A stretch of 64,000 nucleotides of DNA from positions 1 to 64,000 of the forward strand of contig CADCVQ010000087.1 in NCBI GenBank assembly GCA_902806175.1, in the 5' to 3' direction. Origin of the DNA: an uncultured Solirubrobacteraceae bacterium. GTDB taxonomy: Bacteria > Actinomycetota > Thermoleophilia > Solirubrobacterales > Solirubrobacteraceae. A model generated the notes under the pieces. The model was not told the DNA's origin. It worked only from the letters and a program-made list of their open reading frames with translations, and searched no databases. The translations under genes and the position numbers were made by a program. Of the stretch, positions 1 to 64,000 are shown one piece after another (the stretch's first letter is position 1; each line of letters starts with the position of its first letter).

Positions 1-4
1 CGCC

Positions 5-919
5 GTGGTGAGTCGTGGTGCCGCGGTCCTCGTGCTTGTCACGCTCGGCGTCGGCGCGAGCGGCTGCGGTGACGACGACTCACCGCCTGTGCGCGCGCCG
101 CTCGGGACGCAGCTCTTGGACGCCATGCGCGCCGGCGCGCTGACCGTGACCCCGGGCGGGGAGCTGCTCGCGGGCGAGCTGGAAACCGGCGCGATCGTCT
201 CCTCGCGGGCGCGCGCCAGGCCGCTGCCGCGCCTGAAGGTCGCAACCGGCGGCCAGCGCGGGCTGCTCGGACTCGCCGCCGACCGCCGCGGACGGGTCTA
301 TGCGGCCTACACTCGCAGCGGCGATCGGCGGATCGTCGTCGACCGGATCGCGCCGGGGGCCGTCACGCGCATCTGGACGGGACCGCGCAGCGCCGACCTC
401 GCCAACGGCGGCCACCTCGAGCTCGCGGCCGACGGCCGACTCGTGATCGGAATCGGTGACCTGCAGAACCCCGCGCGCGTCGCTGACCCGCGCGCGCCCA
501 ACGGCAAGCTGCTCGCGCTGCGCACCGACGCCCGCAACGGGCGCCCAGCGGTCCTCAGCACGGGCTGGAACAACCCGTTCGCGTTCACGTTCATCGCGGG
601 CAGCCGGCTGTGGGTCGCCGACAACGCGCCGGGCAAGCGCTCCGAGCGACTCGCGCGCGGCGACTTCGGCGGCGCGCCGCGCAACGTCTCGGGGCTCTCG
701 CGCAAGACGGCGCCGTCCGGCCTGGCGGCGATCTCCTCGACCGAACTGGCCGTCTGCGGGTTCGTGACCGAGACGCTTGACCGCTACCGCCTCACAGAGG
801 GACGCTGGCGCTTCGCAGGCACGATCGCGCGCGGCTGTCGCTACGGCGTCGTGCGCCTGCCCCGCGGGCGCCTGGCGTTCTCCACCGGCCGCGACATCAG
901 GGTGATCTCCGCGCGATGA
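5..919 (+). CDS. Secreted lipoprotein, glucose/sorbosone dehydrogenase-like propeller
   Basis: The 304-residue product begins with a hydrophobic signal ending in a lipobox-like ASGC (Cys21), so it is probably an outer-face lipoprotein. The body resembles the PQQ-dependent glucose/sorbosone dehydrogenase (GSDH) beta-propeller: an RGLLGLA segment, a GGHLELAADGRLVIGIGD stretch (about residues 135-155) and DPRAPNGKLLAL follow the usual order. GSDH enzymes oxidise aldose sugars in the envelope. This protein is shorter than typical members (about 350-450 residues), so activity is uncertain. The GTG start sits four bases into the window. Its TGA overlaps the ATG of the following epimerase (ATGA), so the two are probably co-translated. 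Confidence 0.7.
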   Translation: MVSRGAAVLVLVTLGVGASGCGDDDSPPVRAPLGTQLLDAMRAGALTVTPGGELLAGELETGAIVSSRARARPLPRLKVATGGQRGLLGLAADRRGRVYAAYTRSGDRRIVVDRIAPGAVTRIWTGPRSADLANGGHLELAADGRLVIGIGDLQNPARVADPRAPNGKLLALRTDARNGRPAVLSTGWNNPFAFTFIAGSRLWVADNAPGKRSERLARGDFGGAPRNVSGLSRKTAPSGLAAISSTELAVCGFVTETLDRYRLTEGRWRFAGTIARGCRYGVVRLPRGRLAFSTGRDIRVISAR

Positions 920-1977
920 CGCGCGTGCTGGTCACCGGCGGCGCGGGCTTCATCGGCTCGCATGTCGTCGACGCGCTGCTCTCGCGCGGCGGCGAGGTGC
1001 GCATCCTCGACGCGCTGCATCCCGCCGCGCATGCCGCGCAGCCCGGCTACCTCGACGCCGCCGCGGAGTTCGTGCTCGGCGACGTCCGCGACAGCGACAA
1101 GGTGAGCGCGGCCCTGGAAGGGGTCGACGACGTCTGCCATCAGGCGGCGATGGTCGGCCTGGGGACCGACATCGGCGACGTCGCCGACTACGTCGCGCAC
1201 AACGACCTCGGCACGGCGGTGCTGCTGCGCGAGCTCGCCCGGAGGCGTTTTGCGGGCCGCCTCGTGCTCGCGTCGAGCATGGTCGTCTACGGCGAGGGCC
1301 GCTACGCGTGCGGCGAGCACGGGCTCGTGCGGCCCGCTCCGCGCCGCGAGTCCGACCTCGCCGCCGGCCGCTTCGAGCCGCCGTGTCCGGTGTGCGGCGC
1401 GTCGCTCGAGCCCCGCAGCATCCCGGAGGAGGCGCCGTCAGATCCGCGCAACGTCTACGCCGCGACGAAGCTTCACCAGGAGCACCTGGCGGCGGCGTTC
1501 AGCCGCGAAACCGGCGTGCCGGTGACGGCGCTGCGCTACCACAACGTCTACGGCCCGCGCATGCCGCGCGACACCCCGTACGCCGGCGTCGCCTCGATCT
1601 TCGCAAGCGCGCTCGCGAGCGGGCGCGCGCCGCGCGTATTCGAGGACGGCGGCCAGCTGCGCGACTTCGTCCACGTCCGCGACGTCGCCCGCGCGAACGT
1701 CCTCGCGCTCAGCGCGCCGCAGCCCGTGCCGGGGGCGTTCAACGTCGCCAGCGGCACACCGCGCAGCATCGGCGAGATGGCGGCGGCGCTGCACGCCGCG
1801 AGCACGGCCGGCGCGCCCGCGCCGCTGACGACCGGTGCCTACCGGCTTGGCGACGTGCGCCACGTGTTCGCCGGCGTCGAACTGGCGGCCCGGCAGCTCG
1901 GCTTCCGCGCAGAGGAGCCCTTCGATGCCGGCATGGCCGAGTTCGCGGCGGCGGCGCTGCGCGCGCCACCGGCATGA
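916..1977 (+). CDS. NAD-dependent sugar-nucleotide epimerase/dehydratase
   Basis: This is an extended short-chain dehydrogenase of 353 residues. The Rossmann motif GGAGFIG is at residues 8-14 and the catalytic YAATK at Tyr181/Lys185, with Ser/Ser-Met before it as in UDP-galactose-4-epimerase relatives. An insertion at about 128-170 carries CGEH and CPVC (Cys132, His135, Cys157, Cys160), which looks like a small zinc site. I recall a similar insertion in dTDP-L-rhamnose 4-epimerase-like proteins, so a deoxysugar-nucleotide substrate is a reasonable inference, but the substrate cannot be read from sequence. It overlaps the upstream lipoprotein gene by 4 nt. Confidence 0.85.
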   Translation: MTRVLVTGGAGFIGSHVVDALLSRGGEVRILDALHPAAHAAQPGYLDAAAEFVLGDVRDSDKVSAALEGVDDVCHQAAMVGLGTDIGDVADYVAHNDLGTAVLLRELARRRFAGRLVLASSMVVYGEGRYACGEHGLVRPAPRRESDLAAGRFEPPCPVCGASLEPRSIPEEAPSDPRNVYAATKLHQEHLAAAFSRETGVPVTALRYHNVYGPRMPRDTPYAGVASIFASALASGRAPRVFEDGGQLRDFVHVRDVARANVLALSAPQPVPGAFNVASGTPRSIGEMAAALHAASTAGAPAPLTTGAYRLGDVRHVFAGVELAARQLGFRAEEPFDAGMAEFAAAALRAPPA

Positions 1978-2043
1978 ACAGACGCTGAACTCGGGCCTGA
2001 GCGCGTGCCGCGACCGCCATCTGCTGCGACACTCGAGCCAGGC

Positions 2044-2748
2044 ATGGCGACCGTCGATCACACACGCGGCAACATCCTGGTCGTCGACGACGAGCAGACG
2101 ATCTCCGAGGTCCTGTGCCGCTACCTCGAGCGCGCCGGCTACAGCACGCGCGTCGCCGACGACGGCCACGCCGCGGTGGCGGCGGTCACGGCGCAGGCGC
2201 CGGATCTCATCGTGCTGGACCTCATGCTGCCGGGCATCGACGGCCTCGAGGTGATGCGACGCGTGCGCGAGCACGATCGCGATCACACGGCGATCATCCT
2301 GCTGACGGCGCGCGGCGAGGAGTCTGACCGCATCGTCGGATTGCGCCTGGGCGCCGATGACTACGTCGTCAAGCCGTTCTCGCCGGCCGAGCTCGTCGCC
2401 CGCGTCGATGCCGTGCTGCGCCGCCTGGACACGAGTCCCGACACGCAGCCGCCCCTGCAGTTCGGCGAGCTCGTGATCGACCCGACCGCGCGCCGCGTCA
2501 CCGTCGGCGCTCAGGAGGTGGCGCTCACCCAGCGCGAGTTCGAGCTGCTGCTGTTCCTCGCCCGCCACCCCGGCCAGGCGTTCACGCGCAACCAGCTCAT
2601 GGACCTCGTCTGGCGCTACTCGTTCTACACCGACACGTCGACGGTCACCGTCCACATCCGCCGCCTGCGCGCGAAGATCGAGCCGGACCCGGCGCTGCCG
2701 CGCTACATCGACACGGTCTGGGGCGTGGGTTACAGGTTCTCGCCGTGA
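2044..2748 (+). CDS. OmpR/PhoB-family response regulator
   Basis: The 234-residue product has a receiver domain (NILVVDDE at 10-17, phospho-acceptor Asp59 in IVLDLMLPG, conserved KPF) followed by a winged-helix DNA-binding domain with the usual LTQREFELLLFLARHPG and DTSTVTVHIRRLRAKIE segments. It would bind DNA as a phosphorylated dimer. The ATG at 2044 is preferred over an in-frame GTG at 2005 because it directly precedes the receiver domain. Its stop overlaps the GTG of the kinase gene (GTGA), so the two form a two-component system made from one message. Confidence 0.93.
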   Translation: MATVDHTRGNILVVDDEQTISEVLCRYLERAGYSTRVADDGHAAVAAVTAQAPDLIVLDLMLPGIDGLEVMRRVREHDRDHTAIILLTARGEESDRIVGLRLGADDYVVKPFSPAELVARVDAVLRRLDTSPDTQPPLQFGELVIDPTARRVTVGAQEVALTQREFELLLFLARHPGQAFTRNQLMDLVWRYSFYTDTSTVTVHIRRLRAKIEPDPALPRYIDTVWGVGYRFSP

Positions 2749-3941
2749 GACGCGGCCTCGCCTTCGCCGTCCTGGCCGCGGCGTTCGGCGGCGGCCTGGC
2801 CGCCGCCGTCCACGGCTCGGCCGCGGGCATCACCAGCCTGCTGATCCTCCTTCCGCTGGGCTGCGCCACGGTCTTCGCAGCGCATGCGATCGTCGCCGCC
2901 CGTACGCGTATCGGCGGCCTGCGACGCCAGTTCGGGCTGCTCGCCGCCGTCGCCGCGGCGCAGCTGGCGATCGCCGTCGGCGTCTTCGTCGAGCTCATGT
3001 TCGTCTCGCGCCACGACGCGTTCTTCGCTGTGCTCGTGGCGGGCTTCACCGGCACGCTCTCGTTGTGGGCGGGGCGGCTGCTCGGTCGTCGCGCGCTCAC
3101 CGACGTCGAAGCCGTGCGAACGACCCTCGGGGCTGTCGGGCAGGGCCGGCGCGACGTGCGCACGAACCTCGCCGGGCACGACGAGCTCGCGCGGCTGGGC
3201 GCGGATGTCGACGCGATGGTCTCGACGCTGGCCTTCGAAGAGCGCGCGCGACGCGGGCTGATCGCTTCGATCTCGCACGACCTGCGCACGCCGCTGACCT
3301 CGCTGCGGCTGCTCGTCGACGCGATCGACGACGACCTCGTGGCCGACGCGGCGATGCGCCGCGACTACCTCAGGCGGATCTCCACGAACGTGCACGCCTT
3401 GAGCGCGCTGATCGAGGATCTCTTCGAGCTGTCGCGGCTGGAGTCCGGCGACATCCGCTGGACCATGGAGCGCGTGATGCTCGACGAGCTCGTGCAGGAG
3501 ACGATCGACGCGATGCGCCCGCATGCCGACGCACGTGCGGTCGCCGTGCATGCCGAGCTCGCGCCGCGGCTCGCCGCCGCGCAGGCCAACCCCGAGCAGA
3601 TCCAGCGCGTCCTGTTCAACCTCATCCAGAACGCGATCCGCCACACCCCGGCAGACGGCAGCGTCGTCGTCCGCGCTGCACCGGCGACCGAGGGTGCGAT
3701 CGAGATCGAGGTCGCCGACACCGGCACGGGCATCGCCGGCGACAAGCGCGACCGCGTCTTCGAGCCGTTCTTTCGGGGCACCGACCACGACACCCGTTCC
3801 GACGACGGCGCCGGCCTCGGGCTGTCGATCTCGCGCGCGATCATCGAAGCGCACGGCGGCCGGATCTGGCTCGCCGACGCCGCGAGCGGGACCAGCGTGC
3901 GCTTCCGGCTGCCATCCGTCGCCGGTCAGCCGGCTCGCTGA
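2745..3941 (+). CDS. Membrane sensor histidine kinase
   Basis: The 398-residue protein has about four hydrophobic segments in residues 1-112, a HAMP-like linker, a HisKA domain with the phosphorylated His178 in SISHDLRTPL, and a HATPase_c domain with N box (NLIQNAIRH), G1 (DTGTGIA), F box (FEPFFRG) and G2 (GAGLGLS). It lacks a large extracellular sensor, so the stimulus is probably sensed in or near the membrane. GTG start, 4-nt overlap with the response regulator gene. The stimulus and regulon are unknown. Confidence 0.92.
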   Translation: MRRGLAFAVLAAAFGGGLAAAVHGSAAGITSLLILLPLGCATVFAAHAIVAARTRIGGLRRQFGLLAAVAAAQLAIAVGVFVELMFVSRHDAFFAVLVAGFTGTLSLWAGRLLGRRALTDVEAVRTTLGAVGQGRRDVRTNLAGHDELARLGADVDAMVSTLAFEERARRGLIASISHDLRTPLTSLRLLVDAIDDDLVADAAMRRDYLRRISTNVHALSALIEDLFELSRLESGDIRWTMERVMLDELVQETIDAMRPHADARAVAVHAELAPRLAAAQANPEQIQRVLFNLIQNAIRHTPADGSVVVRAAPATEGAIEIEVADTGTGIAGDKRDRVFEPFFRGTDHDTRSDDGAGLGLSISRAIIEAHGGRIWLADAASGTSVRFRLPSVAGQPAR

Positions 3942-3956
3942 ATCTCGAGCCGGGGG

Positions 3957-4547
3957 TCAGCGTGCTGCGCGCAGCTGTTCGTAGGCGGCGTCGAGCGCCT
4001 CGCGCATCGGATGGGCGTCCTGGTGGACCGAGGAGAGCAGGTAGCCGCCCTGGATCGCCGCCAGGAGGTTCCGCGCCAGCGCGGCATGTTGCGCCGAGCG
4101 GCCGAGCCTGCCGGTCTCGCGCATCCGTTCGAGGGCGAGCTGAAGCGCGCTCTCCCAGCGGGCGAACGCCGCCGCGACGGTGTCGCGCAGGCGATCGTCT
4201 TCGGTGAGCAGCTCGGCGACGAGCGATCCCAGCGGGCATCCCGAGAAGCCCTGCTCCTGCTGTCGGGCGACCAGCGAGTCCAGCCACGCGCGCAGGCCCT
4301 TCCAGGTATCCAGCTCGTAGCTGGCCTGGTCGCCGAGGATGTCTTGCAGCTGGTACTCGACGACCGCGGCGAGCAGCTCCGAGCGCCCGGCAAAGTAGTG
4401 GTAGAGCTGGCTCTTGCCAGATCCGGTCGCTTCGAGAATGTCGTTGAGGCTCGTCGCGCGCACGCCGCGCTGGTACATGAGGGCGGCGGCGGTCTCGATG
4501 ATCGCGGCGCGCATCTGCCGTCCTCGTGCGGTCTTCGGTTCGTCCAT
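3957..4547 (-). CDS. TetR-family transcriptional repressor
   Basis: The 196-residue product starts with a TetR helix-turn-helix (RAAIIETAAALMYQRG, then a recognition region ending SGKSQLYHYFAGRSEL). The C-terminal ligand domain carries GCPLGSLVAEL, typical of YxaF/LmrA-like TetR regulators. A longer in-frame reading to 4820 would cover the divergent gene and is rejected: the ATG at 4547 is where homology to the family begins. It is divergent from the membrane-protein gene at 4611, and a perfect inverted repeat lies in the 63-nt gap, so it likely represses that operon until a small molecule binds. Confidence 0.92.
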   Translation of the reverse strand: MDEPKTARGRQMRAAIIETAAALMYQRGVRATSLNDILEATGSGKSQLYHYFAGRSELLAAVVEYQLQDILGDQASYELDTWKGLRAWLDSLVARQQEQGFSGCPLGSLVAELLTEDDRLRDTVAAAFARWESALQLALERMRETGRLGRSAQHAALARNLLAAIQGGYLLSSVHQDAHPMREALDAAYEQLRAAR

Positions 4548-4587
4548 CGCCAATCGGGGATCCCCGCTCAAATGAGGTTCAGTAGTG

Positions 4588-4604
4588 GACTGTGCGGTAC
4601 AGTC
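4588..4604. promoter_or_regulatory. Palindromic TetR operator overlapping a -10 box
   Basis: GACTGT-gcggt-ACAGTC is a perfect inverted repeat with 6-nt arms and a 5-nt spacer. Its right arm overlaps TACAGT (4598-4603), a good -10 box 7 nt before the ATG at 4611. Bound repressor would therefore cover the promoter of the membrane-protein operon. GACTGT/ACAGTC arms are common in TetR-family operators; assignment to the adjacent regulator is inference from position. Confidence 0.7.
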
Positions 4605-4610
4605 TGGCCC

Positions 4611-5060
4611 ATGGATGCACTTGGGGCCATCGGCCTGGGATTGCTGGCGGGGGCGGTCGGAACGGTCGCCCTGACGCTGGCAGAGAAGATCGAGATCCGC
4701 TCGAGTGGCCGTGAGCCGAGCACCGTACCCGGTCAGGTCGGAGCGAAGATCAGCGGGCACGATCCGCAGACGCACGCGCAGCTCGTGGAGCGCCTCAACC
4801 CTGTCGTGCACTGGGTGCACGGAATCTCGATGGGTGCCGTGCGGGGCCTGCTCGGATTGGCCGGCTTGAGCTTTCTTCCTGCGACCGGCGTGTTCTTCGT
4901 GGTCGTGTGGGGCGGCGACGTCCTCCTCTACCGCGCGCTTGGCATCGCCAAGATGCCCTGGTCATGGGGCGGGCCCGAGCTGGCCGCGGACCTCTGGGGC
5001 AAGGGTGTCTACGCCGTCTCGACGAGCGCCGCCTTCGTGGCGCTCGAGGGGGCGTTGTAG
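4611..5060 (+). CDS. Small membrane protein, first of a tandem paralogous pair
   Basis: This 149-residue protein has an N-terminal helix (IGLGLLAGAVGTVALTLAEK) and two or three further hydrophobic segments. It aligns along its whole length with the next gene product: shared LLAGAVGT, VHW-GxSxGAVRGLL, VWG and VYAxxTxxAFxAL blocks. I do not recognise a characterised family; a distant relation to YagU-like (DUF1440) inner-membrane proteins is possible but not demonstrated. The start codon lies 7 nt after the -10 box TACAGT, suggesting a leaderless message under control of the divergent TetR repressor. Confidence 0.75.
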   Translation: MDALGAIGLGLLAGAVGTVALTLAEKIEIRSSGREPSTVPGQVGAKISGHDPQTHAQLVERLNPVVHWVHGISMGAVRGLLGLAGLSFLPATGVFFVVVWGGDVLLYRALGIAKMPWSWGGPELAADLWGKGVYAVSTSAAFVALEGAL

Positions 5061-5064
5061 AGCC

Positions 5065-5529
5065 ATGGCATTGGGAGACGCCGCTGCTGCGGTCGGCAAG
5101 GGACTGCTCGCCGGTGCCGTGGGCACCGCCGCGATGACCATCTCCAGCACGCTCGAGGCGAAGCTGCGCGACCGAGGTTCCAGCTCTGCGCCGGCCGACG
5201 CCGCGGGCAAGGTGCTCGGCGTCCAGCCGCGCGACGAGGCGGGGGAGGCGCGCTTCTCGAACATCGTGCACTGGAGCTATGGCACCTCGTGGGGCGCCGT
5301 GCGTGGGCTGCTGCACGCCGGCGGCGTCGACGGCATCGCCGCGACGGCGCTGCACTTCGGCGCGGTCTGGGGAGGTGCGCAGGTGATGCTGCCGGTCCTC
5401 GAGGTCGCGCCGCCGCCGTGGGACTCGCCGAAGGAAGAGGTCCTGATCGACGCCCTGCACCACGCCGTCTACGCGTTCGCGACAGGTCTCGCGTTCTCCG
5501 CCCTGCAGCGCAGCTCGTCGTGCTCGTGA
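5065..5529 (+). CDS. Small membrane protein, second of the tandem paralogous pair
   Basis: A 154-residue paralogue of the preceding gene, separated by 4 nt and surely in the same operon. It keeps the LLAGAVGT N-terminal helix, the IVHWSYGTSWGAVRGLL block and the C-terminal VYAFATGLAFSAL helix, but its soluble loop (about residues 25-60) differs. Tandem duplication with conserved topology suggests a heteromeric membrane complex; that is inference. No catalytic motif is visible. Confidence 0.75.
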   Translation: MALGDAAAAVGKGLLAGAVGTAAMTISSTLEAKLRDRGSSSAPADAAGKVLGVQPRDEAGEARFSNIVHWSYGTSWGAVRGLLHAGGVDGIAATALHFGAVWGGAQVMLPVLEVAPPPWDSPKEEVLIDALHHAVYAFATGLAFSALQRSSSCS

Positions 5530-5599
5530 CCGTCAGCGACGCTCTCCTCCTCCCGGCTCGGGGCGCCCGCGAGGTCCACGACGTCGGCGCGGCGGCCTG

Positions 5600-6214
5600 A
5601 TGCGAGCCACCTGCCTGGTCTGCACCCTCAAGCGCTCGCCGCAGCAGTCCAACTCCGAAGCGCTCGCGCAGGTCGTGCTCGGCGAGCTGCGCGCGGAGGG
5701 CGTCGATACCGACGTCATCCGGCTCGCCGACCACCAGATCGACTTCGGCGTCGTCTCGGAGGCGATCTCAGACGGCGACGAATGGCCCGCGATCCGCGGG
5801 CGGATCCTGGCGTCGGAGATCCTCGTCATGGCGATTCCGACGTGGCTGGGCCAGCCTTCGAGCGTCTCGAAGATCGCGATTGAACGGATGGACGCGTTCC
5901 TCTCCGAGACATACGACGACGCCAAGACACCGATCGCCTACAACCGCGTCGCGGGCGTCGTCGTGGTCGGCAACGAGGACGGCGCCCACCACGTCATCGC
6001 GGAGACCAACGGCGCGCTCGGGGACATCGGCTACTCCGTGCCGGGCCAGAACTGGACCTACTGGAACAAAGGCCCCGGCCCAGGCGAGGAGGAGTGGCTG
6101 ACGACCGATGAGCGCGAGTGGTCGATCTCCACGGGAAAGGCCTGCGCTTCGAACCTCCTGGCGATGGCCCGCGCGCTGCAAGCCTCGCCGATTCCAGCAC
6201 CGCCAGGCAACTAG
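5600..6214 (+). CDS. Flavodoxin-fold NAD(P)H/FMN reductase
   Basis: The 204-residue product fits the NADPH-dependent FMN reductase / flavodoxin-like family: an N-terminal strand-loop (CTLKRSPQQSNSEAL) for FMN phosphate, the PTWLGQPSSVSKIAIERMDAF segment that stacks on flavin, and VAGVVVVGNEDGAHHV. These enzymes reduce free flavin or quinone-like compounds with NAD(P)H. It follows the TetR-controlled membrane-protein pair by 70 nt in the same direction and may belong to that regulon, hinting at a response to a redox-active compound. The substrate cannot be inferred. Confidence 0.8.
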   Translation: MRATCLVCTLKRSPQQSNSEALAQVVLGELRAEGVDTDVIRLADHQIDFGVVSEAISDGDEWPAIRGRILASEILVMAIPTWLGQPSSVSKIAIERMDAFLSETYDDAKTPIAYNRVAGVVVVGNEDGAHHVIAETNGALGDIGYSVPGQNWTYWNKGPGPGEEEWLTTDEREWSISTGKACASNLLAMARALQASPIPAPPGN

Positions 6215-6329
6215 CAAACAGGTGAGAGAACTCATCTGACGGTGTCCGCGAGGGTCTCGGTCAGGTGCCGGCGTACGACGCCCCTGGTGTGCGGCTGCAG
6301 CGCCTCGCGCTTCCGGCGCGCGCCGGGTG

Positions 6330-8225
6330 TCAGTGGCTGAGCGCGGCTGCGTCGGCGAAGTCGCTTGCGGGTCGGCCGAGTAAGAAGCCCTGTCCGGCGC
6401 GAACGGAGTGGCGCGGTGCGTGGTCTGCGGTGGCAGGCTCGCGGACGAGTGCGAGTTGCGTCTCGTTCTCGATCCCTTCGGCGATCACTGTCGCCCCCGT
6501 CCGGGTCGCGTAGGCGATCACCGCCTCGAGCACGCCGAGCGCGGAGGCATCGTCAGGGGCGCTGCTGACGACCGAGCGGTCGATCTTCACGAAGTCGACG
6601 CCGACGCTGCACAGCAGCTCCAGTCCGGCGTTGCCTGCCCCGACGTCATCAAGCGCGATCTTGAAGCCCAGGCTTCGCAGGCGGCTGATCTCGCGCACGA
6701 CGTGCCGCAGGCGCGTGGTGACATGCTCAGTCAGCTCGAGCACGATCTGATGCGGAGCGAGCCCGGCGGACCCAACGGCATCGACGAGCGTCGTGCCGGC
6801 GAGCATGTTGCGTTCCAGCGACTTGGGGGAGACGTTGAGGAACAGCAGCGTTCGCGGTGGCAGGTCGCCCGCGCAGCGCAAGGCGCTGCGGCGAGCGATC
6901 TCGCAGAGCTGATGGGCATTGCCGACCTTCTCGGCCAACTCGAACAGTTCGCCTGGCCCCTTGAAGCCGAACTGCGCCGACGGCCGCGCGAGCGCCTCGT
7001 AGCCGAGGACCTCGTTGCGGTCGAGGTCCCAGATCGGCTGAAACGCGACATCGAGTTCGCCATGTTCGATGAGGTCGCCTAGGGCGCGCACGCGTTCGGG
7101 ATGCGCGAGTGTCGCGGAGGACGAGATCTCGTCGAAGATCACGATGACGCTGGCGGTCGTGCGCTTGGCTTCGTACCCGGCGACGTCGGCCTGCTCGCGC
7201 AGCAGCGCGACGTCACCGCCCGCCGACGAGAGCACCGAAACGCCGATGCTGAGGTGAATCCCGGGCAGACTCGCGTTGGCTCGCTCGACGGCACTCTCCA
7301 GCGCGACGCGGGCACCGAGCAGGTCGGTGTGCGGCAGCAGGACCGCGAACTCGTCGCCCCCGAGCCGGAAGCACGCGTCCCCACGCCGCCCTGCCGCGAG
7401 CGCGGAGGCGATTCCGCGCAGGACCCTGTCGCCGTAGTCGTGACCAAGCCGGTCGTTGCAGAACTTGAAGTCGTCGATGTCGATCACCGCGAGCGTGAGG
7501 TCGTGCCGATGGCGATTGGCGAGCGCAGCCTCCCGTTCGGCAGCCTCATAGAACGCGCTGTGGTTGCCCAGCCCGGTCAATGCGTCCGTCAGCGATCGCT
7601 CCACCGCCGAGGCGTGTCGCCGAGTCAGGTGCCGGCCACCGACAAGGAAGAACACGACCAGTGCGACCGGCAGCCCGACGAGCCCGAGCGTCACGAGCTG
7701 CCGCCGGACCGCCGTGATCCGCGCGTCCAGAACTCGGCGCGGCTGATCGGTCTCGAGCGCCAAGCGTCGCCCCGCTGCTTCGAGCGGCACCCGGTACTCC
7801 AGGTCAGCGCCGGACTCGTGAGCCTCGGTCTCGGCGCCCGCGCTCGCGCGCCCCGTCCGTGCCACCTCGACGATCGGCCCCTGCTCGACTTCACCAATCT
7901 GCGTGCGGTCAGCCGCCGCGACCACGCGCCCATCCACATCGACAAGCTCCACGCCGGCCACGGAGGGCCGCGCGGCGATCACGTCGACGAGTTCCTGCGC
8001 TTCGTCAACCGGCTCCTCGCCGTCGTCTGCCTGCGCCATCGCGCGAGCAATCGAGGCCGCGTCGGCCCGCTGGTCAGCGAGCTGCTCCTCGACGAACGCC
8101 CCGCGGACCGTCCGGGAGACGATCGTTTCAGCCGCGGCACCGACGAACAGCAAAGTCACGACCGCGGCAGCCATGAGTCGAACGACGAAAGAAGACACTC
8201 CGATGCTCTCGACCACCCGCGCCAA
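6330..8225 (-). CDS. Membrane GGDEF-EAL cyclic-di-GMP enzyme
   Basis: The 631-residue product has a transmembrane helix (about 18-34), an extracytoplasmic sensor (about 40-175), a second helix (176-197), a GGDEF domain with intact GGDEF at 289-293 and an RxxD inhibitory site at 280-283, then an EAL domain starting E410-A-L. The EAL domain keeps LNVSPKSL, ELTEHVT, the double Asp (LDDVGAG), VKIDRSV and IAEGIENE, so both synthesis and hydrolysis of cyclic-di-GMP look possible. The loop reads DDVGAG where DDFGxG is usual. The listed start is a TTG; a GTG three codons in or the ATG at residue 18 are alternatives. Confidence 0.9.
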   Translation of the reverse strand: MARVVESIGVSSFVVRLMAAAVVTLLFVGAAAETIVSRTVRGAFVEEQLADQRADAASIARAMAQADDGEEPVDEAQELVDVIAARPSVAGVELVDVDGRVVAAADRTQIGEVEQGPIVEVARTGRASAGAETEAHESGADLEYRVPLEAAGRRLALETDQPRRVLDARITAVRRQLVTLGLVGLPVALVVFFLVGGRHLTRRHASAVERSLTDALTGLGNHSAFYEAAEREAALANRHRHDLTLAVIDIDDFKFCNDRLGHDYGDRVLRGIASALAAGRRGDACFRLGGDEFAVLLPHTDLLGARVALESAVERANASLPGIHLSIGVSVLSSAGGDVALLREQADVAGYEAKRTTASVIVIFDEISSSATLAHPERVRALGDLIEHGELDVAFQPIWDLDRNEVLGYEALARPSAQFGFKGPGELFELAEKVGNAHQLCEIARRSALRCAGDLPPRTLLFLNVSPKSLERNMLAGTTLVDAVGSAGLAPHQIVLELTEHVTTRLRHVVREISRLRSLGFKIALDDVGAGNAGLELLCSVGVDFVKIDRSVVSSAPDDASALGVLEAVIAYATRTGATVIAEGIENETQLALVREPATADHAPRHSVRAGQGFLLGRPASDFADAAALSH

Positions 8226-8413
8226 CCCGTAAAGCAGCCCGCGATCGAATCAATCATTCGTCGGGCGCCAATGCGCTCGCGGAGCCGAGGTTGGCCGCGG
8301 ACGCCTGCTGCGACGGCGCCCGAGGACGTCGAAGCGTCTGCACTCGGACGAGGTGCCACCAATCGTGTCTCCGTCGGCGATTGCCAGCGCGTTGCGCCGG
8401 CCTACGGCCGCCG

Positions 8414-9208
8414 TCAGCGAAGGGCGCGGAGGGTGCGTGCAGCGTCGAGTGCCACACGGCCGTCGGAATGATGCGTCGGCCCGTTGCGGCGGTCTTGGTA
8501 AGCGAACGGAACCAGGTTCAGGATCGCGAAGACGCTGCCAAGCGTCGTAGCCCAGAGCAGATCGTGCAGCGGGCCGCCGTTCGGTGCCGCGGCCAGCGCA
8601 GCGAGGCTCACCACCAGGCCACCCGCGGACGCCGCCGGACCGGCGAGCGCGATCCAAAGGATGTCGCGGGCCTGCCCGCGCGACGCGTCGAACTGCGCCC
8701 AACCGGCCACCGCGGTGGGGGAGCTGAACGCGTTCAGCGATACGGAGATCCTGCGCAGGTGCAGGTGGGCGACTTCACCGAATGACCCGACGACGATGCT
8801 CACGGGCGTATCGAGCAGCCATCGCGCTGTGAGGGCGTGCCCGAGCTCGTGGACCAGAACCACGGGGACGCCTGCGACGACGACGTACAGCAGCACCCAG
8901 GGAGAGGCCGCGGGCGAGTTCATGAAGTCATCGATCGCGGCCGCCGGGCCATACAGTGCCTCGTGCCCCATCACATCGACGGCGAGGACCGTCACGATCG
9001 CGAAGCTGATCAACCCGATCACCGCGTTACCTCGACCGCGGGGAACGACCTGTCGTCGGCTCTGCTGCCGGTGCGCGAGCGGGCTCGGGCGTTGCCGTCG
9101 CTCACGAGCCCGTCGCTGCCGCGACGGCGGTGCTCCGTCGGCGCCTGTCAGCCGCCAGAAGGCGTCTTCGTCGGGCAGATCCTCATGCGTCGGCACGTGC
9201 TCGAGCAT
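8414..9208 (-). CDS. M50-family membrane metalloprotease
   Basis: This 264-residue integral membrane protein has the zinc motif HELGH (His120, Glu121, His124) inside a hydrophobic segment and a late SDGRVALDA (Asp249), corresponding to the NPDG/DG motif that gives the third zinc ligand in site-2 proteases. Several membrane helices surround both. The first 60 residues are basic and probably cytoplasmic. Site-2 proteases cut substrates within the membrane, often releasing transcription regulators or clearing signal peptides. No adjacent anti-sigma factor indicates its target. Confidence 0.82.
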   Translation of the reverse strand: MLEHVPTHEDLPDEDAFWRLTGADGAPPSRQRRARERRQRPSPLAHRQQSRRQVVPRGRGNAVIGLISFAIVTVLAVDVMGHEALYGPAAAIDDFMNSPAASPWVLLYVVVAGVPVVLVHELGHALTARWLLDTPVSIVVGSFGEVAHLHLRRISVSLNAFSSPTAVAGWAQFDASRGQARDILWIALAGPAASAGGLVVSLAALAAAPNGGPLHDLLWATTLGSVFAILNLVPFAYQDRRNGPTHHSDGRVALDAARTLRALR

Positions 9209-9328
9209 CGACCGGCGAAACGATGGGCATGAGGTGATCCGCCAGCCGAGGACGCATTGCAGAACCTGCGGCCTTGTCGTCCGCCCCGCCTCGCTCGGCG
9301 CCGTCGATCTCCTTTACCTCGCTACGGG

Positions 9329-9334
9329 TAGCCT
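9329..9334 (+). promoter_or_regulatory. -10 box TAGCCT for the truncated haemoglobin gene
   Basis: TAGCCT ends 7 nt before the GTG at 9342, the spacing expected for a leaderless transcript. It also supports that GTG as the start rather than the much longer in-frame reading. Confidence 0.5.
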
Positions 9335-9341
9335 TCCCGGC

Positions 9342-9764
9342 GTGTCCGTCGAGCGCCAAGCGGCGCAACCGCAGAGCTTCTACGACGCCGTCGGCGGCGA
9401 GCCGACGTTCCGCCGCATTGCTGCGCGCTTCTACGAGCTCGTCGCAGAGGACGAGATCCTGCGCCCGCTGTACCCGGAAGCGGACCTCGGGCCGGCCGAG
9501 GAGCGCCTGCGCCTGTTTCTCATCCAGCAATGGGGCGGCCCCGCGTGGTACTCGCAGCTGCGTGGCCCCACGGGGCTTGGGGCGCGCCACATGCCGTTTC
9601 GGATCGCGCGCCCGCACCGCGACGCCTGGCTTCGGGCGATGCGCGTCGCGATCGACGACGCCGCCCTGGCGGCGCCGCACAGCGAGCGGCTGTGGAACCA
9701 GCTCGAAACGATGGCATGGAACTTCACGACCCATGCGAGCCCGCGCACGCCCCCGAAGGTCTAG
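9342..9764 (+). CDS. glbO: Group II truncated haemoglobin
   Basis: The 140-residue protein is a truncated (2-over-2) globin. SFYDAVGGEPTFRRIAARFYELV forms the A-B region with Tyr at B10, LRPLYPE is the CD region, and GARHMPFRIARPHRDAW carries the proximal histidine with the Trp typical of group II (trHbO). Such proteins bind O2 or NO and are linked to respiration or nitrosative stress. A much longer in-frame reading upstream overlaps the M50 gene and has no globin similarity, so the GTG at 9342, preceded by a -10 box, is chosen. Confidence 0.9.
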   Translation: MSVERQAAQPQSFYDAVGGEPTFRRIAARFYELVAEDEILRPLYPEADLGPAEERLRLFLIQQWGGPAWYSQLRGPTGLGARHMPFRIARPHRDAWLRAMRVAIDDAALAAPHSERLWNQLETMAWNFTTHASPRTPPKV

Positions 9765-9804
9765 CGCCGCTGGTGCATTGCTGTCTGTATCTCTCGCGCG
9801 AGGG

Positions 9805-10242
9805 TCAGGGGACGGCGCTGGCGATCGCCTGGCCTGGGGTCTTCCCCGCGCCGCGTGCCCCGTCTCCCTGTGGGCCGGCGCCGGCGGGCGCGAGCAGAAA
9901 GACCTCGACGGCGACGTCTGGCTCGATGTGGTTGTCGCTCATGAACGCTGTGACCTTGCGCCCGAGGATCTCCTCGATGCCGCCGATCAGGTCGTGGCGC
10001 ATCGTGCTCTGGAACGCCTTGCGCATCGAGAGCACGAGCTCGTCGAGATCGTCTGAGACGAGGCTGCGCTCGCCCTTCGTCAGGGTGCACTGCAGCACGA
10101 CGGTCACCACGTCGTCGTTGAGATAGGTGCGCGCCTTCGTCGGCCCGCGCCCGGTGTACTCGCTCATCGTCCGCACCACGTGGTTCGAGATCGCCGCGGC
10201 TTTCGAGCCGGCGACGGGCGCTTCGGTCTGAATGCTGGCCAT
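9805..10242 (-). CDS. DUF2294 family protein
   Basis: The 145-residue product contains the DUF2294 signature region (EYTGRGPTKARTYLNDDVV, then LTKGERSL and the MRHDLIGGIEEILGRKV segment with SDNHIEPDVAVEVF). The biochemical function of the family is not known; some members are annotated near sodium-translocating decarboxylases. The ATG at 10242 is chosen because homology starts there and a strong GAGGGAGG ribosome site lies about 9 nt upstream; an in-frame extension to 11067 would run across the AraC gene and is rejected. The Gly/Ala-rich tail is divergent. Confidence 0.85.
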   Translation of the reverse strand: MASIQTEAPVAGSKAAAISNHVVRTMSEYTGRGPTKARTYLNDDVVTVVLQCTLTKGERSLVSDDLDELVLSMRKAFQSTMRHDLIGGIEEILGRKVTAFMSDNHIEPDVAVEVFLLAPAGAGPQGDGARGAGKTPGQAIASAVP

Positions 10243-10599
10243 TGCCCAGCCTCCCTCTCGCATCCCTCCTGGGTGCGGGCGCGCGCGAAAAGCAGGAAGG
10301 AAACGAAAAGGATCCGTCCGCGCGGCCCACGCTTCCCTCTCGTCGCGGCAGGACGCCGCGCAAATCGAGACTCGCGTCCAGTAAGCGTACTCATCATTCA
10401 GCGGCACGCGTCGATCGTCGAGGCCAGCAACCGAGACTGCAGGCAGTGTCGGGAGCGACGGCGCAGTGCGGCAGTCGTCGCAGCATGGACGATCGCGGTT
10501 CGTGGTGGCCGACGCACGGTGCGACAAGACCCCCGCCCAGAGCCGACGCGGTGGGGTCCAGACGCCACCCAATCCGGCACGACGTGGCACGATTCGCAG
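10243..10599. other. 357-nt divergent intergenic region
   Basis: No credible gene is visible between the divergent DUF2294 and AraC genes. It holds the DUF2294 ribosome-binding site (next to 10242) and an A-rich purine tract at about 10287-10312 that stands out from the GC-rich surroundings and could be part of a promoter or a structured leader. Short open frames on both strands have no recognisable content. Confidence 0.5.
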
Positions 10600-11043
10600 G
10601 TGAGCAACAGGCCCGTCGAGGACGAGCACCTGCGCGACCTCGCGCGGCTGCGGCGCGTCCGCGACCGGATCGACCGGGAGTACGCGCAGCCGCTGGACGT
10701 CGAAGCGCTCGCCCGTGGCGCGCACATGTCGGCCGGGCACTTCAGCCGCCAGTTCCGGCTCGCCTACGGCGAGTCGCCGTACGGCTACCTGATGACGCGG
10801 CGCATCGAGCGCGCGATGGCGCTGCTGCGTCGCGGCGACCTCAGCGTCACCGAGGTCTGCTATGCGGTCGGCTGCGCGTCGCTGGGCACCTTCAGCAGTC
10901 GCTTCACCGAGTTGGTCGGTGTGCCGCCCAGCGTCTACCGCGACGAGGCGGCGCGCGCGACGGCGGGCATGCCGCCGTGCGTCGCAAAACAGGTGACCAA
11001 ACCGATCAGGAATCGAGAAGCGCGGGCCCCGAGCCGCAGCTAG
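10600..11043 (+). CDS. AraC-family transcriptional regulator (DNA-binding domain only)
   Basis: The 147-residue protein is essentially a lone AraC/XylS double helix-turn-helix: LDVEALARGAHMSAGHFSRQF is the first helix-turn-helix and LSVTEVCYAVGCASLGTFSS the second, ending FTELVGVPPSVYR. There is no room for an effector domain. The GTG at 10600 is chosen because the domain starts just after it. It is followed 1 nt later by a VOC gene and then a UvrA-like gene on the same strand. I recall this regulator-VOC-UvrA order in other actinobacteria, so it probably controls a drug- or DNA-damage-related operon. Confidence 0.9.
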   Translation: MSNRPVEDEHLRDLARLRRVRDRIDREYAQPLDVEALARGAHMSAGHFSRQFRLAYGESPYGYLMTRRIERAMALLRRGDLSVTEVCYAVGCASLGTFSSRFTELVGVPPSVYRDEAARATAGMPPCVAKQVTKPIRNREARAPSRS

Positions 11044-11044
11044 C

Positions 11045-11464
11045 GTGACCGCCATGGACATCACCATTCACTCGAGCTTCCTCCCGCACAACGACCCGGA
11101 CGCCTCGCTGGCCTTCTACCGCGACACCCTCGGCTTCGAGGTCCGCAACGACGTCGGATACAAGGGGATGCGCTGGATCACGGTCGGCCCTGCCGACCAG
11201 CCCGACACGTCCTTCGTCCTGCACCCGCCCGGCGCCACGCCCGGCATCACCGACGACGAGCGCCGCACGATCCTGGAGCTGATGGCCAAGGGCAGCTACT
11301 TCGGCGCCAACCTGGCCACCGGCGACCTCGACGGCACCTTCGCGAAGCTGGAGGCCAGCGGCGCCGAGGTCGTCCAGGAGCCGACCGAGCAGCCGTACGG
11401 GCTCCGCGACTGCGCCTTCCGCGACCCCGCCGGCAACCTGCTCCGGATCCAGGAGCTGCGCTGA
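11045..11464 (+). CDS. VOC-family (glyoxalase/bleomycin-resistance fold) protein
   Basis: At 139 residues, this is a two-module vicinal-oxygen-chelate protein: SLAFYRDTLGFEV opens the first beta-alpha-beta unit and DLDGTFAKLEASGAEVVQ the second, ending CAFRDPAGNLLRIQEL. Members bind metals and small molecules, including bleomycin-type drugs. The GTG start lies one base after the AraC stop; an ATG three codons later is an alternative. Placement between a regulator and a UvrA-like ATPase suggests ligand binding or detoxification for the same stress. Confidence 0.85.
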   Translation: MTAMDITIHSSFLPHNDPDASLAFYRDTLGFEVRNDVGYKGMRWITVGPADQPDTSFVLHPPGATPGITDDERRTILELMAKGSYFGANLATGDLDGTFAKLEASGAEVVQEPTEQPYGLRDCAFRDPAGNLLRIQELR

Positions 11465-11501
11465 GCCGTCCGGCGATCGCCCTCTTACAGATGGAGACAC
11501 G

Positions 11502-13901
<2,400 letters not shown>

Positions 13902-13920
13902 CCGAGGCCCGCAGACAGGC

Positions 13921-13937
13921 TGAGAGGAGTTCTCTCA
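13921..13937. repeat. Small inverted repeat after the UvrA-like gene
   Basis: TGAGAG-gagtt-CTCTCA is a perfect inverted repeat with 6-nt arms, 19 nt after the UvrA-like stop. It could be a weak hairpin terminator or an operator for the downstream gene; nothing distinguishes these. Confidence 0.35.
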
Positions 13938-14126
13938 CCTCGGCCGTTTCGTCCGGCCCTGAGCCTGATCGTTGGATGCTCGCGCGGCGTCGGAGAGGTG
14001 CGCGCGCGACGGCGTTGCGGGCCAGCACGTCGAGCGCCGCGTTGAGCACGATGGCGGGGGTCGCCCGCCCCGCAGGCGACCCGCCGCAGATCCGCTGCCC
14101 GCCGGGCAGTGGGGGAGGATGTGGCG

Positions 14127-14726
14127 ATGGACAGCAGAGGATGGGATCTGCGCTACGCCGGCAGCGAGCTGGTCTGGACGGCTGAGCCGAACAGGTTCCT
14201 GGCGGCCGAGGTCGCGGATCTGCCGCCTGGTCGCGCGCTTGACGTCGCGTGCGGCGAGGGACGTAATGCGGTTTGGCTCGCGCAGCGCGGCTGGCAGGTG
14301 ACGGCGTGTGACTTCTCGCAGGTCGGGCTGAACAAGGCTGAGCGCCTGGCGCAGGAGCGCGGTGCGGCGGTTCAGTGGCTGCTGGCCGATGTCACCGCCT
14401 ACGTCCCCGCGCCGGCCGCCTTCGATCTCGTGGCGATCCTCTATCTGCACCTCGAGGCGCCGACGATGCGCGAGGTCCTGCGGCACGCGGCCGCGGCGGT
14501 CGCTCCCGGGGGCACGCTGCTCGTCGTGGGGCACGACCCGACGAACATCGAGGAGGGGCACGGCGGCCCGCAGAACCCGGCGATCCTGATGGCGCCAGAC
14601 GAGATCGCCGACGCACTGGGAGATCTCGCCGTCGAACGCGCCGAGCGCGTTCGCCGGCCGGTCGCTTCGGCCGGCGAGGATGTCTACGCCATCGACGCGC
14701 TCGTGCGCGCTGTGCGAGCGCCGTAA
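14127..14726 (+). CDS. Class I SAM-dependent methyltransferase
   Basis: The 199-residue protein has motif I ALDVACGEGRNAVWLAQ, a following acidic loop (VTACDFS), LLADVTAY and a post-motif GGTLLVVGHDP, all typical of TehB/UbiE-like small-molecule methyltransferases. The substrate is unknown. The ATG at 14127 is selected over an upstream in-frame GTG because a GGGGGAGGA ribosome site lies about 7 nt before it. Confidence 0.87.
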   Translation: MDSRGWDLRYAGSELVWTAEPNRFLAAEVADLPPGRALDVACGEGRNAVWLAQRGWQVTACDFSQVGLNKAERLAQERGAAVQWLLADVTAYVPAPAAFDLVAILYLHLEAPTMREVLRHAAAAVAPGGTLLVVGHDPTNIEEGHGGPQNPAILMAPDEIADALGDLAVERAERVRRPVASAGEDVYAIDALVRAVRAP

Positions 14727-14777
14727 TCGTTCCTGCAGGCGCGTGCGGCCCGCCTTGCGACCGATAGGCGGTGGGCG

Positions 14778-14783
14778 TACGGT
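14778..14783 (+). promoter_or_regulatory. -10 box TACGGT for the molybdoprotein gene
   Basis: TACGGT ends 6 nt before the ATG at 14790, with no ribosome-binding site between them, consistent with a leaderless message. Confidence 0.5.
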
Positions 14784-14789
14784 GGCGTC

Positions 14790-15395
14790 ATGCCTCCTGT
14801 CAGCCGCGGCTTTCAGCGCCGACGCAGCCCGGGCGCCGACGCCTCACGGATCCCGCCCGGGCAGTACCTGACGTCGGACTTCCCGGTGCTGTCGGCCGGA
14901 CCGACCCCCCACACTCCGCTCGACGAGTGGTCGTTGACGATCGACGGGGCCGTCGACGGCTCGCGGCGATGGTCGTGGAGTGAGTTTCTCGCCCTGCCGT
15001 CCGAGACGTTCACCGTCGACATCCACTGCGTGACCAAGTGGTCAAGGCTCGACATGACGTGGACCGGCGTGGCCGTCGACACGCTGCTCGCCGATGTCGA
15101 GACCTCGGGCGACTACGTCACGGCGTGGTCTGACGGCGGCTACACGACCAACGTGCCGCTCGAGGATCTCGCCGGCGGGCGCGGGTGGGTCGCGCACTCC
15201 TACGACGGCGAGCCGCTGGAGGCGCAGCACGGCGGTCCAGCCCGCTTGCTGGTGCCGCACCTGTATTTCTGGAAGAGCGCGAAGTGGCTGCGCGGGCTGA
15301 CGCTCACCGTCGACGACGAACCCGGGTTCTGGGAGAACTACGGGTACAACAACTACGGCGATCCATGGCGCGAACAGCGGTACTGGGGCGACTGA
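14790..15395 (+). CDS. Sulfite-oxidase-like molybdopterin-binding oxidoreductase
   Basis: The 201-residue protein matches the oxidoreductase molybdopterin-binding domain: FTVDIHCVTKWSRLDMTWTG contains the molybdenum-ligating Cys80, and the later GPARLLVPHLYFWKSAKW is the conserved cofactor-binding end. It has no Tat signal, so it should be cytoplasmic. Relatives are usually encoded beside an FAD/NAD-binding reductase that passes electrons; here that partner overlaps it by 31 nt but carries an internal stop. Without a working partner this enzyme may be uncoupled. Confidence 0.88.
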   Translation: MPPVSRGFQRRRSPGADASRIPPGQYLTSDFPVLSAGPTPHTPLDEWSLTIDGAVDGSRRWSWSEFLALPSETFTVDIHCVTKWSRLDMTWTGVAVDTLLADVETSGDYVTAWSDGGYTTNVPLEDLAGGRGWVAHSYDGEPLEAQHGGPARLLVPHLYFWKSAKWLRGLTLTVDDEPGFWENYGYNNYGDPWREQRYWGD

Positions 15396-16117
15396 GGCGC
15401 CTGCCCTGGGTGACGGCGACGGCGCGCGACGTCGTCGACGAGACGGCGCGGGCGCGCACCATCACCCTCGACGTCGAAGGCTGGACGCGGCACCGGCCCG
15501 GTCAACACGTCGACGTGCGGCTGACCGCAGAGGATGGCTACCAGGCGCAGCGCTCGTACTCGATCGCCTCCGGGCCCGAGGAGGACGGCGTGAAGCTCAC
15601 GATCGACCGCATCGATGACGGCGAGGTCTCGCCGTACCTCGCCGGGGCGCTGCAGCCGGGGGACGTGTTCTAGATCCGGGGGCCGATCGGCGGGTACTTC
15701 ACCTGGACGGTCGACGAGGGCGGGCCGCTGCTGCTGATTGCCGGAGGCTCGGGGCTGGCGCCGCTCATGTCGATGCTCCGTCACCGTGCCGCGCGCGCCG
15801 CGCCGGTCCAGGCCCACGTCCTCGTGTCGGCCCGCTGCGCCGATGACGTGCTCTATCGCGACGAGTTGGCGGCCCTCGAGCCGCGCGAAGGGCTGCGGGT
15901 CGCGCACACCTACACGCGCGAGACCGCTGCGGACCGGACCGGTTGGAGCCGGCGCGTCGACGCCGCGATGATCGCCGACGTGTCGCCCGGCGCGCATGCG
16001 CGGTGCTTCGTCTGCGGTCCGACGCCGTTTGTCGAGCACGTGACCGAGCTGCTCGTCGCAGGCGGCCACGACCCGCTCGCGGTCCACGCCGAGCGTTTCG
16101 GACCGACGGGGGGATGA
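15365..16117 (+). pseudogene. FAD/NAD-binding oxidoreductase interrupted by an in-frame TAG
   Basis: From the ATG at 15365 the reading encodes a ferredoxin-reductase-type flavoprotein: PGQHVDVRL and RSYSIAS (FAD binding) precede, and GPIGGYF, GGSGLAPLMSMLR (NAD pyrophosphate) and CFVCGPTPFVEHV follow. A TAG at 15671-15673 splits it directly after GDVF, where relatives usually continue with Glu or a similar residue into RGPIGGYF; GAG to TAG is a single-base change. The two halves are in the same frame with no other damage, so the lesion is recent, a sequencing error, or read through. Full length would be 250 residues. It overlaps its molybdoprotein partner and the next gene (ATGA). Confidence 0.88.
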
Positions 16118-16377
16118 CGATGGACGAACAGCACATCGACGGCAACGGGATCGCCGGCCTGCTCGGCGAGATCGCCGGCGCGGACATGACGATCGTCATG
16201 CGCAGGTGTCAGTCGTGCGGCGACCGCCGCGCGCTCGGCGAGCACCGTGCGTACCGCTCGGCCGGCGTCGTCCTGCGCTGCCCGAACTGCCACGACGTGG
16301 CTGTCGTCATCGGCATGCAGGAGACGCGGCTGGTGGCCGCCTGGCACGGGACGTACGAGATCCAGCGCGGCACCTGA
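16114..16377 (+). CDS. DUF6510-type zinc-ribbon protein
   Basis: The 87-residue protein has two cysteine pairs, CQSCGDRR and CPNCHDV, about 25 residues apart, which should hold one zinc ion. I recall proteins of this type (DUF6510) next to the sulfite-oxidase-like plus FAD-reductase pair, exactly as here. Its role is unknown. The start overlaps the stop of the interrupted reductase by 4 nt, so translation of this gene could depend on ribosomes reading the gene upstream. Confidence 0.75.
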   Translation: MTMDEQHIDGNGIAGLLGEIAGADMTIVMRRCQSCGDRRALGEHRAYRSAGVVLRCPNCHDVAVVIGMQETRLVAAWHGTYEIQRGT

Positions 16378-16421
16378 GCGCGATTGCGAACTTGCTCGCG
16401 TGCGCGGCAGCGCGCGTGCGA

Positions 16422-18497
16422 TCAGGTCGGCTTGACGGCGCTGCAGCCTTCGTGCTGCACGCAGACCGCCACGCTCAGGACCCGGCTGGTGAAGCCGACG
16501 TTCGCACAGCCGGGCTGGCTGTCGTTGGTGTCGTAGTACGGCGACTGGAAGTTCGGCCACGATGCCTCGGTGACCACGCGCGCGTAGGCGCGGTGGCCGT
16601 CGGGATCGCGATCGCAGACGTCGACCGTGTGACCGGCGTTGCGAGTACAGACGACGCTCGGATCCGACGGATGGGTCGCGCAGACGTCTCTCGCCGGGGG
16701 GCGCGGCGGCGCAGGCGCAGGCGCAGGTGGCGGGGGTGCCGGTGCCGGTGCCGGCGGCGGTCCCTGCGGGAACGTCGAGCTGAAGGCGCTGCAGCCCTCG
16801 GACTGCACGCATACGGCAACCCCGAGGACCCGCCCCGCGAAGGAGATGTTCGCGCAGCCGGGCCGGCTGTCGTTCGTGTCGTAGTACGGCGACTGAAAGC
16901 CGGGCAGGGAAGCCTGCGTGACGACGCGCGCGTAGGCGCGGTGCCCGTCGGCGTCACGATCGCAGACATCGACGGTGAAGCCGGCGTTGCGCGTGCAGAC
17001 GACGCTCGGATCGGAGGGATGTGACGCGCAGACGTCCTGCGCCGCGGGCAGCGCCGGCGCGGGCACCGGTGCGGGTGGCGGCGGTTGCGTGTCCGTCGAC
17101 GTGAAGGCGCTGCAGCCCTCGTACTGCACGCACACGGCAAAGCTCGCGACGCGGCTGGAGAACGTGACATTCGCACAGCCCCGCCGACTGTCGTTCTCGT
17201 CATAGAACGGCGACAGGAACGCCGGCGTCGATGCGTCGGTGATGACGCGGGCGTAGACGCGGTGTCCGTCGGCGTGGCGGTCGCAGACGTCGACGGTGCG
17301 CGCGTCGTTGCGCACGCAGACGACGCTCGCCTCCCGCGGGTGGCTGACGCAGGTGCGACGGCCCGGTACTCCTGGCAGCGACGACGTGCGCCCCGCCGGT
17401 CGCCGGACGTCGGGCCGGCGTCCCACGGGCCAGTCGAGCGACTTGTGGGTGAGGCGGCGATCGCGGGTGTTGCAGATCGGCACCTTTCTTGACCCGCGCT
17501 TCACCATGCGCTGCAGCGCGTAGTGGTAGTAGATGCGCCAGTCAGCGGGGGGCCTGAACGTCACGTCCTGGTGGCCGACGCCGCACTGCCCCTTCGGGCT
17601 CTTGCGCGGCCCACCGACGATCGGGTTGCCGGGCAGCCGGTGAAACCCGCCGTTGGGTCGCACCGACCTCGCCACGCCGACGCCGTAGCTGCGATCCGTG
17701 TAATCGCCGCCGCTGTAGAAGAGGTAGTACCTGCCGTCCTTGAAGACCATCGTCGGAGCCTCGACGCTGATGCCCTCCCACCCCTCTGCGCGCAGCAGTT
17801 CCCGGATGCCGCCGAGCTCGACGCGGTTGCGCGCGACGCCGGAGAAGTTGACCCGTCGGATGACGATGCGCTTGACGTGCCCCGCGCGCCGCGCCCGGGG
17901 GTCGGGGTCCTCCTTGTAGAGCAGGTACGCCTGGCTGCCGGCGAAGAACAGCGACGCGTCGATCATGCTGAACCTGTAGGTGCGATCGCAGAGCGCGCGC
18001 TTGCCGGAGATCAGCATCGGGACGTAGCCGTCGGCCCTGCGGACCGCGATGCCGATGCAGTTGCGCCGCGTGGCCGCCGTCTGCCCGCGCTTCTTGGGGC
18101 TCCTGAACCGGGCCGGAATCTTCCGCAAGGCGGCGTAGACGGCTACGCCGAGCGTCGCGCCCTCGTACAGCTGCGGTGCCCAGAACGACCCACCCACGAT
18201 CCCTCCGGGAATGCTGGCGAGGACACGCTCGCCGGTGTAGCACCAGTTGATCCCGTCGGCCGAGCGCCGGATACGCAGCCCCTCCGCCACCGGCGAGGTC
18301 GCCACGAGCGCGTAGCCCGTGGCGGATGTCGACACGCCCGGGTCGGCCGCACCCTGGGTGACGCTCGGCGGCGACGCGCAGTTCGCCTGCGCTGTCGCCG
18401 GTGCGGGGAGGACCGCGGCGAGCGCGAGCGCGCTGAGGAGCGCCGGCACAAGCGCCGCGCGCCGTCGGGACCGACGGGAGCAGACGATCGGCGTCAT
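16422..18497 (-). CDS. Secreted GH43-like propeller with three C-terminal six-Cys modules
   Basis: The 691-residue precursor starts with a signal peptide (about 1-37). Residues 40-365 resemble a GH43-type five-bladed propeller: Asp52 in AADPGV, WAPQLYEGA, Asp180 in SMIDASLFF and Glu247 in VEAPTMVFKDGRYYLFYSGG occupy the base, pKa-modulator and acid positions, and VGHQDVTF follows as in that family. Three copies of an 83-residue module (382-464, 489-571, 605-687) follow, joined by Pro/Ala-rich linkers. GH43 enzymes cleave arabinan, xylan and related glycans, so an extracellular polysaccharide target is likely but unproven. The start overlaps the stop of the upstream phosphoesterase gene by 4 nt. 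Confidence 0.75.
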   Translation of the reverse strand: MTPIVCSRRSRRRAALVPALLSALALAAVLPAPATAQANCASPPSVTQGAADPGVSTSATGYALVATSPVAEGLRIRRSADGINWCYTGERVLASIPGGIVGGSFWAPQLYEGATLGVAVYAALRKIPARFRSPKKRGQTAATRRNCIGIAVRRADGYVPMLISGKRALCDRTYRFSMIDASLFFAGSQAYLLYKEDPDPRARRAGHVKRIVIRRVNFSGVARNRVELGGIRELLRAEGWEGISVEAPTMVFKDGRYYLFYSGGDYTDRSYGVGVARSVRPNGGFHRLPGNPIVGGPRKSPKGQCGVGHQDVTFRPPADWRIYYHYALQRMVKRGSRKVPICNTRDRRLTHKSLDWPVGRRPDVRRPAGRTSSLPGVPGRRTCVSHPREASVVCVRNDARTVDVCDRHADGHRVYARVITDASTPAFLSPFYDENDSRRGCANVTFSSRVASFAVCVQYEGCSAFTSTDTQPPPPAPVPAPALPAAQDVCASHPSDPSVVCTRNAGFTVDVCDRDADGHRAYARVVTQASLPGFQSPYYDTNDSRPGCANISFAGRVLGVAVCVQSEGCSAFSSTFPQGPPPAPAPAPPPPAPAPAPPRPPARDVCATHPSDPSVVCTRNAGHTVDVCDRDPDGHRAYARVVTEASWPNFQSPYYDTNDSQPGCANVGFTSRVLSVAVCVQHEGCSAVKPT
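16437..16685 (-). repeat. Six-Cys secreted module, copy 4
   Basis: Residues 605-687 of the GH43-like protein, 83 residues long. Conserved frame: CxxHP, VVCxRN, VDVCDRDPDGH, YYDTNDS, GCAN, AVCVQ, EGCSA. The six cysteines probably form three disulfides, and DRDPDG has the DxDxDG pattern of calcium loops. Confidence 0.85.
16785..17033 (-). repeat. Six-Cys secreted module, copy 3
   Basis: Residues 489-571 of the GH43-like protein, 83 residues, closest in sequence to copy 4 (CxSHPSDPSVVCTRN, DRDADGHRAYARVV). A 33-residue Pro/Ala-rich linker separates it from copy 4. Confidence 0.85.
17106..17354 (-). repeat. Six-Cys secreted module, copy 2
   Basis: Residues 382-464 of the GH43-like protein, 83 residues and the most divergent of the four. 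The DxDxDG loop reads DRHADG here. All six cysteines are kept. A 24-residue Pro/Ala-rich linker follows. Confidence 0.85.
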
Positions 18498-19849
18498 CGC
18501 GTTGCGCGGTGGCAGCCTTCGGCGCCGCGATCGTTGTTCGCCGCGCGGTCCGTGCTGACAGCGGAGACAAAGCGCCAGCCGTAGTTGCCGTTGCCGAGCC
18601 TGAGCTGCAGGACGCCGTGATCGGTGTTGTCCGTGACGCGGCTGTTGGGTTCCTTCCTTCCGGACCTACGCAGCGTCTTGCCGCCGGTGCCCACGATGAA
18701 CAGCCGGAAACGCCGGGTGTTCTTGAACACCAATCGCTGCGCGGGGTCCGAGCGACCGAAGCGCTCGTACTGATGCGCATGGCCGGCGAGCACGACGTCT
18801 CCGCCTCGGCCCCAGAACTCCTCGATCAGCGGCCGCAGCTGCGGGGTGTCGAAGTTGTCATACGACGAGTCCCAGTACGGATGGTGCATGAACATCAGGC
18901 TGCAGCTGCGCGGGTTGGCGGCCATGTCGCGCCGCAGCCAGCGGTGCTGCTCGGCGCCGCGGGCACACACGCGCCGCTGCCGCGCGCAGTTGGAGTTGAT
19001 CGCGTACAGGCGCCACGAGCCGACGTCGAAGGCGTACCAGCCCTTGTCGCGCTCGCCGAAGCGGTTCGTGCGGGACCGGTCGAAGAACTCCCAGTAGCCG
19101 AGGGCTCGCGGCGTGTGGTACTCGTGGTTGCCCAGCACAGGAAAGGTGACGGGCCGCAGAAACCCCCAGTCACGGTTGTAGAACTGCTGGAAGTCAGGCA
19201 GCGAGCCGTCCTGGTACTGGATGTCGCCCAAGGCGAGTACCGCCGCGGGAAACCCGGGATTGCCCCGCGCGCGCTCGCTCTCGATGATCTTGCGCGCGGT
19301 TGCCGCGGACTGGCAGGTCGTCGGGTCCGCTGCTGCGCGCTGTGGTCCGTTGCAGGAGATGTCACCGGCCGCGTAGACGACGGGCTCGGCGCGTGACGCG
19401 GATGCGCTCGGCGCCGGCGGGGCGGGCGGTGCCGGCGGTGGTGGCGCCGCGGGTGGCGGTACGGCGGGGGGCGCGGTCGACTTGAACGCGCTGCAGCCCT
19501 CGAACTGCACGCACACGGCGACGCCGAGGACCCGGCTGGGGAAGGTGATGTTCGCGCAGCCCGGCTGGCTGTCGTTGTCGTCGTAGTAGGGCGACAGGAA
19601 GCCCGGTTGGGAAGCGGCGGTGATGACTCGCGCGTACGCGCGGTGTCCGTCGGCGTCGCGATCGCAGGCATCGACCGTGGAGTCGTTGTTGCGCACGCAC
19701 ACGACGCTGGCATCGGACGGGTGAGCGACGCACACGTCGACCGCCTGCGCGCGCGATGGCTTCAGGCTCGCGCTGACGAGCAGGACCACCAGGCCGCACA
19801 GGCAGATGCCGACGAGCAGCCTTGCCACGATTGCACGCGGTCTCGTCAT
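18494..19849 (-). CDS. Secreted calcineurin-like metallophosphoesterase with N-terminal six-Cys module
   Basis: The 451-residue precursor has a signal peptide (about 1-36), one 83-residue six-Cys module (39-121), a Pro/Ala-rich linker (122-150) and a metallophosphoesterase domain. All metal-binding blocks are present: GD at 162-163, GDIQY at 208, GNHEY with Asn241/His242, HH at 322-323 and GHAHQYER with His357/His359. The pattern is that of purple-acid-phosphatase-like enzymes, which hydrolyse phosphate esters outside the cell. It is the first gene of a two-gene operon with the GH43-like protein and shares the module with it. An AGGAG ribosome site lies about 8 nt upstream. Confidence 0.85.
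   Translation of the reverse strand: MTRPRAIVARLLVGICLCGLVVLLVSASLKPSRAQAVDVCVAHPSDASVVCVRNNDSTVDACDRDADGHRAYARVITAASQPGFLSPYYDDNDSQPGCANITFPSRVLGVAVCVQFEGCSAFKSTAPPAVPPPAAPPPPAPPAPPAPSASASRAEPVVYAAGDISCNGPQRAAADPTTCQSAATARKIIESERARGNPGFPAAVLALGDIQYQDGSLPDFQQFYNRDWGFLRPVTFPVLGNHEYHTPRALGYWEFFDRSRTNRFGERDKGWYAFDVGSWRLYAINSNCARQRRVCARGAEQHRWLRRDMAANPRSCSLMFMHHPYWDSSYDNFDTPQLRPLIEEFWGRGGDVVLAGHAHQYERFGRSDPAQRLVFKNTRRFRLFIVGTGGKTLRRSGRKEPNSRVTDNTDHGVLQLRLGNGNYGWRFVSAVSTDRAANNDRGAEGCHRATR
19487..19735 (-). repeat. Six-Cys secreted module, copy 1
   Basis: Residues 39-121 of the metallophosphoesterase, 83 residues, same cysteine frame as the three copies in the neighbouring gene (CVAHPSDAS, VVCVRN, ACDRDADGH, YYDDNDS, GCAN, AVCVQ, EGCSA). 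Confidence 0.85.
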
Positions 19850-20056
19850 ACGAGCGCTCCTATGCCTCGACGCAGCCGGGCCTCACATGCCAGCACCGAA
19901 CCGCACCCCCTCTTGCGGCGTTTGGCCGTCACTGCAACTGCAACGGCACTCATGGTGGCAGGTAGCGCCACGTTCTGACAGCGATCGACCTCAGCGTCGC
20001 CGCGCCGTCGAGCGGGCAGTGGCCTTGCCGAAACGTTGTGCCTTCGATGCCCTAGG

Positions 20057-20404
20057 TCACTGCTTGGCGGGAAGCGAGCGCGCGTACGCGACGCCGCGCC
20101 TGACCCACGGCTCGAGCTGGCGCATGGTGAGGACGCCTTCGGTGTCGACTCGGACCCAGCCCTGCATCGCACGGCCGCGCATCTCGAAGGGCTCGACATG
20201 CGGCTCCGCGAGGAGGGCGCCGGTCTGCGCAGGATCCACCCGCACCAAGAGCCCGCCCTGGCCGCTGGCGGCGACGGACATGTTGCCGGCGACGAGGAAG
20301 GCCAACCCGCCGAACATCCGCTTTTCCGTGACAGCGGGGTCCGCCCCGATCACCGCACGAATTCGGGTTGCGAGATCTTCGTCGTACGCCACGCCCGCCA
20401 TCAT
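20057..20404 (-). CDS. TfoX N-terminal-domain protein
   Basis: The 115-residue protein matches the TfoX_N family: DEDLATRIRAVIG, VTEKRMFGGLAFLVAGNMSV, LLVRVDP, MRGRAMQGWVRV and ARSLP appear in the usual order. TfoX_N proteins are small and of unknown biochemical role; the name comes from the competence regulator TfoX. The start is taken at the MM pair (ATG at 20404 or 20401) where homology begins; the frame stays open to 20560 without similarity. Confidence 0.85.
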   Translation of the reverse strand: MMAGVAYDEDLATRIRAVIGADPAVTEKRMFGGLAFLVAGNMSVAASGQGGLLVRVDPAQTGALLAEPHVEPFEMRGRAMQGWVRVDTEGVLTMRQLEPWVRRGVAYARSLPAKQ

Positions 20405-20838
20405 CGCGTACCGACGACACGCGGGCATACCGAATGGCTGCTCCGAGCCAGTCGTCGCCTCTCGCTGGGAGAAAGCGATTCTCGCCGAATATGGACCAGG
20501 CTTTGGCGGCACCACAACGCACCGCACCGGCGTCGCCTGTTCGCCCGCGGACTCGCTCACGAGCCGCGGGCGCGCCGCACCGCGTAGTTGAAGCCGGCGG
20601 GTGCCGGCGCGAGACGTGGTTCAGGTCGGACATGCGCGGGCAGATCTCGACCGAAGCGATCTGGAGGATGCAATGTGCACGCCGTTTGACGAAGATCAAC
20701 CTCCGCGGTCAGCTCCGCGCGGTTTGGCCCCCCGCCGCGACCCGCGCCGCTCCTCGGGTCGCTCGAGCGTTCGAAGCCGGCAGTGAAGGCCGCGAGTTGC
20801 TCGCAGACGCTGAGCGCGTGCGCGAGGAGGCGGCTTGG
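20405..20838. other. 434-nt region without a recognisable gene
   Basis: The gap between the divergent TfoX-like and Nudix genes holds only short frames with no family features. A 38-codon frame after GGAGG at about 20670 encodes an Arg/Pro-rich string that I do not regard as a gene. The region may be decayed sequence; nothing identifiable remains. Confidence 0.4.
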
Positions 20839-21336
20839 GTGAGTCGTCCCGCGCGCTCGCGACGTGCGACCATCGCCGCCGCCGGCTACCGGTTGGCTCT
20901 GCTCGCGTTGCGGGTGTGGTGGGCGTTGCGCCGGCCGGCCAACAACGGCGTTCGCTGCGTGCTGCGTCATGGCGAGTCCGTGCTGCTCGTGCGCCATACC
21001 TACGGCGACACCCGCTGGATGCTGCCCGGCGGGCGGATGCGCCGCCACGAGGAGCCGATCGCTGCCGCACGGCGCGAGATGTCCCAAGAGCTCGGCGCGA
21101 CGTTTGCCGGCTGGAGGTCGATCGGGAGCCTGCCCGCGCGCAGCGGCTACAGGCGCCGGTCGCGCCAGGACGCGTTCCGGCGCCACACGACGCACTACGT
21201 GGAGGCGACCGCGTCGGCCCCGCAGCTGCGTCCACGCACCGCCGAGCTGCACGACGTCGGCTGGTTTGACAGCGGATCGATGCCCGCCGATCGCTCCGAC
21301 GCCGTCGACGTGGCGATCGATGCAGGCTGGCTCTGA
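20839..21336 (+). CDS. Nudix hydrolase
   Basis: The 165-residue protein carries a Nudix box, GRMRRHEEPIAAARREMSQE then LG, which fits Gx5Ex7REUxEExGU except Gln for the first of the paired Glu. A basic hydrophobic N-terminus (LALLALRVWWALRRP) precedes it. Nudix enzymes hydrolyse nucleoside diphosphates linked to another moiety; the substrate is unknown. The GTG at 20839 is chosen because a GAGGAGG ribosome site lies about 9 nt upstream and the frame above it is featureless. Confidence 0.8.
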   Translation: MSRPARSRRATIAAAGYRLALLALRVWWALRRPANNGVRCVLRHGESVLLVRHTYGDTRWMLPGGRMRRHEEPIAAARREMSQELGATFAGWRSIGSLPARSGYRRRSRQDAFRRHTTHYVEATASAPQLRPRTAELHDVGWFDSGSMPADRSDAVDVAIDAGWL

Positions 21337-21433
21337 CACAAGCGAACCTCTCGCGAACGACCGGCCGGCGTCGTGGCCATGGTCGCTACCGGGTGGTCCG
21401 TGCGGGGCCACCGCAACGAAGCGCGAGCGGCCG

Positions 21434-22495
21434 CTACGCGACGTAGACGGGCGTCCCGACCGGCGAGCGCGCATAGAGCGAGATCACGTCGGGAATGCGC
21501 ATCCGCACGCAGCCGTGCGAAGCGTCGGTGCCGAGCGAGGAGTAGGCGCCGGGATCGATGCCGTGGATGCCGGCGCCGCCGTTGAAGGCCATCCAGCGCG
21601 CCTTGATCGGGTTGTCCGGCCCGGGCGGGATCGTCTTGCCGGCGAGGTCGCCCGCCCACTCGCTGTTGGGCACGCGCCACTTGGGGTTGGTCTCCTTCCA
21701 CTGCACGTCGTACAAGCCGGCGGGCGTTTCTAGGCCCGCGCGCCCGACGGCGATCGGCCAGCTGCGCAGCGGCTCGAGGTTCTCGTAGAAGCGCAGGACG
21801 TGGTTCTTGCGGTCCACGACGATGTACGCGGGGTACCGCGCGGCCAGCTCGTCGGTGGTGACCGTAGGCGCGACCGCGAGCATCCTGACGCTGATGTCGG
21901 CCGGGCGCTGACGGTTCTGCACGGCGCGCTCGAGGCTGCGGTGAAGCGCGGTCGCGTCGATCCGCGAGCCCATCCGCTCGGGCACGCGCCGCAGCGCGCC
22001 GCCGTCGGGCTGCACCGACGCCTCGACCGGCGCCACGTACGTGAAGGCCGCGACCTCCTGCACGAGGCGGGGCAGGACGCCGCGCGCGTAGCGCGTCGCC
22101 AGCGGGATCGACGACTGCATCTTCGCGCCGCTGACGGCGCGCAGGACGCGTGCCCCCAACCAGCCGCGCCGGCTGTCGGCGAGCGCGTGCTCGAGGGCCT
22201 CGTCGATGTCCGCCCTGACGCGCAGCTGGGCGGGGCTCAGGACAAACGTCTTGGCGGGCGTGTGGACGCGCAGCGCGCGCTGCTTGGGCGCGACCGCGCG
22301 GGCGTGCACGAGCCGCTCGGCGGCCTCCGTGTCCAGGCCGCCGACATCGACGCCGCCGATGCGGATGCCCGGTGCGAGCCGATCCGCTTGCGTGCTGTCA
22401 TAGAGCGTGGCGGCGCCCGCGATCAGCCCGAGGAGCGCCACACACGCAAGCAGCACGCGGCGGCCGCCGCTACGTCGTCGCCTGGGACGGGTCAC
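21434..22495 (-). CDS. Secreted L,D-transpeptidase (YkuD domain)
   Basis: The 353-residue protein has a basic N-terminus and signal anchor (13-32), a central domain with internal similarity to peptidoglycan-binding/VanW-like regions, and a YkuD catalytic domain. The active-site segment HGIDPGAYSSLGTDASHGC places the catalytic cysteine at about 329 with SHGCVRM. Such enzymes make 3-3 cross-links in peptidoglycan or attach proteins to it. GTG start. Confidence 0.92.
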   Translation of the reverse strand: MTRPRRRRSGGRRVLLACVALLGLIAGAATLYDSTQADRLAPGIRIGGVDVGGLDTEAAERLVHARAVAPKQRALRVHTPAKTFVLSPAQLRVRADIDEALEHALADSRRGWLGARVLRAVSGAKMQSSIPLATRYARGVLPRLVQEVAAFTYVAPVEASVQPDGGALRRVPERMGSRIDATALHRSLERAVQNRQRPADISVRMLAVAPTVTTDELAARYPAYIVVDRKNHVLRFYENLEPLRSWPIAVGRAGLETPAGLYDVQWKETNPKWRVPNSEWAGDLAGKTIPPGPDNPIKARWMAFNGGAGIHGIDPGAYSSLGTDASHGCVRMRIPDVISLYARSPVGTPVYVA

Positions 22496-22597
22496 CCGCA
22501 GCAGTTAAGCGCCTGCGCCGCCGGTCGTGGCCGATCAGGGCGCGCTGCACGAGCACTTGCAGCTTGCAGGATCGGCCGCGCGCGCGTCGTGTCGCAG

Positions 22598-22603
22598 TAC
22601 GCT
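22598..22603 (+). promoter_or_regulatory. -10 box TACGCT
   Basis: TACGCT ends 7 nt before an ATG at 22611, which opens a 19-codon frame rather than the main small gene at 22663. Confidence 0.45.
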
Positions 22604-22610
22604 GGCGCTC

Positions 22611-22670
22611 ATGGAGCAGGCAGGCACGGGCGCTCGCGCAAACCACGCGCGCCTGATGGCGCATGCGTGA
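22611..22670 (+). CDS. Possible 19-codon leader ORF
   Basis: The ATG sits 7 nt after a good -10 box, the spacing seen at many annotated starts in this window. The frame encodes 19 residues and its TGA (22668-22670) overlaps the first codons of the next gene, whose ATG is at 22663. It could couple translation to that gene or simply be untranslated leader. Confidence 0.3.
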   Translation: MEQAGTGARANHARLMAHA

Positions 22671-22854
22671 CGACGACCCCACCACCGAGACGCTGCGCAT
22701 CGAGCAGCTGCAGCGCGAGCTCGCCGAACGCGCGCGCGCCGATCAGGCCGTGACGCCGGAGGAGGAGCAGGCCGCCGACCGCCGCGCGGACAAGGCCGGC
22801 TACCTGCGCGAGCAGCTCGACAAGCAGGCCGAGAACCCCGACGACCCCGACTAG
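22663..22854 (+). CDS. Small charged protein, predicted coiled coil
   Basis: The 63-residue product is very hydrophilic with a heptad-like Leu/Glu/Arg pattern over about residues 10-55 and an acidic end (NPDDPD). I do not recognise a family. It is supported by length, codon pattern and the strong symmetrical terminator that begins within its stop codon. Confidence 0.6.
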   Translation: MRDDDPTTETLRIEQLQRELAERARADQAVTPEEEQAADRRADKAGYLREQLDKQAENPDDPD

Positions 22855-22912
22855 TACACGCGGCCGGAAGTTCCGCGGGGAAACGCGCGGAACTTGTGGC
22901 CGCGTGTACTAG
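22851..22912. terminator. Symmetrical bidirectional terminator embedding both stop codons
   Basis: Left arm 22851-22877 and right arm 22886-22912 form a 27-bp stem (starting CTAGTACACGCGGCC) with one 2-bp mismatch and an 8-nt loop. The TAG of the small protein on the plus strand and the TAG of the enolase-family gene on the minus strand are the outermost pairs of the stem, so one hairpin ends both convergent transcripts. A single-arm relative is found at 32434-32456. Confidence 0.85.
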
Positions 22913-23970
22913 TCGCGCCAGCGAAATCCGGTCGCGGCAGGCGCCGGATCCAGCGGCCCGTCCGGCAGTCCCTCAGGCAGGTCGGCGAGCAGAAAGCCCT
23001 CCGGCGACGTGTCGTTCGGCGCGTCGGCATGAAACAGGGACGCGAGGTACTGGATCTGGCCGCGTCCCGGGCCGAGCTCGTACATCCCGCCGCCATAGGC
23101 GCCGATGCCCTTCGCCTCGACGTAGTCATACGTGTCCAGCAGCCGCTCGAGGCCGCCGATCCGCGATGGCTTGAAGTTCACCATCTGCGGTGTGAACGGC
23201 AGTGCCTCGATGTCGGCGGCCGAATGGATGTTTGCGTCCCAGGTGATGCGGCTGCGGTACGGCTCGAGCAGCTCGTCGATCTCGGGCGTCAGCTTCGGGT
23301 CCTCGAACCAGACGTCCTCTGCGCCGTCGACGGCGTCCACGACGCGGCGGTAGAGATCGGGGTCCGGCGGCTGCTCCATGATCGAGTCCTCGTAGTGCCC
23401 CTTGAAGTCCAGCAGTCGGACGGCGCCGGTCTCGGCGACGCCGATGACGAGCTCGTCGTCCCAGTCCGACGTCGGGTCGAGCTTGAAGCGCAGCGACGGG
23501 TAGCGGTCGAGGCGGCTGGTCAGCTTCTCCAGCGACGGCGGGTCGCCGAGCCGCAGGGAGACGACGAACTTCAGCGGCTGCGGCTCGCGCCCGAGCACCG
23601 CATGCAGCGACTCTCCGGCCTGGCGCAGCGCGAGATCCAGCGCCGCCGACTCGTAGGCCCACGCGCGGTACAGGCGCGAGACCTCCTCCTGGGGCTCCTG
23701 GGCGAACAGGTCGAGCGTCGCCAGATGCTCGGCGAAGGACCGCATCGTCCAGGAACCCTGCAGCGGCAGCGACGCCCCGGCTCGGAGCGCGGCTTCCTGG
23801 TCGACGGAGTCATACGTGACGTCCTCTCCGACGCCCTCCTCGCCGTTGCCGCGCAGGTGGATGACCGTCGATCGGCGCGCGAAGTCGCTTGACACCTCGC
23901 GCTCCAGTCCTTCCAGCGTGTACTCCTGGATCCGCAGTCGCAGGTCGGCGATGCGGTCGTAGGTGCTCAT
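22909..23970 (-). CDS. Enolase-superfamily enzyme
   Basis: The 353-residue protein keeps the enolase-superfamily barrel motifs: Lys163 in RFKLDP, Asp188 in LLDFKG, Glu223 in WFEDPK, Asp245 in ITWDANIHS and Lys267 in NFKPSRIGG. The Asp/Glu/Asp triad binds magnesium and the lysines are the candidate acid/base pair, closest in arrangement to the muconate-lactonising/o-succinylbenzoate/dipeptide-epimerase group. The N-terminal capping domain is divergent and the substrate is unknown. It stands alone with its stop inside the shared terminator. Confidence 0.8.
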   Translation of the reverse strand: MSTYDRIADLRLRIQEYTLEGLEREVSSDFARRSTVIHLRGNGEEGVGEDVTYDSVDQEAALRAGASLPLQGSWTMRSFAEHLATLDLFAQEPQEEVSRLYRAWAYESAALDLALRQAGESLHAVLGREPQPLKFVVSLRLGDPPSLEKLTSRLDRYPSLRFKLDPTSDWDDELVIGVAETGAVRLLDFKGHYEDSIMEQPPDPDLYRRVVDAVDGAEDVWFEDPKLTPEIDELLEPYRSRITWDANIHSAADIEALPFTPQMVNFKPSRIGGLERLLDTYDYVEAKGIGAYGGGMYELGPGRGQIQYLASLFHADAPNDTSPEGFLLADLPEGLPDGPLDPAPAATGFRWRD

Positions 23971-24022
23971 GCTGCGCGCCTGCTACCCGTTCGGGCGAGA
24001 GGGCATCACCCGACTCGCGACG

Positions 24023-24880
24023 TCAGGCGACTTCGCGCAGCAGTTCGGCGTCGCTGTCCAGCGACCGCTTGAGCGTCTTCTTCAGCTCGCCGTGGATCTG
24101 GCAGATGCGACTCTCGGAGACGCCGAGAACCTCGCCGATCTCGCGCAGCGTGAGGTTCTTGACGTACAGCAGGACGGCGACCTCGCGTTCGCGGCGGCCG
24201 AGCGACGCGAAGGCGCGGCGAAAGCGCTGCTTGGCCTCGGTCCTCGTGGCCTCGTGCAGCGGGTCCGTCGATTCGTCGCCGCTGGGCAGCACGTCGATGC
24301 GCTCGACGCTCGCACCGTCGTGCGCCAGCACGAGCGTGTTCAGCGACGTCACGTCGGATGCGATCAGGTCGCGCTTGCGGGCGCTCAGCTGCGCCGCGCT
24401 CATGTTCAGCGCATCCGCGAGCTCGTGGTCGGACGGCCCGCGCCCGTGGATGGAGCGAAAGTCCTTGTGCGCGCGGCGCATGTCGCGTTCCCAGCGGCGC
24501 AGCGAGCGCGGCGCCCAGTCGTTGCGGCGCAGCTCGTCGATGACGGCGCCGTGGATCCGCGTCCAGGCGAACTGCTCGAGCGTCGCGCCCTTCGCGGGGT
24601 CATAGCGGTCAAGCGACTTGATCAGCGCCTCCAGGCCGGCGGAGACGAGGTCGTCGACCTCGCAGCTGGTGGGCAGCTCGCCGATCTTGCGATAGACGAC
24701 GAACTTCACGAGCGGCGCGTACGTCAGGACGAGGCGGTCGCGAAGCTGCTGATCGCCGCTGCGCTGGTACTCGTGCCAGAGCTCCATCGCGTCCCCGGAC
24801 TCCATCCAGCGGCGCGGTGGCTGCTCGCTGGACGGGGGCTGCACCGGGGCAGCGGCGCGGTCGCGGCGAGCGAGGGACAT
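24023..24880 (-). CDS. WhiG/FliA-type RNA polymerase sigma factor
   Basis: The 285-residue protein is a group 3 sigma factor. Region 2 includes LVKFVVYRKIGELP, VDDLVSAGLEALIKSLDRYDP and FAWTRIHGAVIDELRRNDWAPRS; region 3 and the region 4 helix-turn-helix (LTLREIGEVLGVSESRICQIH) follow. In actinobacteria such factors (WhiG) control sporulation, and elsewhere (FliA) motility. No flagellar or sporulation gene lies nearby, so the regulon cannot be told. The 30-residue N-terminal extension is Pro-rich and atypical. Confidence 0.93.
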   Translation of the reverse strand: MSLARRDRAAAPVQPPSSEQPPRRWMESGDAMELWHEYQRSGDQQLRDRLVLTYAPLVKFVVYRKIGELPTSCEVDDLVSAGLEALIKSLDRYDPAKGATLEQFAWTRIHGAVIDELRRNDWAPRSLRRWERDMRRAHKDFRSIHGRGPSDHELADALNMSAAQLSARKRDLIASDVTSLNTLVLAHDGASVERIDVLPSGDESTDPLHEATRTEAKQRFRRAFASLGRREREVAVLLYVKNLTLREIGEVLGVSESRICQIHGELKKTLKRSLDSDAELLREVA

Positions 24881-25019
24881 GCTTCGTTATCGCTCCGCGC
24901 GGGCGCTAACGAGAGCGCACGGCGGGACGTGGTCGCCCGCAGCGGCGCGATCGACAGGTTCTGGGCCGCAATTGCACAGGTTCCAGCCGCGTCCGCAGCG
25001 CCGACTGTGTTCTAGACAG

Positions 25020-25043
25020 CGGCGGCCTTCTTGCGTGCCGCCG
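25020..25043 (-). terminator. Hairpin after the quinone oxidoreductase gene
   Basis: CGGCGGC and GCCGCCG (7-bp perfect stem, 10-nt loop) lie 17 nt beyond the stop of the minus-strand oxidoreductase gene. No U-tract follows. Confidence 0.45.
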
Positions 25044-25059
25044 GGCTGTGCGTGGCCGA

Positions 25060-26013
25060 TCAGGCCGCCGGATCGAGCGTGACCTTGCCCGTCGTGCGCC
25101 GCTGTGCGAGGTCGGTCTGCGCCCGCGCGGCGTCCGCGAGCGGATAGGCCCGTCCGGTCACCACGCGCAGCTCGCCGCGCCGCACGCGCTCGAAGAGATC
25201 GGCCAGCGCCTCCTCGATCATCGCCGGGCGCCCGATGCAGTGCGCAAACCAGAACCCGACGACGGCGCGCGAGTGGCGCATGAGGTCACCGCTGCGCACG
25301 GTGTTGTTCTCGCGTGAGGCGATCCCGTAGGTGACCAGCCGCCCGAACGGCGCGAGCGCGTCGAGCGAGGCATCGAAGATCGCGCCGCCCGCCATCTCGA
25401 AGACGACGTCGACCGGGGCGCCGCGGTTGGCCTCCGCCAGGCGCTCCGTCAGCCCCTCGGCGGCACCGTCGACGGCGATGTCGGCGCCGAGCTCCAGCGC
25501 GAGCGCGCGCTTGTCCGCCGTGGACGCGGTCGCGATCACGCGACCGGCGCCCATCGCCTTGCCGAGCTGCACGGCGAGCGAGCCGACGCCGCCGGCGGCG
25601 GCGTGCACGACGACGCTCTCGCCGTCGCGCACGCGCGCGCACGTGCGGTACAGGTGCCACGCCGTCAGTCCCTGCAGGACGAGCGCGAGCGCGGTCTCGT
25701 CGTCGACGCCGTCCGGGATCGGGAACGTCAGCGCGGCCGGCGCGGTCGCGTACTCCGCGTAGCCGCCCGAGCCGCAGAGCGCGACGACGCGCTCGCCGCT
25801 GTCCTGGCGCACGCCCGCGACCTCCGAGCCGGGCACGAGCGGCAGCTCGTCCTTGGCCAGGTAGGAGTTCGTGCGCCGGTGGGTGTCGGCGAAGTTCAGG
25901 CCAGCGCGGTTGACCTTCACGAGGACCTCCCCGTCGCCCGGGGCGGGCACCGGGAGCTCGACGAGCTGGAGCACCTCGGGGCCGCCGTACTCGGACATCT
26001 GGATCGCGCGCAT
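25060..26013 (-). CDS. Zinc-independent NADPH:quinone oxidoreductase-like protein
   Basis: The 317-residue protein belongs to the medium-chain dehydrogenase/reductase superfamily. The N-terminus (MRAIQMSEYGGPEVLQL, then PGDGEVLVKVNRAGLNF) and the nucleotide site AAAGGVGSLAVQLGKAMGA match quinone oxidoreductases, and no zinc-binding cysteine cluster is present. It would reduce quinones or enones with NADPH. The frame stays open far upstream to 27198 across the PfkB gene; the ATG at 26013 is chosen on homology, with a -10-like TATCGT about 11 nt upstream. Confidence 0.9.
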   Translation of the reverse strand: MRAIQMSEYGGPEVLQLVELPVPAPGDGEVLVKVNRAGLNFADTHRRTNSYLAKDELPLVPGSEVAGVRQDSGERVVALCGSGGYAEYATAPAALTFPIPDGVDDETALALVLQGLTAWHLYRTCARVRDGESVVVHAAAGGVGSLAVQLGKAMGAGRVIATASTADKRALALELGADIAVDGAAEGLTERLAEANRGAPVDVVFEMAGGAIFDASLDALAPFGRLVTYGIASRENNTVRSGDLMRHSRAVVGFWFAHCIGRPAMIEEALADLFERVRRGELRVVTGRAYPLADAARAQTDLAQRRTTGKVTLDPAA

Positions 26014-26091
26014 CTGGCCGGGCCACGATACTTGCCGCGCTGAAGGCCCAGCCTCACGGCGTACAACCGACGAACGGACAGAGTTCAATCC

Positions 26092-27024
26092 ATGAGTGTC
26101 ACAGTCGTAGGATCCATCGCGTTTGACGCCGTGCAGACGCCGCACGGCGGTCGCGAGCGCATGCTCGGCGGCGCCGCCGTGCATTTCTCGCTCGCCGCGT
26201 CCTTCTTCGATGACGTCCGCGTCGTCGGTCCCGTCGGCGACGACTTCGGTGACGCCGAGTACGCCGTCCTGCACGGCCGCGGCGTCGACACCGACGACAT
26301 CGAGCACGTTGCCGGCGGCAAGACGTTCTTCTGGAGCGGGGTCTACCACGAGAACATGAACTCGCGCGACACGCTCGAGACGGACCTCAACGTCTTCGAG
26401 ACCTTCGATCCCAAGCTGTCGCGGGAGTCGCTGGACGCCGAGGTGGTGTTCCTCGCGAACATCCTGCCCGCGCTGCAGCTCAACGTCCGCAAGCAGTGCA
26501 ACCGGGCGAAGTTCGTCGCGCTGGACTCGATGGACCTGTGGATCAACATCGCGCGCGAGGCACTCGTCGCGGCGATCTCCGCCGTCGACTGCGTGATCCT
26601 CAACGACTCCGAGGTCGCGCTGCTGACCGGCGAGCGCGAGGTGGTCGCCGGCGCGCGCAAGATCATGCAGCACGGCCCGCAGGCGATGGTCGTCAAGCTC
26701 GGCAAGTACGGCGCCGCGCTGGTCACGCCCGAGGACTCGTTCTGGGTGCCGGCGTTCCCGGTCGACTTCGTCGCCGACCCGACCGGTGCCGGGGACTCGT
26801 TCGCGGGCGGCTTCGTCGGCTGCGTCGCCGCCCACGGCGGCGAAGCGGGCATCGACGTGCTCAAGCTCGCGATGGCCTACGGCACCGCGATCGCCTCCTA
26901 CAACGTCGAGGAGTTCGGCACGGAGCGCGTCGCGCGCCTGACCGGGCCCGAGATCGTCGAGCGCGTCAAGGAGCTGCGGCGGATCACGGCCTTCGACACG
27001 CCCGACGTCACCCTGAAGGGCTGA
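26092..27024 (+). CDS. PfkB-family sugar/nucleoside kinase
   Basis: The 310-residue protein has the PfkB N-terminal glycine motif (RMLGGAAVHFSLAAS) and the C-terminal catalytic motif DPTGAGDSFAGG, where Asp of GAGD is the base that activates the substrate hydroxyl. ILNDSEVALLTG is the usual mid-domain segment. Substrates of the family include ribose, adenosine and fructose-1-phosphate; none can be chosen here. It is divergent from the quinone oxidoreductase and ends at a strong terminator. Confidence 0.9.
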   Translation: MSVTVVGSIAFDAVQTPHGGRERMLGGAAVHFSLAASFFDDVRVVGPVGDDFGDAEYAVLHGRGVDTDDIEHVAGGKTFFWSGVYHENMNSRDTLETDLNVFETFDPKLSRESLDAEVVFLANILPALQLNVRKQCNRAKFVALDSMDLWINIAREALVAAISAVDCVILNDSEVALLTGEREVVAGARKIMQHGPQAMVVKLGKYGAALVTPEDSFWVPAFPVDFVADPTGAGDSFAGGFVGCVAAHGGEAGIDVLKLAMAYGTAIASYNVEEFGTERVARLTGPEIVERVKELRRITAFDTPDVTLKG

Positions 27025-27039
27025 CCGGCCGACGACGAC

Positions 27040-27063
27040 GGCGGGGCCCCGCAGGGCCCCGCC
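27040..27063. terminator. Bidirectional GC-rich terminator
   Basis: GGCGGGGCCC and GGGCCCCGCC form a perfect 10-bp stem with a 4-nt loop, placed between the convergent PfkB and ferritin-like genes 16 nt after one stop and 27 nt from the other. Confidence 0.75.
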
Positions 27064-27089
27064 AGACGGTCGCGGGCGCTCGCGCGCTG

Positions 27090-27764
27090 CTACTTGATGA
27101 AGCCGGTGTCGCCGACGGCCTTGAGGATCGCCCGCTCGGACTTCGGCCTGTCGAACGTGCGCGGCGCCGGGGTGTCGCCGTTGATGAAGCGAATCCACGC
27201 TGCGTGGCGCCCCTCGACGGTGGCGATCGTGCCCGCGGCCGACAGGACGCCGGGCTGCAGGATGTTCTTGACCTGGCCGAGGTAGGCGCTGACGCCCGTG
27301 TCCTCGAGCACCTGCGCGGTCTGGGCGAACTTCGCCTGGTCGGTGACCGTGTCGCCGAAGTCAAACCGCGGCTTCCTGATCGCCTTGGCGCCGAGCGCGC
27401 CCCTGAGGAACGACACGTGCTTGGCCTCGTGATCGGCCACGACCTCGGCGAAGCGCTTGAGGTCGGCGCTGTTGCCGTAGGCGCGGTTGGCGACGGCCCG
27501 CTTGTAGAACTCCGCCTCCAGGAACTCGAGCGTCAGCGCGTAGTTGAGGATCCTCACGTCGTTGGCCTTGGAGCGCCGCGTCGTGGAGATCGCGGCCTCG
27601 GCGCTGGCGAGGAACGTGCCGAACATCGCGCTGCCGGCGAGCAGGCCGCCGCCGGCGAGGGCGCCCTTCTTGAGGAAGTCGCCGCGGTCCAGGCCGATTG
27701 CCTCGGCGGACTCGCGGATCGCGCCGTCGGCGTCGAGGACTTCGAGGTTGAGCTGATGTGACAA
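27090..27764 (-). CDS. Ferritin-like domain protein with export signal
   Basis: The 224-residue protein has an N-terminal region DRGDFLKKGALAGGGLLAGS that resembles a Tat signal but has lost the first arginine, then a four-helix ferritin-like domain with paired Glu/His segments (ALTLEFLEAEFYK, VADHEAKHVSFL, VEGRHAAWIR). Exported ferritin-like proteins of this type (Ferritin_2) are common in actinobacteria; iron storage is unproven. The start is the TTG at 27764: AGGAGG lies 8 nt upstream (27773-27778), while the longer ATG reading to 27839 overlaps the cupredoxin gene. It follows that gene by 29 nt. Confidence 0.85.
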   Translation of the reverse strand: MSHQLNLEVLDADGAIRESAEAIGLDRGDFLKKGALAGGGLLAGSAMFGTFLASAEAAISTTRRSKANDVRILNYALTLEFLEAEFYKRAVANRAYGNSADLKRFAEVVADHEAKHVSFLRGALGAKAIRKPRFDFGDTVTDQAKFAQTAQVLEDTGVSAYLGQVKNILQPGVLSAAGTIATVEGRHAAWIRFINGDTPAPRTFDRPKSERAILKAVGDTGFIK

Positions 27765-27793
27765 GGGGGTTTCCTCCTGGGAATGGTCTAATT

Positions 27794-28156
27794 TCAGCGG
27801 ACGATGATTCGCCCGGTCATGCCGGGGTGAAGCGTGCACTCGAAGCGGTACGTGCCGGCACGCGTGAACGTCCGCGAGACCAAGCCGGAGGCCCGGTCAG
27901 CGATCGTCTTGAAGCGCCGGCGCGTCGTGCTCGTCACGTTGTGCGTCGTCCCGTCGTCGCGGAACGCGAAGGCGACCTTCGTCGCCTTGGAGACCGAGAG
28001 GCTCCTGGGGGCGAAGGCGATGTCCTCGAGGGTCACGGTCTTCGACCCGGTTGCACCTGCCACGCCGGTCACGGGAACAACGGCGGCCACGAGCGCGAGG
28101 CCGACCATCGGGTAGAGCCTGCCCCTGCTGCGGCGAGCTTGTGGGTTCTGCGACAT
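27794..28156 (-). CDS. Secreted cupredoxin (plastocyanin/azurin-like)
   Basis: The 120-residue precursor has a signal peptide (about 1-36) and a type 1 copper fold. The first copper histidine is in DDGTTHNV, and the Cys-His-Met cluster is in RFECTLHPGMTGRIIV. It is a likely extracytoplasmic electron carrier. It is transcribed just ahead of the ferritin-like gene, so the two may act together in metal or electron handling outside the membrane; that link is inference. Confidence 0.88.
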   Translation of the reverse strand: MSQNPQARRSRGRLYPMVGLALVAAVVPVTGVAGATGSKTVTLEDIAFAPRSLSVSKATKVAFAFRDDGTTHNVTSTTRRRFKTIADRASGLVSRTFTRAGTYRFECTLHPGMTGRIIVR

Positions 28157-28267
28157 CGGGGTGGAATGCGCCGCGTCTGCGAGAACGGATCACCCGCTGG
28201 ACGCTCGGTGGCGCCCGTATGGCGCGTTGACGCCCCCATCAAAGATGCGTTACCGGCGCATGCTGGG

Positions 28268-28273
28268 TATCGT
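28268..28273 (+). promoter_or_regulatory. -10 box TATCGT
   Basis: TATCGT ends 9 nt before the ATG at 28283, consistent with a nearly leaderless message for the small membrane protein. Confidence 0.45.
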
Positions 28274-28282
28274 CATCGGCGG

Positions 28283-28561
28283 ATGAGCGCGACCTTCATC
28301 TTCCTCATGCTCGTGCTGAAGCTGCCGATCGTCGGCCTCTTCTACATCGTGTGGTGGGCCGTGCAATCGCCACCCGAGCCGGAGCCGGTGAACGACGAGG
28401 ACGGCGGCTCCAAGCGGCCGCTCAGCCCGCGCCCGCGCCACCCCCATCCGCGCCCGGCACTCCCGCGCAACCCGCGCCGCGGGCCGCACGGCACGCCGCC
28501 GCTCGCCCCGCCGCCGCGCGTGCGCACGGTCGTCGCGCGCGGGCGCCGCGTCGCGCGTTAG
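28283..28561 (+). CDS. Small membrane protein with Pro/Arg-rich tail
   Basis: The 92-residue product has one N-terminal transmembrane helix (FIFLMLVLKLPIVGLFYIVW) and a cytoplasmic tail that is acidic, then strongly Pro/Arg-rich. I do not recognise a named family. The ATG at 28283 is supported by a -10 box 9 nt upstream; the frame extends further but across the promoter. Confidence 0.6.
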   Translation: MSATFIFLMLVLKLPIVGLFYIVWWAVQSPPEPEPVNDEDGGSKRPLSPRPRHPHPRPALPRNPRRGPHGTPPLAPPPRVRTVVARGRRVAR

Positions 28562-28570
28562 ACGCGCCTC

Positions 28571-28576
28571 TAGACT
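28571..28576 (+). promoter_or_regulatory. -10 box TAGACT for dcd
   Basis: TAGACT ends 9 nt before the ATG of dcd and begins 9 nt after the upstream stop, so dcd has its own promoter. Confidence 0.45.
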
Positions 28577-28585
28577 CGCGAGCGC

Positions 28586-29215
28586 ATGAGCGCCCCGACC
28601 TCGGTCCTCTCGGACGGCACGATTCTGCGCTTGGTGGAGGAGGGGCGGATCACGATCGCGCCGTGGGACCCCGCGATGGTGCAGCCCGCGAGCGTCGACC
28701 TGCGCATGGGCAACACGTTTCGCGTGTTCCACAACCACCGCACGGCCGCCATCGACCTGGCGGCGCTGCCGCCGAACCTCACCGAGCAGATACAGATCAC
28801 CGACGAGGAGCCGTTCGTCATCCACCCCGGCGAGTTCGTCCTCGGGCGCACGCTGGAGTGGGTCGAGCTACCCGACGACGTCGTGGCGCGCATCGAGGGC
28901 AAGTCCTCGCTCGGACGGCTGGGGCTGATCGTGCACGCGACGGCGGGCTTCGTCGATCCGGGCTGGAAGGGGACGCTGACGCTCGAGATCACGAACCTCA
29001 CGCGCGTGCCGATCAAGGTGTGGGCGGGAAAGCCGATCGCGCAGCTGTCGTTCATGACGCTCGATGCGCCCGCGCTGCGGCCGTACGGCCATCCCGAGCT
29101 CGGCAGCCACTACCACGGGCAGGTCGACGCGACCGAGAGCCGCTATGAGGGCGGGCCGGCGGGGACCGATGCCGCCGCGGGTGGGCCGGCGGGTGATAAG
29201 GTCGCGCCGCCATGA
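28586..29215 (+). CDS. dcd: dCTP deaminase
   Basis: The 209-residue protein fits dCTP deaminase, which supplies dUTP for thymidylate synthesis (some actinobacterial forms also have dUTPase activity). ILRLVEEGRITI, QPASVDLRMGN, the nucleotide-binding RIEGKSSLGRLG and FVDPGWKGTLTLEITN with the catalytic Glu are all in place. The C-terminus beyond about 190 is a Gly/Ala-rich tail longer than usual. It overlaps the next gene by ATGA. Confidence 0.94.
   Translation: MSAPTSVLSDGTILRLVEEGRITIAPWDPAMVQPASVDLRMGNTFRVFHNHRTAAIDLAALPPNLTEQIQITDEEPFVIHPGEFVLGRTLEWVELPDDVVARIEGKSSLGRLGLIVHATAGFVDPGWKGTLTLEITNLTRVPIKVWAGKPIAQLSFMTLDAPALRPYGHPELGSHYHGQVDATESRYEGGPAGTDAAAGGPAGDKVAPP
29197..29202 (+). promoter_or_regulatory. 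Internal -10 box TAAGGT
   Basis: TAAGGT lies inside the end of dcd, 9 nt before the ATG at 29212, and could give the two small downstream genes a transcript of their own. Confidence 0.35.
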
Positions 29216-29463
29216 GCGTCCTGGCCACGATCCTCGCCGCTGCCGCCGAGGCCGGTGAGCACGCCGCTGACGAAGAGCACAAGTCCGAGGCGCCGTTCTT
29301 CTGGATCGGCGGTGCGCTGGCGCTCTTCGCGGTCGTCATCAGCGTCGTCGGATTCAAGAAGCCCGACTTCCCGGGCAGCGCCGGCGCCGCCCGCGGCGTG
29401 ATGACGCTCGGCATCACGCTCACCGTGGCGACGATGGCCAGCATCATCTATGTCGCCTCCTGA
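29212..29463 (+). CDS. Small two-helix membrane protein
   Basis: The 83-residue product has an acidic stretch (about 14-26) and two transmembrane helices (FFWIGGALALFAVVISVVGF and a second over about 60-82). No family is recognised. It overlaps dcd by 4 nt and the following gene by 14 nt, so it belongs to that operon. Confidence 0.65.
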   Translation: MSVLATILAAAAEAGEHAADEEHKSEAPFFWIGGALALFAVVISVVGFKKPDFPGSAGAARGVMTLGITLTVATMASIIYVAS

Positions 29464-29803
29464 CCTCGCCGACGACGGCTACGCGATCTCCTACAAGGTG
29501 CTCGAGCGCGGCACGCCCGTCGTCGACCGCGACGGCGGCGAGATCGGCACCGTGCGCGAGGTCCTCGAGAACAAGGCCGAGCACATCTTCGACGGGCTCG
29601 TGCTGGACACGCCGGGCGGCCAGCGCTTCGTCGACGCACCCGAGGTGGCGCGCATCGCGGAGCGTCGCGTGACGCTCACGCTCGACGGCGAGGGCGCGGC
29701 GGCGCTGCCCGAACGCGACGCCGCGGGCGCCGCGACGTTCAGCGCAAACGTCAAGGGCGGGCGGCTCAGCCGCTTCCTCGGCGGCGGCTGGAAACGAGAC
29801 TAA
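29450..29803 (+). CDS. PRC-barrel-like / DUF2171-type protein
   Basis: The 117-residue protein contains one small beta-barrel-like unit: GTPVVDRDGGEIGTVREVL, then HIFDGLVLDTP and RFVDAPEVARI. This is the PRC-barrel/DUF2171 pattern found in ribosome maturation and photosynthetic reaction-centre H subunits and in many small stress proteins. The function here is unknown. Its start overlaps the upstream gene by 14 nt. Confidence 0.6.
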   Translation: MSPPDLADDGYAISYKVLERGTPVVDRDGGEIGTVREVLENKAEHIFDGLVLDTPGGQRFVDAPEVARIAERRVTLTLDGEGAAALPERDAAGAATFSANVKGGRLSRFLGGGWKRD

Positions 29804-29860
29804 TTCTCACGTAGCAGGAATTTCACACGTCGCACGCGCGTATTTCGAGCTTCTGGCGTG

Positions 29861-29866
29861 CATAAT
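29861..29866 (+). promoter_or_regulatory. -10 box CATAAT for gltA
   Basis: CATAAT, in an A/T-richer patch of a 71-nt gap, ends 8 nt before the GTG of citrate synthase. No ribosome-binding site separates them, so the transcript is probably leaderless. Confidence 0.55.
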
Positions 29867-29874
29867 CGGACGCT

Positions 29875-31230
<1,356 letters not shown>

Positions 31231-31239
31231 GGCACGCGC

Positions 31240-31461
31240 TCAGGCCTCGCCGACGCGGAAGCTGCGGCTGCGCGCTCGCAGGGCGAGCGCCGCCGCAGCG
31301 ACGACGAGCACGACCCCCGCACCCGACACGGCGAACGCCGCGCGCGGGGAGACGGCGGCCGTCAGCCGCGCGCGGGTGCGAGCGCGCGCCGGGACCGGCG
31401 CACTGGCCGGAGTGGCGAGGAAGGCCGGCCGCGTACGGTCGTGGCGCCGATGTAGCGTCAT
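31240..31461 (-). CDS. Possible small single-helix membrane protein
   Basis: The frame convergent with gltA ends in a clear transmembrane helix (FAVSGAGVVLVVAAAALAL) followed by RARSRSFRVGEA, which looks like a genuine C-terminal anchor. The N-terminal part is Ala/Arg/Pro-rich and the only start lies inside the palindromic repeat at 31438-31482, so the gene may be truncated or the start wrong. Confidence 0.3.
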   Translation of the reverse strand: MTLHRRHDRTRPAFLATPASAPVPARARTRARLTAAVSPRAAFAVSGAGVVLVVAAAALALRARSRSFRVGEA

Positions 31462-31482
31462 AGGCAGCAATTGCGCCACGAC
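31438..31482. repeat. 45-nt palindromic repeat, copy 1
   Basis: Ends are a perfect 10-nt inverted repeat, GTCGTGGCGC and GCGCCACGAC. The interior differs from copy 2 at six positions. Lies in the gap between gltA and the next plus-strand gene. Confidence 0.8.
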
Positions 31483-31498
31483 GCTTCTTGATGGCGGC

Positions 31499-31543
31499 GT
31501 CGTGGCGCCGATGCAGCGCCATGCGCAGCACATGCGCCACGAC
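31499..31543. repeat. 45-nt palindromic repeat, copy 2
   Basis: Same 45-nt length and same terminal 10-nt arms as copy 1 (39 of 45 identical), starting 61 nt later. In this copy the interior is also nearly self-complementary (TGC-a-GCGC-cat-GCGC-a-GCA), so the whole unit can fold into one long hairpin. Confidence 0.8.
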
Positions 31544-31582
31544 CCGCCCGCGCGAGCGAACGCGTGCGCTGCCCCCGCGGGC

Positions 31583-31588
31583 TAGCAT
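31583..31588 (+). promoter_or_regulatory. -10 box TAGCAT
   Basis: TAGCAT ends 9 nt before the ATG at 31598. Confidence 0.45.
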
Positions 31589-31597
31589 CGCCCGCCG

Positions 31598-31951
31598 ATG
31601 GCGTACACCGTGACGATCCGTGTCGGGCCGAAGATCACGCGCTCGCGCCACGCGGCGCTCGACGACGCGATCGACGCGCTCGAACGCGAGCTCACGACGC
31701 TCGGACCGGCGGCGCGCCGCACGACGAAGAAGGCGCTGACGCGCGAATACGAGCCGGTGGCGCAGGTCGCCGCCCGCGGCGAGCTGTCGGGCCCGTCGCG
31801 GATCAACCCGCGCGTGCGCGCCGGTGCCGATGTCCGCGGCGACGGCTCGATCGAGGTCTATCGCGGCAAGGTCCGGCGCGAGGTCATCGAGCGCGAGAAC
31901 CGCGAGACGCCGTTTGACACGCTGCGCCGGGCGCTCGGAGCGGGCACGTGA
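31598..31951 (+). CDS. Conserved-looking hypothetical protein
   Basis: The 117-residue basic protein has an N-terminal strand (YTVTIRVGPKITRSRHAAL) and a long helix (about 20-60) and no membrane segment. I do not recognise a family. It overlaps the next gene by GTGA, which supports both as real and co-translated. Confidence 0.6.
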   Translation: MAYTVTIRVGPKITRSRHAALDDAIDALERELTTLGPAARRTTKKALTREYEPVAQVAARGELSGPSRINPRVRAGADVRGDGSIEVYRGKVRREVIERENRETPFDTLRRALGAGT

Positions 31952-32367
31952 CGCCGGGCCGCCTCGTGCAGCAGACCGCGGACGAGTGGGTCCCGCTGGT
32001 GATGCGGTACGTGGCCGTCCTGGACCTGAGCGCCGAGGAGCTGAGCGCGAGGTTCGGCTGGACGTGGGCGGAGGGCGAGGAGGAGGGCCTCGGCACGATG
32101 AAGTACGCGGGCCTGGCCTACGACGGCCGCTCGCGCTATGTCCTGATCGCGTCCGTCGCCAACCCAGCGCTCGGCGTCGCTCTGGAGGCCGCCGAGTACG
32201 AGGACCCGGCGCAGGCGCGGGCGGACTTCCTCGCCGCGCTGGACCTCGCGCCGTCGATCTTCCTGTCGATCCGCGAGGGCGACGACTGGTTTGAGCGGTG
32301 GGAGGACAGCAAGCCGTTTCGCGAAGCGGGCGGCGGCGCCGGTCGCCGCAGCGCAACCGACGGTTAA
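31948..32367 (+). CDS. Hypothetical protein
   Basis: The 139-residue acidic protein has no signal peptide or membrane segment; segments such as WVPLVMRYVAVLDL and FGWTWAEGEEEGLGTMKYA look like a compact alpha/beta domain. No family is recognised. GTG start, 4-nt overlap with the gene before. Confidence 0.6.
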   Translation: MTPGRLVQQTADEWVPLVMRYVAVLDLSAEELSARFGWTWAEGEEEGLGTMKYAGLAYDGRSRYVLIASVANPALGVALEAAEYEDPAQARADFLAALDLAPSIFLSIREGDDWFERWEDSKPFREAGGGAGRRSATDG

Positions 32368-32433
32368 CGGGCCGCGGGGAGATGGACCGCGTCGGGCAGA
32401 TGGCGCCGACCGGCGATCCGGCACGACCCCACA

Positions 32434-32456
32434 GAACTTCCGGCCGTGTGTACTAG
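32434..32456. repeat. Single arm of the terminator-type repeat
   Basis: GAACTTCCGGCCG-t-GTGTACTAG matches 22 of 23 nt of one arm of the symmetrical terminator at 22851-22912 (reverse complement of its left arm). No second arm is found nearby, so it cannot fold in the same way. Confidence 0.7.
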
Positions 32457-32508
32457 CGCGCCACGGTGAGCGGGTACCCGGCGCGCGACATCAACACGGG
32501 AGGTCGCA

Positions 32509-32667
32509 ATGTACGACGAGCACAAGCCACCGGAGGACGACGAGGCGGCCGACGTCTCGGCAGCCGGCGAGGCGGCATCCGCAACCCCCGGCGCGACGCT
32601 CGGCCACGATCCGGACCCCGATCTGATCGAAGCGGCAAACGCCGCCCAGAAGCCTGACGACGAGTAG
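32509..32667 (+). CDS. Small acidic protein of 52 residues
   Basis: The ATG at 32509 follows an ideal GGGAGG ribosome site by 7 nt and opens a 52-codon frame ending in TAG at 32665. The product is strongly acidic and Ala-rich (MYDEHKPPEDDEAADVSAAG at its start, QKPDDE at its end), likely disordered. A perfect hairpin terminator follows 27 nt downstream. No family is recognised. Confidence 0.6.
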   Translation: MYDEHKPPEDDEAADVSAAGEAASATPGATLGHDPDPDLIEAANAAQKPDDE

Positions 32668-32694
32668 GAGCGCTGCCCTGCGCTCGACCGTTGA

Positions 32695-32719
32695 CGTGGC
32701 CGGCCGGCGGCCGGCCACG
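32695..32719 (+). terminator. Hairpin terminator after the small acidic gene
   Basis: CGTGGCCGGCC and GGCCGGCCACG form a perfect 11-bp stem with a GGC loop. No U-tract follows, as is common in GC-rich actinobacteria. Confidence 0.65.
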
Positions 32720-32828
32720 CACGGTGCCAGGTCGGCGCCGCGCTCAGGCCTCGCCAGCGCGACATGCCCGGATCGGGCGGCACATCGCGCCCAGGCTGAT
32801 GACGAAGCAGGGCGACGCTCGCTGGTGT

Positions 32829-33029
32829 TCAGGGCAGCGCCACGTAGTGCCCGAGGAACGCTCGCGCGGACTCTGTGTCCAGCCGGTAGACCACGTTCGT
32901 CGCGCGGCACACCATGTCGCCCGTGATCGTGATCGCCGCGAGGATCTGTGTGTCGCCGAGGCAGATCGGGCCGCCGGAGTCGCCGAAGCAGGTGCCGCCG
33001 TTGCCCGTCGACGCGCTCTGGTTGATCCG
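32829..33029 (-). pseudogene. C-terminal remnant of a trypsin-like serine protease
   Basis: Read on the minus strand, the 66 codons before the TGA at 32829 encode NGGTCFGDSGGPICLGD, the S1-family segment around the catalytic serine, followed by a normal protease tail (ITITGDMVCRATNVVYRLD and FLGHYVALP). An in-frame TAG (33030-33032) lies just before it and the PfkB gene only 32 nt further, so the His and Asp parts of the triad are absent. It is a deletion remnant, not a functional enzyme. Confidence 0.85.
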
Positions 33030-33061
33030 CTACCCAGCGGTCCCCCGTGCCATGGCGCGTC

Positions 33062-33883
33062 TCACTCGAGCACGAGCTGACCCGCGAACGGACCGCGCCC
33101 GCACAGGCACGCGGCTCCGCAGCGCGCGCCGAGGTCGATCGCCTCGGCAAGCTGCATCCCTGATCCGAGGCCGAAGGCCAGCGCCGCCGCGAAGGAATCG
33201 CCGCAGCCGTAGGCGTCGACCGGCGCACCGGGCAGTGCGGTCGCTTCCCACGAGCCCGAGGTCTCACCGGTCCACGCTCCGCCGGCCGCGCCGCGCGTGC
33301 TGACGACGAAGCGCGGCGCCGGGTCGAGCATGCCCGGCTCGTAGGCTTCGCCCGGATCGGACGCGCTGTGGACGAGGACGTCGAGCTGCACGCCCGACGC
33401 GGCGAGCGCCTCCATCGCGCGCGGCGTGGCGACGAGCACGCGCGCCGCCCGGGCCGCGCGCACCGCCGCGGGATCGCCGCCGGTCAGGTAGATGCCATCC
33501 AGCTGCCCGAGGTCGTCCCACGGCAGCGGGTCGGAGGACCACGGCACGATCCGGTCGCCGAGCACCGTGATCGTCCGCTCGCCGGCGCTGTCGAGGAAGG
33601 TGAACGTGCGTCGCTGCGCCATCTGCCGTTGCGCGGCGTGGACCTCGACGCCGAGCTCCTCGAGCCGGCGCACCACATGCGTCGCCGCGTCGTCGTCGCC
33701 CACCGCCGTGAGAAAGCGCGCGGCGCCCGCCAGCTTCTGCAGCTGCACGACGGCGACGGCGCCGCCACCGGCCGGCTCGGAGAACATCTCGCGCGCGTGG
33801 ACGATCTCGCCGGTGACCGGCACGCGGTCGACGACCGCGAACTGCACCAACTCCACGTGGCCGACGACGCCGACGCTGGTCAT
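33062..33883 (-). CDS. PfkB-family carbohydrate kinase
   Basis: The 273-residue protein has the PfkB glycine motif (GGGAVAVVQLQKLAG), RTFTFLDSAGERTI and the catalytic segment VDAYGCGDSFAAAL, where GCGD replaces the usual GAGD; the base Asp is kept. It lies 20 nt after the last mce gene on the same strand and is probably the final gene of that operon, although nothing else links it to lipid transport. Substrate unknown. Confidence 0.85.
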   Translation of the reverse strand: MTSVGVVGHVELVQFAVVDRVPVTGEIVHAREMFSEPAGGGAVAVVQLQKLAGAARFLTAVGDDDAATHVVRRLEELGVEVHAAQRQMAQRRTFTFLDSAGERTITVLGDRIVPWSSDPLPWDDLGQLDGIYLTGGDPAAVRAARAARVLVATPRAMEALAASGVQLDVLVHSASDPGEAYEPGMLDPAPRFVVSTRGAAGGAWTGETSGSWEATALPGAPVDAYGCGDSFAAALAFGLGSGMQLAEAIDLGARCGAACLCGRGPFAGQLVLE

Positions 33884-33903
33884 CGTCAGCCTCGCCGCTC
33901 GGC

Positions 33904-35343
33904 TCAGCCGCCGCCGGACTTCAGCCGGCCGCCGCCGCGCCCCGGCTCGACGTTCGGGAAGAACTGCGTGTTGCCCTCGAACGGCAGCGGTCCCTGCACC
34001 TTGCAGCCCGGCGTGTTCGACGGCCCCTTCTCGCCGCCGGCGTTCCTGCAGTCAAAGCTCGGCAGGATCAGCTTGCTCGGATCGCGCCTGTTGTCCGGGG
34101 CGCGATAGGCGTTGCCGCGGTTGGCACGTGAGCGCGCGGTCGCGGGCAACGACTCCGTGCCGCCGAGGATGATCTGCGGCAGTACGTGGCCGTTGCTCTT
34201 GCTGCCCGGCGGCGGCGTGCGGATGCCGCCGATCGCCGCCGGGCCGATGTTGAGGAAGTCCGTGACCTTGGCCTGGTTGAGCTCGAGGAAGCGCAGCAGC
34301 GGGTTAAGCTGCTGCAGGAACGGCCCGGTGGCGGCGAGCGTCGGATCCAGCCCGCGCAGGATCCGCGACAGCGCCGGCAGCCCCCTGTCGCCCGCGCTGA
34401 TCAGCGGGTCGACGTTCTCGAAGAGGTTCTCGAGATCGGGCGACAGGCGCTGCAGCGAGACGAGTGTCGGCTGCAGGTCGTCGAGCACGGGGTCGAGGTC
34501 GCGGATCAGCGGCTCCGTGTTGACCGAGAACGTGCGCAGCCGCGCGAGCGTCAGCTTGGACTCCTGCAGGAACGTCGGCAGGATGCGGATCGAGTCGGCG
34601 AGCGCGTCGCGGCGCTCGGAGAGCTCGTCGAACAGCTCGGTGTTGCTGCGCGTGAGCTCCACGAGCGCGGCCTCGTCGGCGGTCAGCTCCTCGAAGGTCC
34701 TGCCGGTGTTCTTGACGAGGTCGCGCAGCGCCGCGCGGCGGTCGTCGAGCACGTCGACGACGCTGCCTGCGCTCTCGGCGAAGACGGGCAGGTTGCCGAG
34801 CGCGTCGTTGAGGTCACGGCCGCGACCGGCCCCGGCCTTCGCGGCGCTTGCCATCCACTCCTGAAATGCCTCGCGCGTCGGCTCGTCGAAGATCTGCAGC
34901 AGCTCGTCGAACTCGACCGCCTGCGCGACACGGCCGTCGGACAGGCGCTCGCCCTCCGGGATGTCGGGCGCGCCGCGGCTGCCGGTCGTGACCTCCACGT
35001 ACGTCTCGCCGAGCAGCGTCTTCTGGCGCAGGATCGCGCGCGCGTCGGCCTTCATCGGCGCGTACTTGGACTCGAGCTCGATCGTCGCGATCGTCTTGTT
35101 GCCGCCCTCGGGCGAGAGCTCCTTCCTGACGACGCGGCCGATCTTCACGCCGGCCGTTCGCACGTCGGCCTGCGTGGCGAGCGTCGGCGCGTCGGTGAAG
35201 GCGACCTTCACCTGGTAGCCGCGCGGCTTGAGCGGGATCGCGCCGCCGAACGCCAGCCAGAGAAACAGCAGCAGGCAAAAGCACGTCAGGGCAAAGCCCG
35301 AGATGACGAGCAGGCGGCCGAGGGTCGGGCCTTCGGTGTTCAT
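33904..35343 (-). CDS. Mce-family protein, sixth gene of the cluster
   Basis: The 479-residue protein has an N-terminal helix (about 9-33), an MlaD/Mce domain (YQVKVAFTDAPTLATQADV then AGVKIGRV) and a long helical region to about 360, followed by a Pro/Gly-rich tail with two cysteines. Mce proteins form hexameric tunnels that move lipids between membranes or into the cell. The ATG at 35343 is chosen because it overlaps the upstream stop (ATGA) and directly precedes the helix; an in-frame start at 35490 is rejected. Confidence 0.9.
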   Translation of the reverse strand: MNTEGPTLGRLLVISGFALTCFCLLLFLWLAFGGAIPLKPRGYQVKVAFTDAPTLATQADVRTAGVKIGRVVRKELSPEGGNKTIATIELESKYAPMKADARAILRQKTLLGETYVEVTTGSRGAPDIPEGERLSDGRVAQAVEFDELLQIFDEPTREAFQEWMASAAKAGAGRGRDLNDALGNLPVFAESAGSVVDVLDDRRAALRDLVKNTGRTFEELTADEAALVELTRSNTELFDELSERRDALADSIRILPTFLQESKLTLARLRTFSVNTEPLIRDLDPVLDDLQPTLVSLQRLSPDLENLFENVDPLISAGDRGLPALSRILRGLDPTLAATGPFLQQLNPLLRFLELNQAKVTDFLNIGPAAIGGIRTPPPGSKSNGHVLPQIILGGTESLPATARSRANRGNAYRAPDNRRDPSKLILPSFDCRNAGGEKGPSNTPGCKVQGPLPFEGNTQFFPNVEPGRGGGRLKSGGG

Positions 35344-36707
35344 CCGCCACCGCCGTTGGCGCGCAGGGAGCGCTTGATGCTCAGCGAGCGCGTGTCCGGG
35401 TTCTTGCAGACGGTCGCCAGCAGCGGCGAGAGCCCGAGCGCGAACTCCGCCTGCGGCAGGTCGTTGACGAGGCTCGTCAGCGTCGAGCACGTGCCCGTCA
35501 GGAAGATCGGCCGCATCGGGCCGTGGGCGTCGTCGATGCTCTGCAGGTTCGCCGTCTGATGCGTCAGCCAGCCGAGGTGGAAGAGGTAGCCCTCGTCGCG
35601 GCCCGCCTTCTCGGGCGCCTCGCGGCCGCCGGGATTGTGACCGAGCATGTTCACGAAGTCGTTGAGCACCTTCGCGTTGCGGTCAAGCTCGGGGAACGTC
35701 CGCGCCAGTCCGCGAGCGGCCGGCGCGAGGTCCTTGACGAGCGGCACGGCCGTGCGCACGAACGGCCGGATCCGGCGGCGCACGGTCGGCGTGGCCTCGC
35801 GGGCGAAGGGGCTGACCGCGGCATTGACATTCTCCAGCTCGCGGACGGCCGGCAGCAGCGCCCGCGTCGCCGGCCCGAGCTCGTCTGCGAACGGCGCGAC
35901 GGCGTTCAGCGTCGAGGTCGCCGTCTGCAGCGTCGGCGCGAGCTCGCCGACGGCGTCGCGCAGGTCGTCGTCCTCGCGAGCGAAGGCGCGCAGGGTGCCC
36001 GACGCGCCGGAGACCAGCCGCGTCAGGTCCTCGGGGCGCTTGGCGAGCTCGGCATTGACCCGCGACAGCGACGTGACGAGGCGCCGCAGCGCGACGCGCT
36101 CCTTGGCGACCTCGCGATTGACACGCCCGAGGTCGCGCACGGTCGGGCCGTAGCGCTCGAGCACCTCGGCGAGGTTGTCGCCCTTGCCGCGCAGGCCCTC
36201 GCCGGCGCCGTTGGCCAGCAGCGTGATGTAGTCGCGCGTGCGGGCGTCGAGCTCGGACAGGATCTCGTCGAGGTCGACGTCCGTGAGCGCGCTCGAGATC
36301 GGGATCGTGAAGCCCTCCTTGACCGGCTCGCCCCGCTTGCCGGGAAAGACCTGGACGTACATGTCCTTCAGGCCGGTGCGCGGGCGCAGCAGCGCCTTCG
36401 CGTCGGGGTGGATGAGGTCCTCGTACTCCTGCTTGATGTCCAGCCCGACGATCGCGCGCCCGTTCTTCAGCGACACCTCGCCGATGTCGCCGATCTGCAC
36501 GCCGGCGACCTGCACCGTCTGGCCCTGGCCCGGCGTGACGGCCTGGGCGTTGTCGAGCTCGACGTTGATGCGCATCGGCGTGTCCTCGGCGAGCGGGAAG
36601 CGGAAGCGCTGGTTGTCGAGGATGTAGCCGCCGACGAGCGCGGCGATCGCGATGAGCACGACGACGGCGGCGAACGGGCCGACGTTCTTGCGGATGACGC
36701 GGGTCAC
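35340..36707 (-). CDS. Mce-family protein, fifth gene of the cluster
   Basis: At 455 residues, it has a membrane helix at about 11-30, the Mce domain (RINVELDNAQAV, QVAGVQIGDIGEV) and an extended alpha-helical stretch. It is the shortest of the six. GTG start with GTGA overlap to the gene before and ATGA to the gene after. It should supply one subunit of a heterohexameric Mce ring. Confidence 0.9.
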   Translation of the reverse strand: MTRVIRKNVGPFAAVVVLIAIAALVGGYILDNQRFRFPLAEDTPMRINVELDNAQAVTPGQGQTVQVAGVQIGDIGEVSLKNGRAIVGLDIKQEYEDLIHPDAKALLRPRTGLKDMYVQVFPGKRGEPVKEGFTIPISSALTDVDLDEILSELDARTRDYITLLANGAGEGLRGKGDNLAEVLERYGPTVRDLGRVNREVAKERVALRRLVTSLSRVNAELAKRPEDLTRLVSGASGTLRAFAREDDDLRDAVGELAPTLQTATSTLNAVAPFADELGPATRALLPAVRELENVNAAVSPFAREATPTVRRRIRPFVRTAVPLVKDLAPAARGLARTFPELDRNAKVLNDFVNMLGHNPGGREAPEKAGRDEGYLFHLGWLTHQTANLQSIDDAHGPMRPIFLTGTCSTLTSLVNDLPQAEFALGLSPLLATVCKNPDTRSLSIKRSLRANGGGG

Positions 36708-38278
36708 TTGCCCTGCCTCTTCAGCGCGCGATCGAGCTGCTTCGTGAGGCCGTTCTTCGACGCGATCGCGCGGATCTCGCTGACCGTGATCGCGCGGTCG
36801 AGCACCTTGACGTCCGAGCCCTTGCGCTTCAGCTCGGCGCGCAGCACCGCGACGGCGGCGGACTGCGCCTTGGACTCGCGCGTGCGCGCCGCGGGAGTGT
36901 TCGTGTCGACCGACTGCGGCGGCCCCTTCGGGATCGAGCGCAGGTCCGGCGGCTCCTGCGTCTCGCAGGGAACCTCGGGCTTCAGCGGCGGGCGCTCGCG
37001 GATCGGCGGCGGGTTGTTGCCGACGAGCGGCTCGGCAAGTGAGCCGAACAGCCCGTTGCCGATGTTGAACGTCTCGGCGCCGCCCGTGCCGAGCACCTTG
37101 AAGTACTGGCTGTTGGCGTCGAACGAGCGGCTCTCGCCGGCCAGGCCGGGCAGGAACTTCGCCATGTCCTCATAGACCGGGCCCTTCGTCGGAAACGCCT
37201 CGTCGACGAGCTTGGAATCCCCGAATGGCACGAGCACGTTGGACGTGCAGCTCGACAGCGCGCGCAGCTGTGAGAGCACGCCGACGCCGGTCGTCGCGAC
37301 CTGCGCCAGCGGCGGCGTCGCGCTGCGCAGGTTGCGCGCCAGCGTACCGAGCTCGCGATCCTGCACGAGCCCGCGCAGCTGCCTGACCAGCGGCAGCGTC
37401 GCGCGCACCGTCGGTCCGAGCGAGCGGATGCCGGGCCGTGCGCCGCGCGCGAAGCGGCGCACGTCGGGGAACGCGTCGTTGAGTGAGTCCAGCGCGGGCG
37501 TCGCCGCGCGCAGCGTGCGCGGCAGCTCGCCGACCGCGCTGCGCAGCGCGGTCTCCTCGTCGGCGAAGGCGGCGGCCGTCGTGTTGAAGTCCGCGACGAG
37601 CTCGGTGAGCCTGCGCGGCTCGTTGAGCGCCTGCGCCGCGACGCCGCCGCTGCGAACGAACCGGCTGAGGTCGCCGGGTTTCTTGCCGAGCAGCGCCTCC
37701 GCGACGATCGCGGTGAACTTGTAGGCGTTTGCCTGGTAGGGCAGCGACCGGTTGAAGGCCTTCGCGCCGCCGGCGTCCTGCGCCCTGCCGACCTCGACGA
37801 AGACCTGGCGCAGGTCGTTGCGCGTGTCGCTGTTGAGTGCCTGCAGCACCTGGTCGAACTGGACCGGGTTGCCGGTCCGGCCGACCGGGATCGTCTCACC
37901 CTCGTCGAGCTCGCCCGCGCCTGGCGTGCCGGGCGCCACCTCGACGAAGAAGTTGCCCTCGAGGAAGATCCGCGGACGGATCTTCGCGGCCGCGTCGGCG
38001 TAGACCGGCCGGCCCTTGTCGGTGATCGCGAACGTGACCGTCGCCGAGCTGGCGCCCGGCTTGGTGTGCGCGACATCCGTCACCTCGCCGACGTCGACGC
38101 CCGCGATCCGGACGGGCGAGCCCTTGTTGATCCCGCTCGTGTCACGGAACGCGGCCTTGATCTCGTACGGGCTGTTGACGAGCGGGACGTCCTTCGTGAA
38201 GCCGAGGTAGGTCCCCACGATCACGACGACGATCACGGCGATGCCGACGGCGAAGGCGCTCGGGCCGCGGTTTCTCAT
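36704..38278 (-). CDS. Mce-family protein, fourth gene of the cluster
   Basis: The 524-residue protein has a strong N-terminal helix (FAVGIAVIVVVIVGTYLGF), the Mce domain (YEIKAAFRDTSGINKGSPV, RIAGVDVGEVTDV) and a long helical part, then a Pro-rich segment (about 425-470) and a basic C-terminus. Overlaps of 4 nt join it to both neighbours. Confidence 0.9.
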   Translation of the reverse strand: MRNRGPSAFAVGIAVIVVVIVGTYLGFTKDVPLVNSPYEIKAAFRDTSGINKGSPVRIAGVDVGEVTDVAHTKPGASSATVTFAITDKGRPVYADAAAKIRPRIFLEGNFFVEVAPGTPGAGELDEGETIPVGRTGNPVQFDQVLQALNSDTRNDLRQVFVEVGRAQDAGGAKAFNRSLPYQANAYKFTAIVAEALLGKKPGDLSRFVRSGGVAAQALNEPRRLTELVADFNTTAAAFADEETALRSAVGELPRTLRAATPALDSLNDAFPDVRRFARGARPGIRSLGPTVRATLPLVRQLRGLVQDRELGTLARNLRSATPPLAQVATTGVGVLSQLRALSSCTSNVLVPFGDSKLVDEAFPTKGPVYEDMAKFLPGLAGESRSFDANSQYFKVLGTGGAETFNIGNGLFGSLAEPLVGNNPPPIRERPPLKPEVPCETQEPPDLRSIPKGPPQSVDTNTPAARTRESKAQSAAVAVLRAELKRKGSDVKVLDRAITVSEIRAIASKNGLTKQLDRALKRQGK

Positions 38279-39801
38279 GGCAGCCTCGGCGGCGCGATGC
38301 CAGTCGGCTCGGAGGAGAAGGACTGGCCTTCGGGGACGCGCGGGCGGCCCGCGTAGGTGGGGCCCTGGTTGCCCGGCGTCGCGGAGTCGACGGCGATCTT
38401 GTACTTCTCCGGGAAGCCCGTCGCCAGGCGCTCTGGGTAGCCGCGCTGGCCGGACTCGCAGTCGGCGTTGCCGCTGGCGTCGACCGCGGCGCCGGGGCCC
38501 TGGTCGTGCAGCGCGGCGGCGTCGCCGAACAGCGCGTGCTGGACGGGGTCGATCTCACCGCCGTTGGCGGGCTCGTGCGCGCCGAAGGACGCCATCGAGT
38601 TCTCCTGCTCGAGCGGCGCCATCTTGACCTGGACGCGCTGCACGGTGCCGGTCGCGTCCTCGTCGGAGATGTGGTCGGCGAGGTAGGTCCACCAGTACGT
38701 GAAGTAGTTGCAGACGGTCACGTGCGGGCCCGCCCACTGCAGCGTCGGGTTCAGCGTGGCCATCGTGTCGGTCAGGCCGCCGATCGTGATGTCCGTCGTC
38801 GGCGACTTGGCGAGCGAGCGCAGCGCGCGCAGCGAGCCCTCGAGATCGTCCGTGAACGCCGGCAGGCGCCGCAGCACGGGCGTCCCGGCGGCGAGCGCGC
38901 GGTTGACGGCGGGCACGCTCGTGCGGACCGCGCGCGCCGTCCCGCGAACCTCGTCGGAGATCTCCGCCAGGCGGGCGAGCAGCGGGCGCGTCTCGGGCAG
39001 GGAGTCGATCCCGACCTGCAGCGTCTCGGGCGAGCGCTCGATCGTCTCGCGCAGCGCCTGCGGGTCGCGCGACAGCGCCTCGAACGTGTCGGCCATCGCA
39101 GTGAAGCCGCGCGCGAGCGTGTCGGACTCGGGCGCGAGCACGCGGGTGAGGTCGGCCGTCTCGTCGAGCACGCGGTTGAGCCCGGTGTCGCGGTCGGCGA
39201 GCGTGCGCATCACCGCAGGCAGGTCGCCGAGCAGCTGCGGCAACGCGCCGAGCGTGCGGTTCAGCGCTTCGCCGCGGCCGGCGAGCGCGCTGCCGAGGAA
39301 GTCGAGGTTGCGGTCGACGCTCTCGCGCGTCGGCTCGTCGAAGATCGAGAAGAAGTCGTCGAGCTCGGGGCCGACGGTGTTGCCGCGCGTCGCGATGACC
39401 TCGCCCTCCTGCAGCGGCGTGCCGGACCTGCCGCGCAACAGGTCGACGTACTTCAGTCCCAGCGCCGAGCGCGGGCGGATGCGGATCGTCGTGTCCTGCG
39501 GGATCGGCACCGCCGCCTTGTCGAGCTTCAGCGTGAGCTGCGCCCCCCGGTCAGAACCGTTTCTAACCGGCTCGATCTTCGTCACCTGGCCGACCCGGAA
39601 GCCGCCCTCGCGGACCTCGTTGCCCACGACGAGGCGTGCCGCATCGGGCGTGTCGACCTTCATCTCGAAGGTCGGCACGAACGGCAGCCCGCGGTTGGCC
39701 TGGTAGGCGAGCAGCACCGCGACGACCACGACGACCACGGTGACGGCCCCGATGAAGACCGGGTTGGAGGCGACCGATGGCGCACGGCGGCCTCGCATCA
39801 C
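38275..39801 (-). CDS. Mce-family protein, third gene of the cluster
   Basis: The 508-residue protein has a helix over about 15-32 (FIGAVTVVVVVVAVLLAY), the Mce domain (FEMKVDTPDAARLVVGNEV, GGFRVGQVTKI) and a helical region; the last 100 residues are soluble and probably disordered. ATGA overlaps on both sides keep it in frame-coupled translation with the others. Confidence 0.9.
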   Translation of the reverse strand: MMRGRRAPSVASNPVFIGAVTVVVVVVAVLLAYQANRGLPFVPTFEMKVDTPDAARLVVGNEVREGGFRVGQVTKIEPVRNGSDRGAQLTLKLDKAAVPIPQDTTIRIRPRSALGLKYVDLLRGRSGTPLQEGEVIATRGNTVGPELDDFFSIFDEPTRESVDRNLDFLGSALAGRGEALNRTLGALPQLLGDLPAVMRTLADRDTGLNRVLDETADLTRVLAPESDTLARGFTAMADTFEALSRDPQALRETIERSPETLQVGIDSLPETRPLLARLAEISDEVRGTARAVRTSVPAVNRALAAGTPVLRRLPAFTDDLEGSLRALRSLAKSPTTDITIGGLTDTMATLNPTLQWAGPHVTVCNYFTYWWTYLADHISDEDATGTVQRVQVKMAPLEQENSMASFGAHEPANGGEIDPVQHALFGDAAALHDQGPGAAVDASGNADCESGQRGYPERLATGFPEKYKIAVDSATPGNQGPTYAGRPRVPEGQSFSSEPTGIAPPRLP

Positions 39802-41375
39802 CCCGGCCCCAGCAGGTAGTCGAGGAGGCTGCGTTCGCTCCCGGCGCTCGAGCGGGAGCTGCTGTTGCGCGGCAGGAGGTTGGGTACGTCGGGCAGCTTG
39901 GGCAGCTTGTCGAGCAGGTCCTTGGGGTCGGGCAGCAGCGACGGGGGGCGGGGCGCGGGCGGCGCAGGCGGCGCGGCCGGTCCCGGATCGGCCGGGGCCG
40001 GGGCCGGGGTGGCGGGCGTCTCAGCGGGCTTGTCGGGCGCCTTATCGGGCGCCGGCCTGGGCATGCGCTTCGTCGTCCGCGAAACGGCGCCCGTGGTCAC
40101 GCCCGGCTGATTGGGGCCGAGCCACGACTTGCAGCGCTTCGTGCGCTCGGGCTCCTCGACGGCGGTCTGCGCGTTCGTGTACTGCGTGCACTCGTTGATC
40201 AGGATGTTGAGCTTCAGCAGGAAGCCCTTGGAGTCGAAGATGTTGATCGCCTGCGACTGCACGAAGAAGTACTGCAGCAGCGCCTCCAGCCCGGTGAAGC
40301 CCTTGCCGGTCGGGCTGAGCCGGTTGGGCTCGACGGCGCGGTCGCGGTCGTTGATGTCCTCGAGCACGAAGCGCAGGTTGCGCATCGGCTCGGTGCTCGC
40401 GGTGCCCAGCGCGCGCAGCTCCTTCACGGTCGAGCGCGCCTCGCGGACCGCGCCGATGCCGGTCTGGGACGCCTCGCCGAGGCCGCGCACGGCGGGCCGC
40501 GCGGACCGCGCGAACGGCCCCAGGCGCTGCAGCAGCTCGGTGAGGTCGGGCGCCGCGCGGCGCAGGTCGCGCAGCGCGGGCGTCTGCAGGCGCGCCGTCG
40601 TGCCGAGGTCGGCGAGCGTCGGGCGCAGCTCGCGCAGGAAGCGCGGCAGCTTGTCGACCGTCTGCGCCAGCTCCTTGGATCGGCTGGCGCTCGCCTCGGT
40701 GGTGTCGGCGGCCTCGCGGATGAAGCGCCCGACGTCGCGGCGGTTGCCGGCGAGGCCGGCGAGCACGTCGTCGGCGTCGCGCGTGAGCTGGTTGATCGTG
40801 CGCCGGTTGGCGTCGAGGATGTCCAGCACCTTGTCGGTCTCGCGCAGCGCGGGGACCGCGCGGCGCAGCGTCGTCTGGATGTCCTCGCCGCGGGCGGTGA
40901 AGCCGATCCCGAGCTCGGTGAGGATCAGCCCGAAGCGCTCGCGCGCGGGGCGGCGCATGATGTCGAGCACGAGGTCGGGCGGGATCGTCCCGGCCGTCTG
41001 CTCGACGGGGATCGTGCGCGGGGCGGGGCTTTGGCGCTTGCCCGGGTCGCAGTCCAGGTAGTACTCGCCGATGAGCGACTGCGGCTTGACCTGACAGCGG
41101 ACGTCCGCCCGGAAGCCGGCGAAGCTCGGCAGCGTCACGACGATCTTCGCAAGCGCGCGGGCCGTCGAGCGCTGGACCTCGAGCTTGTCGATCTTGCCGA
41201 CGGTCACGCCCGAGGCGCGCAGGTCCGAGCCCTCGGTCAGGCCGAACGCGTTGTCGAGCACGACCGTGTAGCGCTGCTCGTTGCCGGCGTCGGCGCCGGC
41301 CGACGTCGCCGCGAGCGTCGCCGCCGCGCCGACGGCGAGCGCGAGCAGGAAGATGAGCAGCGGCGCAAGCCTCAT
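39798..41375 (-). CDS. Mce-family protein with Pro-rich tail, second gene
   Basis: At 525 residues, it has an N-terminal signal-like helix (LAPLLIFLLALAVGAAATLA), the Mce domain (YTVVLDNAFGLTEGSDL, RASGVTVGKIDKLEV), a helical region and a striking Pro/Ala-rich linker (about 430-475) before a C-terminal stretch ending SLLDYLLGPG. The linker may span peptidoglycan. The start overlaps the first mce gene by 4 nt. Confidence 0.9.
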   Translation of the reverse strand: MRLAPLLIFLLALAVGAAATLAATSAGADAGNEQRYTVVLDNAFGLTEGSDLRASGVTVGKIDKLEVQRSTARALAKIVVTLPSFAGFRADVRCQVKPQSLIGEYYLDCDPGKRQSPAPRTIPVEQTAGTIPPDLVLDIMRRPARERFGLILTELGIGFTARGEDIQTTLRRAVPALRETDKVLDILDANRRTINQLTRDADDVLAGLAGNRRDVGRFIREAADTTEASASRSKELAQTVDKLPRFLRELRPTLADLGTTARLQTPALRDLRRAAPDLTELLQRLGPFARSARPAVRGLGEASQTGIGAVREARSTVKELRALGTASTEPMRNLRFVLEDINDRDRAVEPNRLSPTGKGFTGLEALLQYFFVQSQAINIFDSKGFLLKLNILINECTQYTNAQTAVEEPERTKRCKSWLGPNQPGVTTGAVSRTTKRMPRPAPDKAPDKPAETPATPAPAPADPGPAAPPAPPAPRPPSLLPDPKDLLDKLPKLPDVPNLLPRNSSSRSSAGSERSLLDYLLGPG

Positions 41376-42766
41376 GGGCCGATCGGCACCTGGCTGTCGT
41401 CGCAGTTGAAGTCCGGCGACGGCTTGTACGGATTGGAGCCGTCGGGGGCGCGGCGCTCGATCGAGCCGGGGCAGCGGTTGTTGCGTTTGATCTTCACGTC
41501 GGCGCTGAGGATCAGGTTGCGCAGCTCGGCGGGGATCGGCAGCGCGTTGAGTGCGGGGCCGAGCGTGAAGCCGTTGAGCTGCAGGCCCGCGCGCGAGAAG
41601 TTGCCCAGCGCGTCGTAGGCGCCGCTCGTCGAGAAGTCGTCGAACCAGCCGACCAGGTCCGGCGCGTAGGGCCGCAGGAACCCGATCTGCTTCGTCGCGC
41701 CCTCGAAGGCCTTGATCGTCGCGGGGAACGCGCCGGGCCGCCGCTGGCCGTTGCGCTCGACGGTTTCGTTGGCGATCTGGTCAAGCGCAGGCTGGCGGCG
41801 CAGGAGCTCGACGAGGTCGTTGTCCTTGCCCGGGCGGCGCACGGTCTGCGACAGCTCGCGGATCGCCGGCCGGGCGTCGCGCGCGAACGGGCGCAGCTGG
41901 TTCATGAGCGCGATCAGGCTGTCGCGAACGACGGGCTTTGCCTCGTTGACGAGCGGGTCGAGGTCGTCCAGCGCCGAGCGCAGGTTGACGAACGTCGTGT
42001 TCGCCTTGCGCATGACGCCGGGCAGCAGGCCGACCGACTCGCCGAGCGACTCGCCGTTGGAGGTCAGCGCCGAGGTCGTCGTGGCGAGGTTGCGCGTCAG
42101 GTCGGCGAGCACGCCGTCCTGCGCGGAGACATCGGTCACCAGGCGCGACGTCTGCACGATGAAGCGCTCGAGGTCGGGCCTGTTGCGGTTCAGCTCGGCG
42201 AACAGCTGCGACGAGGAGGAGATCGCCGGGTTGAAGTAGCGCAACGCTGCGTTGGCCTCATCTTCATTGCCTGCTTGGAAGTCGCGCAGAAAGGCGACGC
42301 TCTTCTGCACGCCTCTGCGTGCCTCGGGATCGAACGTGTTGAAGATCTGATCCAGATCGACCGCCGCCCGCGTGCTCTGCGTCGGCAGGGTGGCGCCGTC
42401 GGCGATGTCCGCGCCGTCGGCGGGGCCGAGCTGCAGGTCGACGTAGCGGTTGGCCACGCCCGACAGTGAGGTCTGGCGGATGGTCGCGCGGGTCCCGCGG
42501 CGCAGCGGGTGATAGCCGTCGCCCTCGATGTTCAGCGTGACGCGCGCCTTGCCGTCGTCGGTCAGGACGATCTCGCCGACCGAGCCGACGGTGGCGCCGG
42601 CGACCTTGACGGCATTGCCCTTTACAAGCTGGCTGGCCGACACGAAGTCGGCCTTGACGGTGTAGCCGCCGCCTCCGGCGACGACGAGCACGAGCACGAC
42701 CAAGACGATCGCCGCGATCACCGCGCCCATCGCGACGACCGGCCCTTTCCCATCCCTAGGAAGCAC
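41372..42766 (-). CDS. Mce-family protein, first gene of the cluster
   Basis: The 464-residue protein starts with a transmembrane helix (VIAAIVLVVLVLVVAGGGG), then the Mce domain (YTVKADFVSASQLVKGNAV, KVAGATVGSVGEI) and helical body. The GTG at 42766 is preferred over the longer ATG at 42802 because it overlaps the stop of the upstream peptidase by one base (TAGTG), matching the tight coupling of the rest of the operon. Confidence 0.88.
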   Translation of the reverse strand: MLPRDGKGPVVAMGAVIAAIVLVVLVLVVAGGGGYTVKADFVSASQLVKGNAVKVAGATVGSVGEIVLTDDGKARVTLNIEGDGYHPLRRGTRATIRQTSLSGVANRYVDLQLGPADGADIADGATLPTQSTRAAVDLDQIFNTFDPEARRGVQKSVAFLRDFQAGNEDEANAALRYFNPAISSSSQLFAELNRNRPDLERFIVQTSRLVTDVSAQDGVLADLTRNLATTTSALTSNGESLGESVGLLPGVMRKANTTFVNLRSALDDLDPLVNEAKPVVRDSLIALMNQLRPFARDARPAIRELSQTVRRPGKDNDLVELLRRQPALDQIANETVERNGQRRPGAFPATIKAFEGATKQIGFLRPYAPDLVGWFDDFSTSGAYDALGNFSRAGLQLNGFTLGPALNALPIPAELRNLILSADVKIKRNNRCPGSIERRAPDGSNPYKPSPDFNCDDSQVPIGP

Positions 42767-43434
42767 TAGAGCACCAATGTAGAGCCCTGGAGCCTCAGCC
42801 AACGCCGGTGCTCCTCGTACTCGGGCCAGTGTCGGCGCACGAGCGCCCAGAAGTCAGCTGAGTGATCCATCACGCGCAGGTGACAGGCCTCGTGCCAGAC
42901 GACGTAGTCGAGGACCGGCTCGGGCGCCAGCAGCAGCCGCCAGTTGAAGCTCATCGCGCCGCCCGCCGAGCATGAGCCCCAGCGCGTGCGCTGCCCGCGG
43001 ATCGACAGCTTCGTGTACGTCGTGCCGAGCGCGCGCGCCGCGGCGTCCAGGCGCGGCCCGATCTCCTTCGCCGCCGCCCGTCGATACCAGCGCTCGATCG
43101 CAGCGGGCGCGCGCGCGGCATCGGCGGGCACGAGCAGGGTCTCGCCGCTGCGGTGCACGCGGGCCCGCGCCGGTTCGGGCCGCAGCGCCAGCGACGTGCC
43201 CAGGTAGGGAACCGTCGCACCGCGCGCGGCGAGCGTCATGCGGACGGTGTCCGCGTGGCGCAGGCGCCGCTCGATCCACGGCCGCAGCTCGGCGACGGCG
43301 GCCGGCGCGGCGCTCGCTGGGCTGCGCCGCGGCAGGATGACCTCGACGTCGCCGAGCGCGTCCACGCTCACGCGCACGCGCGACGCGCGATCGGAGCGGC
43401 GAATGCGGTAGGGGAGGTCGTCGGCGGCGTTCAT
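42766..43434 (-). CDS. YgjP-type (DUF45) zinc metallopeptidase
   Basis: The 222-residue protein carries the YgjP/M48-like signature: TRWGSCSAGGAMSFNWRLLL followed by DYVVWHEACHLRVMDHSADFW, where HEACH is the zinc motif (HExxH) and the later residues supply the third ligand. YgjP-like proteins are cytoplasmic metallopeptidases of unclear role. The ATG at 43434 is chosen at the start of homology. It is the first gene of the mce transcription unit, joined to it by a 1-nt overlap. Confidence 0.85.
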   Translation of the reverse strand: MNAADDLPYRIRRSDRASRVRVSVDALGDVEVILPRRSPASAAPAAVAELRPWIERRLRHADTVRMTLAARGATVPYLGTSLALRPEPARARVHRSGETLLVPADAARAPAAIERWYRRAAAKEIGPRLDAAARALGTTYTKLSIRGQRTRWGSCSAGGAMSFNWRLLLAPEPVLDYVVWHEACHLRVMDHSADFWALVRRHWPEYEEHRRWLRLQGSTLVL

Positions 43435-43572
43435 TCGGATTTCCGGGGTGACTCTTGTACCGGACCACAGCAGTGCCATGCGCAGGCGTCGTCGGCGCGG
43501 CCCGGCGCGACGTGATGCGAGCTTCGAGCTTGGCGCGTTGCCCCCTGCGGGCGACGACGAGGATCTGACGAC

Positions 43573-43578
43573 CATAAT
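43573..43578 (+). promoter_or_regulatory. -10 box CATAAT
   Basis: CATAAT ends 7 nt before a GTG at 43586, the same spacing as at other leaderless starts here. It overlaps an alternative ATG at 43577, which argues for the GTG. Confidence 0.45.
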
Positions 43579-43585
43579 GGCGGGC

Positions 43586-43867
43586 GTGTCGGAGCAATCG
43601 ATCGTCAAACTTCCGCGTTCCGTGCGCGCCCCGTTTGACGTGTACGTCAACGGCGTGCACCAGGAGCAGGGCGTCGACTTCGAGCTGCGCGACAGCTCGC
43701 TCGTCTTCGGCCGCGAGCTGAAGAAGGAGGGCGACCTCGGCTTCTGGCGCTGGTTTCTCGGCGCCTGGGGCGTCGGGACGTACCGCCAGAACGACTCCGT
43801 CGACGTGCGCTACGAGCGTGACGGCCACCCCGTGCTGCTCGAAGGATTGGACATCGAGCAGGAGTGA
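43586..43867 (+). CDS. Conserved-type small protein upstream of an MFS exporter
   Basis: The 93-residue protein (starting SEQSIVKLPRSVRAPFDVYV) is soluble and beta-rich, with VNGVHQEQGVDFELRDSSLVF and a Trp-rich FWRWFLGAWGVG stretch. No family is named with confidence. The GTG at 43586 is chosen on -10 spacing; an ATG at 43577 is the alternative. It overlaps the exporter gene by GTGA. Confidence 0.65.
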   Translation: MSEQSIVKLPRSVRAPFDVYVNGVHQEQGVDFELRDSSLVFGRELKKEGDLGFWRWFLGAWGVGTYRQNDSVDVRYERDGHPVLLEGLDIEQE

Positions 43868-45675
43868 CGACCGCGGGCCCGCGCGGCGGCCGTGGTGCGC
43901 AGCTTCTGCTGGCCCTCGCGGTCGGGCTGATCCTGTCGGACTCCTCCGTCGTCACGCTCGCGCTGCCGGCGATCCTGCGCGATTTCGACGCGTCGGTGAA
44001 CGCGGTCGCGTGGGTGCTGATCTCGTTCAACCTGGCGCTTGCGCTGGCCGCGGTGGCCGCTGCGCGCCTTGCGCGCGGCCGCGCGCGGCCGGCGTTTGCG
44101 ATCTCGCTGCTGCTGTTCGCGGCGGCGTGCGTGGCGTGCGCTGCGGCGCCGTCGCTGGCCATGCTCATCGCCGCGCGCGCGGCGCAGGGGATCGCCGGAG
44201 CCGTCGCGGTCGCCGCGGCGCTCGAGTTGCTCGTCCTGTCGGCGGGACGGGCCCGCGCGCTGTCGACGTGGGCCGCCGCCGGGGTCCTGGGCGCCGCCGT
44301 CGGACCCGCGCTCGGCGGCTTTCTCACGGAGTGGCTGTCGTGGCAGGCGATGTTCGCCCTGCAGGTGCCGGTCGTGCTGGTCGCCCTCGTCGCGCTCCCC
44401 GTGGCGCCCCGCGAGGCGGCGGTTGCTCAGCGTGCCCCGTCCGCGGGCGGGCAATCGGCGCTCGCCCCGCTGGCGGCGCTGGCGCTGGCCAGCGCGGCAC
44501 TGGCGGCGGCGTTGTTCCTGCTCGTGATCCTGCTGATCGAGGGCTGGCGCCAGACGCCGGTCGCGGCGGCCCTGACGGTGACGGTGATGCCGATCGCGGC
44601 GCTCGCCGCGGGCCGCTGGGCGCGGCGGCGGGCGGGGCTCGTCGCGGCGGTTGCCGGCGCGCTGCTCGTGGCGGGCGGGCTCGCCGCGCTCGGGCTGATG
44701 CCAGCAGCGCACCCCGCCTGGACGCTCGCGCCGCAGCTTGCGATCGGTGCCGGCCTGGGTCTCGCGCTCGCCACCCTGATCGGCGCGAGCGTCGGCGACG
44801 CCGCGGCGATCGCGGGTCCGGCGGCCTGGACGGTCGCCGCGCGCCACGCGGGCATCGTCGTCGGGCTGCTGGCGCTGACGCCGATCTTCACCGCCGACCT
44901 CGACCGTGTCCGTGCGCCGACCGAGCGCGCCGGGCTGGCGCGCGTGCTCGACGCGCCGCTGTCGCTCGAGGCGAAGATCGCCGTCGCGCGCGCGCTCAAC
45001 GCGCAGCTTGCGGCGGCCGACGGGCAGGAGCTGCCGGACATCGACGCCGCGTTTGCGCGGATCGACGTCGATGCCGCGGAGCGGGCGGCGCTCGCCGCGC
45101 TGCGCGACGACCTCGACGAGGAGCTTGACCGCGGCGCGACGCGGGCCTTCAGGAGCTCGTTTCTGGCGGCCGCGCTGCTCGCACTGCTGGCGGCCGGCGC
45201 GGCATTCGTCGGGATGGCGCTCGCGCGCGGCCCACGCAGGGGCGCGCCGTCGTCGAACGGCAGCACGGTTTCACGCCTGGCGGTCGCAGTTCCCGGTGCT
45301 GCGAGCGTCGCGACGCTGCTGGTCGCCCTCTACCTGGTTCTCGGCGGCGCCGACTTCGGGCCGCGGGCCGTTGCCGATCCGTGCGCGCCGCGTGCGCGCC
45401 CGGCCGGCGTCGAACGCACGCAGCGCGCGGCATTGGCGACGCTCGACGGCGCGGCCTGCACGCTGCGCTCCTCGCGCGAAGATCTCCTGCGCACGCTGCT
45501 CGAGAAGCGCCGGCCCGCCGGCGTCTCCGAGGATGAGCTCGCCGCCGCCTTCGTCGCGGGCGTCGATCGCGCGCAGAGGGAGGGCGCGCTCGGCGGCCTG
45601 GAGGCCACGGCGCTGCGCCTCGGCCTGCGCGCCGGCGCCCTGACGGGGATCCTCGGGCTGCTGCTGCCCGGATAG
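43864..45675 (+). CDS. MFS transporter with extra C-terminal domain
   Basis: The 603-residue protein is a major facilitator of the drug:H+ antiporter type (LILSDSSVVTLALPAILRDF, then AARAAQGIAGA), with about 12 helices by residue 460. A further helix (about 470-490) leads to a soluble C-terminal domain of about 100 residues with two cysteines (DPCAPRARPAGVERTQRAAL ... AACTLRSS), which ordinary MFS proteins lack. A hydrophilic loop with many charged residues (about 345-430) also interrupts the last helices. Substrate unknown. Confidence 0.82.
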   Translation: MTTAGPRGGRGAQLLLALAVGLILSDSSVVTLALPAILRDFDASVNAVAWVLISFNLALALAAVAAARLARGRARPAFAISLLLFAAACVACAAAPSLAMLIAARAAQGIAGAVAVAAALELLVLSAGRARALSTWAAAGVLGAAVGPALGGFLTEWLSWQAMFALQVPVVLVALVALPVAPREAAVAQRAPSAGGQSALAPLAALALASAALAAALFLLVILLIEGWRQTPVAAALTVTVMPIAALAAGRWARRRAGLVAAVAGALLVAGGLAALGLMPAAHPAWTLAPQLAIGAGLGLALATLIGASVGDAAAIAGPAAWTVAARHAGIVVGLLALTPIFTADLDRVRAPTERAGLARVLDAPLSLEAKIAVARALNAQLAAADGQELPDIDAAFARIDVDAAERAALAALRDDLDEELDRGATRAFRSSFLAAALLALLAAGAAFVGMALARGPRRGAPSSNGSTVSRLAVAVPGAASVATLLVALYLVLGGADFGPRAVADPCAPRARPAGVERTQRAALATLDGAACTLRSSREDLLRTLLEKRRPAGVSEDELAAAFVAGVDRAQREGALGGLEATALRLGLRAGALTGILGLLLPG

Positions 45676-45707
45676 CGGGGCTGTTGAGAAGCAAGGACCA
45701 CCGGTTC

Positions 45708-46706
45708 TTACGCCGCCACCCAGCGCTCCGGTTCCTCGCCGGCGCGGCGCACCGCCCCGACGACCTCCAGCCGGCGCAGGTAGCACAGCGTCTCCGGCAG
45801 CCACCAGCCGGCCGTCAGCTGCGTCAGCCCCTGGCCGTACAGCAGCGGCACGACGTCGTAGGCGGTGATCGGGCCGTGCTCGGCGACGGCGCCGCGCACC
45901 GTCTCCAGCCGCTGCGCGACGAGCGCGCGATTTGCCTCGATGTGCGCCGCGACGTCCGCGAACGTCCGCGCGTGACCCGCCAGGCACAGGCGCGCGTCGA
46001 GTGCCGCCGCCTTGTCCAGCGACGTGAGGAACTCGCCGACCGGATCGACCGTCCAGCCGTAGTCGAAGTACAGCGACACGCGCCCCAGCAGGTGGTCGCC
46101 CGAGATCAGCAGGCGCCGGTCGGGCTGGTGCAGGCAGACGTGCGACGGCGCGTGGCCGGGCGTGTGGACGACCGACCACGGACCGAGGTCGGTGTCGACG
46201 ACCACCCCCTGGACGAGGTCGCGGTCGGGCTCCACCAGCCGTGCGATCCCGCTTGCGCGCGAGCGCGCGCCGGCGGACCACTGGCGCAGGGGCTCGATCG
46301 GCACGCCGCTCTGCAGCGCAACCTCGAAGCGCCGCGCGCGCACCTCGTCGGGGTTGTCGACCGTGGCGCGCATGTGCGCGTGGTCGGGGTGCATCCACAG
46401 CTCGCAGCCGCTGGCGTCGATGACGCTCGCCGCCTGTCCGTAGTGGTCGGAGTGCGCGTGCGTGCAGACGAGCAGGCGCACGTGCTCGAGGCGCAGGTCG
46501 CACTGCGCCATCGCGCGCTCCAGGTGCGCGAGCGAACCGGGCTCGTGCAGCCCACAGTCAACGAGCACGACGCCGTCGCCCGCCGCGACGGCCCACGCGT
46601 TGCAGTGTGGGACGCCCGGCCACGGCAGCGGCAGCCGCAGGCGCCAGAGGCCCGGCAGGACGCGCTCGCCGCGCCCGAGCTCGCGGCGCCTGGTGGAGGA
46701 GGACAT
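45708..46706 (-). CDS. MBL-fold metallo-hydrolase
   Basis: The 332-residue protein has the metallo-beta-lactamase motif THAHSDHYG (His83, His85, Asp87, His88), HTPGHAPSHVCL, SGDHLL and a late GHARTF histidine. A C-terminal winged-helix-like extension (about 255-330) is common in the nucleic-acid- and lactone-type hydrolases of this fold. The reaction is unknown. The ATG at 46706 is 7 nt after a TATCGT -10 box on the minus strand. Confidence 0.85.
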   Translation of the reverse strand: MSSSTRRRELGRGERVLPGLWRLRLPLPWPGVPHCNAWAVAAGDGVVLVDCGLHEPGSLAHLERAMAQCDLRLEHVRLLVCTHAHSDHYGQAASVIDASGCELWMHPDHAHMRATVDNPDEVRARRFEVALQSGVPIEPLRQWSAGARSRASGIARLVEPDRDLVQGVVVDTDLGPWSVVHTPGHAPSHVCLHQPDRRLLISGDHLLGRVSLYFDYGWTVDPVGEFLTSLDKAAALDARLCLAGHARTFADVAAHIEANRALVAQRLETVRGAVAEHGPITAYDVVPLLYGQGLTQLTAGWWLPETLCYLRRLEVVGAVRRAGEEPERWVAA

Positions 46707-46713
46707 GCGACGG

Positions 46714-46723
46714 ACGATAGATT
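46714..46723. promoter_or_regulatory. Back-to-back overlapping -10 boxes
   Basis: Minus-strand TATCGT (46714-46719) lies 7 nt from the ATG at 46706, and plus-strand TAGATT (46718-46723) lies 9 nt from the ATG at 46733. The boxes overlap by two bases in a 26-nt gap, so the two genes cannot be initiated by polymerase at the same time. Confidence 0.55.
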
Positions 46724-46732
46724 TAGCCCCAG

Positions 46733-47083
46733 ATGGGCAAGCGCAATCGGGGAGTCGGACGCATCTCGGCACCGACCACGGACTACCGCGACGCGGACGG
46801 CAACGTCCTCACGCTGCGTGGCTCGATGTCGGCGCTGACACGGCGCAAGTACGCCTCCACGCTGCACGACCAGCGCAGGACGACGGATGACTCCTGGCAC
46901 CGCGCGGTCGAGTTTCTCTTCGAGCGGCTCGTCGAGCGCTGGACGATCTTCGACGTCCCCACGGAGGGCCAGAAGGAGCTGCTCGAGCGCTACCGGATCG
47001 CCTCTGCAGAAGAGAAGCGCTGGATCCGCGACGTCCTGCGCGAGCACATCGAGACGAACTTCCCCGACGTGGAGGCACCGTGA
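46733..47083 (+). CDS. Hypothetical protein
   Basis: The 116-residue basic, mostly helical protein has no signal peptide or known motif (notable stretch: HRAVEFLFERLVERWTIFDV). It precedes an aminotransferase gene with a GTGA overlap, so the two are likely co-translated. Function unknown. Confidence 0.65.
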   Translation: MGKRNRGVGRISAPTTDYRDADGNVLTLRGSMSALTRRKYASTLHDQRRTTDDSWHRAVEFLFERLVERWTIFDVPTEGQKELLERYRIASAEEKRWIRDVLREHIETNFPDVEAP

Positions 47084-48267
47084 CCACAGACATCGACTCA
47101 GCGCCCGCGACCGACATCCCCGAGCGGCTGCTGCTCGGCTCGGGGCCGAGCCCGGTCCCGCCGCGCGTGCTCGCCGCGCTCGCGCAACCGACGATCGGCC
47201 ACATGGATCCGGCCTTCGCCGACATCATGGCCGAGACGATCGCGCTGCTGCGTGAGGCGTTCCAGACCGAGAACCGCGCGACGCTGCCGATCTCCGGCAC
47301 CGGCAGCGCCGGGATGGAGGCGCTCGTCGCGAACTTCGTCGATTCCGGCGACCGCGTCGTGTGCGGCGTCAACGGGCTGTTCGGGGAGCGGATGGCCGAG
47401 GAGCTGCGGCGCGCGGGCGCCGATGTCGTCCCGGTCGAGGCGCAGTGGGGGCGCGCGGTCCCGATCGAGCAGCTGCTCGAGGCCGCGGTCGGCGGACGGA
47501 CGGACGCGATCGTCGTCGTGCACGGCGAGACGTCGACCGGCGTCGCGCAGCCACTGGAGGGGCTGGGCGACTGGTGTCGCGAACATGACGCGCTGCTGCT
47601 GCTGGACTGCGTCACCTCCCTGGGCGGACACGCGCTGCGCCTCGACGAGGCCGCCGTCGACGCTGCGTTCTCGGGGACGCAGAAGTGCCTGAACTGCCCG
47701 CCCGGCCTGGCGCCGTTCACCGCCGGCGAGCGCGCGCTGGAGAAGCTCGGCCGCCGCGAGCAGCCCGGCCGCTCGTGGTACTTCGACCTCTCGCTCGTGC
47801 TCGACTACTGGAACCCCGGCGCGAGCGGCGGGCGCGCGTATCACCACACCGCTCCGATCAACATGATCTACGCGCTGCGCGAGGCACTGCGGATCGCGGT
47901 CGGCGGCGACTGGCTGCCGACGACGTGGGAGCGCCACCGCCGCGCGCACCACGCACTGCGCGACGCGCTCGCGGTCTTCGGCTGCGAGCGGCTGGCGCCC
48001 GACGGAGAGCAGCTGCATCCGCTGCTGGCGGTCACCCCGCCGGCGGGCGTCGACGAGGCCGCGGTGCGCAGCGCCCTGCTGGACGACCACGGGATCGAGA
48101 TCTCCGGCGGCCTCGGGCCGCTCGCGGGCAAGCTGTGGCGCGTCGGCGTGATGGGCGCGGGCGCGCGGCGCGAGCCCCAGGAGCAGCTCGTCACCGCGCT
48201 CGCGACGCTGCTGGATGCCGAGCCCGACGAGCCGCTCGCCGCGCTCGCCGAGGGCTGGCGCGCCTAG
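47080..48267 (+). CDS. Class V aminotransferase (alanine/serine-glyoxylate type)
   Basis: The 395-residue enzyme is PLP dependent. The cofactor lysine is Lys202 in SGTQKCLNCPPGLAP, and LLLGSGPSPVPPRVL at the start and ISGTGSAGMEA match the alanine-glyoxylate/serine-glyoxylate/serine-pyruvate family. It would convert glyoxylate to glycine with an amino donor. GTG start overlapping the gene before. A following aminopeptidase suggests amino-acid turnover. Confidence 0.9.
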   Translation: MTTDIDSAPATDIPERLLLGSGPSPVPPRVLAALAQPTIGHMDPAFADIMAETIALLREAFQTENRATLPISGTGSAGMEALVANFVDSGDRVVCGVNGLFGERMAEELRRAGADVVPVEAQWGRAVPIEQLLEAAVGGRTDAIVVVHGETSTGVAQPLEGLGDWCREHDALLLLDCVTSLGGHALRLDEAAVDAAFSGTQKCLNCPPGLAPFTAGERALEKLGRREQPGRSWYFDLSLVLDYWNPGASGGRAYHHTAPINMIYALREALRIAVGGDWLPTTWERHRRAHHALRDALAVFGCERLAPDGEQLHPLLAVTPPAGVDEAAVRSALLDDHGIEISGGLGPLAGKLWRVGVMGAGARREPQEQLVTALATLLDAEPDEPLAALAEGWRA

Positions 48268-48291
48268 TTGGCTGACTCATCCAAGGACCGC

Positions 48292-49374
<1,083 letters not shown>

Positions 49375-49421
49375 ATCGGCGCGCCAGGGCGCCAACCGCA
49401 GACACGCGCAGCGTTCATGAG

Positions 49422-49427
49422 TACAGT
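49422..49427 (+). promoter_or_regulatory. -10 box TACAGT for the subtilase gene
   Basis: TACAGT ends 9 nt before the ATG at 49437, in the 62-nt gap after the aminopeptidase gene. Confidence 0.5.
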
Positions 49428-49436
49428 GGGCGGCCG

Positions 49437-51035
49437 ATGAGGCTGCTCGCCCTCTGCGCCGCCGTGGCGGCCTTCACCGCAGTTGCGGTCACACCGGCGC
49501 AGGCCTACGACGAGCGTCCGATGCGCCTGCCCGCGACGGGCGCCGGCGCGTTCGCCGCGTCGTCTGAGCCGTCGACCTGGCTGATCGCGGCCGAGCCGCG
49601 CACGGCGCAGGCCGATGCGATCGCGCGCCGCTTCGGCGCGACGAAGCTGCGCGTCGGCGACGTCTACAAGGTCGTGCGGCCGCGCGCCCGGGCCTTCGCG
49701 GCGGCGCTGCGCGCCGTCGGCGGGCTGCGCTACGCCGAGCCCAACGCCGTGCTGCAGCGCACGAGCGCGCTCGACGCCGCGCCCGATGGCTACGCCCGCG
49801 GCTACGTCGTGGCGCCCGGGCTCGCGCCGCCGGCCCCCGGCGCGGCATCGATCGCCGTCATCGACGACCTCGTCGACGTCACGCACCCCGACCTCGCCGC
49901 GAACACGCGCCAGCTCAACCCGGGCCCCGTGCTCGGCGAGCACGGCACGATGGTCGCGTCGGCCGCCGCGGGCGCCTTCAACGGCGGCGGCGTCGTCGGG
50001 ATCTTCCCCTCCGCGCCGGTGCTGTCGGTCGGGCTGCCGCCGGCGATCAGCTGCGCGGACGCGGCGAACGGGATCATCGCCGCCACGCGCGCCGGCGCGA
50101 AGATCATCAACCTCAGCTTCGGCTCGCCGAATGACTGCGCGTCGCTGTTCGGCACGGTTCAGGTCGCCTACGCGGCCGGCAGCCTCGTCGTCGCGGCGGG
50201 CGGCAACGAGTTCGCCGCGGGCAATCCCGTGATCTACCCCGCGGCCTACCCGCACGTGCTGTCGGTCGCGGCGCTTGACCCGAACCTCGCGTCGTCGGGC
50301 TTCAGCAGCGAGAACACGGCGATCGACGTCGCGGCCCCGGGCATCAACATTCCGCTCGCGATTCCGGGCGCGTTCGACAAGGACGGCAGCGTCGACGGGG
50401 TGACGCTCGCCAGCGGCACGAGCTTCGCCGCGCCGATCGTGGCCGGCGCGGCGGCCTGGCTGGCGACCGCTCGCCCCAATCTCTCCAACGGCCAGCTGTC
50501 CGACGTCCTGCGCCGCTCGGCGCGCGACGTGGGAGCCCCGGGCTATGACCCCGGAACGGGCTTCGGCCTGATCCAGATGGCCCCGGCGCTCGCGCTGCCC
50601 GAGCCCGAGCCCGATGTGCTCGAGCCCAACGACGGCATCTCGTTCATCGACGGCTCGGTGTTCACGAGGCCCGACCCGTACGTCTGGACGGGCGGCCGCA
50701 GGCGCAGCCTCGGCGGCACCGCCGACCGCGTCGAGGACCCGATCGACGTCTACCGAATCCGCCTGCCGGCACGCAGCAGGGCGCGGATCAGGCTGCGCGC
50801 CCTGTTCGGCAACCCCGACCTCTTCATCTTCCGCTCCGACGCGAAGTCGGTCCAGGACAACTCGAAGATCCTCACCCGCTCGCGGCGCGGCACGAGGCTG
50901 ACCGACAGCGTGAAGATCTCCAACCGCGGGCGCAGCGCTCGGCGCTTCTACGTCGTGGTACCCGTCGGCAGCAACACGGCGGGCGCGCTGAACGCGTCCT
51001 ACCGGCTTGAGTTCCAGCGCATCAGGTCACGCTAG
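49437..51035 (+). CDS. Secreted subtilisin-like serine protease (S8)
   Basis: The 532-residue precursor has a signal peptide (1-23), a propeptide-like region (about 45-110) and an S8 domain with the triad Asp143 (IAVIDDLVDVTHPDL), His169 (GEHGTMVAS) and Ser329 (ASGTSFAAPIVAG), plus the oxyanion Asn257 (AAGGNEF). Two cysteines (206, 234) may pair. A C-terminal domain (about 385-532) resembles the bacterial pre-peptidase C-terminal fold (DVYRIRLPARSRARIRLRAL, PDLFIFRSDA) and may aid secretion. Extracellular protein degradation is the likely role. Confidence 0.92.
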   Translation: MRLLALCAAVAAFTAVAVTPAQAYDERPMRLPATGAGAFAASSEPSTWLIAAEPRTAQADAIARRFGATKLRVGDVYKVVRPRARAFAAALRAVGGLRYAEPNAVLQRTSALDAAPDGYARGYVVAPGLAPPAPGAASIAVIDDLVDVTHPDLAANTRQLNPGPVLGEHGTMVASAAAGAFNGGGVVGIFPSAPVLSVGLPPAISCADAANGIIAATRAGAKIINLSFGSPNDCASLFGTVQVAYAAGSLVVAAGGNEFAAGNPVIYPAAYPHVLSVAALDPNLASSGFSSENTAIDVAAPGINIPLAIPGAFDKDGSVDGVTLASGTSFAAPIVAGAAAWLATARPNLSNGQLSDVLRRSARDVGAPGYDPGTGFGLIQMAPALALPEPEPDVLEPNDGISFIDGSVFTRPDPYVWTGGRRRSLGGTADRVEDPIDVYRIRLPARSRARIRLRALFGNPDLFIFRSDAKSVQDNSKILTRSRRGTRLTDSVKISNRGRSARRFYVVVPVGSNTAGALNASYRLEFQRIRSR

Positions 51036-51061
51036 GCGCCCTCACTTTGCGGCGGGGCGCC
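51035..51061 (+). terminator. Hairpin after the subtilase gene
   Basis: GGCGCCC (starting in the stop codon) and GGGCGCC form a 7-bp stem with a 13-nt loop. Confidence 0.4.
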
Positions 51062-51079
51062 CCGATCTCCTTGATGCTC

Positions 51080-51181
51080 GCCACACGGCAGACGCCGGTA
51101 CGGACCGTGCGGCTGCTCGGCGAGGCCAAGTCCGCGCTGGGCCGGCTCGACGGCATCGGCCGGCTGCTGCCGAGCAGGGAT
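51080..51181 (+). pseudogene. Fragment of a Fic-family N-terminal domain
   Basis: The plus-strand frame encodes LLGEAKSALGRLDGIGRLLP (51113-51172), the helical segment that opens Fic/DOC family proteins; in intact members it is followed by the inhibitory-type SS-IEG motif and then HPFxxGNGR, neither of which is present. About 30 residues survive; the frame degenerates straight after. Confidence 0.6.
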
Positions 51182-51340
51182 CACCGGCCGCCATGCGGTT
51201 GCAAAAGCAGATCCTCCGGGTGTAGTGACCGGTCGCTACGGCTCGCTCGGCTCGGCCCATTGGGTGACGGAGCCGTTTCGGCCGCTCAACACCACGCTTT
51301 TGGCTCAAGAGCTTCCGCGGCAACGACCCGCGGTACCTGA

Positions 51341-51612
51341 GCTACGGAGGACGCCGTCGTCAAGACGGTGGCCGGCTTTCTGAACACCGACGGAGGGACG
51401 CTGTTCATCGGCGTCGACGATCAGCGCCGGCCGATCGGGCTGTCGTACGACGCGGCCGTCGTCAAGCCGCCAAACGCCGACGGCCTCGTGAACTGGCTCA
51501 CCACGCACCTGGCCAACGCGCTTACGCACGCGTCGGTCATGCGAACGCGTGCCCGGAAGACGAGATCGAACCGGAGATCGAGATCGAGGAATACGTGCGC
51601 GACCGCTGGTGA
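51341..51612 (+). pseudogene. Fragment of an AlbA_2 (Schlafen-type) domain protein
   Basis: From 51341 the frame reads TEDAVVKTVAGFLNTDGGT then LFIGVDDQRRPIGLSYD and NADGLVNWLTTHLANAL, which is the AlbA_2 putative DNA/RNA-binding domain. Similarity stops near 51550 after MRTR. A shift of frame then gives EDEIEPEIEIEEYVRDRW with a stop at 51610, perhaps the real C-terminus of a related gene. No start codon precedes it in frame and the N-terminal part is missing. Confidence 0.65.
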
Positions 51613-51622
51613 GCGCGCCGCG

Positions 51623-51892
51623 TCACGCAGCCGGCACCCACGCCGCGCGCATATCCACGCGCGCGCCGCGGAACGGAACCTCCTCGGCCTCGAGCAGTGC
51701 CCGCTGACGCGCGCCCTTGGCGAGCGAGCCGTCGGCGCGCACGACGCGTTGCCACGGCAGGTCGGGATCGCGGCTGGCCGCGAGCACGGCGCCGGCGCGG
51801 CGCGGCGCACCGGGGCTGAGGTCGCCGTAGGTCGTGACGTGGCCGCGCGGGATCGCCCGCACGGCCGCGAGGATGTCGTCGTCGGTCGCCAT
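51623..51892 (-). CDS. Alkyltransferase-like (MGMT-type DNA-binding) protein
   Basis: The 89-residue protein corresponds to the C-terminal DNA-binding domain of O6-methylguanine methyltransferase: IPRGHVTTYGDLSPGAPRRA is the helix-turn-helix part and PWQRVVRADGSLAKG the active-site loop. The alkyl-accepting Cys of PCHR is Trp here (PWQRV), as in alkyltransferase-like (ATL) proteins, which bind alkylated guanine without repairing it and pass it to nucleotide excision repair. Confidence 0.88.
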   Translation of the reverse strand: MATDDDILAAVRAIPRGHVTTYGDLSPGAPRRAGAVLAASRDPDLPWQRVVRADGSLAKGARQRALLEAEEVPFRGARVDMRAAWVPAA

Positions 51893-51952
51893 CTGCGTCC
51901 TGCGCGACGCTACCGGGGGCGCGCGAGAACCTCACGAGGATGACGCGACCAC

Positions 51953-53380
51953 GTGAGTACCGTGATGGCCGTGCAGCGCCACACGAAGATCGTCGCGACG
52001 ATCGGCCCGGCCTCGCGCGATCCTGAGACGCTCGCGCGGATGGTCGACGCCGGGATGGACGTCGCGCGCCTGAACTTCTCGCACGGCACGGCGGAGCAGC
52101 ATGCCGAGACCGCGCGCCGCGTGCGCAACGCCGCGGGCCGCGCGGGCCGCGCCGTCGCGGTGCTGCAGGACCTGCCGGGGCCGAAGCTGCGGATCGGTCC
52201 GCTCGTCGACGACCTCGCCGAGCTGAAGCCCGGCGACAAGGTCACCTTCTGCTGCGAGGAGGACGGGCTCGGGACGGCCACGCGGATGCTCGTCGCGCGC
52301 CCGGAGCTGATCGGCGCGATGTCGACCGGCGACGTGATGTACCTCGCCGACGGCGCGGTCCGGCTGCGCGTGCAGTCCGTCGACGACGATGCGATGCAGA
52401 TCCGCGCGGAGGTCGAGATCGGCGGCTCCGTCGCCTCGCGCCAGGGCCTGAACGTCCCGGGCCCGCTGCACCAGCTCGCGACGGTGCCCCAGGAGGATCT
52501 CGCGCACCTCGCGGTCGGGGAGAAGATCGGCGTCGACCTCGTCGCGGTCTCGTTCGTCCGCGGCCCGGAGGACATCGCGTTCCTGCGCGAGCACACGCGC
52601 CTGCCGCTCGTCGCGAAGATCGAGAAGCCGCAGGCCGTCGAGCGCTCCGAGGAGATCATCCGCGCGGCCGACTGCGTGATGGTCGCGCGCGGCGACCTCG
52701 GCATCGAGCTGCCGATCGAGACGGTGCCGATCGTCCAGAAGGAGCTGCTCGCGACCGCCGGCCGGCTCGCGCGACCGTCGATCACCGCCACGCAGATGCT
52801 CGACTCGATGGTCGCGTCGACGCGGCCGACGCGCGCGGAGGTCGCAGATGTCGCCAACGCGATCCTCGACGGCACCGACGCGGTGATGCTCTCCCAGGAG
52901 ACCGCGGTCGGCGCCTATCCCGTCGAGACGATCGCGATGATGGCCTCGATCGCGCGCTCGACGGAGTCGGCGGCGCCCTACCGCCGCTGGAACGAGCGGC
53001 GCGTGCACCGCGACGCGCGCGACCCGTCCTACACCGTCGCCTACGCGGTCTGCATGGCCGCCCGCGAGCTCGAGCTCGACGCGATCGTCGTGCCGACGCT
53101 GTCGGGCCGCTCCGCTCGCCTGGTCTCCGCGCACCGCCCGACCGTGCCGATCTTCGCGCTCTCGCCGGGCCGCGAGACCGTCCGCCGCTGCGGACTGATG
53201 TGGGGGGTGCGCGCCGAGCACCTGCGCAAGCACCGCGTCACCGAGGAGCTCATGCTCGACGCCTGCCGCCGCGTCATGGAGCTCGGCTGGCTGCGCGGCG
53301 GCCAGCGGGTCGCGGTCACGGCCGGTCTGCCGACCGGAGTGCCCGGCTCGACCTCGCTCTTTCAGGTCCAGGAGCTGTAG
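51953..53380 (+). CDS. pyk: Pyruvate kinase
   Basis: The 475-residue glycolytic enzyme makes pyruvate and ATP from phosphoenolpyruvate. TKIVATIGPASRD, DVARLNFSHG, the catalytic lysine in LVAKIEKPQAV, MVARGDLGIELP and ITATQMLDSM...PTRAEVADVANAILDG are all intact. The GTG at 51953 is used; an ATG four codons later is possible. The gene ends at the base before the convergent TVP38-type gene, so the two stops abut with no intergenic base. Confidence 0.96.
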   Translation: MSTVMAVQRHTKIVATIGPASRDPETLARMVDAGMDVARLNFSHGTAEQHAETARRVRNAAGRAGRAVAVLQDLPGPKLRIGPLVDDLAELKPGDKVTFCCEEDGLGTATRMLVARPELIGAMSTGDVMYLADGAVRLRVQSVDDDAMQIRAEVEIGGSVASRQGLNVPGPLHQLATVPQEDLAHLAVGEKIGVDLVAVSFVRGPEDIAFLREHTRLPLVAKIEKPQAVERSEEIIRAADCVMVARGDLGIELPIETVPIVQKELLATAGRLARPSITATQMLDSMVASTRPTRAEVADVANAILDGTDAVMLSQETAVGAYPVETIAMMASIARSTESAAPYRRWNERRVHRDARDPSYTVAYAVCMAARELELDAIVVPTLSGRSARLVSAHRPTVPIFALSPGRETVRRCGLMWGVRAEHLRKHRVTEELMLDACRRVMELGWLRGGQRVAVTAGLPTGVPGSTSLFQVQEL

Positions 53381-54043
53381 TCAGGCGGAGCTGGCCCGGC
53401 CGCGGCCCCGGTTGCGCTCGCCGCGCAGCAGCACGAGGCCGACGAGCGCCATCACCACGAGGGCGCCGAAGGCGACTATCGCCTCCGGCGACGTCAGGTC
53501 ATCCAGCGAGCCGCCGAGCGCGGTGTAGGCAAAGGCGCGCGGCGCGACACCGATCGCCGTCGCCGCCGCGAACGTCGGCAGCGCGACGCGCGACAGGCCC
53601 GCGGCGTAGTTGACGAGCGAGTAGGGCATGCCGGGCACGATCCGCGCGTACAGGACCGCCCAGAAGCCGCGCCGCTCGATCCAGCCCTGCAGCGGCGCCA
53701 GCCGAGTTCCCGCCAGCGTTTCGACGGCGTCGTGCGCGACGAAGCGCGCGATGCTGAAGGCCAACACCGCACCGAGCGTCGCCGCTGTGATCGCGACCGG
53801 CGTCCCGAGCGCGGTGCCGAACAGCAGCCCGCTGGCGCCGGCCAGCAGCGGGCCGGGGAAGAGCGCGCACGTCAGCAGCGCGCTGACGGCGACGAAGACC
53901 GGGACGGCCGCAGCGCCGAGCGGGTCGACGGCGTCACGCACGCGATCGGAGGACAGCGAGCCGCTGGAGGCGACGAAGACGAAGACGATCAGGACGGCGA
54001 TGGCCAGCGAGGCGACGCGCAGCCAGGCCGCGCCGCGCGTCAC
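53381..54043 (-). CDS. TVP38/TMEM64-type membrane protein
   Basis: The 220-residue protein has about five or six transmembrane helices and the SNARE-associated/VTT signature: FPGPLLAGASGLLFGTALG, then FWAVLYARIVPGMPYSLVNY and AAGLSRVALPTF. These are DedA-like proteins thought to act on membrane lipids (scramblases or half-transporters). The start is GTG at 54043, overlapping the stop of the ABC1 kinase gene (GTGA), so the two are co-translated. Confidence 0.88.
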   Translation of the reverse strand: MTRGAAWLRVASLAIAVLIVFVFVASSGSLSSDRVRDAVDPLGAAAVPVFVAVSALLTCALFPGPLLAGASGLLFGTALGTPVAITAATLGAVLAFSIARFVAHDAVETLAGTRLAPLQGWIERRGFWAVLYARIVPGMPYSLVNYAAGLSRVALPTFAAATAIGVAPRAFAYTALGGSLDDLTSPEAIVAFGALVVMALVGLVLLRGERNRGRGRASSA

Positions 54044-55449
54044 GCGGCGCCGCGCAACACCGCCGCGGGCGGGTGTGCGGCGTAGAACCCGGCCTCCTGG
54101 CGGCCAAGCTCGGTGACCGGCTCGGCACCGTAGATCCACTCGCGCGCGATGCGATGCCAGTTGCCGCTGGCGCGCAGCTGGCTCATGACGGCGAGCGTGA
54201 GCATCTCCAGGCGCCGCCCGAAGAGATGATCGGCGGGCAGCGTCTCGTGGCGCATCTTCGAGAAGTGCGACGAGCGCGGGTCGGACATCTCGATCATCAC
54301 CTCGGTGGCGATCTCGGGCGTGAGCGCGACCTCCTCGTCCTCGAGGTACCACCACGTCATGTCGCGCACCTGCTCGAGGATCCCGTCGGGCGTGTAGAGC
54401 TCGGGCTTGGCGATGAAGCCGCCCTCGTGCAGATGGTCGAGCAGCGCCTGGCCGTCGCCGTCTGCCGCGAGCCGCTGGATCTGCAGCTCGAACTCGGCGA
54501 TCCCCGCCGGGATGCGCTTGAACAGGCCGAAGTCCAGGAACGCCATGCGGCCGTCGTCGAGCAGCAGCGAGTTGCCCGGATGCGGATCGCCGGAGAACTG
54601 GTGGTGGCGGTACATGCAGCCGAAGTAGAAGCGGTAGACGATCTCGGCGAGGCGGTCGCGCTCGGCCTGCGGAAGCTGCTTGAGCTCCTCGAAGCCGCGG
54701 CCCTGCACGAACTCCGTGACGATGACCTTCTCGTGCGAGAGCGTCGTGACGACTTCGGGGACGACGATGAACGGGTGGCCGCGGTAGATGCGCGCCAGCG
54801 TGCGCTGGTTCTGCGCCTCGAGCTCGTAGTCGAGCTCCTCGTCGATCCGCGAGCGGATCTCGTCGCCCATCGCCTTGGGATCGAGGCCGGGAGCGACCAT
54901 CTTCATGAGCCGCAGGATGATCCCGAGGTTCTGCATGTCGGCGCGGACCGCCTGCGCGACGCCGGGGTACTGCACCTTGACGGCCACGACGCGGTCGTCG
55001 TGCAGGCGCGCCTTGTAGACCTGGCCGATCGAGGCGGCGGCGATCGGGACCGGGTCGAAGGTCTGAAAGACGCTGTCGATCGACTCGCCGTACTCGCCTT
55101 CGATGACCTTCTTCATGTCCTTGTAGGCGACCTTCGGCGCGGCGTCGCGCAGCTCTGCGAGCTTGGCCTGGAACTCCTCGCGGTACTCCTCCGGGACGAG
55201 GCCGACGTCGAGAAACGACATGACCTGCCCGAGCTTCATCGCAGCGCCCTTCATCGTCCCCAGCGCCGCGACGATCTGCTCGGCGGTCTCGAGCTGGCGC
55301 TTGGCGAGCGCCTTCTCGGCGCCGACGTCGCCGCGCGCCACGTTCGTCGCGCGGGTTCCCATCTGCTTGGCCGCCTGCGATGCCGCCAGCCGCCCGACCT
55401 TCGACGATCGGCTGATGCGAGACGTCGGGATGGCGTCCTTCTTGGCCAC
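54040..55449 (-). CDS. ABC1/AarF (UbiB-type) atypical kinase
   Basis: The 469-residue protein has the ABC1/UbiB motifs: the KxGQ segment MKLGQVMSF, IAAASIGQVYKA in place of a P-loop, VAVKVQYPG, ELDYELEAQNQ, the catalytic-loop GDPHPGNSLL and LDFG. These kinase-like proteins usually serve quinone or other isoprenoid lipid metabolism at membranes. The GTG at 55449 is preferred over a TTG at 55458 because it overlaps the previous TAG by one base. It lies between an MBL hydrolase gene and the TVP38-type gene in one operon. Confidence 0.9.
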   Translation of the reverse strand: MAKKDAIPTSRISRSSKVGRLAASQAAKQMGTRATNVARGDVGAEKALAKRQLETAEQIVAALGTMKGAAMKLGQVMSFLDVGLVPEEYREEFQAKLAELRDAAPKVAYKDMKKVIEGEYGESIDSVFQTFDPVPIAAASIGQVYKARLHDDRVVAVKVQYPGVAQAVRADMQNLGIILRLMKMVAPGLDPKAMGDEIRSRIDEELDYELEAQNQRTLARIYRGHPFIVVPEVVTTLSHEKVIVTEFVQGRGFEELKQLPQAERDRLAEIVYRFYFGCMYRHHQFSGDPHPGNSLLLDDGRMAFLDFGLFKRIPAGIAEFELQIQRLAADGDGQALLDHLHEGGFIAKPELYTPDGILEQVRDMTWWYLEDEEVALTPEIATEVMIEMSDPRSSHFSKMRHETLPADHLFGRRLEMLTLAVMSQLRASGNWHRIAREWIYGAEPVTELGRQEAGFYAAHPPAAVLRGAA

Positions 55450-56174
55450 TACCCGCAACTACGATCGACTTGCGAGCCGGCGACGATGTCGTCGCGCCCG
55501 TCCGGCCAGCGCACCCAGGCCTTGTGCCCGCCGTCGTAGTCGTCGCCCCACACGACGAGCGTCGCGCGCTCGCCGCCGACCGTGACCTGCTCGTCGCCCT
55601 CCGGATCCAGGCCGCGCCAGACGCGGATGAAGGAGTTGTTCTCCCACTCGTCGCCGATCGTCGTCGGGTCGGTGTGGCCGGGGTGCACCTCGGTCGCGTG
55701 GTCCAGGCCCATGAGCGTGTCCATGATCGACGACTTCATGTCGCCGTAGGACGTGCTGCCCGGCGCGCGCACGCCGCCGATCGAGTTCTTGAAGAGCGTG
55801 TCGCCGGTGAAGACGTGCCCCGGGACGGTGAAGTTCAGCATCCCCTTCGTGTGGCCGGGCGTGTGGACCGCATCGACCTGCAGGCCGCCGATCTGCAGCG
55901 GCGCGAACGGCTGCGCGCTGACGGGCTCGTCGGGGTGGGCGAGGACGATGATGCCGGGGTAGCGCGTCGTGACCGCATCCAGATCGCAGACGTGATCGTG
56001 GTGGTGGTGGGTCAGCAGCAGGTGCGTGACGTCGATGTCGTGCTGCTGCGCCGCATCGAACAGCGGTTGCATCGGACCGCCCGCGTCGACGAGGAACCCG
56101 GGCCCGCCGGCGGCGTCTGCGACGAGGTACGTGTTCGTCAGAAAGCCGTCCGACATGGAGCGTTCGATCAGCAT
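55449..56174 (-). CDS. MBL-fold hydrolase, glyoxalase II-like
   Basis: The 241-residue protein has the full metal site: THHHHDHVCDLD, HTPGHTKGMLNF, FTGDTLF and EVHPGHTDPTTIG. This is the glyoxalase II/persulfide-dioxygenase branch of the metallo-beta-lactamase fold, which hydrolyses thioesters of small thiols. It is divergent from a glyoxalase I gene across 24 nt, which supports a paired role in methylglyoxal clearance, probably with mycothiol in this lineage; that is inference. ATG at 56174, 7 nt from a -10 box. Confidence 0.85.
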   Translation of the reverse strand: MLIERSMSDGFLTNTYLVADAAGGPGFLVDAGGPMQPLFDAAQQHDIDVTHLLLTHHHHDHVCDLDAVTTRYPGIIVLAHPDEPVSAQPFAPLQIGGLQVDAVHTPGHTKGMLNFTVPGHVFTGDTLFKNSIGGVRAPGSTSYGDMKSSIMDTLMGLDHATEVHPGHTDPTTIGDEWENNSFIRVWRGLDPEGDEQVTVGGERATLVVWGDDYDGGHKAWVRWPDGRDDIVAGSQVDRSCG

Positions 56175-56181
56175 GAGCGTC

Positions 56182-56191
56182 AGGGTACTGT
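56182..56191. promoter_or_regulatory. Back-to-back overlapping -10 boxes
   Basis: The 10-bp core AGGGTACTGT reads as TACTGT on the plus strand (56186-56191, 7 nt before the ATG at 56199) and as TACCCT on the minus strand (56182-56187, 7 nt before the ATG at 56174). Confidence 0.6.
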
Positions 56192-56198
56192 GTGGTCT

Positions 56199-56582
56199 AT
56201 GGCCGCAAAGGAGCTCATTCATACCTGTTATCGCATCGGCGACATCGATCGCTCGGTCGCGTTCTACGAAGCGCTCGGCTTCGAGGAGCGGTCGCGCAAG
56301 CCGATTCGCGACGAGGCGATCAACGTCTTCATGGGCCTCCCCGGAGACGGCGATCGGCTGGAGCTCACCTACAACCACGGCGTGTCGGAGTACACCCACG
56401 GCAGCGGCTACAACCACATCGCGCTGACCGTCTCGGACATGGAGGAGACGCTCGCGGCGCTCGCCGAGCAGGGCATCGAGCCCGAGAAGCCGCCCTACCG
56501 CGTGCGCGAAGGCGGCTCGCTGCTGTGCTTCGTGCGCGATCCGGACGACTACCGCATCGAGCTCATCGAGCGGGCGCAATAG
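56199..56582 (+). CDS. gloA: Lactoylglutathione lyase-type glyoxalase I
   Basis: The 127-residue protein is a glyoxalase I. Metal-binding positions His in LIHTCYRIGD, Glu in RLELTYNHG, His in GYNHIALTV and Glu in YRIELIER are all present, with DIDRSVAFYEALGFEE as the first module. It isomerises the hemithioacetal of methylglyoxal and a low-molecular-weight thiol. The adjacent, divergent MBL hydrolase would act on its product. The message is probably leaderless. Confidence 0.9.
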   Translation: MAAKELIHTCYRIGDIDRSVAFYEALGFEERSRKPIRDEAINVFMGLPGDGDRLELTYNHGVSEYTHGSGYNHIALTVSDMEETLAALAEQGIEPEKPPYRVREGGSLLCFVRDPDDYRIELIERAQ

Positions 56583-56602
56583 CGGCGTCGCGCCCAGCCA
56601 GT

Positions 56603-57691
56603 TCAGCCTGGTCGGCCTCGCTTTGCCGCCCTGATGCACTGGCCCTGGTTTCGGAACCCGAGCTTCTTCCAGCCCCCGTGCTTGCATGCCTTCTTGCCGG
56701 CGGCAGGCCTAGCTGGCGGGGGAGGGACGGGCTGCCACGCGGGATCGTAGTCGGAGGTCGTGTTGTTCGTGAGGCGCGTCTGTCCCGAGCCGTCGGCCGC
56801 CATGGCGTAGATCTCGCCGTTGCCGTCGCGGAAGCTCTCGAAGGCGATCCTCTGCCCGTCGGGCGAGAAGACGGGCATGAAGTCCGCGTTGTCTGTGAGG
56901 CGGGTCTGGCCCGAGCCGTCTGACGCCATCACGTAGATGTCGGTCCCGGAGTCGCCGTCGCGGAACCCCGCCTCGAAGACGATCCTCTGCCCGTCGGGCG
57001 AGAAGTCCGGGCGGCGGTTGAAGGCCGGGCTGTTCGTGAGGCGGGTGACCCCCGAGCCGTCGGGATTCATCGCGTAGATCTCGCCGTTGAACCGGTCGCG
57101 GCCACTTGTAAAGGCGATCCTCCGCCCGTCGGGCGAGAAGACCGCGCCGCGGTCCGGCGCCGCGTTGTTCGTGATGTTCGTCTGGCCGGAGCCGTCGGGG
57201 TTCATCACGTAGATCTCGAAGTTGGGGAAGGGGATCCCCGGGTGTGGCATCGGGATCGTCTCGTCGTCGCGGTCGGTCGTGAAGGCGATCGTCTGCCCGT
57301 CGGGCGAGAAGGCCGGTTCGAAGTCCCCGACCGCGTTGTCTGTGAGGCGGGTGACGTCCGATCCGTCGGCGGCCATGACGTAGATCTCGGAATTGCCGTC
57401 ACGGGTGCTCGCAAAGGCGATCCTCTGCCCGTCGGACGAGAACGCTGGGTCGAAGTCCCCGGCCGGGTTGTTCGTGATGTTCGTCTGGCCGGAGCCGTCG
57501 GGGTTCATCACGTAGATCTCGGAATTGCCGTCGCGGTTGCTGACAAAGGCGATCTTGCCGTTCTGGCCCGGGAAGGCGGCCTCGGCGGAACTGGTCAGGC
57601 CGAGGGTGGCAAGTAGCCCGACGGCGAGGGCGAGCGCCGCCGAGCCACCCTGCACGGCGCGACGTGGCTGCTGCACGGTTAGAGGTGGCAC
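56603..57691 (-). CDS. Secreted TolB-like (PD40) six-bladed propeller
   Basis: The 362-residue precursor has a Tat-independent signal peptide ending near SSAEA and six PD40 repeats of about 42 residues, each with the pattern [26 protein letters not shown], ending SPDGQ. The last 30 residues contain [17 protein letters not shown], a small cysteine motif found at the ends of many actinobacterial secreted proteins. The start is the GTG at 57691: AAGGAGG (57697-57703) lies 5 nt upstream, while the frame's upper part to 57955 is unlike protein. Role unknown; propellers of this type bind proteins or glycans. Confidence 0.85.
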
Positions 57692-57925
57692 TCGAGCCTC
57701 CTTGGGCGGTCCCTGCTGTGTTGGCGCGTCCCTGCCGCGGGTGTGGAAGGGGCGACGGAGGCCGAAGGCTTGCGGGGAGGCCCGGTCGGGATCCGACGAC
57801 CGTCTCGACCGAACTGTATCCGCCATCCGCCCGAGCGCGCAGTTCCGGTAACAGGATCGACTCACCGGGCCACGCCTGACGCTCAAGCCGGCAGGCATCG
57901 ACGGTCGGCGGGCCGGCCGCCCATC

Positions 57926-57931
57926 TAAGCT
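57926..57931 (+). promoter_or_regulatory. -10 box TAAGCT upstream of ppx
   Basis: TAAGCT ends 7 nt before an ATG at 57939 that opens a 7-codon frame, and 43 nt before the GTG of the phosphatase gene. Confidence 0.45.
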
Positions 57932-57938
57932 GCATCCC

Positions 57939-57962
57939 ATGACCGACCTGGCCACGAGCTAG
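57939..57962 (+). CDS. Possible 7-codon leader ORF in frame with ppx
   Basis: ATG at 57939, placed 7 nt after a -10 box, reads MTDLATS and stops at TAG (57960-57962). It is in the same frame as the phosphatase gene, whose GTG follows four codons later. Either a short leader peptide or an N-terminal tail lost to a stop mutation. Confidence 0.3.
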
Positions 57963-57974
57963 CCCGCGCCCGCC

Positions 57975-59498
57975 GTGCCAACCCACCGCACAGCGGTCAT
58001 CGACATGGGCTCGAACTCGTTTCGGCTCGTGGTCTTCACCGCCGCCGACGGCTGGTGGAAGCGCACCGACGAGATCCACCTCGCCGTGCGGATCGGCGAG
58101 GGGCTCGACGCGACCGGCGAGCTTGGCCGCAAGCCGATGAAACGCGGGCTGGAGGCGGCCGAGGTGTTCGCCCACTTCTGCGCCGCGAGCGGAATCGAAG
58201 ACGGCGACATCAAGGCCGTCGCGACGAGCGCGATCCGCGACGCCGACAACCAGCGCGTCTTCCTCGACAGGGTCCGCGAACGGACCGGTCTGTCGGTGCA
58301 GGTCCTCAGCCGCGAGGAGGAGGCGACCTTCGGCTACCTCGCCGCCGTCAACTCGACGACGCTGACCGACGGCGCGGTGCTCGACCTCGGCGGCGGCTCG
58401 CTGCAGCTCGTCGAGGTCCAGAGCCGCCACTCCGCCCGCCTGGGCTCCTGGCCGCTGGGCGCCGTGCGCATGACCGAGCATTTCTTCGACGAAGACGACC
58501 CGCCGCCGAAGAAGGCGCGCAAGGCGCTGCGCGCCCACGTCGCGCAACTGCTGCACGACGAGGCCGCCTGGCTGCCGCGCAGCGGCCGGCGGATCGTGGG
58601 CATCGGCGGCACGATGCGAAACCTCGCCGCCGCCGCGCAGGCCGAGGCGGGCAAGCCCTCGACCGGCGTCCAGGGCTTCGCGATCACGCGCGACGCGCTC
58701 AACGACCTGATCGACCGCCTGCAGTCGATGAAGGCCGCCGACCGCGGCTCGGTCAAGGGCATCAAGTACGCCCGCGCGGACCTCATCCTCGCGGGCGCGA
58801 TCGTCGTCGACTCCGTCCTCGAACACGGCGGCTTCGAGGCCATCGAGGTGACGGAGGCCGGCCTGCGCGAGGGCATCTTCTTTGACTCCTACCTGCGCGG
58901 CGACCCGCCGCTGTTCGACGACGTGCGCCGCGCGAGCGTCGTCAACCTCGCGGCGCGCTACCACGTCGACCCGGCCCACACCGAGCACGTCGTGCGCCTG
59001 GCGCTGGGGCTCTTCGACGAGCTCGCCGGCGCGGGCCTGCACCCAGGCGATCGCTGGGAGCGCGAGCTGCTGTTCTGCGCCTGCACGCTGCACGACATCG
59101 GCATGTCCGTCGACTACGACGACCACCACAAGCACTCGCGCTACCTCATCCTCAACGCCGGGCTGCCAGGCTTCGCTCCGCGCGAGGTCGCGCTCATCGC
59201 GCAGGCCGCGCGCTACCACCGCAAGGGAACGCCGGAGTTCGGCGAGCTGTCGCCGCTTGCGAGCAACGGCGACGTCGCGCGGCTCAACCGCCTGTCGGCG
59301 CTGCTGCGCCTCGCCGAGGATCTCGAGCGCAGCCGCGATCAGAGCGTCCGCACGGCCCACGTCGCCGCCGACAACGGCGCGATCCGCCTCGAGCTGGAGG
59401 CCGACGGCGCCGCGGCCGTCGAGCGCTGGGCGGCGCAGCGCGAGGTCGATCTCTTCGACAGAGCATTCGGACGGCAACTGAAAGTGCCGGCCGCATGA
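57975..59498 (+). CDS. ppx: Ppx/GppA exopolyphosphatase-type phosphatase with HD domain
   Basis: The 507-residue protein has the ASKHA-fold motifs AVIDMGSNSFRLVV, AVLDLGGGSLQLVEV and VGIGGTMRNLA, followed by a C-terminal HD domain (HTEHVVRLALGLFDEL, CTLHDIGM). It hydrolyses polyphosphate or the 5'-phosphate of pppGpp. The GTG at 57975 places the first motif at residue 8 as is usual. Its stop overlaps the DUF427 gene (ATGA). Confidence 0.92.
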   Translation: MPTHRTAVIDMGSNSFRLVVFTAADGWWKRTDEIHLAVRIGEGLDATGELGRKPMKRGLEAAEVFAHFCAASGIEDGDIKAVATSAIRDADNQRVFLDRVRERTGLSVQVLSREEEATFGYLAAVNSTTLTDGAVLDLGGGSLQLVEVQSRHSARLGSWPLGAVRMTEHFFDEDDPPPKKARKALRAHVAQLLHDEAAWLPRSGRRIVGIGGTMRNLAAAAQAEAGKPSTGVQGFAITRDALNDLIDRLQSMKAADRGSVKGIKYARADLILAGAIVVDSVLEHGGFEAIEVTEAGLREGIFFDSYLRGDPPLFDDVRRASVVNLAARYHVDPAHTEHVVRLALGLFDELAGAGLHPGDRWERELLFCACTLHDIGMSVDYDDHHKHSRYLILNAGLPGFAPREVALIAQAARYHRKGTPEFGELSPLASNGDVARLNRLSALLRLAEDLERSRDQSVRTAHVAADNGAIRLELEADGAAAVERWAAQREVDLFDRAFGRQLKVPAA

Positions 59499-60283
59499 GC
59501 CTCACGCAGGGAACCGGCCCGCTCGGCGGCTCGCCGGCCGGCGCCAACTACACGATCCAGGCGCCCGCGCACCGGATCCTCTTTCAGCCCGACCCGCGCC
59601 GCCTGCGGGCGTTCGTCGGCGACACCCTCGTGCTCGACACGACCGGCGCGCACCTGTTGTACGAGACCGGCATCGCGCCCGTGTGCTACGTCCCGCTGCA
59701 GGACATCGACCCCGCGCTGCTCGAGCGCACCGCTACGACCACGCACTGTCCCTTCAAGGGCGACGCCAGCTACTGGTCGCTGCGCGTCGGCGACGAGCTG
59801 CGCGCCGACGCCGTCTGGGGCTATGAGAAGCCGCTGCCCGAGGCGAGCTGGCTGGGCGGCTTCGGGGCGCTGTACTTCGACCGCGTCGACCGCTGGCTCG
59901 TGGAGGACGAGGAAGTCGCCGGCGGGCGCCTGCGCGACCCCTACCACCGCGTCGACGTCCACGTCAGCTCACGGCCGGTCACGGTCACGGCCGGCGGTGA
60001 GGTCGTCGCGCGCTCCCAGCGCCCGACGCTCGTCTTCGAGACGAGCGTGCCCGTCCGCGTCTACATCCCGCGCGGCGCCGTCGAGGCGGGCCACCTGCGC
60101 CCCAGCGACAAGACGACGTCGGACCCGTACATGGGCGACGCCATCTGGTGGCACGTCCACGCCGGCGGCGAGACGTTCGCCGACGCCGCCCACAGCTATG
60201 AGCTGCCGCGCGCGGAGGCGATGAAGGTCGCCGGCCTCGTCTGCTTCTCGGGCACGGGGATGAAGAACGATCTAGGTTCGTGA
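59495..60283 (+). CDS. DUF427 family protein, two tandem domains
   Basis: The 262-residue protein holds two DUF427 units. Each has a beta-rich sandwich with signature pieces: RLRAFVGDTLVLDTTGAHLL and THCPFKGDASYWSLRVGDE in the first, VTAGGEVVARSQRPTLVFET and SDKTTSDPYMGDAIWWHVH in the second. Function of the family is not established. It overlaps ppx by 4 nt. Confidence 0.85.
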   Translation: MSLTQGTGPLGGSPAGANYTIQAPAHRILFQPDPRRLRAFVGDTLVLDTTGAHLLYETGIAPVCYVPLQDIDPALLERTATTTHCPFKGDASYWSLRVGDELRADAVWGYEKPLPEASWLGGFGALYFDRVDRWLVEDEEVAGGRLRDPYHRVDVHVSSRPVTVTAGGEVVARSQRPTLVFETSVPVRVYIPRGAVEAGHLRPSDKTTSDPYMGDAIWWHVHAGGETFADAAHSYELPRAEAMKVAGLVCFSGTGMKNDLGS

Positions 60284-60337
60284 CGCCATAGCGTCTGACG
60301 CAGCGACCGCGCAGCGCGCCGCGGACCTGCTGCAGAG

Positions 60338-60673
60338 CTAGTTCGCGCGCTCGTCGTCAGATGACGGCGAGGCGACGGGGATCATCCGCTCCTCGGAGGA
60401 GACGGCCTCGACGACCTCGGCCGCCTCGGCTTCCTGCTCCTCGAGGTGGTCGCCGTCGCAGAGCACGCGGAAGTTGCCGGTGACGCCGCCGTCGGCGTGG
60501 ATCGTGATCCCGGGGAGGACCTCCTCGCCCTCCTCGAAGCCGAGCCGCTCCATGTCGAAGTGCGCCAGCCCGATGCCGTGCGCGGTGTGCGTCGGGTTCT
60601 CGCGGTCGTGCGCGTTCAGCGCGATCGCAAACGCGCGCAGGTTGGCGGCGACCTTCTCGATTGGCGTCGGCAT
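60338..60673 (-). CDS. Hypothetical acidic protein
   Basis: The 111-residue acidic protein (DMERLGFEEGEEVLPGITIH, then a very acidic C-terminus) has no signal peptide or membrane segment. No family is recognised. The ATG lies 8 nt after TACGTT on the minus strand. Confidence 0.6.
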   Translation of the reverse strand: MPTPIEKVAANLRAFAIALNAHDRENPTHTAHGIGLAHFDMERLGFEEGEEVLPGITIHADGGVTGNFRVLCDGDHLEEQEAEAAEVVEAVSSEERMIPVASPSSDDERAN

Positions 60674-60681
60674 CGCGGTTA

Positions 60682-60687
60682 AACGTA
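60682..60687 (-). promoter_or_regulatory. -10 box TACGTT
   Basis: Minus-strand TACGTT ends 8 nt before the ATG at 60673, within the 21-nt gap to the upstream FAD oxidase gene, giving the acidic protein gene a promoter of its own. Confidence 0.45.
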
Positions 60688-60694
60688 GCGCGGA

Positions 60695-62305
60695 TCAGGC
60701 GTCGATCAAGACGCCGGGGTTCAGGATCCCGTCCGGGTCGACCGCGCGCTTGGCCGCCGCCAGCGCGGCCGCGAACGGGTCCGGGCGCTGGCGGTCATAC
60801 CAGGGCCGGTGATCGCGCCCGACCGCGTGGTGGTGGGTGATCGTGCCGCCGCCGGCGGCCAACGCGTCGCTCACGAGCGCCTTGATCTGCGCCCACTGCG
60901 CCACCTCCTCGCCGCGCCGCGCGGGCGCCAGGACGGTGAAGTACGGCGCCGGGCCGTCGGGGTAGACGTGCGAGATGCGACACGTGATCCGGCCCGCCGG
61001 CGCGAGCGCCTCGCACGCCGCACGCGTGACGGCCTCGTGCAGCGCGCCGAAGCGCTCCCACGTGACCGCGGTCTCGAAGGTCTCGCTCAGGATCCCCATC
61101 GCGACGAACGCGTCGCGCAGGTACGGCGCGCGGAAGAACGCCGCCCGCCAAGCGCCGACGGCGTCGCCGCTGCCCGCGGGGTCGCCCGCAAAGCGCGGGC
61201 GGCGGACCGCGCGCTCGTCCCACTCGCCGCCGGCCTCGGCGCAAATGTGCAGACCGCGGTCGAGCAGCTCGCCGACCGGGACGACCGACTCCGACGCGCC
61301 CTCGAAGCCGAGCACCAGCAGCGCCTCGCTGCCGTCGCCGGCACCGGTCATGCGTGCCTCGTCGGCATCGATCAGGCGGCAGTTGGACGGCCGCAGACCC
61401 GACTGCGCCAGTGCTCGCAGCGCCTCGATGCCGTCGGCGAACGAGGTAAAGCGCACGGCCGCCAGCGAGTGCGCCTGCGGCCGCGGCCGCACCCGCACCC
61501 ACGCCTCGGTCACGACACCGAGGATCCCCTCCGAGCCGAGCAGCATGCGATCGGGCGAGACGCCCGCGCCCGAGCCCGGCAGGCGCCGCGACTGCCAGGC
61601 GCCGCTCGGCGTGATCGCGCGCACCGACTCGACGAGGTCGTCGATGTGCGTCTCCGCCGTCGCGAAGTGCCCGCCCGCGCGCGTCGCGACCCAGCCGCCG
61701 AGCGTCGAGAGCTCAAAGGACTGCGGGTAGAAGCGCAGCGTCAGGTCGAGTGCCTTGAGCTGCTTTTCGAGCCCCGGCCCGAGCGCCCCGGCCTGGATCA
61801 GGGCCGCGCGGGAGACGTCGTCGATCTGCAACACGCGGTCCATCGCCCCGAGGTCGAGCGACACGACGCCGTCGAAGCGCGCCGGCACGTCGCAGGTGAC
61901 GCCGCCGGTGACGCTCGTCCCGCCGCCGTAGGGGACGAGCGCGACGTTCGCGCCCGCCGCCCACTCGAGCACCGCCTCGACGTCGCGCTCGCCGCGCGGC
62001 CGCGCGACGAGATCCGGCGCAAAGTCAAAGCGCCCGTGAAAGCCGCGGACGACGTCGCTGTAGGACTTGCCCCACGCGTGCGACGCGCGCGAGTACGCGT
62101 CGCTCGCGCAGATCGCGGCGAGCGACTGCGGCGCGGCGACGCGCGGCGCCGGCAGCACCACGTCCTCCAGCGCCACCGGCTCGCGCACGACGCCGTCGCC
62201 GCCGATCTGCAGGTGCTCTTCGAGGCCCGCGGCGGCCGCCTTCAGCTGCTGCGCCGACCAGCCGTCGTCCTCATAGCCCCAGCCCCAGTGCTTGCGCCTG
62301 CGCAT
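60695..62305 (-). CDS. FAD-linked oxidase, alkyl-DHAP synthase-like
   Basis: The 536-residue flavoprotein has a VAO-type FAD domain (VPYGGGTSVTGGV; LGSEGILGVVTEAWVRVRP) and a C-terminal cap ending NPGVLID. The N-terminal WGWGYEDDGW and the HAWGKSYSD region resemble alkyldihydroxyacetone-phosphate synthase and its bacterial homologues, although glycolate/lactate oxidases are also close. Its histidines THHHAVGRDH near the end fit AGPS-like catalysis. If correct it would make ether lipids; otherwise it is an unassigned FAD oxidase. The ATG at 62305 is 7 nt from a -10 box. Confidence 0.8.
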   Translation of the reverse strand: MRRRKHWGWGYEDDGWSAQQLKAAAAGLEEHLQIGGDGVVREPVALEDVVLPAPRVAAPQSLAAICASDAYSRASHAWGKSYSDVVRGFHGRFDFAPDLVARPRGERDVEAVLEWAAGANVALVPYGGGTSVTGGVTCDVPARFDGVVSLDLGAMDRVLQIDDVSRAALIQAGALGPGLEKQLKALDLTLRFYPQSFELSTLGGWVATRAGGHFATAETHIDDLVESVRAITPSGAWQSRRLPGSGAGVSPDRMLLGSEGILGVVTEAWVRVRPRPQAHSLAAVRFTSFADGIEALRALAQSGLRPSNCRLIDADEARMTGAGDGSEALLVLGFEGASESVVPVGELLDRGLHICAEAGGEWDERAVRRPRFAGDPAGSGDAVGAWRAAFFRAPYLRDAFVAMGILSETFETAVTWERFGALHEAVTRAACEALAPAGRITCRISHVYPDGPAPYFTVLAPARRGEEVAQWAQIKALVSDALAAGGGTITHHHAVGRDHRPWYDRQRPDPFAAALAAAKRAVDPDGILNPGVLIDA

Positions 62306-62312
62306 CTGCGCG

Positions 62313-62320
62313 ACGATAGT
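62313..62320. promoter_or_regulatory. Back-to-back overlapping -10 boxes
   Basis: Minus-strand TATCGT (62313-62318) is 7 nt from the ATG at 62305; plus-strand GATAGT (62315-62320) is 8 nt from the ATG at 62329, though its first base differs from consensus. Confidence 0.5.
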
Positions 62321-62328
62321 GGCGCCCC

Positions 62329-63429
62329 ATGCCCACACGCGTCCTCATCTTCACGGCCTCGATCGGCGCCGGCCACGACCGGCCCGCGCGGGTGCTCGCC
62401 GGCGCCCTGCGCGAGCGCGACACGACCGTCGAGGTCGTCGACGGCCTCGAGCTCACCGGGCCGGTCGCGCGCACGATCATCGGCGGCGGATCGAAGGTCG
62501 ACTCGACCGCCGGCAACCTCGCGTTCAACGCCGGTTACGTGCTCGGCACCCGCATCGCACCGCTGCGGCGCGCCGGCGCGGAGGCTCTGGACAGGCTCAC
62601 GCGCCGCGGCTTCGAGGCCTTCCTGCGCGACCATCCGGCCGACGTGGTCGTCTCGACCTACCCGCTGTGGTCGCAGCTGCTCGGGCGCTTGCGCTCCGAC
62701 GGCACGCTGGCCACGCCGCTCGTGAGCGCGATCACGGACCTCGCGGCGCTGCACCACTGGGCCCACCCGGGTATCGACCTGCACCTCATCACCCATCCCG
62801 AGTCCGCCGCCGAGGTGCGCACGATCGCCGGGCCGGGTGCGCGGATCGAGGCGGTCCACGGGCTGACCGACCTCGGTTTCACCGATCCGCCGCCGCGCAA
62901 CGTCGCGCGCAGCGAGCTCGAGCTGCCGGCGCGCGGATCGCTCGTCGTCGTGTCCGGCGGCGGCTGGGGCGTCGGCGACCTGCCCGCTGCGACCGATACC
63001 GCGCTGCATTACGGCGCCGACACGGTCGTCGTGCTCGTCGGCCACAACGAGCGCGCGCGCGAGCGGATGCAGGCCGCCTACGCGGAAGACAGCCGGGTGC
63101 AGGTCTGGGGCTTCACCGACAGGATGGTCACGCTGCTGTCGGCGGCCGACGTGCTGATCCACTCGACCGCGGGGTTGACCGTGCTGGAGGCGCTGATGTG
63201 CGACTGCCGCGTCATCTCCTACGGCTGGGAGCGCGGGCACATCCGCGCCAACAACCGCGCGTACGAGCAGCTCGGGATGGTCTCCGTCGCGCGCACCCGC
63301 CCGCAGCTCGCCCACGCGCTGATCCACGCGCTCGCGGCGCCGCCGCTGGGGCCACAGGTGCCGCAGCTGCCGGCGGCGGCCGATCTCGTGCTCGGGCTGA
63401 CGCAGCGCGAGCAGGTAACCGCGGGCTGA
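62329..63429 (+). CDS. Glycosyltransferase, MGDG-synthase/MurG-like
   Basis: The 366-residue GT-B-fold protein begins VLIFTASIGAGHDRPARVL, the glycine-rich GxGH motif of monogalactosyl-diacylglycerol synthase-type and MurG-type transferases, and its donor-site half carries VVVSGGGWGVGDLP, WGFTDRM and STAGLTVLEAL. It probably adds a sugar to a lipid acceptor. It is divergent from the FAD oxidase gene and may share its lipid context. Confidence 0.82.
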   Translation: MPTRVLIFTASIGAGHDRPARVLAGALRERDTTVEVVDGLELTGPVARTIIGGGSKVDSTAGNLAFNAGYVLGTRIAPLRRAGAEALDRLTRRGFEAFLRDHPADVVVSTYPLWSQLLGRLRSDGTLATPLVSAITDLAALHHWAHPGIDLHLITHPESAAEVRTIAGPGARIEAVHGLTDLGFTDPPPRNVARSELELPARGSLVVVSGGGWGVGDLPAATDTALHYGADTVVVLVGHNERARERMQAAYAEDSRVQVWGFTDRMVTLLSAADVLIHSTAGLTVLEALMCDCRVISYGWERGHIRANNRAYEQLGMVSVARTRPQLAHALIHALAAPPLGPQVPQLPAAADLVLGLTQREQVTAG

Positions 63430-63442
63430 ACCGCAGCCTGGC

Positions 63443-63462
63443 GCGCTCGTCACGGTGAGCGC
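63443..63462 (+). terminator. Weak hairpin after the glycosyltransferase gene
   Basis: GCGCTC and GAGCGC form a 6-bp stem around an 8-nt loop, 14 nt after the stop. Confidence 0.3.
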
Positions 63463-63466
63463 GAAC

Positions 63467-63472
63467 TATCGT
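63467..63472 (+). promoter_or_regulatory. -10 box TATCGT for the Nudix gene
   Basis: TATCGT ends 7 nt before the ATG at 63480. Confidence 0.5.
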
Positions 63473-63479
63473 TGCTCGC

Positions 63480-64000
63480 ATGCAGCAGCCGGCCATCCTC
63501 GCTCGCGGCCACTGGCCCGCCGAGCGCGTGCGTGCGCGCTGGCGCGAGGAGCTCTACGAGCCGCCGCAGGACAAGGCCGTCGCCGCCGACGCGGCGATCG
63601 CCGCCCTGCGCGAGCGCGGTTCGCCCAGCCACGACGGCCTGTCGGCGCGCCTCATCGCCCATGCCGAGCAGGGCGACGAGCTGCTGCTGGAGCTGCAGCC
63701 GGTGCGCTGGGCGCTGCGGCTCGTCGACGGCGACGCGTCGTACTCGCTGGCCGCGCTCGCCGTCACGCGCGCCGCCGACGGGCGCTGGCTGGCCGGTCGC
63801 CGCGCCCCCTGGCTGTCGTCATGGCCCGGACGCTGGGCGCTCGGCGCCGGCGGCGCCGTCGACGTGGGCGAGAGCCCCGCGCAGACGCTGTCGCGCGAAC
63901 TCGACGAGGAGTGGGCGGTGCAACCCGAGCGGCTCACGGTCGAGGCGCTCGTGCGCCTGCCACACCGGCTCGTCATGGTCGTCGGCCTCGCCTGGCTGCC
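63480..64000 (+). CDS. Nudix hydrolase, truncated by the window end
   Basis: The frame from the ATG at 63480 stays open to the window edge (173 codons). After about 115 residues it carries a Nudix box, GGAVDVGESPAQTLSRELDE then EWAV, which fits Gx5Ex7REUxEExGU except that the final Gly is replaced by Ala. Nudix enzymes hydrolyse nucleoside-diphosphate derivatives; substrate unknown. The N-terminal 100 residues form an extra domain. The probable start is supported by the -10 box 7 nt upstream. Confidence 0.8.
   Translation, partial: MQQPAILARGHWPAERVRARWREELYEPPQDKAVAADAAIAALRERGSPSHDGLSARLIAHAEQGDELLLELQPVRWALRLVDGDASYSLAALAVTRAADGRWLAGRRAPWLSSWPGRWALGAGGAVDVGESPAQTLSRELDEEWAVQPERLTVEALVRLPHRLVMVVGLAWL

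Follow-up and report, generated by a model that had tools for sequence, protein, structure and literature searches.

Five copies of a small six-cysteine module occur with differing partners in three proteins of a single, probably actinobacterial genome. Four lie in two adjoining genes of the window (the whole 64,000-nucleotide stretch of DNA analysed), which code for a phosphoesterase and a GH43 protein, both apparently exported, and the fifth is the predicted ectodomain of a membrane protein with a HTH_31 domain encoded elsewhere in the source genome. From this distribution it seems that a single module may serve both to direct the enzymes to a target and to sense it. The explanation that we tentatively favour, as something close to an even call, is that the module is a targeting domain on two exoenzymes and the sensor ectodomain of a one-component HTH-TM protein.

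The module and the two enzymes that carry it

The four window copies align without gaps on the minus strand (Table 1), one behind the phosphoesterase signal peptide and three at the carboxyl terminus of the GH43 protein, which confirms the repeat described in the initial annotation. The equal lengths noted there also stand, while the size of 83 residues takes in one flanking residue: the core, from Cys to Ala, has 82 residues in each copy (19487-19732, 17106-17351, 16785-17030 and 16437-16682, all minus strand) and 88 with its flanks. Pairwise identity among these copies is 68-84%. The six cysteines, already described as invariant in the four copies, are conserved in the fifth as well, and 47 of the 88 columns are invariant across all five, the majority of them not cysteines. 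The dN/dS ratio ranges from 0.19 to 0.52, below 1 in 10 of 10 copy pairs, which counts for a targeting and sensing role, as does the variety of partners. A search of the source genome with a five-copy profile, which itself contains the window copies, gives these 172-178 bits (E 8.4e-51 or better). The linkers are Pro/Ala-rich as first reported, except that an Arg/Pro/Ser stretch (by eye) joins the GH43 domain to its first module.

Table 1. Features of the phosphoesterase-GH43 gene pair, in window coordinates
Feature	Position	Strand	Basis
Phosphoesterase gene, calcineurin-like, apparently exported, 451 aa, N-terminal module	18494..19849	-	ORF, Pfam
Probable phosphoesterase signal peptide, residues 1-36, ending AQA, hydropathy maximum 2.86	19742..19849	-	by eye
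Module copy 1, phosphoesterase, directly after signal peptide, 88 residues with flanks	19475..19738	-	alignment
Pro/Ala-rich linker, module copy 1 to phosphoesterase catalytic domain	19385..19474	-	by eye
Calcineurin-like catalytic domain	18512..19384	-	Pfam + relatives
ATGA overlap, phosphoesterase stop and GH43 start	18494..18497	-	sequence
GH43 protein gene, apparently exported, 691 aa, three C-terminal modules	16422..18497	-	ORF, Pfam
Probable GH43 protein signal peptide, residues 1-38, ending AQA, hydropathy maximum 2.19	18384..18497	-	by eye
GH43 domain	17511..18365	-	Pfam + relatives
Module copy 2 (GH43-1)	17094..17357	-	alignment
Pro/Ala-rich linker, module copies 2 to 3	17037..17093	-	by eye
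Module copy 3 (GH43-2)	16773..17036	-	alignment
Pro/Ala-rich linker, module copies 3 to 4	16689..16772	-	by eye
Module copy 4 (GH43-3), C-terminus	16425..16688	-	alignment

The calcium binding proposed earlier from a DxDxDG loop and NDS is weakened because the loop is broken in two of the five copies. It reads DRHADG in GH43 copy 1 (Asp at position 3 replaced by His) and DRDLDR, accompanied by NGS, in the fifth copy (Gly at position 6 replaced by Arg), and the module does not qualify as having an EF-hand- or dockerin-like calcium loop.

The phosphoesterase and GH43 genes overlap by 4 nucleotides and are probably co-translated; a search for promoter-like and terminator-like sites found none, where 0.2 and 1.2 were expected. 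The phosphoesterase belongs to Metallophos (PF00149; E 4.7e-10, 40.7 bits against a cut-off of 21.5) and its residues D163, D209, N241, H242, H322, H357 and H359, which we presume to be metal ligands, are invariant in five sequences, its own and those of four relatives. The second enzyme belongs to Glyco_hydro_43 (PF04616; E 3.1e-18, 66.6 bits against 32.2). In its 328-residue GH43 segment D18, D146 and E212, presumably the catalytic positions of the family, are invariant with respect to two relatives (L050 and L052). Hydropathy and charge, judged by eye, make both enzymes apparently exported. Among the plus-strand relatives to which the comparison was confined, five phosphoesterases of the same order have in the module's place a PD40 domain (two), a Laminin_G_3 domain (one) or no named domain (two), and the one GH43 relative scanned ends in a lectin-like GH43_C2 domain. 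These other accessory domains were counted for the targeting and sensing reading.

Relatives and predicted fold of the module

No family of Pfam, NCBIfam or PDB sequences matches the module, which bears out the earlier statement that no named domain was recognised; the sole Pfam matches inside the modules, WW_like (E 0.043) and FIT1_2 (E 0.097), fall well short of the family cut-offs. No further confident copy was found in the sampled genomes of the order, class and phylum and of one further class, and no relative among IMG/VR, GTDB 220 contigs or phages, where records near the source genome are possibly absent. A strict DNA pattern (C-D-x3-D-G-x3-Y and a codon starting with G) occurred in 9 of 326 genomes and gave no relative besides the window itself. 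All copies found are confined to the source genome, which counts against a targeting and sensing role. Among the papers listed in searches of open-licence PMC literature, no title or abstract beginning described the module, an ectodomain shared by HTH-TM proteins and exoenzymes, or the function of DUF2690. The initial annotation would have been abandoned on a match to a characterised family, or if copies outside the locus and a stable fold were missing; no such family was matched, one copy lies outside the locus in the same genome, and a fold is predicted with medium confidence.

Several candidate relatives were discarded. Weak profile matches in 18 other genomes at E <= 0.1, and those of the five-copy profile in 5 genomes at E <= 0.02 (two at the same places as the former), were judged by eye to be due to chance, a judgement that also applies to L102 and L103. 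A match on a Haladaptatus plasmid (E 2) was dropped, being antisense to an annotated gene. PHROG 22612 matched the whole GH43 protein at 1.1e-5 and single modules at 0.0086 at best, in two of the five, and was set aside, as at E <= 1 it also has matches in 6 of 14 control genomes.

Small secreted proteins encoded mostly on Streptomyces plasmids (L104-L121) were used as a comparison group. Alignment of profiles by hhalign gives a probability of 72.6% without the seed L104, with a score that none of 300 column shuffles reached, and of 89.8 and 91.5% with it; the signal disappears when columns 23-34, containing a CD-DG motif, are masked. The comparison suggests that the module is distantly related to these proteins through a signal that hangs on this one motif, and to that extent supports the earlier hint at hypothetical proteins with a CD-x-DG...GC...C layout. 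Common to both are a similar size and a GD..(l/v)tvCD...DG..a.a.v core, behind which most rows have one cysteine in the middle and two late ones. The group's cysteines are not constant, however (by eye: that of CD in 14 of 18 rows, the middle one in 14 and the late pair in 12), and the window module differs by two extra cysteines (C3 and C14) and by its fusion to enzymes and to a HTH-TM protein. No relative of L104 was found in IMG/VR or phages, nor of L106 in phages, with the same possible gap in records.

Two AF2 models of the module, of medium confidence (pLDDT 68.7 and 74.6), are all-beta, and all six cysteines, which may form disulphides, sit in residues marked strand or bridge in both. 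The fold predicted by these models finds no match at E <= 0.001 with Foldseek in PDB and BFVD. Many of the listed PDB neighbours of both models in VIA are Ig/FnIII-like; CBM56 (Z 4.8 and 5.5) and the RsgI4 sensor domain (Z 4.7 and 5.0) all fall in the range below 8 that is uninformative. These comparisons do not point to a carbohydrate-binding fold in particular, because both Foldseek runs rank a superoxide reductase first (E 0.41 and 0.087) and a designed protein leads in VIA (Z 6.2 and 6.3). CBM56 and FnIII-like beta sandwiches share with the predicted fold an all-beta build and a similar size; the module differs from them in having no sequence match to PDB, and Pfam gave no match to a described CBM family.

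A fifth copy and the rival explanations

The fifth copy lies on contig C151 of the source genome (1297-1560, plus strand; L014), in a protein in which it follows HTH_31 (E 1.2e-8) and one hydrophobic segment. The five families listed for this protein by hmmscan are all HTH families. A single 19-residue stretch of mean hydropathy 2.66 comes after basic residues; hydropathy and charge, read by eye, predict an N-in topology with the module as ectodomain. Sensing has therefore to be considered beside the tethering of enzymes to a common surface proposed initially, a proposal that agrees with an accessory module shared by two apparently secreted enzymes and is incomplete in view of the fifth copy. 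The layout is that of a membrane-integrated one-component regulator, with an amino-terminal HTH, a single TM and a carboxyl-terminal module. The protein may regulate transcription, and the phosphoesterase-GH43 pair may be under its control. Its module is 73% identical to the phosphoesterase copy and 65-67% to the three GH43 copies, which counts for targeting and sensing; its location on another, short contig counts against. Nor do the regions upstream of the C151 gene and of the gene pair reveal an operator-like sequence in common, which likewise counts against: their longest shared word has 7 letters, a length reached in 59 of 60 randomised pairs.

A HTH-TM architecture does not by itself make a protein a transcription factor. 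RodZ likewise has the order HTH, TM segment and beta ectodomain, and NCBIfam RodZ matches the C151 protein weakly (E 0.0014). That this protein is a RodZ-like cell-shape protein, with the module as its outside domain, is nevertheless very improbable: the match scores 18.4 bits against a cut-off of 208, while HTH_31 and HTH_3 both exceed their Pfam cut-offs. Another explanation keeps to targeting, the module anchoring the enzymes to wall or polymer and being on the HTH-TM protein either a mere anchor or a remnant of shuffled domains, with no part in signalling. The position and linkers fit such an accessory module and the three tandem GH43 copies fit avidity, but the HTH copy retains its six cysteines with a dN/dS of 0.28-0.43 relative to the other four, and its HTH-TM-ectodomain order is recurrent. 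We regard targeting without signalling as unlikely, though less so than the remaining explanations.

The place of the phosphoesterase module directly after the signal peptide and the six cysteines in predicted strand or bridge residues would also suit a cap or propeptide stabilised by its cysteines, one that helps in export or in resistance to proteases and has no specific ligand. Such a structural unit is improbable, since neither the tandem carboxyl-terminal copies nor the membrane ectodomain sit where a propeptide would, and most invariant columns are not cysteines. That a membrane protein shares its module with two apparently exported enzymes of one genome could alternatively mean that modules bind one another, so that the membrane HTH protein holds both enzymes at the cell surface. 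The one-domain secreted proteins of Streptomyces, if relatives, lack a partner on their own chain, and we give this homotypic docking little credence.

Under the preferred reading, that of a combined targeting and sensor domain, the module would be an extracellular recognition domain, small, rich in cysteine and all-beta, that binds a ligand, possibly a glycan or glycan/phosphate polymer. It would target the two probably co-translated exoenzymes and form the outside domain of the single-pass C151 protein. There the same ligand, or the enzymes carrying the module, would bind, and the event would be reported to the HTH domain in a one-component sensing circuit.

Comparison with known systems

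ToxR-like membrane-integrated regulators have, as described in PMC5936718, an amino-terminal DNA-binding domain, one TM helix and a carboxyl-terminal outside sensor, an order predicted also for the C151 protein. The latter differs in its HTH_31, which is not a winged HTH, and in a module common to exoenzymes.

DUF2690 (PF10901), with 23 matches in 9 of 15 chosen genomes, is likewise found as ectodomain of HTH_31-TM proteins; it also terminates NlpC/P60 proteins and occurs in short secreted ones. It was dismissed as a homologue of the module (hhalign probability 0.15%, no hmmscan match) and would represent a parallel for its logic though unrelated in sequence.

The RsgI anti-sigma factors of Clostridium thermocellum, as described in PMC12203970, use carbohydrate-binding modules as outside sensor domains, so that there too an enzyme-type binding module is the ectodomain of a single-pass signalling protein. 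Both this precedent and that of DUF2690 were counted for the targeting and sensing reading, which may be likened to RsgI sensing on a one-component HTH protein. The C151 protein has no RsgI domain by hmmscan and is not a member of that family; HTH_31 stands in its place and no sigma factor partner is implied. It is possible, if somewhat doubtful, that exoenzyme modules on HTH_31-TM proteins are a general plan, exemplified independently by the module and by DUF2690. If true, the enzymes with which an orphan membrane regulator shares its ectodomain would hint at its ligand, and regulators would in turn hint at the substrates of orphan enzymes that share their module. The function of DUF2690 would become directly testable in laboratory strains, and such proteins, sensing an outside polymer through the module with which their exoenzymes bind it, would be a sigma-factor-free actinobacterial counterpart of RsgI.

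Module copies in the gene pair and on contig C151

Two genes that overlap through ATGA carry the four window copies of the six-cysteine module (88 residues with its flanks). Their products, a phosphoesterase and a GH43 protein, feature a signal-peptide-like N-terminus, judged by eye and from hydropathy. A single module comes right after the signal peptide of the phosphoesterase, and three occupy the C-terminal end of the GH43 protein. The four cores have 82 residues each, align without gaps and are 68-84% identical. Presumed catalytic residues of the GH43 protein are kept in comparison with 2 relatives and presumed metal-ligand residues of the phosphoesterase in comparison with 4. The GH43 domain is present in 3/60 relatives and 0/6 same-genus genomes (E <= 1e-8), the phosphoesterase in 24/60 and 1/6, so the gene pair looks accessory to its species. 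Inspection by eye also revealed a UvrA-like protein and a protein with an L,D-transpeptidase-like C-terminal stretch (SHGCVRM) encoded in the window.

Coordinates of the features discussed
Feature	Location	Strand
Calcineurin-like phosphoesterase gene	window 18494-19849	minus
GH43 protein gene	window 16422-18497	minus
UvrA-like protein, 799 aa	window 11502-13901	plus
Protein with L,D-transpeptidase-like stretch	window 21434-22495	minus
Fifth module copy (HTH copy)	C151 1297-1560	plus
Plasmid group member	L105 1809-2294	
Plasmid group member	L110 501-752	
Plasmid group member	L112 501-695	

A four-copy profile matched five places in the own genome (4.1 Mb, completeness 97%, contamination 1.6%; judged from size and gene content, probably a Thermoleophilia actinobacterium), namely the window copies plus a fifth, scoring 143.5 bits, on contig C151. 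The C151 protein is composed, in this order, of HTH_31 (E 1.2e-8), a basic stretch, a single strongly hydrophobic segment (mean 2.66) and the module as its C-terminus, with all six cysteines retained. Its closest window copy is that of the phosphoesterase. For the HTH-to-TM part, a comparison with 60 related genomes gave no match at E <= 1e-5. C151 (4246 bases) lies at a tetranucleotide distance of 0.161 from the window, against a mean of 0.164 between window pieces and the rest; composition by itself is not decisive for their belonging together because the distance falls to 0.175 for some loci from elsewhere in the order.

In all 10 module pairs dN/dS is below 1 (0.19-0.52) at dS 0.47-0.95, rates which argue that the copies are under retaining selection and do not result from recent duplication. 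The module was found in the own genome only among 396 phylum genomes (E <= 0.001), and confident copies were likewise confined to it among 232 genomes of the order and 399 of the class; 18 other order genomes at E 0.001-0.1 and 5 other class genomes at E 0.001-0.02 were judged chance matches. Another class (394 genomes) yielded no confident copy and 3 weak matches. These samples overlap one another, and distant copies can escape since no more than 13 candidates per genome (23 in the order search) were scored. Within the modules, Pfam at E up to 10 gave only WW_like (0.043) and FIT1_2 (0.097), far under the cut-offs, NCBIfam gave no match, and the module profile matched no PDB chain sequence at E up to 10.

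Predicted fold and proposed role

AF2 was run twice, each time with another module sequence in first place, and both best models are all-beta (pLDDT 68.7 and 74.6), with pLDDT below 50 across much of residues 44-58. The predicted fold is shaky given the spread of mean pLDDT among the five models of each run (68.7, 65.8, 65.1, 40.0 and 35.3; 74.6, 62.1, 61.5, 56.1 and 55.4). Many solved structures among the listed neighbours are Ig/FnIII-like, a likeness that may merely reflect a common arrangement. The top VIA row is a designed protein (Z 6.2, 6.3) and the top Foldseek row a superoxide reductase; no solved structure reached Z >= 8 in VIA and no Foldseek match E <= 0.001. Neighbours of the predicted models indicate no function.

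The binding role proposed in the initial annotation is favoured by analogy with phosphoesterase relatives of the order, which swap accessory domains at the equivalent place: their N-terminal part is a PD40 propeller in L056 and L058, Laminin_G_3 in L057 and none named in L055 and L066. That binding modules of the kind found on enzymes can act as sensors is established for the RsgI anti-sigma factors, CBM42 being among the sensor domains that the source describes (PMC12203970). One-component regulators located in the membrane are likewise well established as a class (PMC5936718). Taken together, the module would bind a putative ligand and serve in both sensing and targeting, with the C151 protein as a candidate DNA-binding regulator of putative target genes. 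The regions upstream of the C151 HTH gene and of the gene pair showed no operator in common.

Small secreted proteins of Streptomyces plasmids

One weak match of the other-class search, L104, covers columns 7-85 at E 0.0034. It looks like a short secreted protein and contains VTVCDNRSDGKRA, SDTNGAGNSC and VLLEVCVQ, ordered as in the module. A tblastn search from L104 led to L105 (E 0.02), and searches from both gave 16 plasmid records at E <= 1 (query's own included) and an overlapping list of 12 at E <= 10, nearly all Streptomyces. The group alignment has 18 rows, L104, L105 and 16 added places (left out: H11, H17, H22-H24, H26-H28, H30), certain rows being reached only at E > 0.1 and possibly not members. 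The CD and middle cysteines are each conserved in 14/18 rows and the late pair in 12/18, as counted by eye. The group (L104-L121) has the core GD..tvCD..aDG..a.a and is found on Streptomyces plasmids, with one member in Nocardioides. Members with a listed gene are annotated 'hypothetical protein', and neither the 10 group proteins scanned nor L104 (11 in all) had a Pfam or NCBIfam match over cut-off. L105, L110 and L112 have no gene listed at the member's position; the plasmid tables are incomplete.

Compared by hhalign with the 18-row profile the module gave 89.8% and 91.5%. Leaving out L104 to reduce circularity (L105 was nonetheless reached via L104) gave 72.6% and a score of 29.3, whereas the reversed module scored 10.1 and the highest value among 300 shuffles of the columns was 21.6; the score drops to 8.6 once columns 23-34, the CD-DG motif, are masked. 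The group HMM scored 22.0, 20.0, 18.2 and 17.1 bits with four modules and just 8.2 bits with the HTH copy. From these alignments a relationship between module and group is probable, not proved.

DUF2690 as a parallel

DUF2690 (PF10901) is an ectodomain of Streptomyces HTH proteins. It gave 23 matches in 9 of 15 hand-picked genomes, and among 14 control genomes a match in B. subtilis. The genomes with these 23 loci are mostly of genus g49, which is taken to be Streptomyces on the basis of genome size and gene content. At 11/23 loci (L080, L081, L084-L086, L088, L090, L092, L095, L097, L099) the domain is preceded, as read by eye, by an HTH-like stretch plus a hydrophobic segment, with only the hydrophobic part visible in the printed stretch at four more (L082, L083, L089, L091). 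Short secreted proteins carry it at three loci (L079, L087, L100), long NlpC/P60-looking proteins at four (L093, L094, L096, L101), and L098 is short and of unclear class. Pfam bears out the HTH-TM kind for L086 and the NlpC/P60 kind for L093, the two loci scanned.

As a homologue of the module DUF2690 was rejected, no relation being detectable. An outside domain common to HTH-TM proteins and exported enzymes therefore seems to have had at least two origins, unless the two domains have diverged too far to be aligned. Since both are found on HTH-TM and on exported proteins, DUF2690 and the module look like two cases of one plan.

What the first reader, a model, noticed from the sequence alone, without database searches (positions are those of the whole stretch)
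33062..43434. Six-gene mce operon without YrbE permeases, led by a YgjP-type peptidase
All six Mce genes are joined by 4-nt stop/start overlaps and the first overlaps the peptidase gene by 1 nt, so translation is tightly coupled. Known actinobacterial mce operons begin with two yrbE permease genes; here the upstream gene is a metallopeptidase and the downstream gene is a PfkB kinase. Either the permease lies elsewhere or this Mce tunnel works with a different partner.
Basis: partly seen in the sequence, partly recalled or inferred. Interest (0 to 1): 0.65.

Follow-up and report, generated by a model that had tools for sequence, protein, structure and literature searches.

The report
Lipid tunnel genes separated from pump
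Six tunnel-protein genes of a bacterial lipid transporter sit far from the membrane pump they almost certainly work with; in this bacterial order the two halves are separate genetic modules that are kept or lost together, and one pump can be left to serve several tunnels.

Summary
In detail: six mce genes joined by 4-nt overlaps, led by a YgjP-type gene (1-nt overlap), followed by a PfkB gene, with no yrbE in the window. The permease is not missing. The same genome (Solirubrobacteraceae by its relatives) holds exactly six MCE domains, all here, and exactly one yrbE pair on another contig, as yrbE1-yrbE2-(Ala/Pro-rich ORF)-mkl-MMPL. Sister genomes carry the canonical yrbE1-yrbE2-mkl-mce1..6-MMPL operon, so this is a "hollowed" engine. 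The window cassette belongs to a clade of 21 stand-alone cassettes, none with yrbE nearby. Across 299 Thermoleophilia genomes Mce and YrbE occur in the same 93, with no confident discordance. A congener that lost the system keeps fossils at both sites: an mce6 tail between YgjP and PfkB, and yrbE1/yrbE2 scraps at the engine site. G207 has one hollow engine and two separate cassettes. Best reading: a Mce1-type lipid ABC transporter whose tunnel is encoded in trans to a YrbE-Mkl engine. YgjP and PfkB are local bystanders. Physical assembly, substrate and direction are inferred. New variant of a known kind.

The parts
42766..43434 (-). YgjP-like metal-dependent hydrolase/peptidase gene with an HExxH motif (HEACH); first gene of the run, probably a bystander that shares the transcript
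   Evidence: PF01863 E 2.9e-50; upstream of mce1 only in genus g1 and G033; kept in G001 after loss of the mce genes
41372..42766 (-). mce1: N-terminal TM helix, MCE barrel, long helical region
   Evidence: PF02470; TIGR00996 E 1.4e-32, 113 bits, below its 140.5 cut-off; PDB 8fed_B E 6.7e-10; low-confidence AF2 model
39798..41375 (-). mce2
   Evidence: PF02470 E 1.5e-11; TIGR00996 E 1.2e-25, below cut-off; 4-nt overlap
38275..39801 (-). mce3
   Evidence: PF02470 E 3.3e-13; 4-nt overlap
36704..38278 (-). mce4
   Evidence: PF02470 E 3.2e-15; PDB 8fed_C (Mce1C) E 5.7e-9
35340..36707 (-). mce5
   Evidence: PF02470 E 4.1e-9; TIGR00996 E 5.8e-25, below cut-off
33904..35343 (-). mce6; its C-terminal end survives as a fossil in G001
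   Evidence: PF02470 E 1.2e-15; 8fed_B E 5.6e-8; fossil in L098
33062..33883 (-). PfkB-family sugar/nucleoside kinase, last gene of the run, probably a bystander
   Evidence: PF00294 E 1.3e-23; in G033 and G011 it lies on a different contig from the YgjP gene (and from mce in G033)
43577..43867 (+). divergent small gene that marks the conserved chromosomal site, with or without the mce cassette
   Evidence: Same position next to YgjP in L050-L053, L056 and in mce-less G001 and G011

Best explanation
The six genes encode the six-subunit MCE tunnel of a Mce1-type lipid ABC transporter. Its motor, the permease pair YrbE1/YrbE2 and the ATPase Mkl, is encoded in trans, in a second operon of the same genome (C106:17324-21221, followed by an MMPL transporter gene). 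Ancestrally the order had a full operon yrbE1-yrbE2-mkl-mce1..6-MMPL and also, in addition, stand-alone mce cassettes of a separate lineage. In this lineage the operon lost its own mce genes ('hollow engine') and the stand-alone cassette in the window is the only tunnel left. Mce proteins would be inserted by their N-terminal TM helices around the YrbE dimer, form a hollow tube, and pass lipid while Mkl hydrolyses ATP. Shown: gene content, separation, shared retention and shared loss, tree position. Inferred: physical assembly, substrate and direction of transport. YgjP and PfkB are neighbours, probably co-transcribed, without a needed role.
For: Exactly 6 MCE domains (all here) and exactly one YrbE pair in a 97% complete genome; the YrbE locus also encodes an Mkl/MlaF ATPase whose best PDB match is MceG of the Mce1 complex (8fed_G, E 6.6e-73), and YrbE1 best matches YrbE1A of that complex (E 1.2e-35). 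Canonical operons yrbE-yrbE-mkl-mce1..6-MMPL in sister genomes, and hollow yrbE-yrbE-mkl-MMPL plus unlinked cassette in G000, G002, G004, G006, G013, G033, G043, G056, G041, G047, G053, G059. Co-occurrence of Mce and YrbE in the same 93 of 299 genomes, with 10 order members from six genera lacking both. Double fossil in G001: mce6 tail, 59 bits, E 1.7e-12, and yrbE2 scrap, 50 bits, E 3e-10, against shuffled maxima of 25 and 29 bits. Cassette clade of 21, all without YrbE within the sequence examined. No PqiA/LetA in the genome.
Against: No physical or genetic interaction data. The genome is a draft of 183 contigs, so the linkage statement rests on two contigs; closed and near-closed relatives (G037, G053, G207, G043, G056) carry the generality. 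G009 has about 10 Mce and no YrbE hit, but is only 88% complete in 510 contigs. The AF2 model is of low confidence (pLDDT 40), so the tunnel fold is inferred from sequence families. Co-loss of two loci could also reflect a shared loss of need without physical partnership.
Confidence: 0.87

Rival explanations
1. The cassette works with a different, non-YrbE partner (LetA/PqiA-like protein, MMPL protein, or as a passive tunnel), and the YrbE-Mkl locus serves something else.
For: No YrbE near any of the 21 clade cassettes; LetB and PqiB in E. coli show that MCE proteins can use non-MlaE partners (established knowledge).
Against: No PqiA/LetA homologue in the genome; Mce and YrbE found in the same 93 genomes of 299; both decayed together in G001; if YrbE-Mkl had another job it should survive in some genome without any Mce.
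Confidence: 0.06
2. YgjP is a functional part of the system, for example a protease that processes or turns over Mce subunits, and its translational coupling matters.
For: 1-nt overlap and conserved order in the genus and in G033.
Against: In G033 the gap is 178 nt; YgjP stays at 84% identity in G001 after loss of the mce genes and in G011 without a cassette; most clade cassettes have other neighbours; 10 of 14 unrelated control genomes have YgjP, most of them without Mce.
Confidence: 0.06
3. The separation is a local rearrangement or an assembly artefact of this one draft genome.
For: Draft with 183 contigs; the engine contig C106 ends inside the MMPL gene.
Against: The same split in congeners, in two other families, in the single-contig genome G053 and in G207 (6 contigs); engine next to the ammonium transporter and GlnK genes also in G002, G006, G013, G033.
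Confidence: 0.01

Closest known systems
Mycobacterial Mce1 / Mce4 lipid importers (YrbE-A/B, Mce A-F, MceG)
   Same: Six consecutive single-MCE-domain proteins with a long helical tail; two YrbE permeases; an Mkl/MceG-type ATPase encoded apart from the mce genes. Best PDB matches of Mce, YrbE1 and Mkl are chains of the M. smegmatis Mce1 complex 8fed.
   Different: In mycobacteria the yrbE pair heads each mce operon and only the ATPase is unlinked; here yrbE and ATPase stay together and the six mce genes are unlinked. The ATPase here (284 aa) lacks the about 120-aa C-terminal extension reported for MceG (PMC9882608). A gene for an MMPL protein adjoins the engine.
Canonical Solirubrobacterales operon yrbE1-yrbE2-mkl-mce1..6-MMPL (L079-L084, L135, L136)
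   Same: Same components in the same order once the cassette is put aside; engine proteins are orthologous (engine tree).
   Different: The mce genes are absent from between mkl and MMPL; the window cassette is a separate lineage.
oMce1A (MSMEG_6540), an orphan Mce protein that joins the Mce1 complex (PMC9882608)
   Same: Shows that an MCE subunit encoded away from yrbE can assemble with YrbE encoded elsewhere.
   Different: One substitute subunit only, not a full six-subunit cassette.
E. coli LetB/LetA and PqiB/PqiA
   Same: MCE tunnel without an MlaE-type permease next to it.
   Different: Multi-MCE-domain proteins with LetA/PqiA partners; here one MCE domain per protein and no PqiA-family gene.

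Membership tests
Mce1-type MCE lipid ABC transporter | Six different single-MCE-domain subunits | tested here: met
   Six PF02470 matches over cut-off, one per protein
Mce1-type MCE lipid ABC transporter | Actinobacterial Mce family model TIGR00996 | tested here: inconclusive
   Long matches in the three subunits tested, E 1e-25 to 1e-32, but 88-113 bits against a cut-off of 140.5
Mce1-type MCE lipid ABC transporter | Pair of YrbE permeases in the genome | tested here: met
   One PF02405 pair, E 1e-57 and 8.5e-54, on C106
Mce1-type MCE lipid ABC transporter | Mkl/MceG/MlaF ATPase | tested here: met
   284-aa ATPase in the yrbE operon; 8fed_G E 6.6e-73
Mce1-type MCE lipid ABC transporter | Assembly of Mce hexamer with YrbE2-ATPase2 and lipid transport | not testable with these tools
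   Needs biochemistry; AF2 model of mce1 too weak
mce operon as defined by Casali and Riley 2007 (two YrbE and six Mce in one cluster) | yrbE pair directly upstream of the six mce genes | tested here: not met
   No YrbE on the contig; pair unlinked; definition in PMC1810536
LetB/PqiB systems | Several MCE domains per protein | tested here: not met
   One MCE domain per protein
LetB/PqiB systems | LetA/PqiA (PF04403) partner | tested here: not met
   No match in the genome; control E. coli rings
YgjP-like (PF01863) | Family model and HExxH motif | tested here: met
   171.6 bits against cut-off 26; HEACH motif in the translation. Peptidase activity not testable

The most novel reading that the evidence does not exclude
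In Solirubrobacterales one YrbE-Mkl-MMPL engine is a common motor for several interchangeable six-subunit Mce tunnels encoded as free-standing cassettes, so substrate choice is made by exchanging whole tunnels on one pump. G207 (6 contigs, 95% complete) has a single hollow engine and two complete unlinked cassettes; single-contig G037 has one YrbE pair and two cassettes.
Probability: 0.5. Interest if true: 0.7.

Novelty: new variant of a known kind. Interest (0 to 1): 0.6.

Why it matters
The Actinomycetales survey concluded that mce operons descend from an eight-gene cluster without shuffling between operons (PMC1810536). Here an actinobacterial order breaks that rule: tunnel and motor are separate modules, the motor's own tunnel genes can be lost, and a different tunnel lineage remains. 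This makes the open question of what sets MCE specificity testable: whether a YrbE-Mkl motor accepts tunnels that it did not co-evolve with in one operon, and whether one motor is shared by several tunnels. It also warns against reading an mce cluster without yrbE as evidence of a new mechanism.

Tried and rejected
Different partner of the LetA/PqiA type: searched, absent. Simple translocation of the canonical mce block out of its operon: rejected for this genome because the window cassette falls outside the canonical clade; it may hold for family f3, whose unlinked cassettes nest within the canonical clade. Six cassettes on one YrbE pair in G054: withdrawn as a clean example, because contig C14 ends inside a further yrbE2 next to mkl. 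G058 as a genome with Mce and no YrbE: rejected, its YrbE2 end lies at a contig edge beside mce. Substrate hints from neighbours: flanking genes of the cassettes differ (uracil-DNA glycosylase, DUF429, adenylate cyclase, SDR), so none taken. AF2 of mce1 with six sequences gave pLDDT 40, so no fold search was run on it. IQ-TREE bootstrap did not finish in time; only its topology, equal to FastTree in the main groups, is used. The single genome-contig scan found only 8 loci, but named the group.

Full report
OBSERVATION. The window carries, on the minus strand, a YgjP-like gene (42766-43434), six genes with one MCE domain each (33904-42766) and a PfkB gene (33062-33883). The five mce joints are 4-nt overlaps and YgjP/mce1 read TAGTG. 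No YrbE/MlaE match lies on this 65.3-kb contig.

WHERE THE PERMEASE IS. Searching the whole genome (4.12 Mb, 183 contigs, 97% complete) gives six MCE domains, all in this run, and two YrbE proteins, both on contig C106. Reading C106 shows GlnA (divergent), ammonium transporter, GlnK, PucR regulator, then yrbE1 (C106:17324-18130), yrbE2, an Ala/Pro-rich ORF of 409 aa, an Mkl/MlaF-type ATPase of 284 aa, and the start of an MMPL-like gene cut by the contig end (MMPL family confirmed on the homologue in G006). The ATPase and YrbE1 have MceG and YrbE1A of the mycobacterial Mce1 complex as best PDB relatives, as do mce1, mce4 and mce6 with Mce chains of the same complex. There is no PqiA/LetA homologue.

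RELATIVES. The closest named loci are MAGs of Solirubrobacteraceae / Solirubrobacterales. In sister genomes the canonical layout is yrbE1-yrbE2-mkl-mce1..6-MMPL (L079-L084; L135, L136). In G000, G002, G004, G006, G013, G033 (same family), G043, G056 (family f2) and G041, G047, G053, G059 (family f3) the engine is yrbE1-yrbE2-mkl with an MMPL gene downstream and no mce between, and mce cassettes lie elsewhere. The distance from mkl to MMPL is short in most (for example about 36 nt in G000, 166 nt in G043, about 100 nt in G207), but 1.6 kb in G013 and 3.9 kb in G041. Engine neighbours (ammonium transporter, GlnK) are conserved in G002, G006, G013, G033.

TWO CASSETTE LINEAGES. A tree of concatenated Mce1-6 from 39 cassettes puts the window cassette in a group of 21 cassettes from families f1 and f2, none with YrbE in the sequence examined (4.1-21 kb upstream, 3.2-34 kb downstream). 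FastTree support for the split from the canonical clade plus G053b is 0.982, and 1.000 for the canonical side; the IQ-TREE topology agrees but has no bootstrap. The canonical clade contains nearly all yrbE-linked cassettes, and also the unlinked cassettes of family f3, which therefore look like a second, independent separation. The engine tree groups by family, with hollow and complete engines interleaved (several nodes weakly supported). The simplest history for this genome is loss of the operon's own mce genes while a stand-alone cassette of the other lineage stayed.

CO-OCCURRENCE. In 299 Thermoleophilia genomes YrbE and Mce families pass their cut-offs in 93 genomes each, and the lists are the same 93, all in this order. 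Ten order members have neither (G001, G005, G007, G011, G022, G030, G031, G217, G239, G309; six genera in two families). One weak hit on each side outside the order is ignored. In the separate 61-genome set G009 (88% complete, 510 contigs) has Mce without YrbE; G058 seemed so but has a YrbE2 end at a contig edge next to mce.

FOSSILS. G001, same genus, 97% complete, 10 contigs, has neither family. At the YgjP site it has YgjP, then about 40 codons homologous to the end of mce6, then PfkB (62% identity, 59 bits, E 1.7e-12; shuffled maximum 25 bits). At the engine site (ammonium transporter-GlnK-PucR) it has the first 19 codons of yrbE1 (31 bits, weak alone), the last 48 codons of yrbE2 (50 bits, E 3e-10) and part of the Ala/Pro-rich ORF (102 bits; this ORF is of low complexity, so the score is generous), and no mkl or MMPL. 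These two sites are on different contigs (C3 and C5). In G005 the engine site is clean, and in G011 both the YgjP site and the examined engine side are empty. Shared decay at two unlinked loci is the strongest evidence here that the two halves are one system.

ONE ENGINE, SEVERAL TUNNELS. G207 (6 contigs, 95% complete) has one YrbE pair, in a hollow engine, and 12 Mce in two complete cassettes on other contigs. Single-contig G037 has one pair and 12 Mce in two cassettes, one linked and one not. G040, G052 and G194 show similar numbers. If every cassette is used, the engine must be shared. That is inference, not shown.

YGJP AND PFKB. YgjP precedes mce1 only in this genus and in G033; in G043 a YgjP gene lies 1.7 kb away. 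It survives loss of the cassette. PfkB adjoins only in this genus and lies elsewhere in G033 and G011. Both are read as neighbours at the site where the cassette sits.

MECHANISM. By homology with the Mce1 complex (PMC9882608): N-terminal helices of six Mce proteins surround a YrbE1-YrbE2 dimer driven by two ATPases, the MCE ring and helical tails form a tube, and lipid moves through it. An orphan Mce (oMce1A) joining Mce1 shows that assembly in trans occurs in mycobacteria (same paper). Substrate and direction are unknown.

PRIOR WORK. Casali and Riley (PMC1810536) found mce genes almost always downstream of a yrbE pair, YrbE in all and only the mce-bearing Actinomycetales, and no shuffling between operons. 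The co-occurrence rule extends to Thermoleophilia; the linkage rule does not. My paper searches found no account of this split in Solirubrobacterales, but the library holds open-licence papers only.

Noticed in passing
L010:8103-9332 (own genome, C106): A 409-aa Ala/Pro-rich repetitive ORF lies between yrbE2 and mkl in this genus (also G002, G003, weakly G006; fragment in G001) but not in other genera; no informative family.
   Followed up: partly
L098:9608-9727 and L120:4605-5194: Gene fossils of mce6, yrbE1 and yrbE2 in G001, a natural loss of the whole system at two unlinked sites.
   Followed up: yes
L071:11396-12188: yrbE2 of G056 reads in three overlapping frame pieces: either sequencing errors or a decaying permease in a genome that still has six Mce genes.
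   Followed up: no
L086-L089, L112-L116: Family f3 shows an independent separation: unlinked cassettes nested within the canonical mce clade, with hollow engines.
   Followed up: partly
L099-L103, L065: G054 carries 36 MCE domains in six cassettes; one belongs to a divergent yrbE-linked operon without mkl close by.
   Followed up: partly
L070, L074, L080: An MMPL-family transporter gene is a steady neighbour of the YrbE-Mkl engine, with or without mce genes between; its role is unknown.
   Followed up: no
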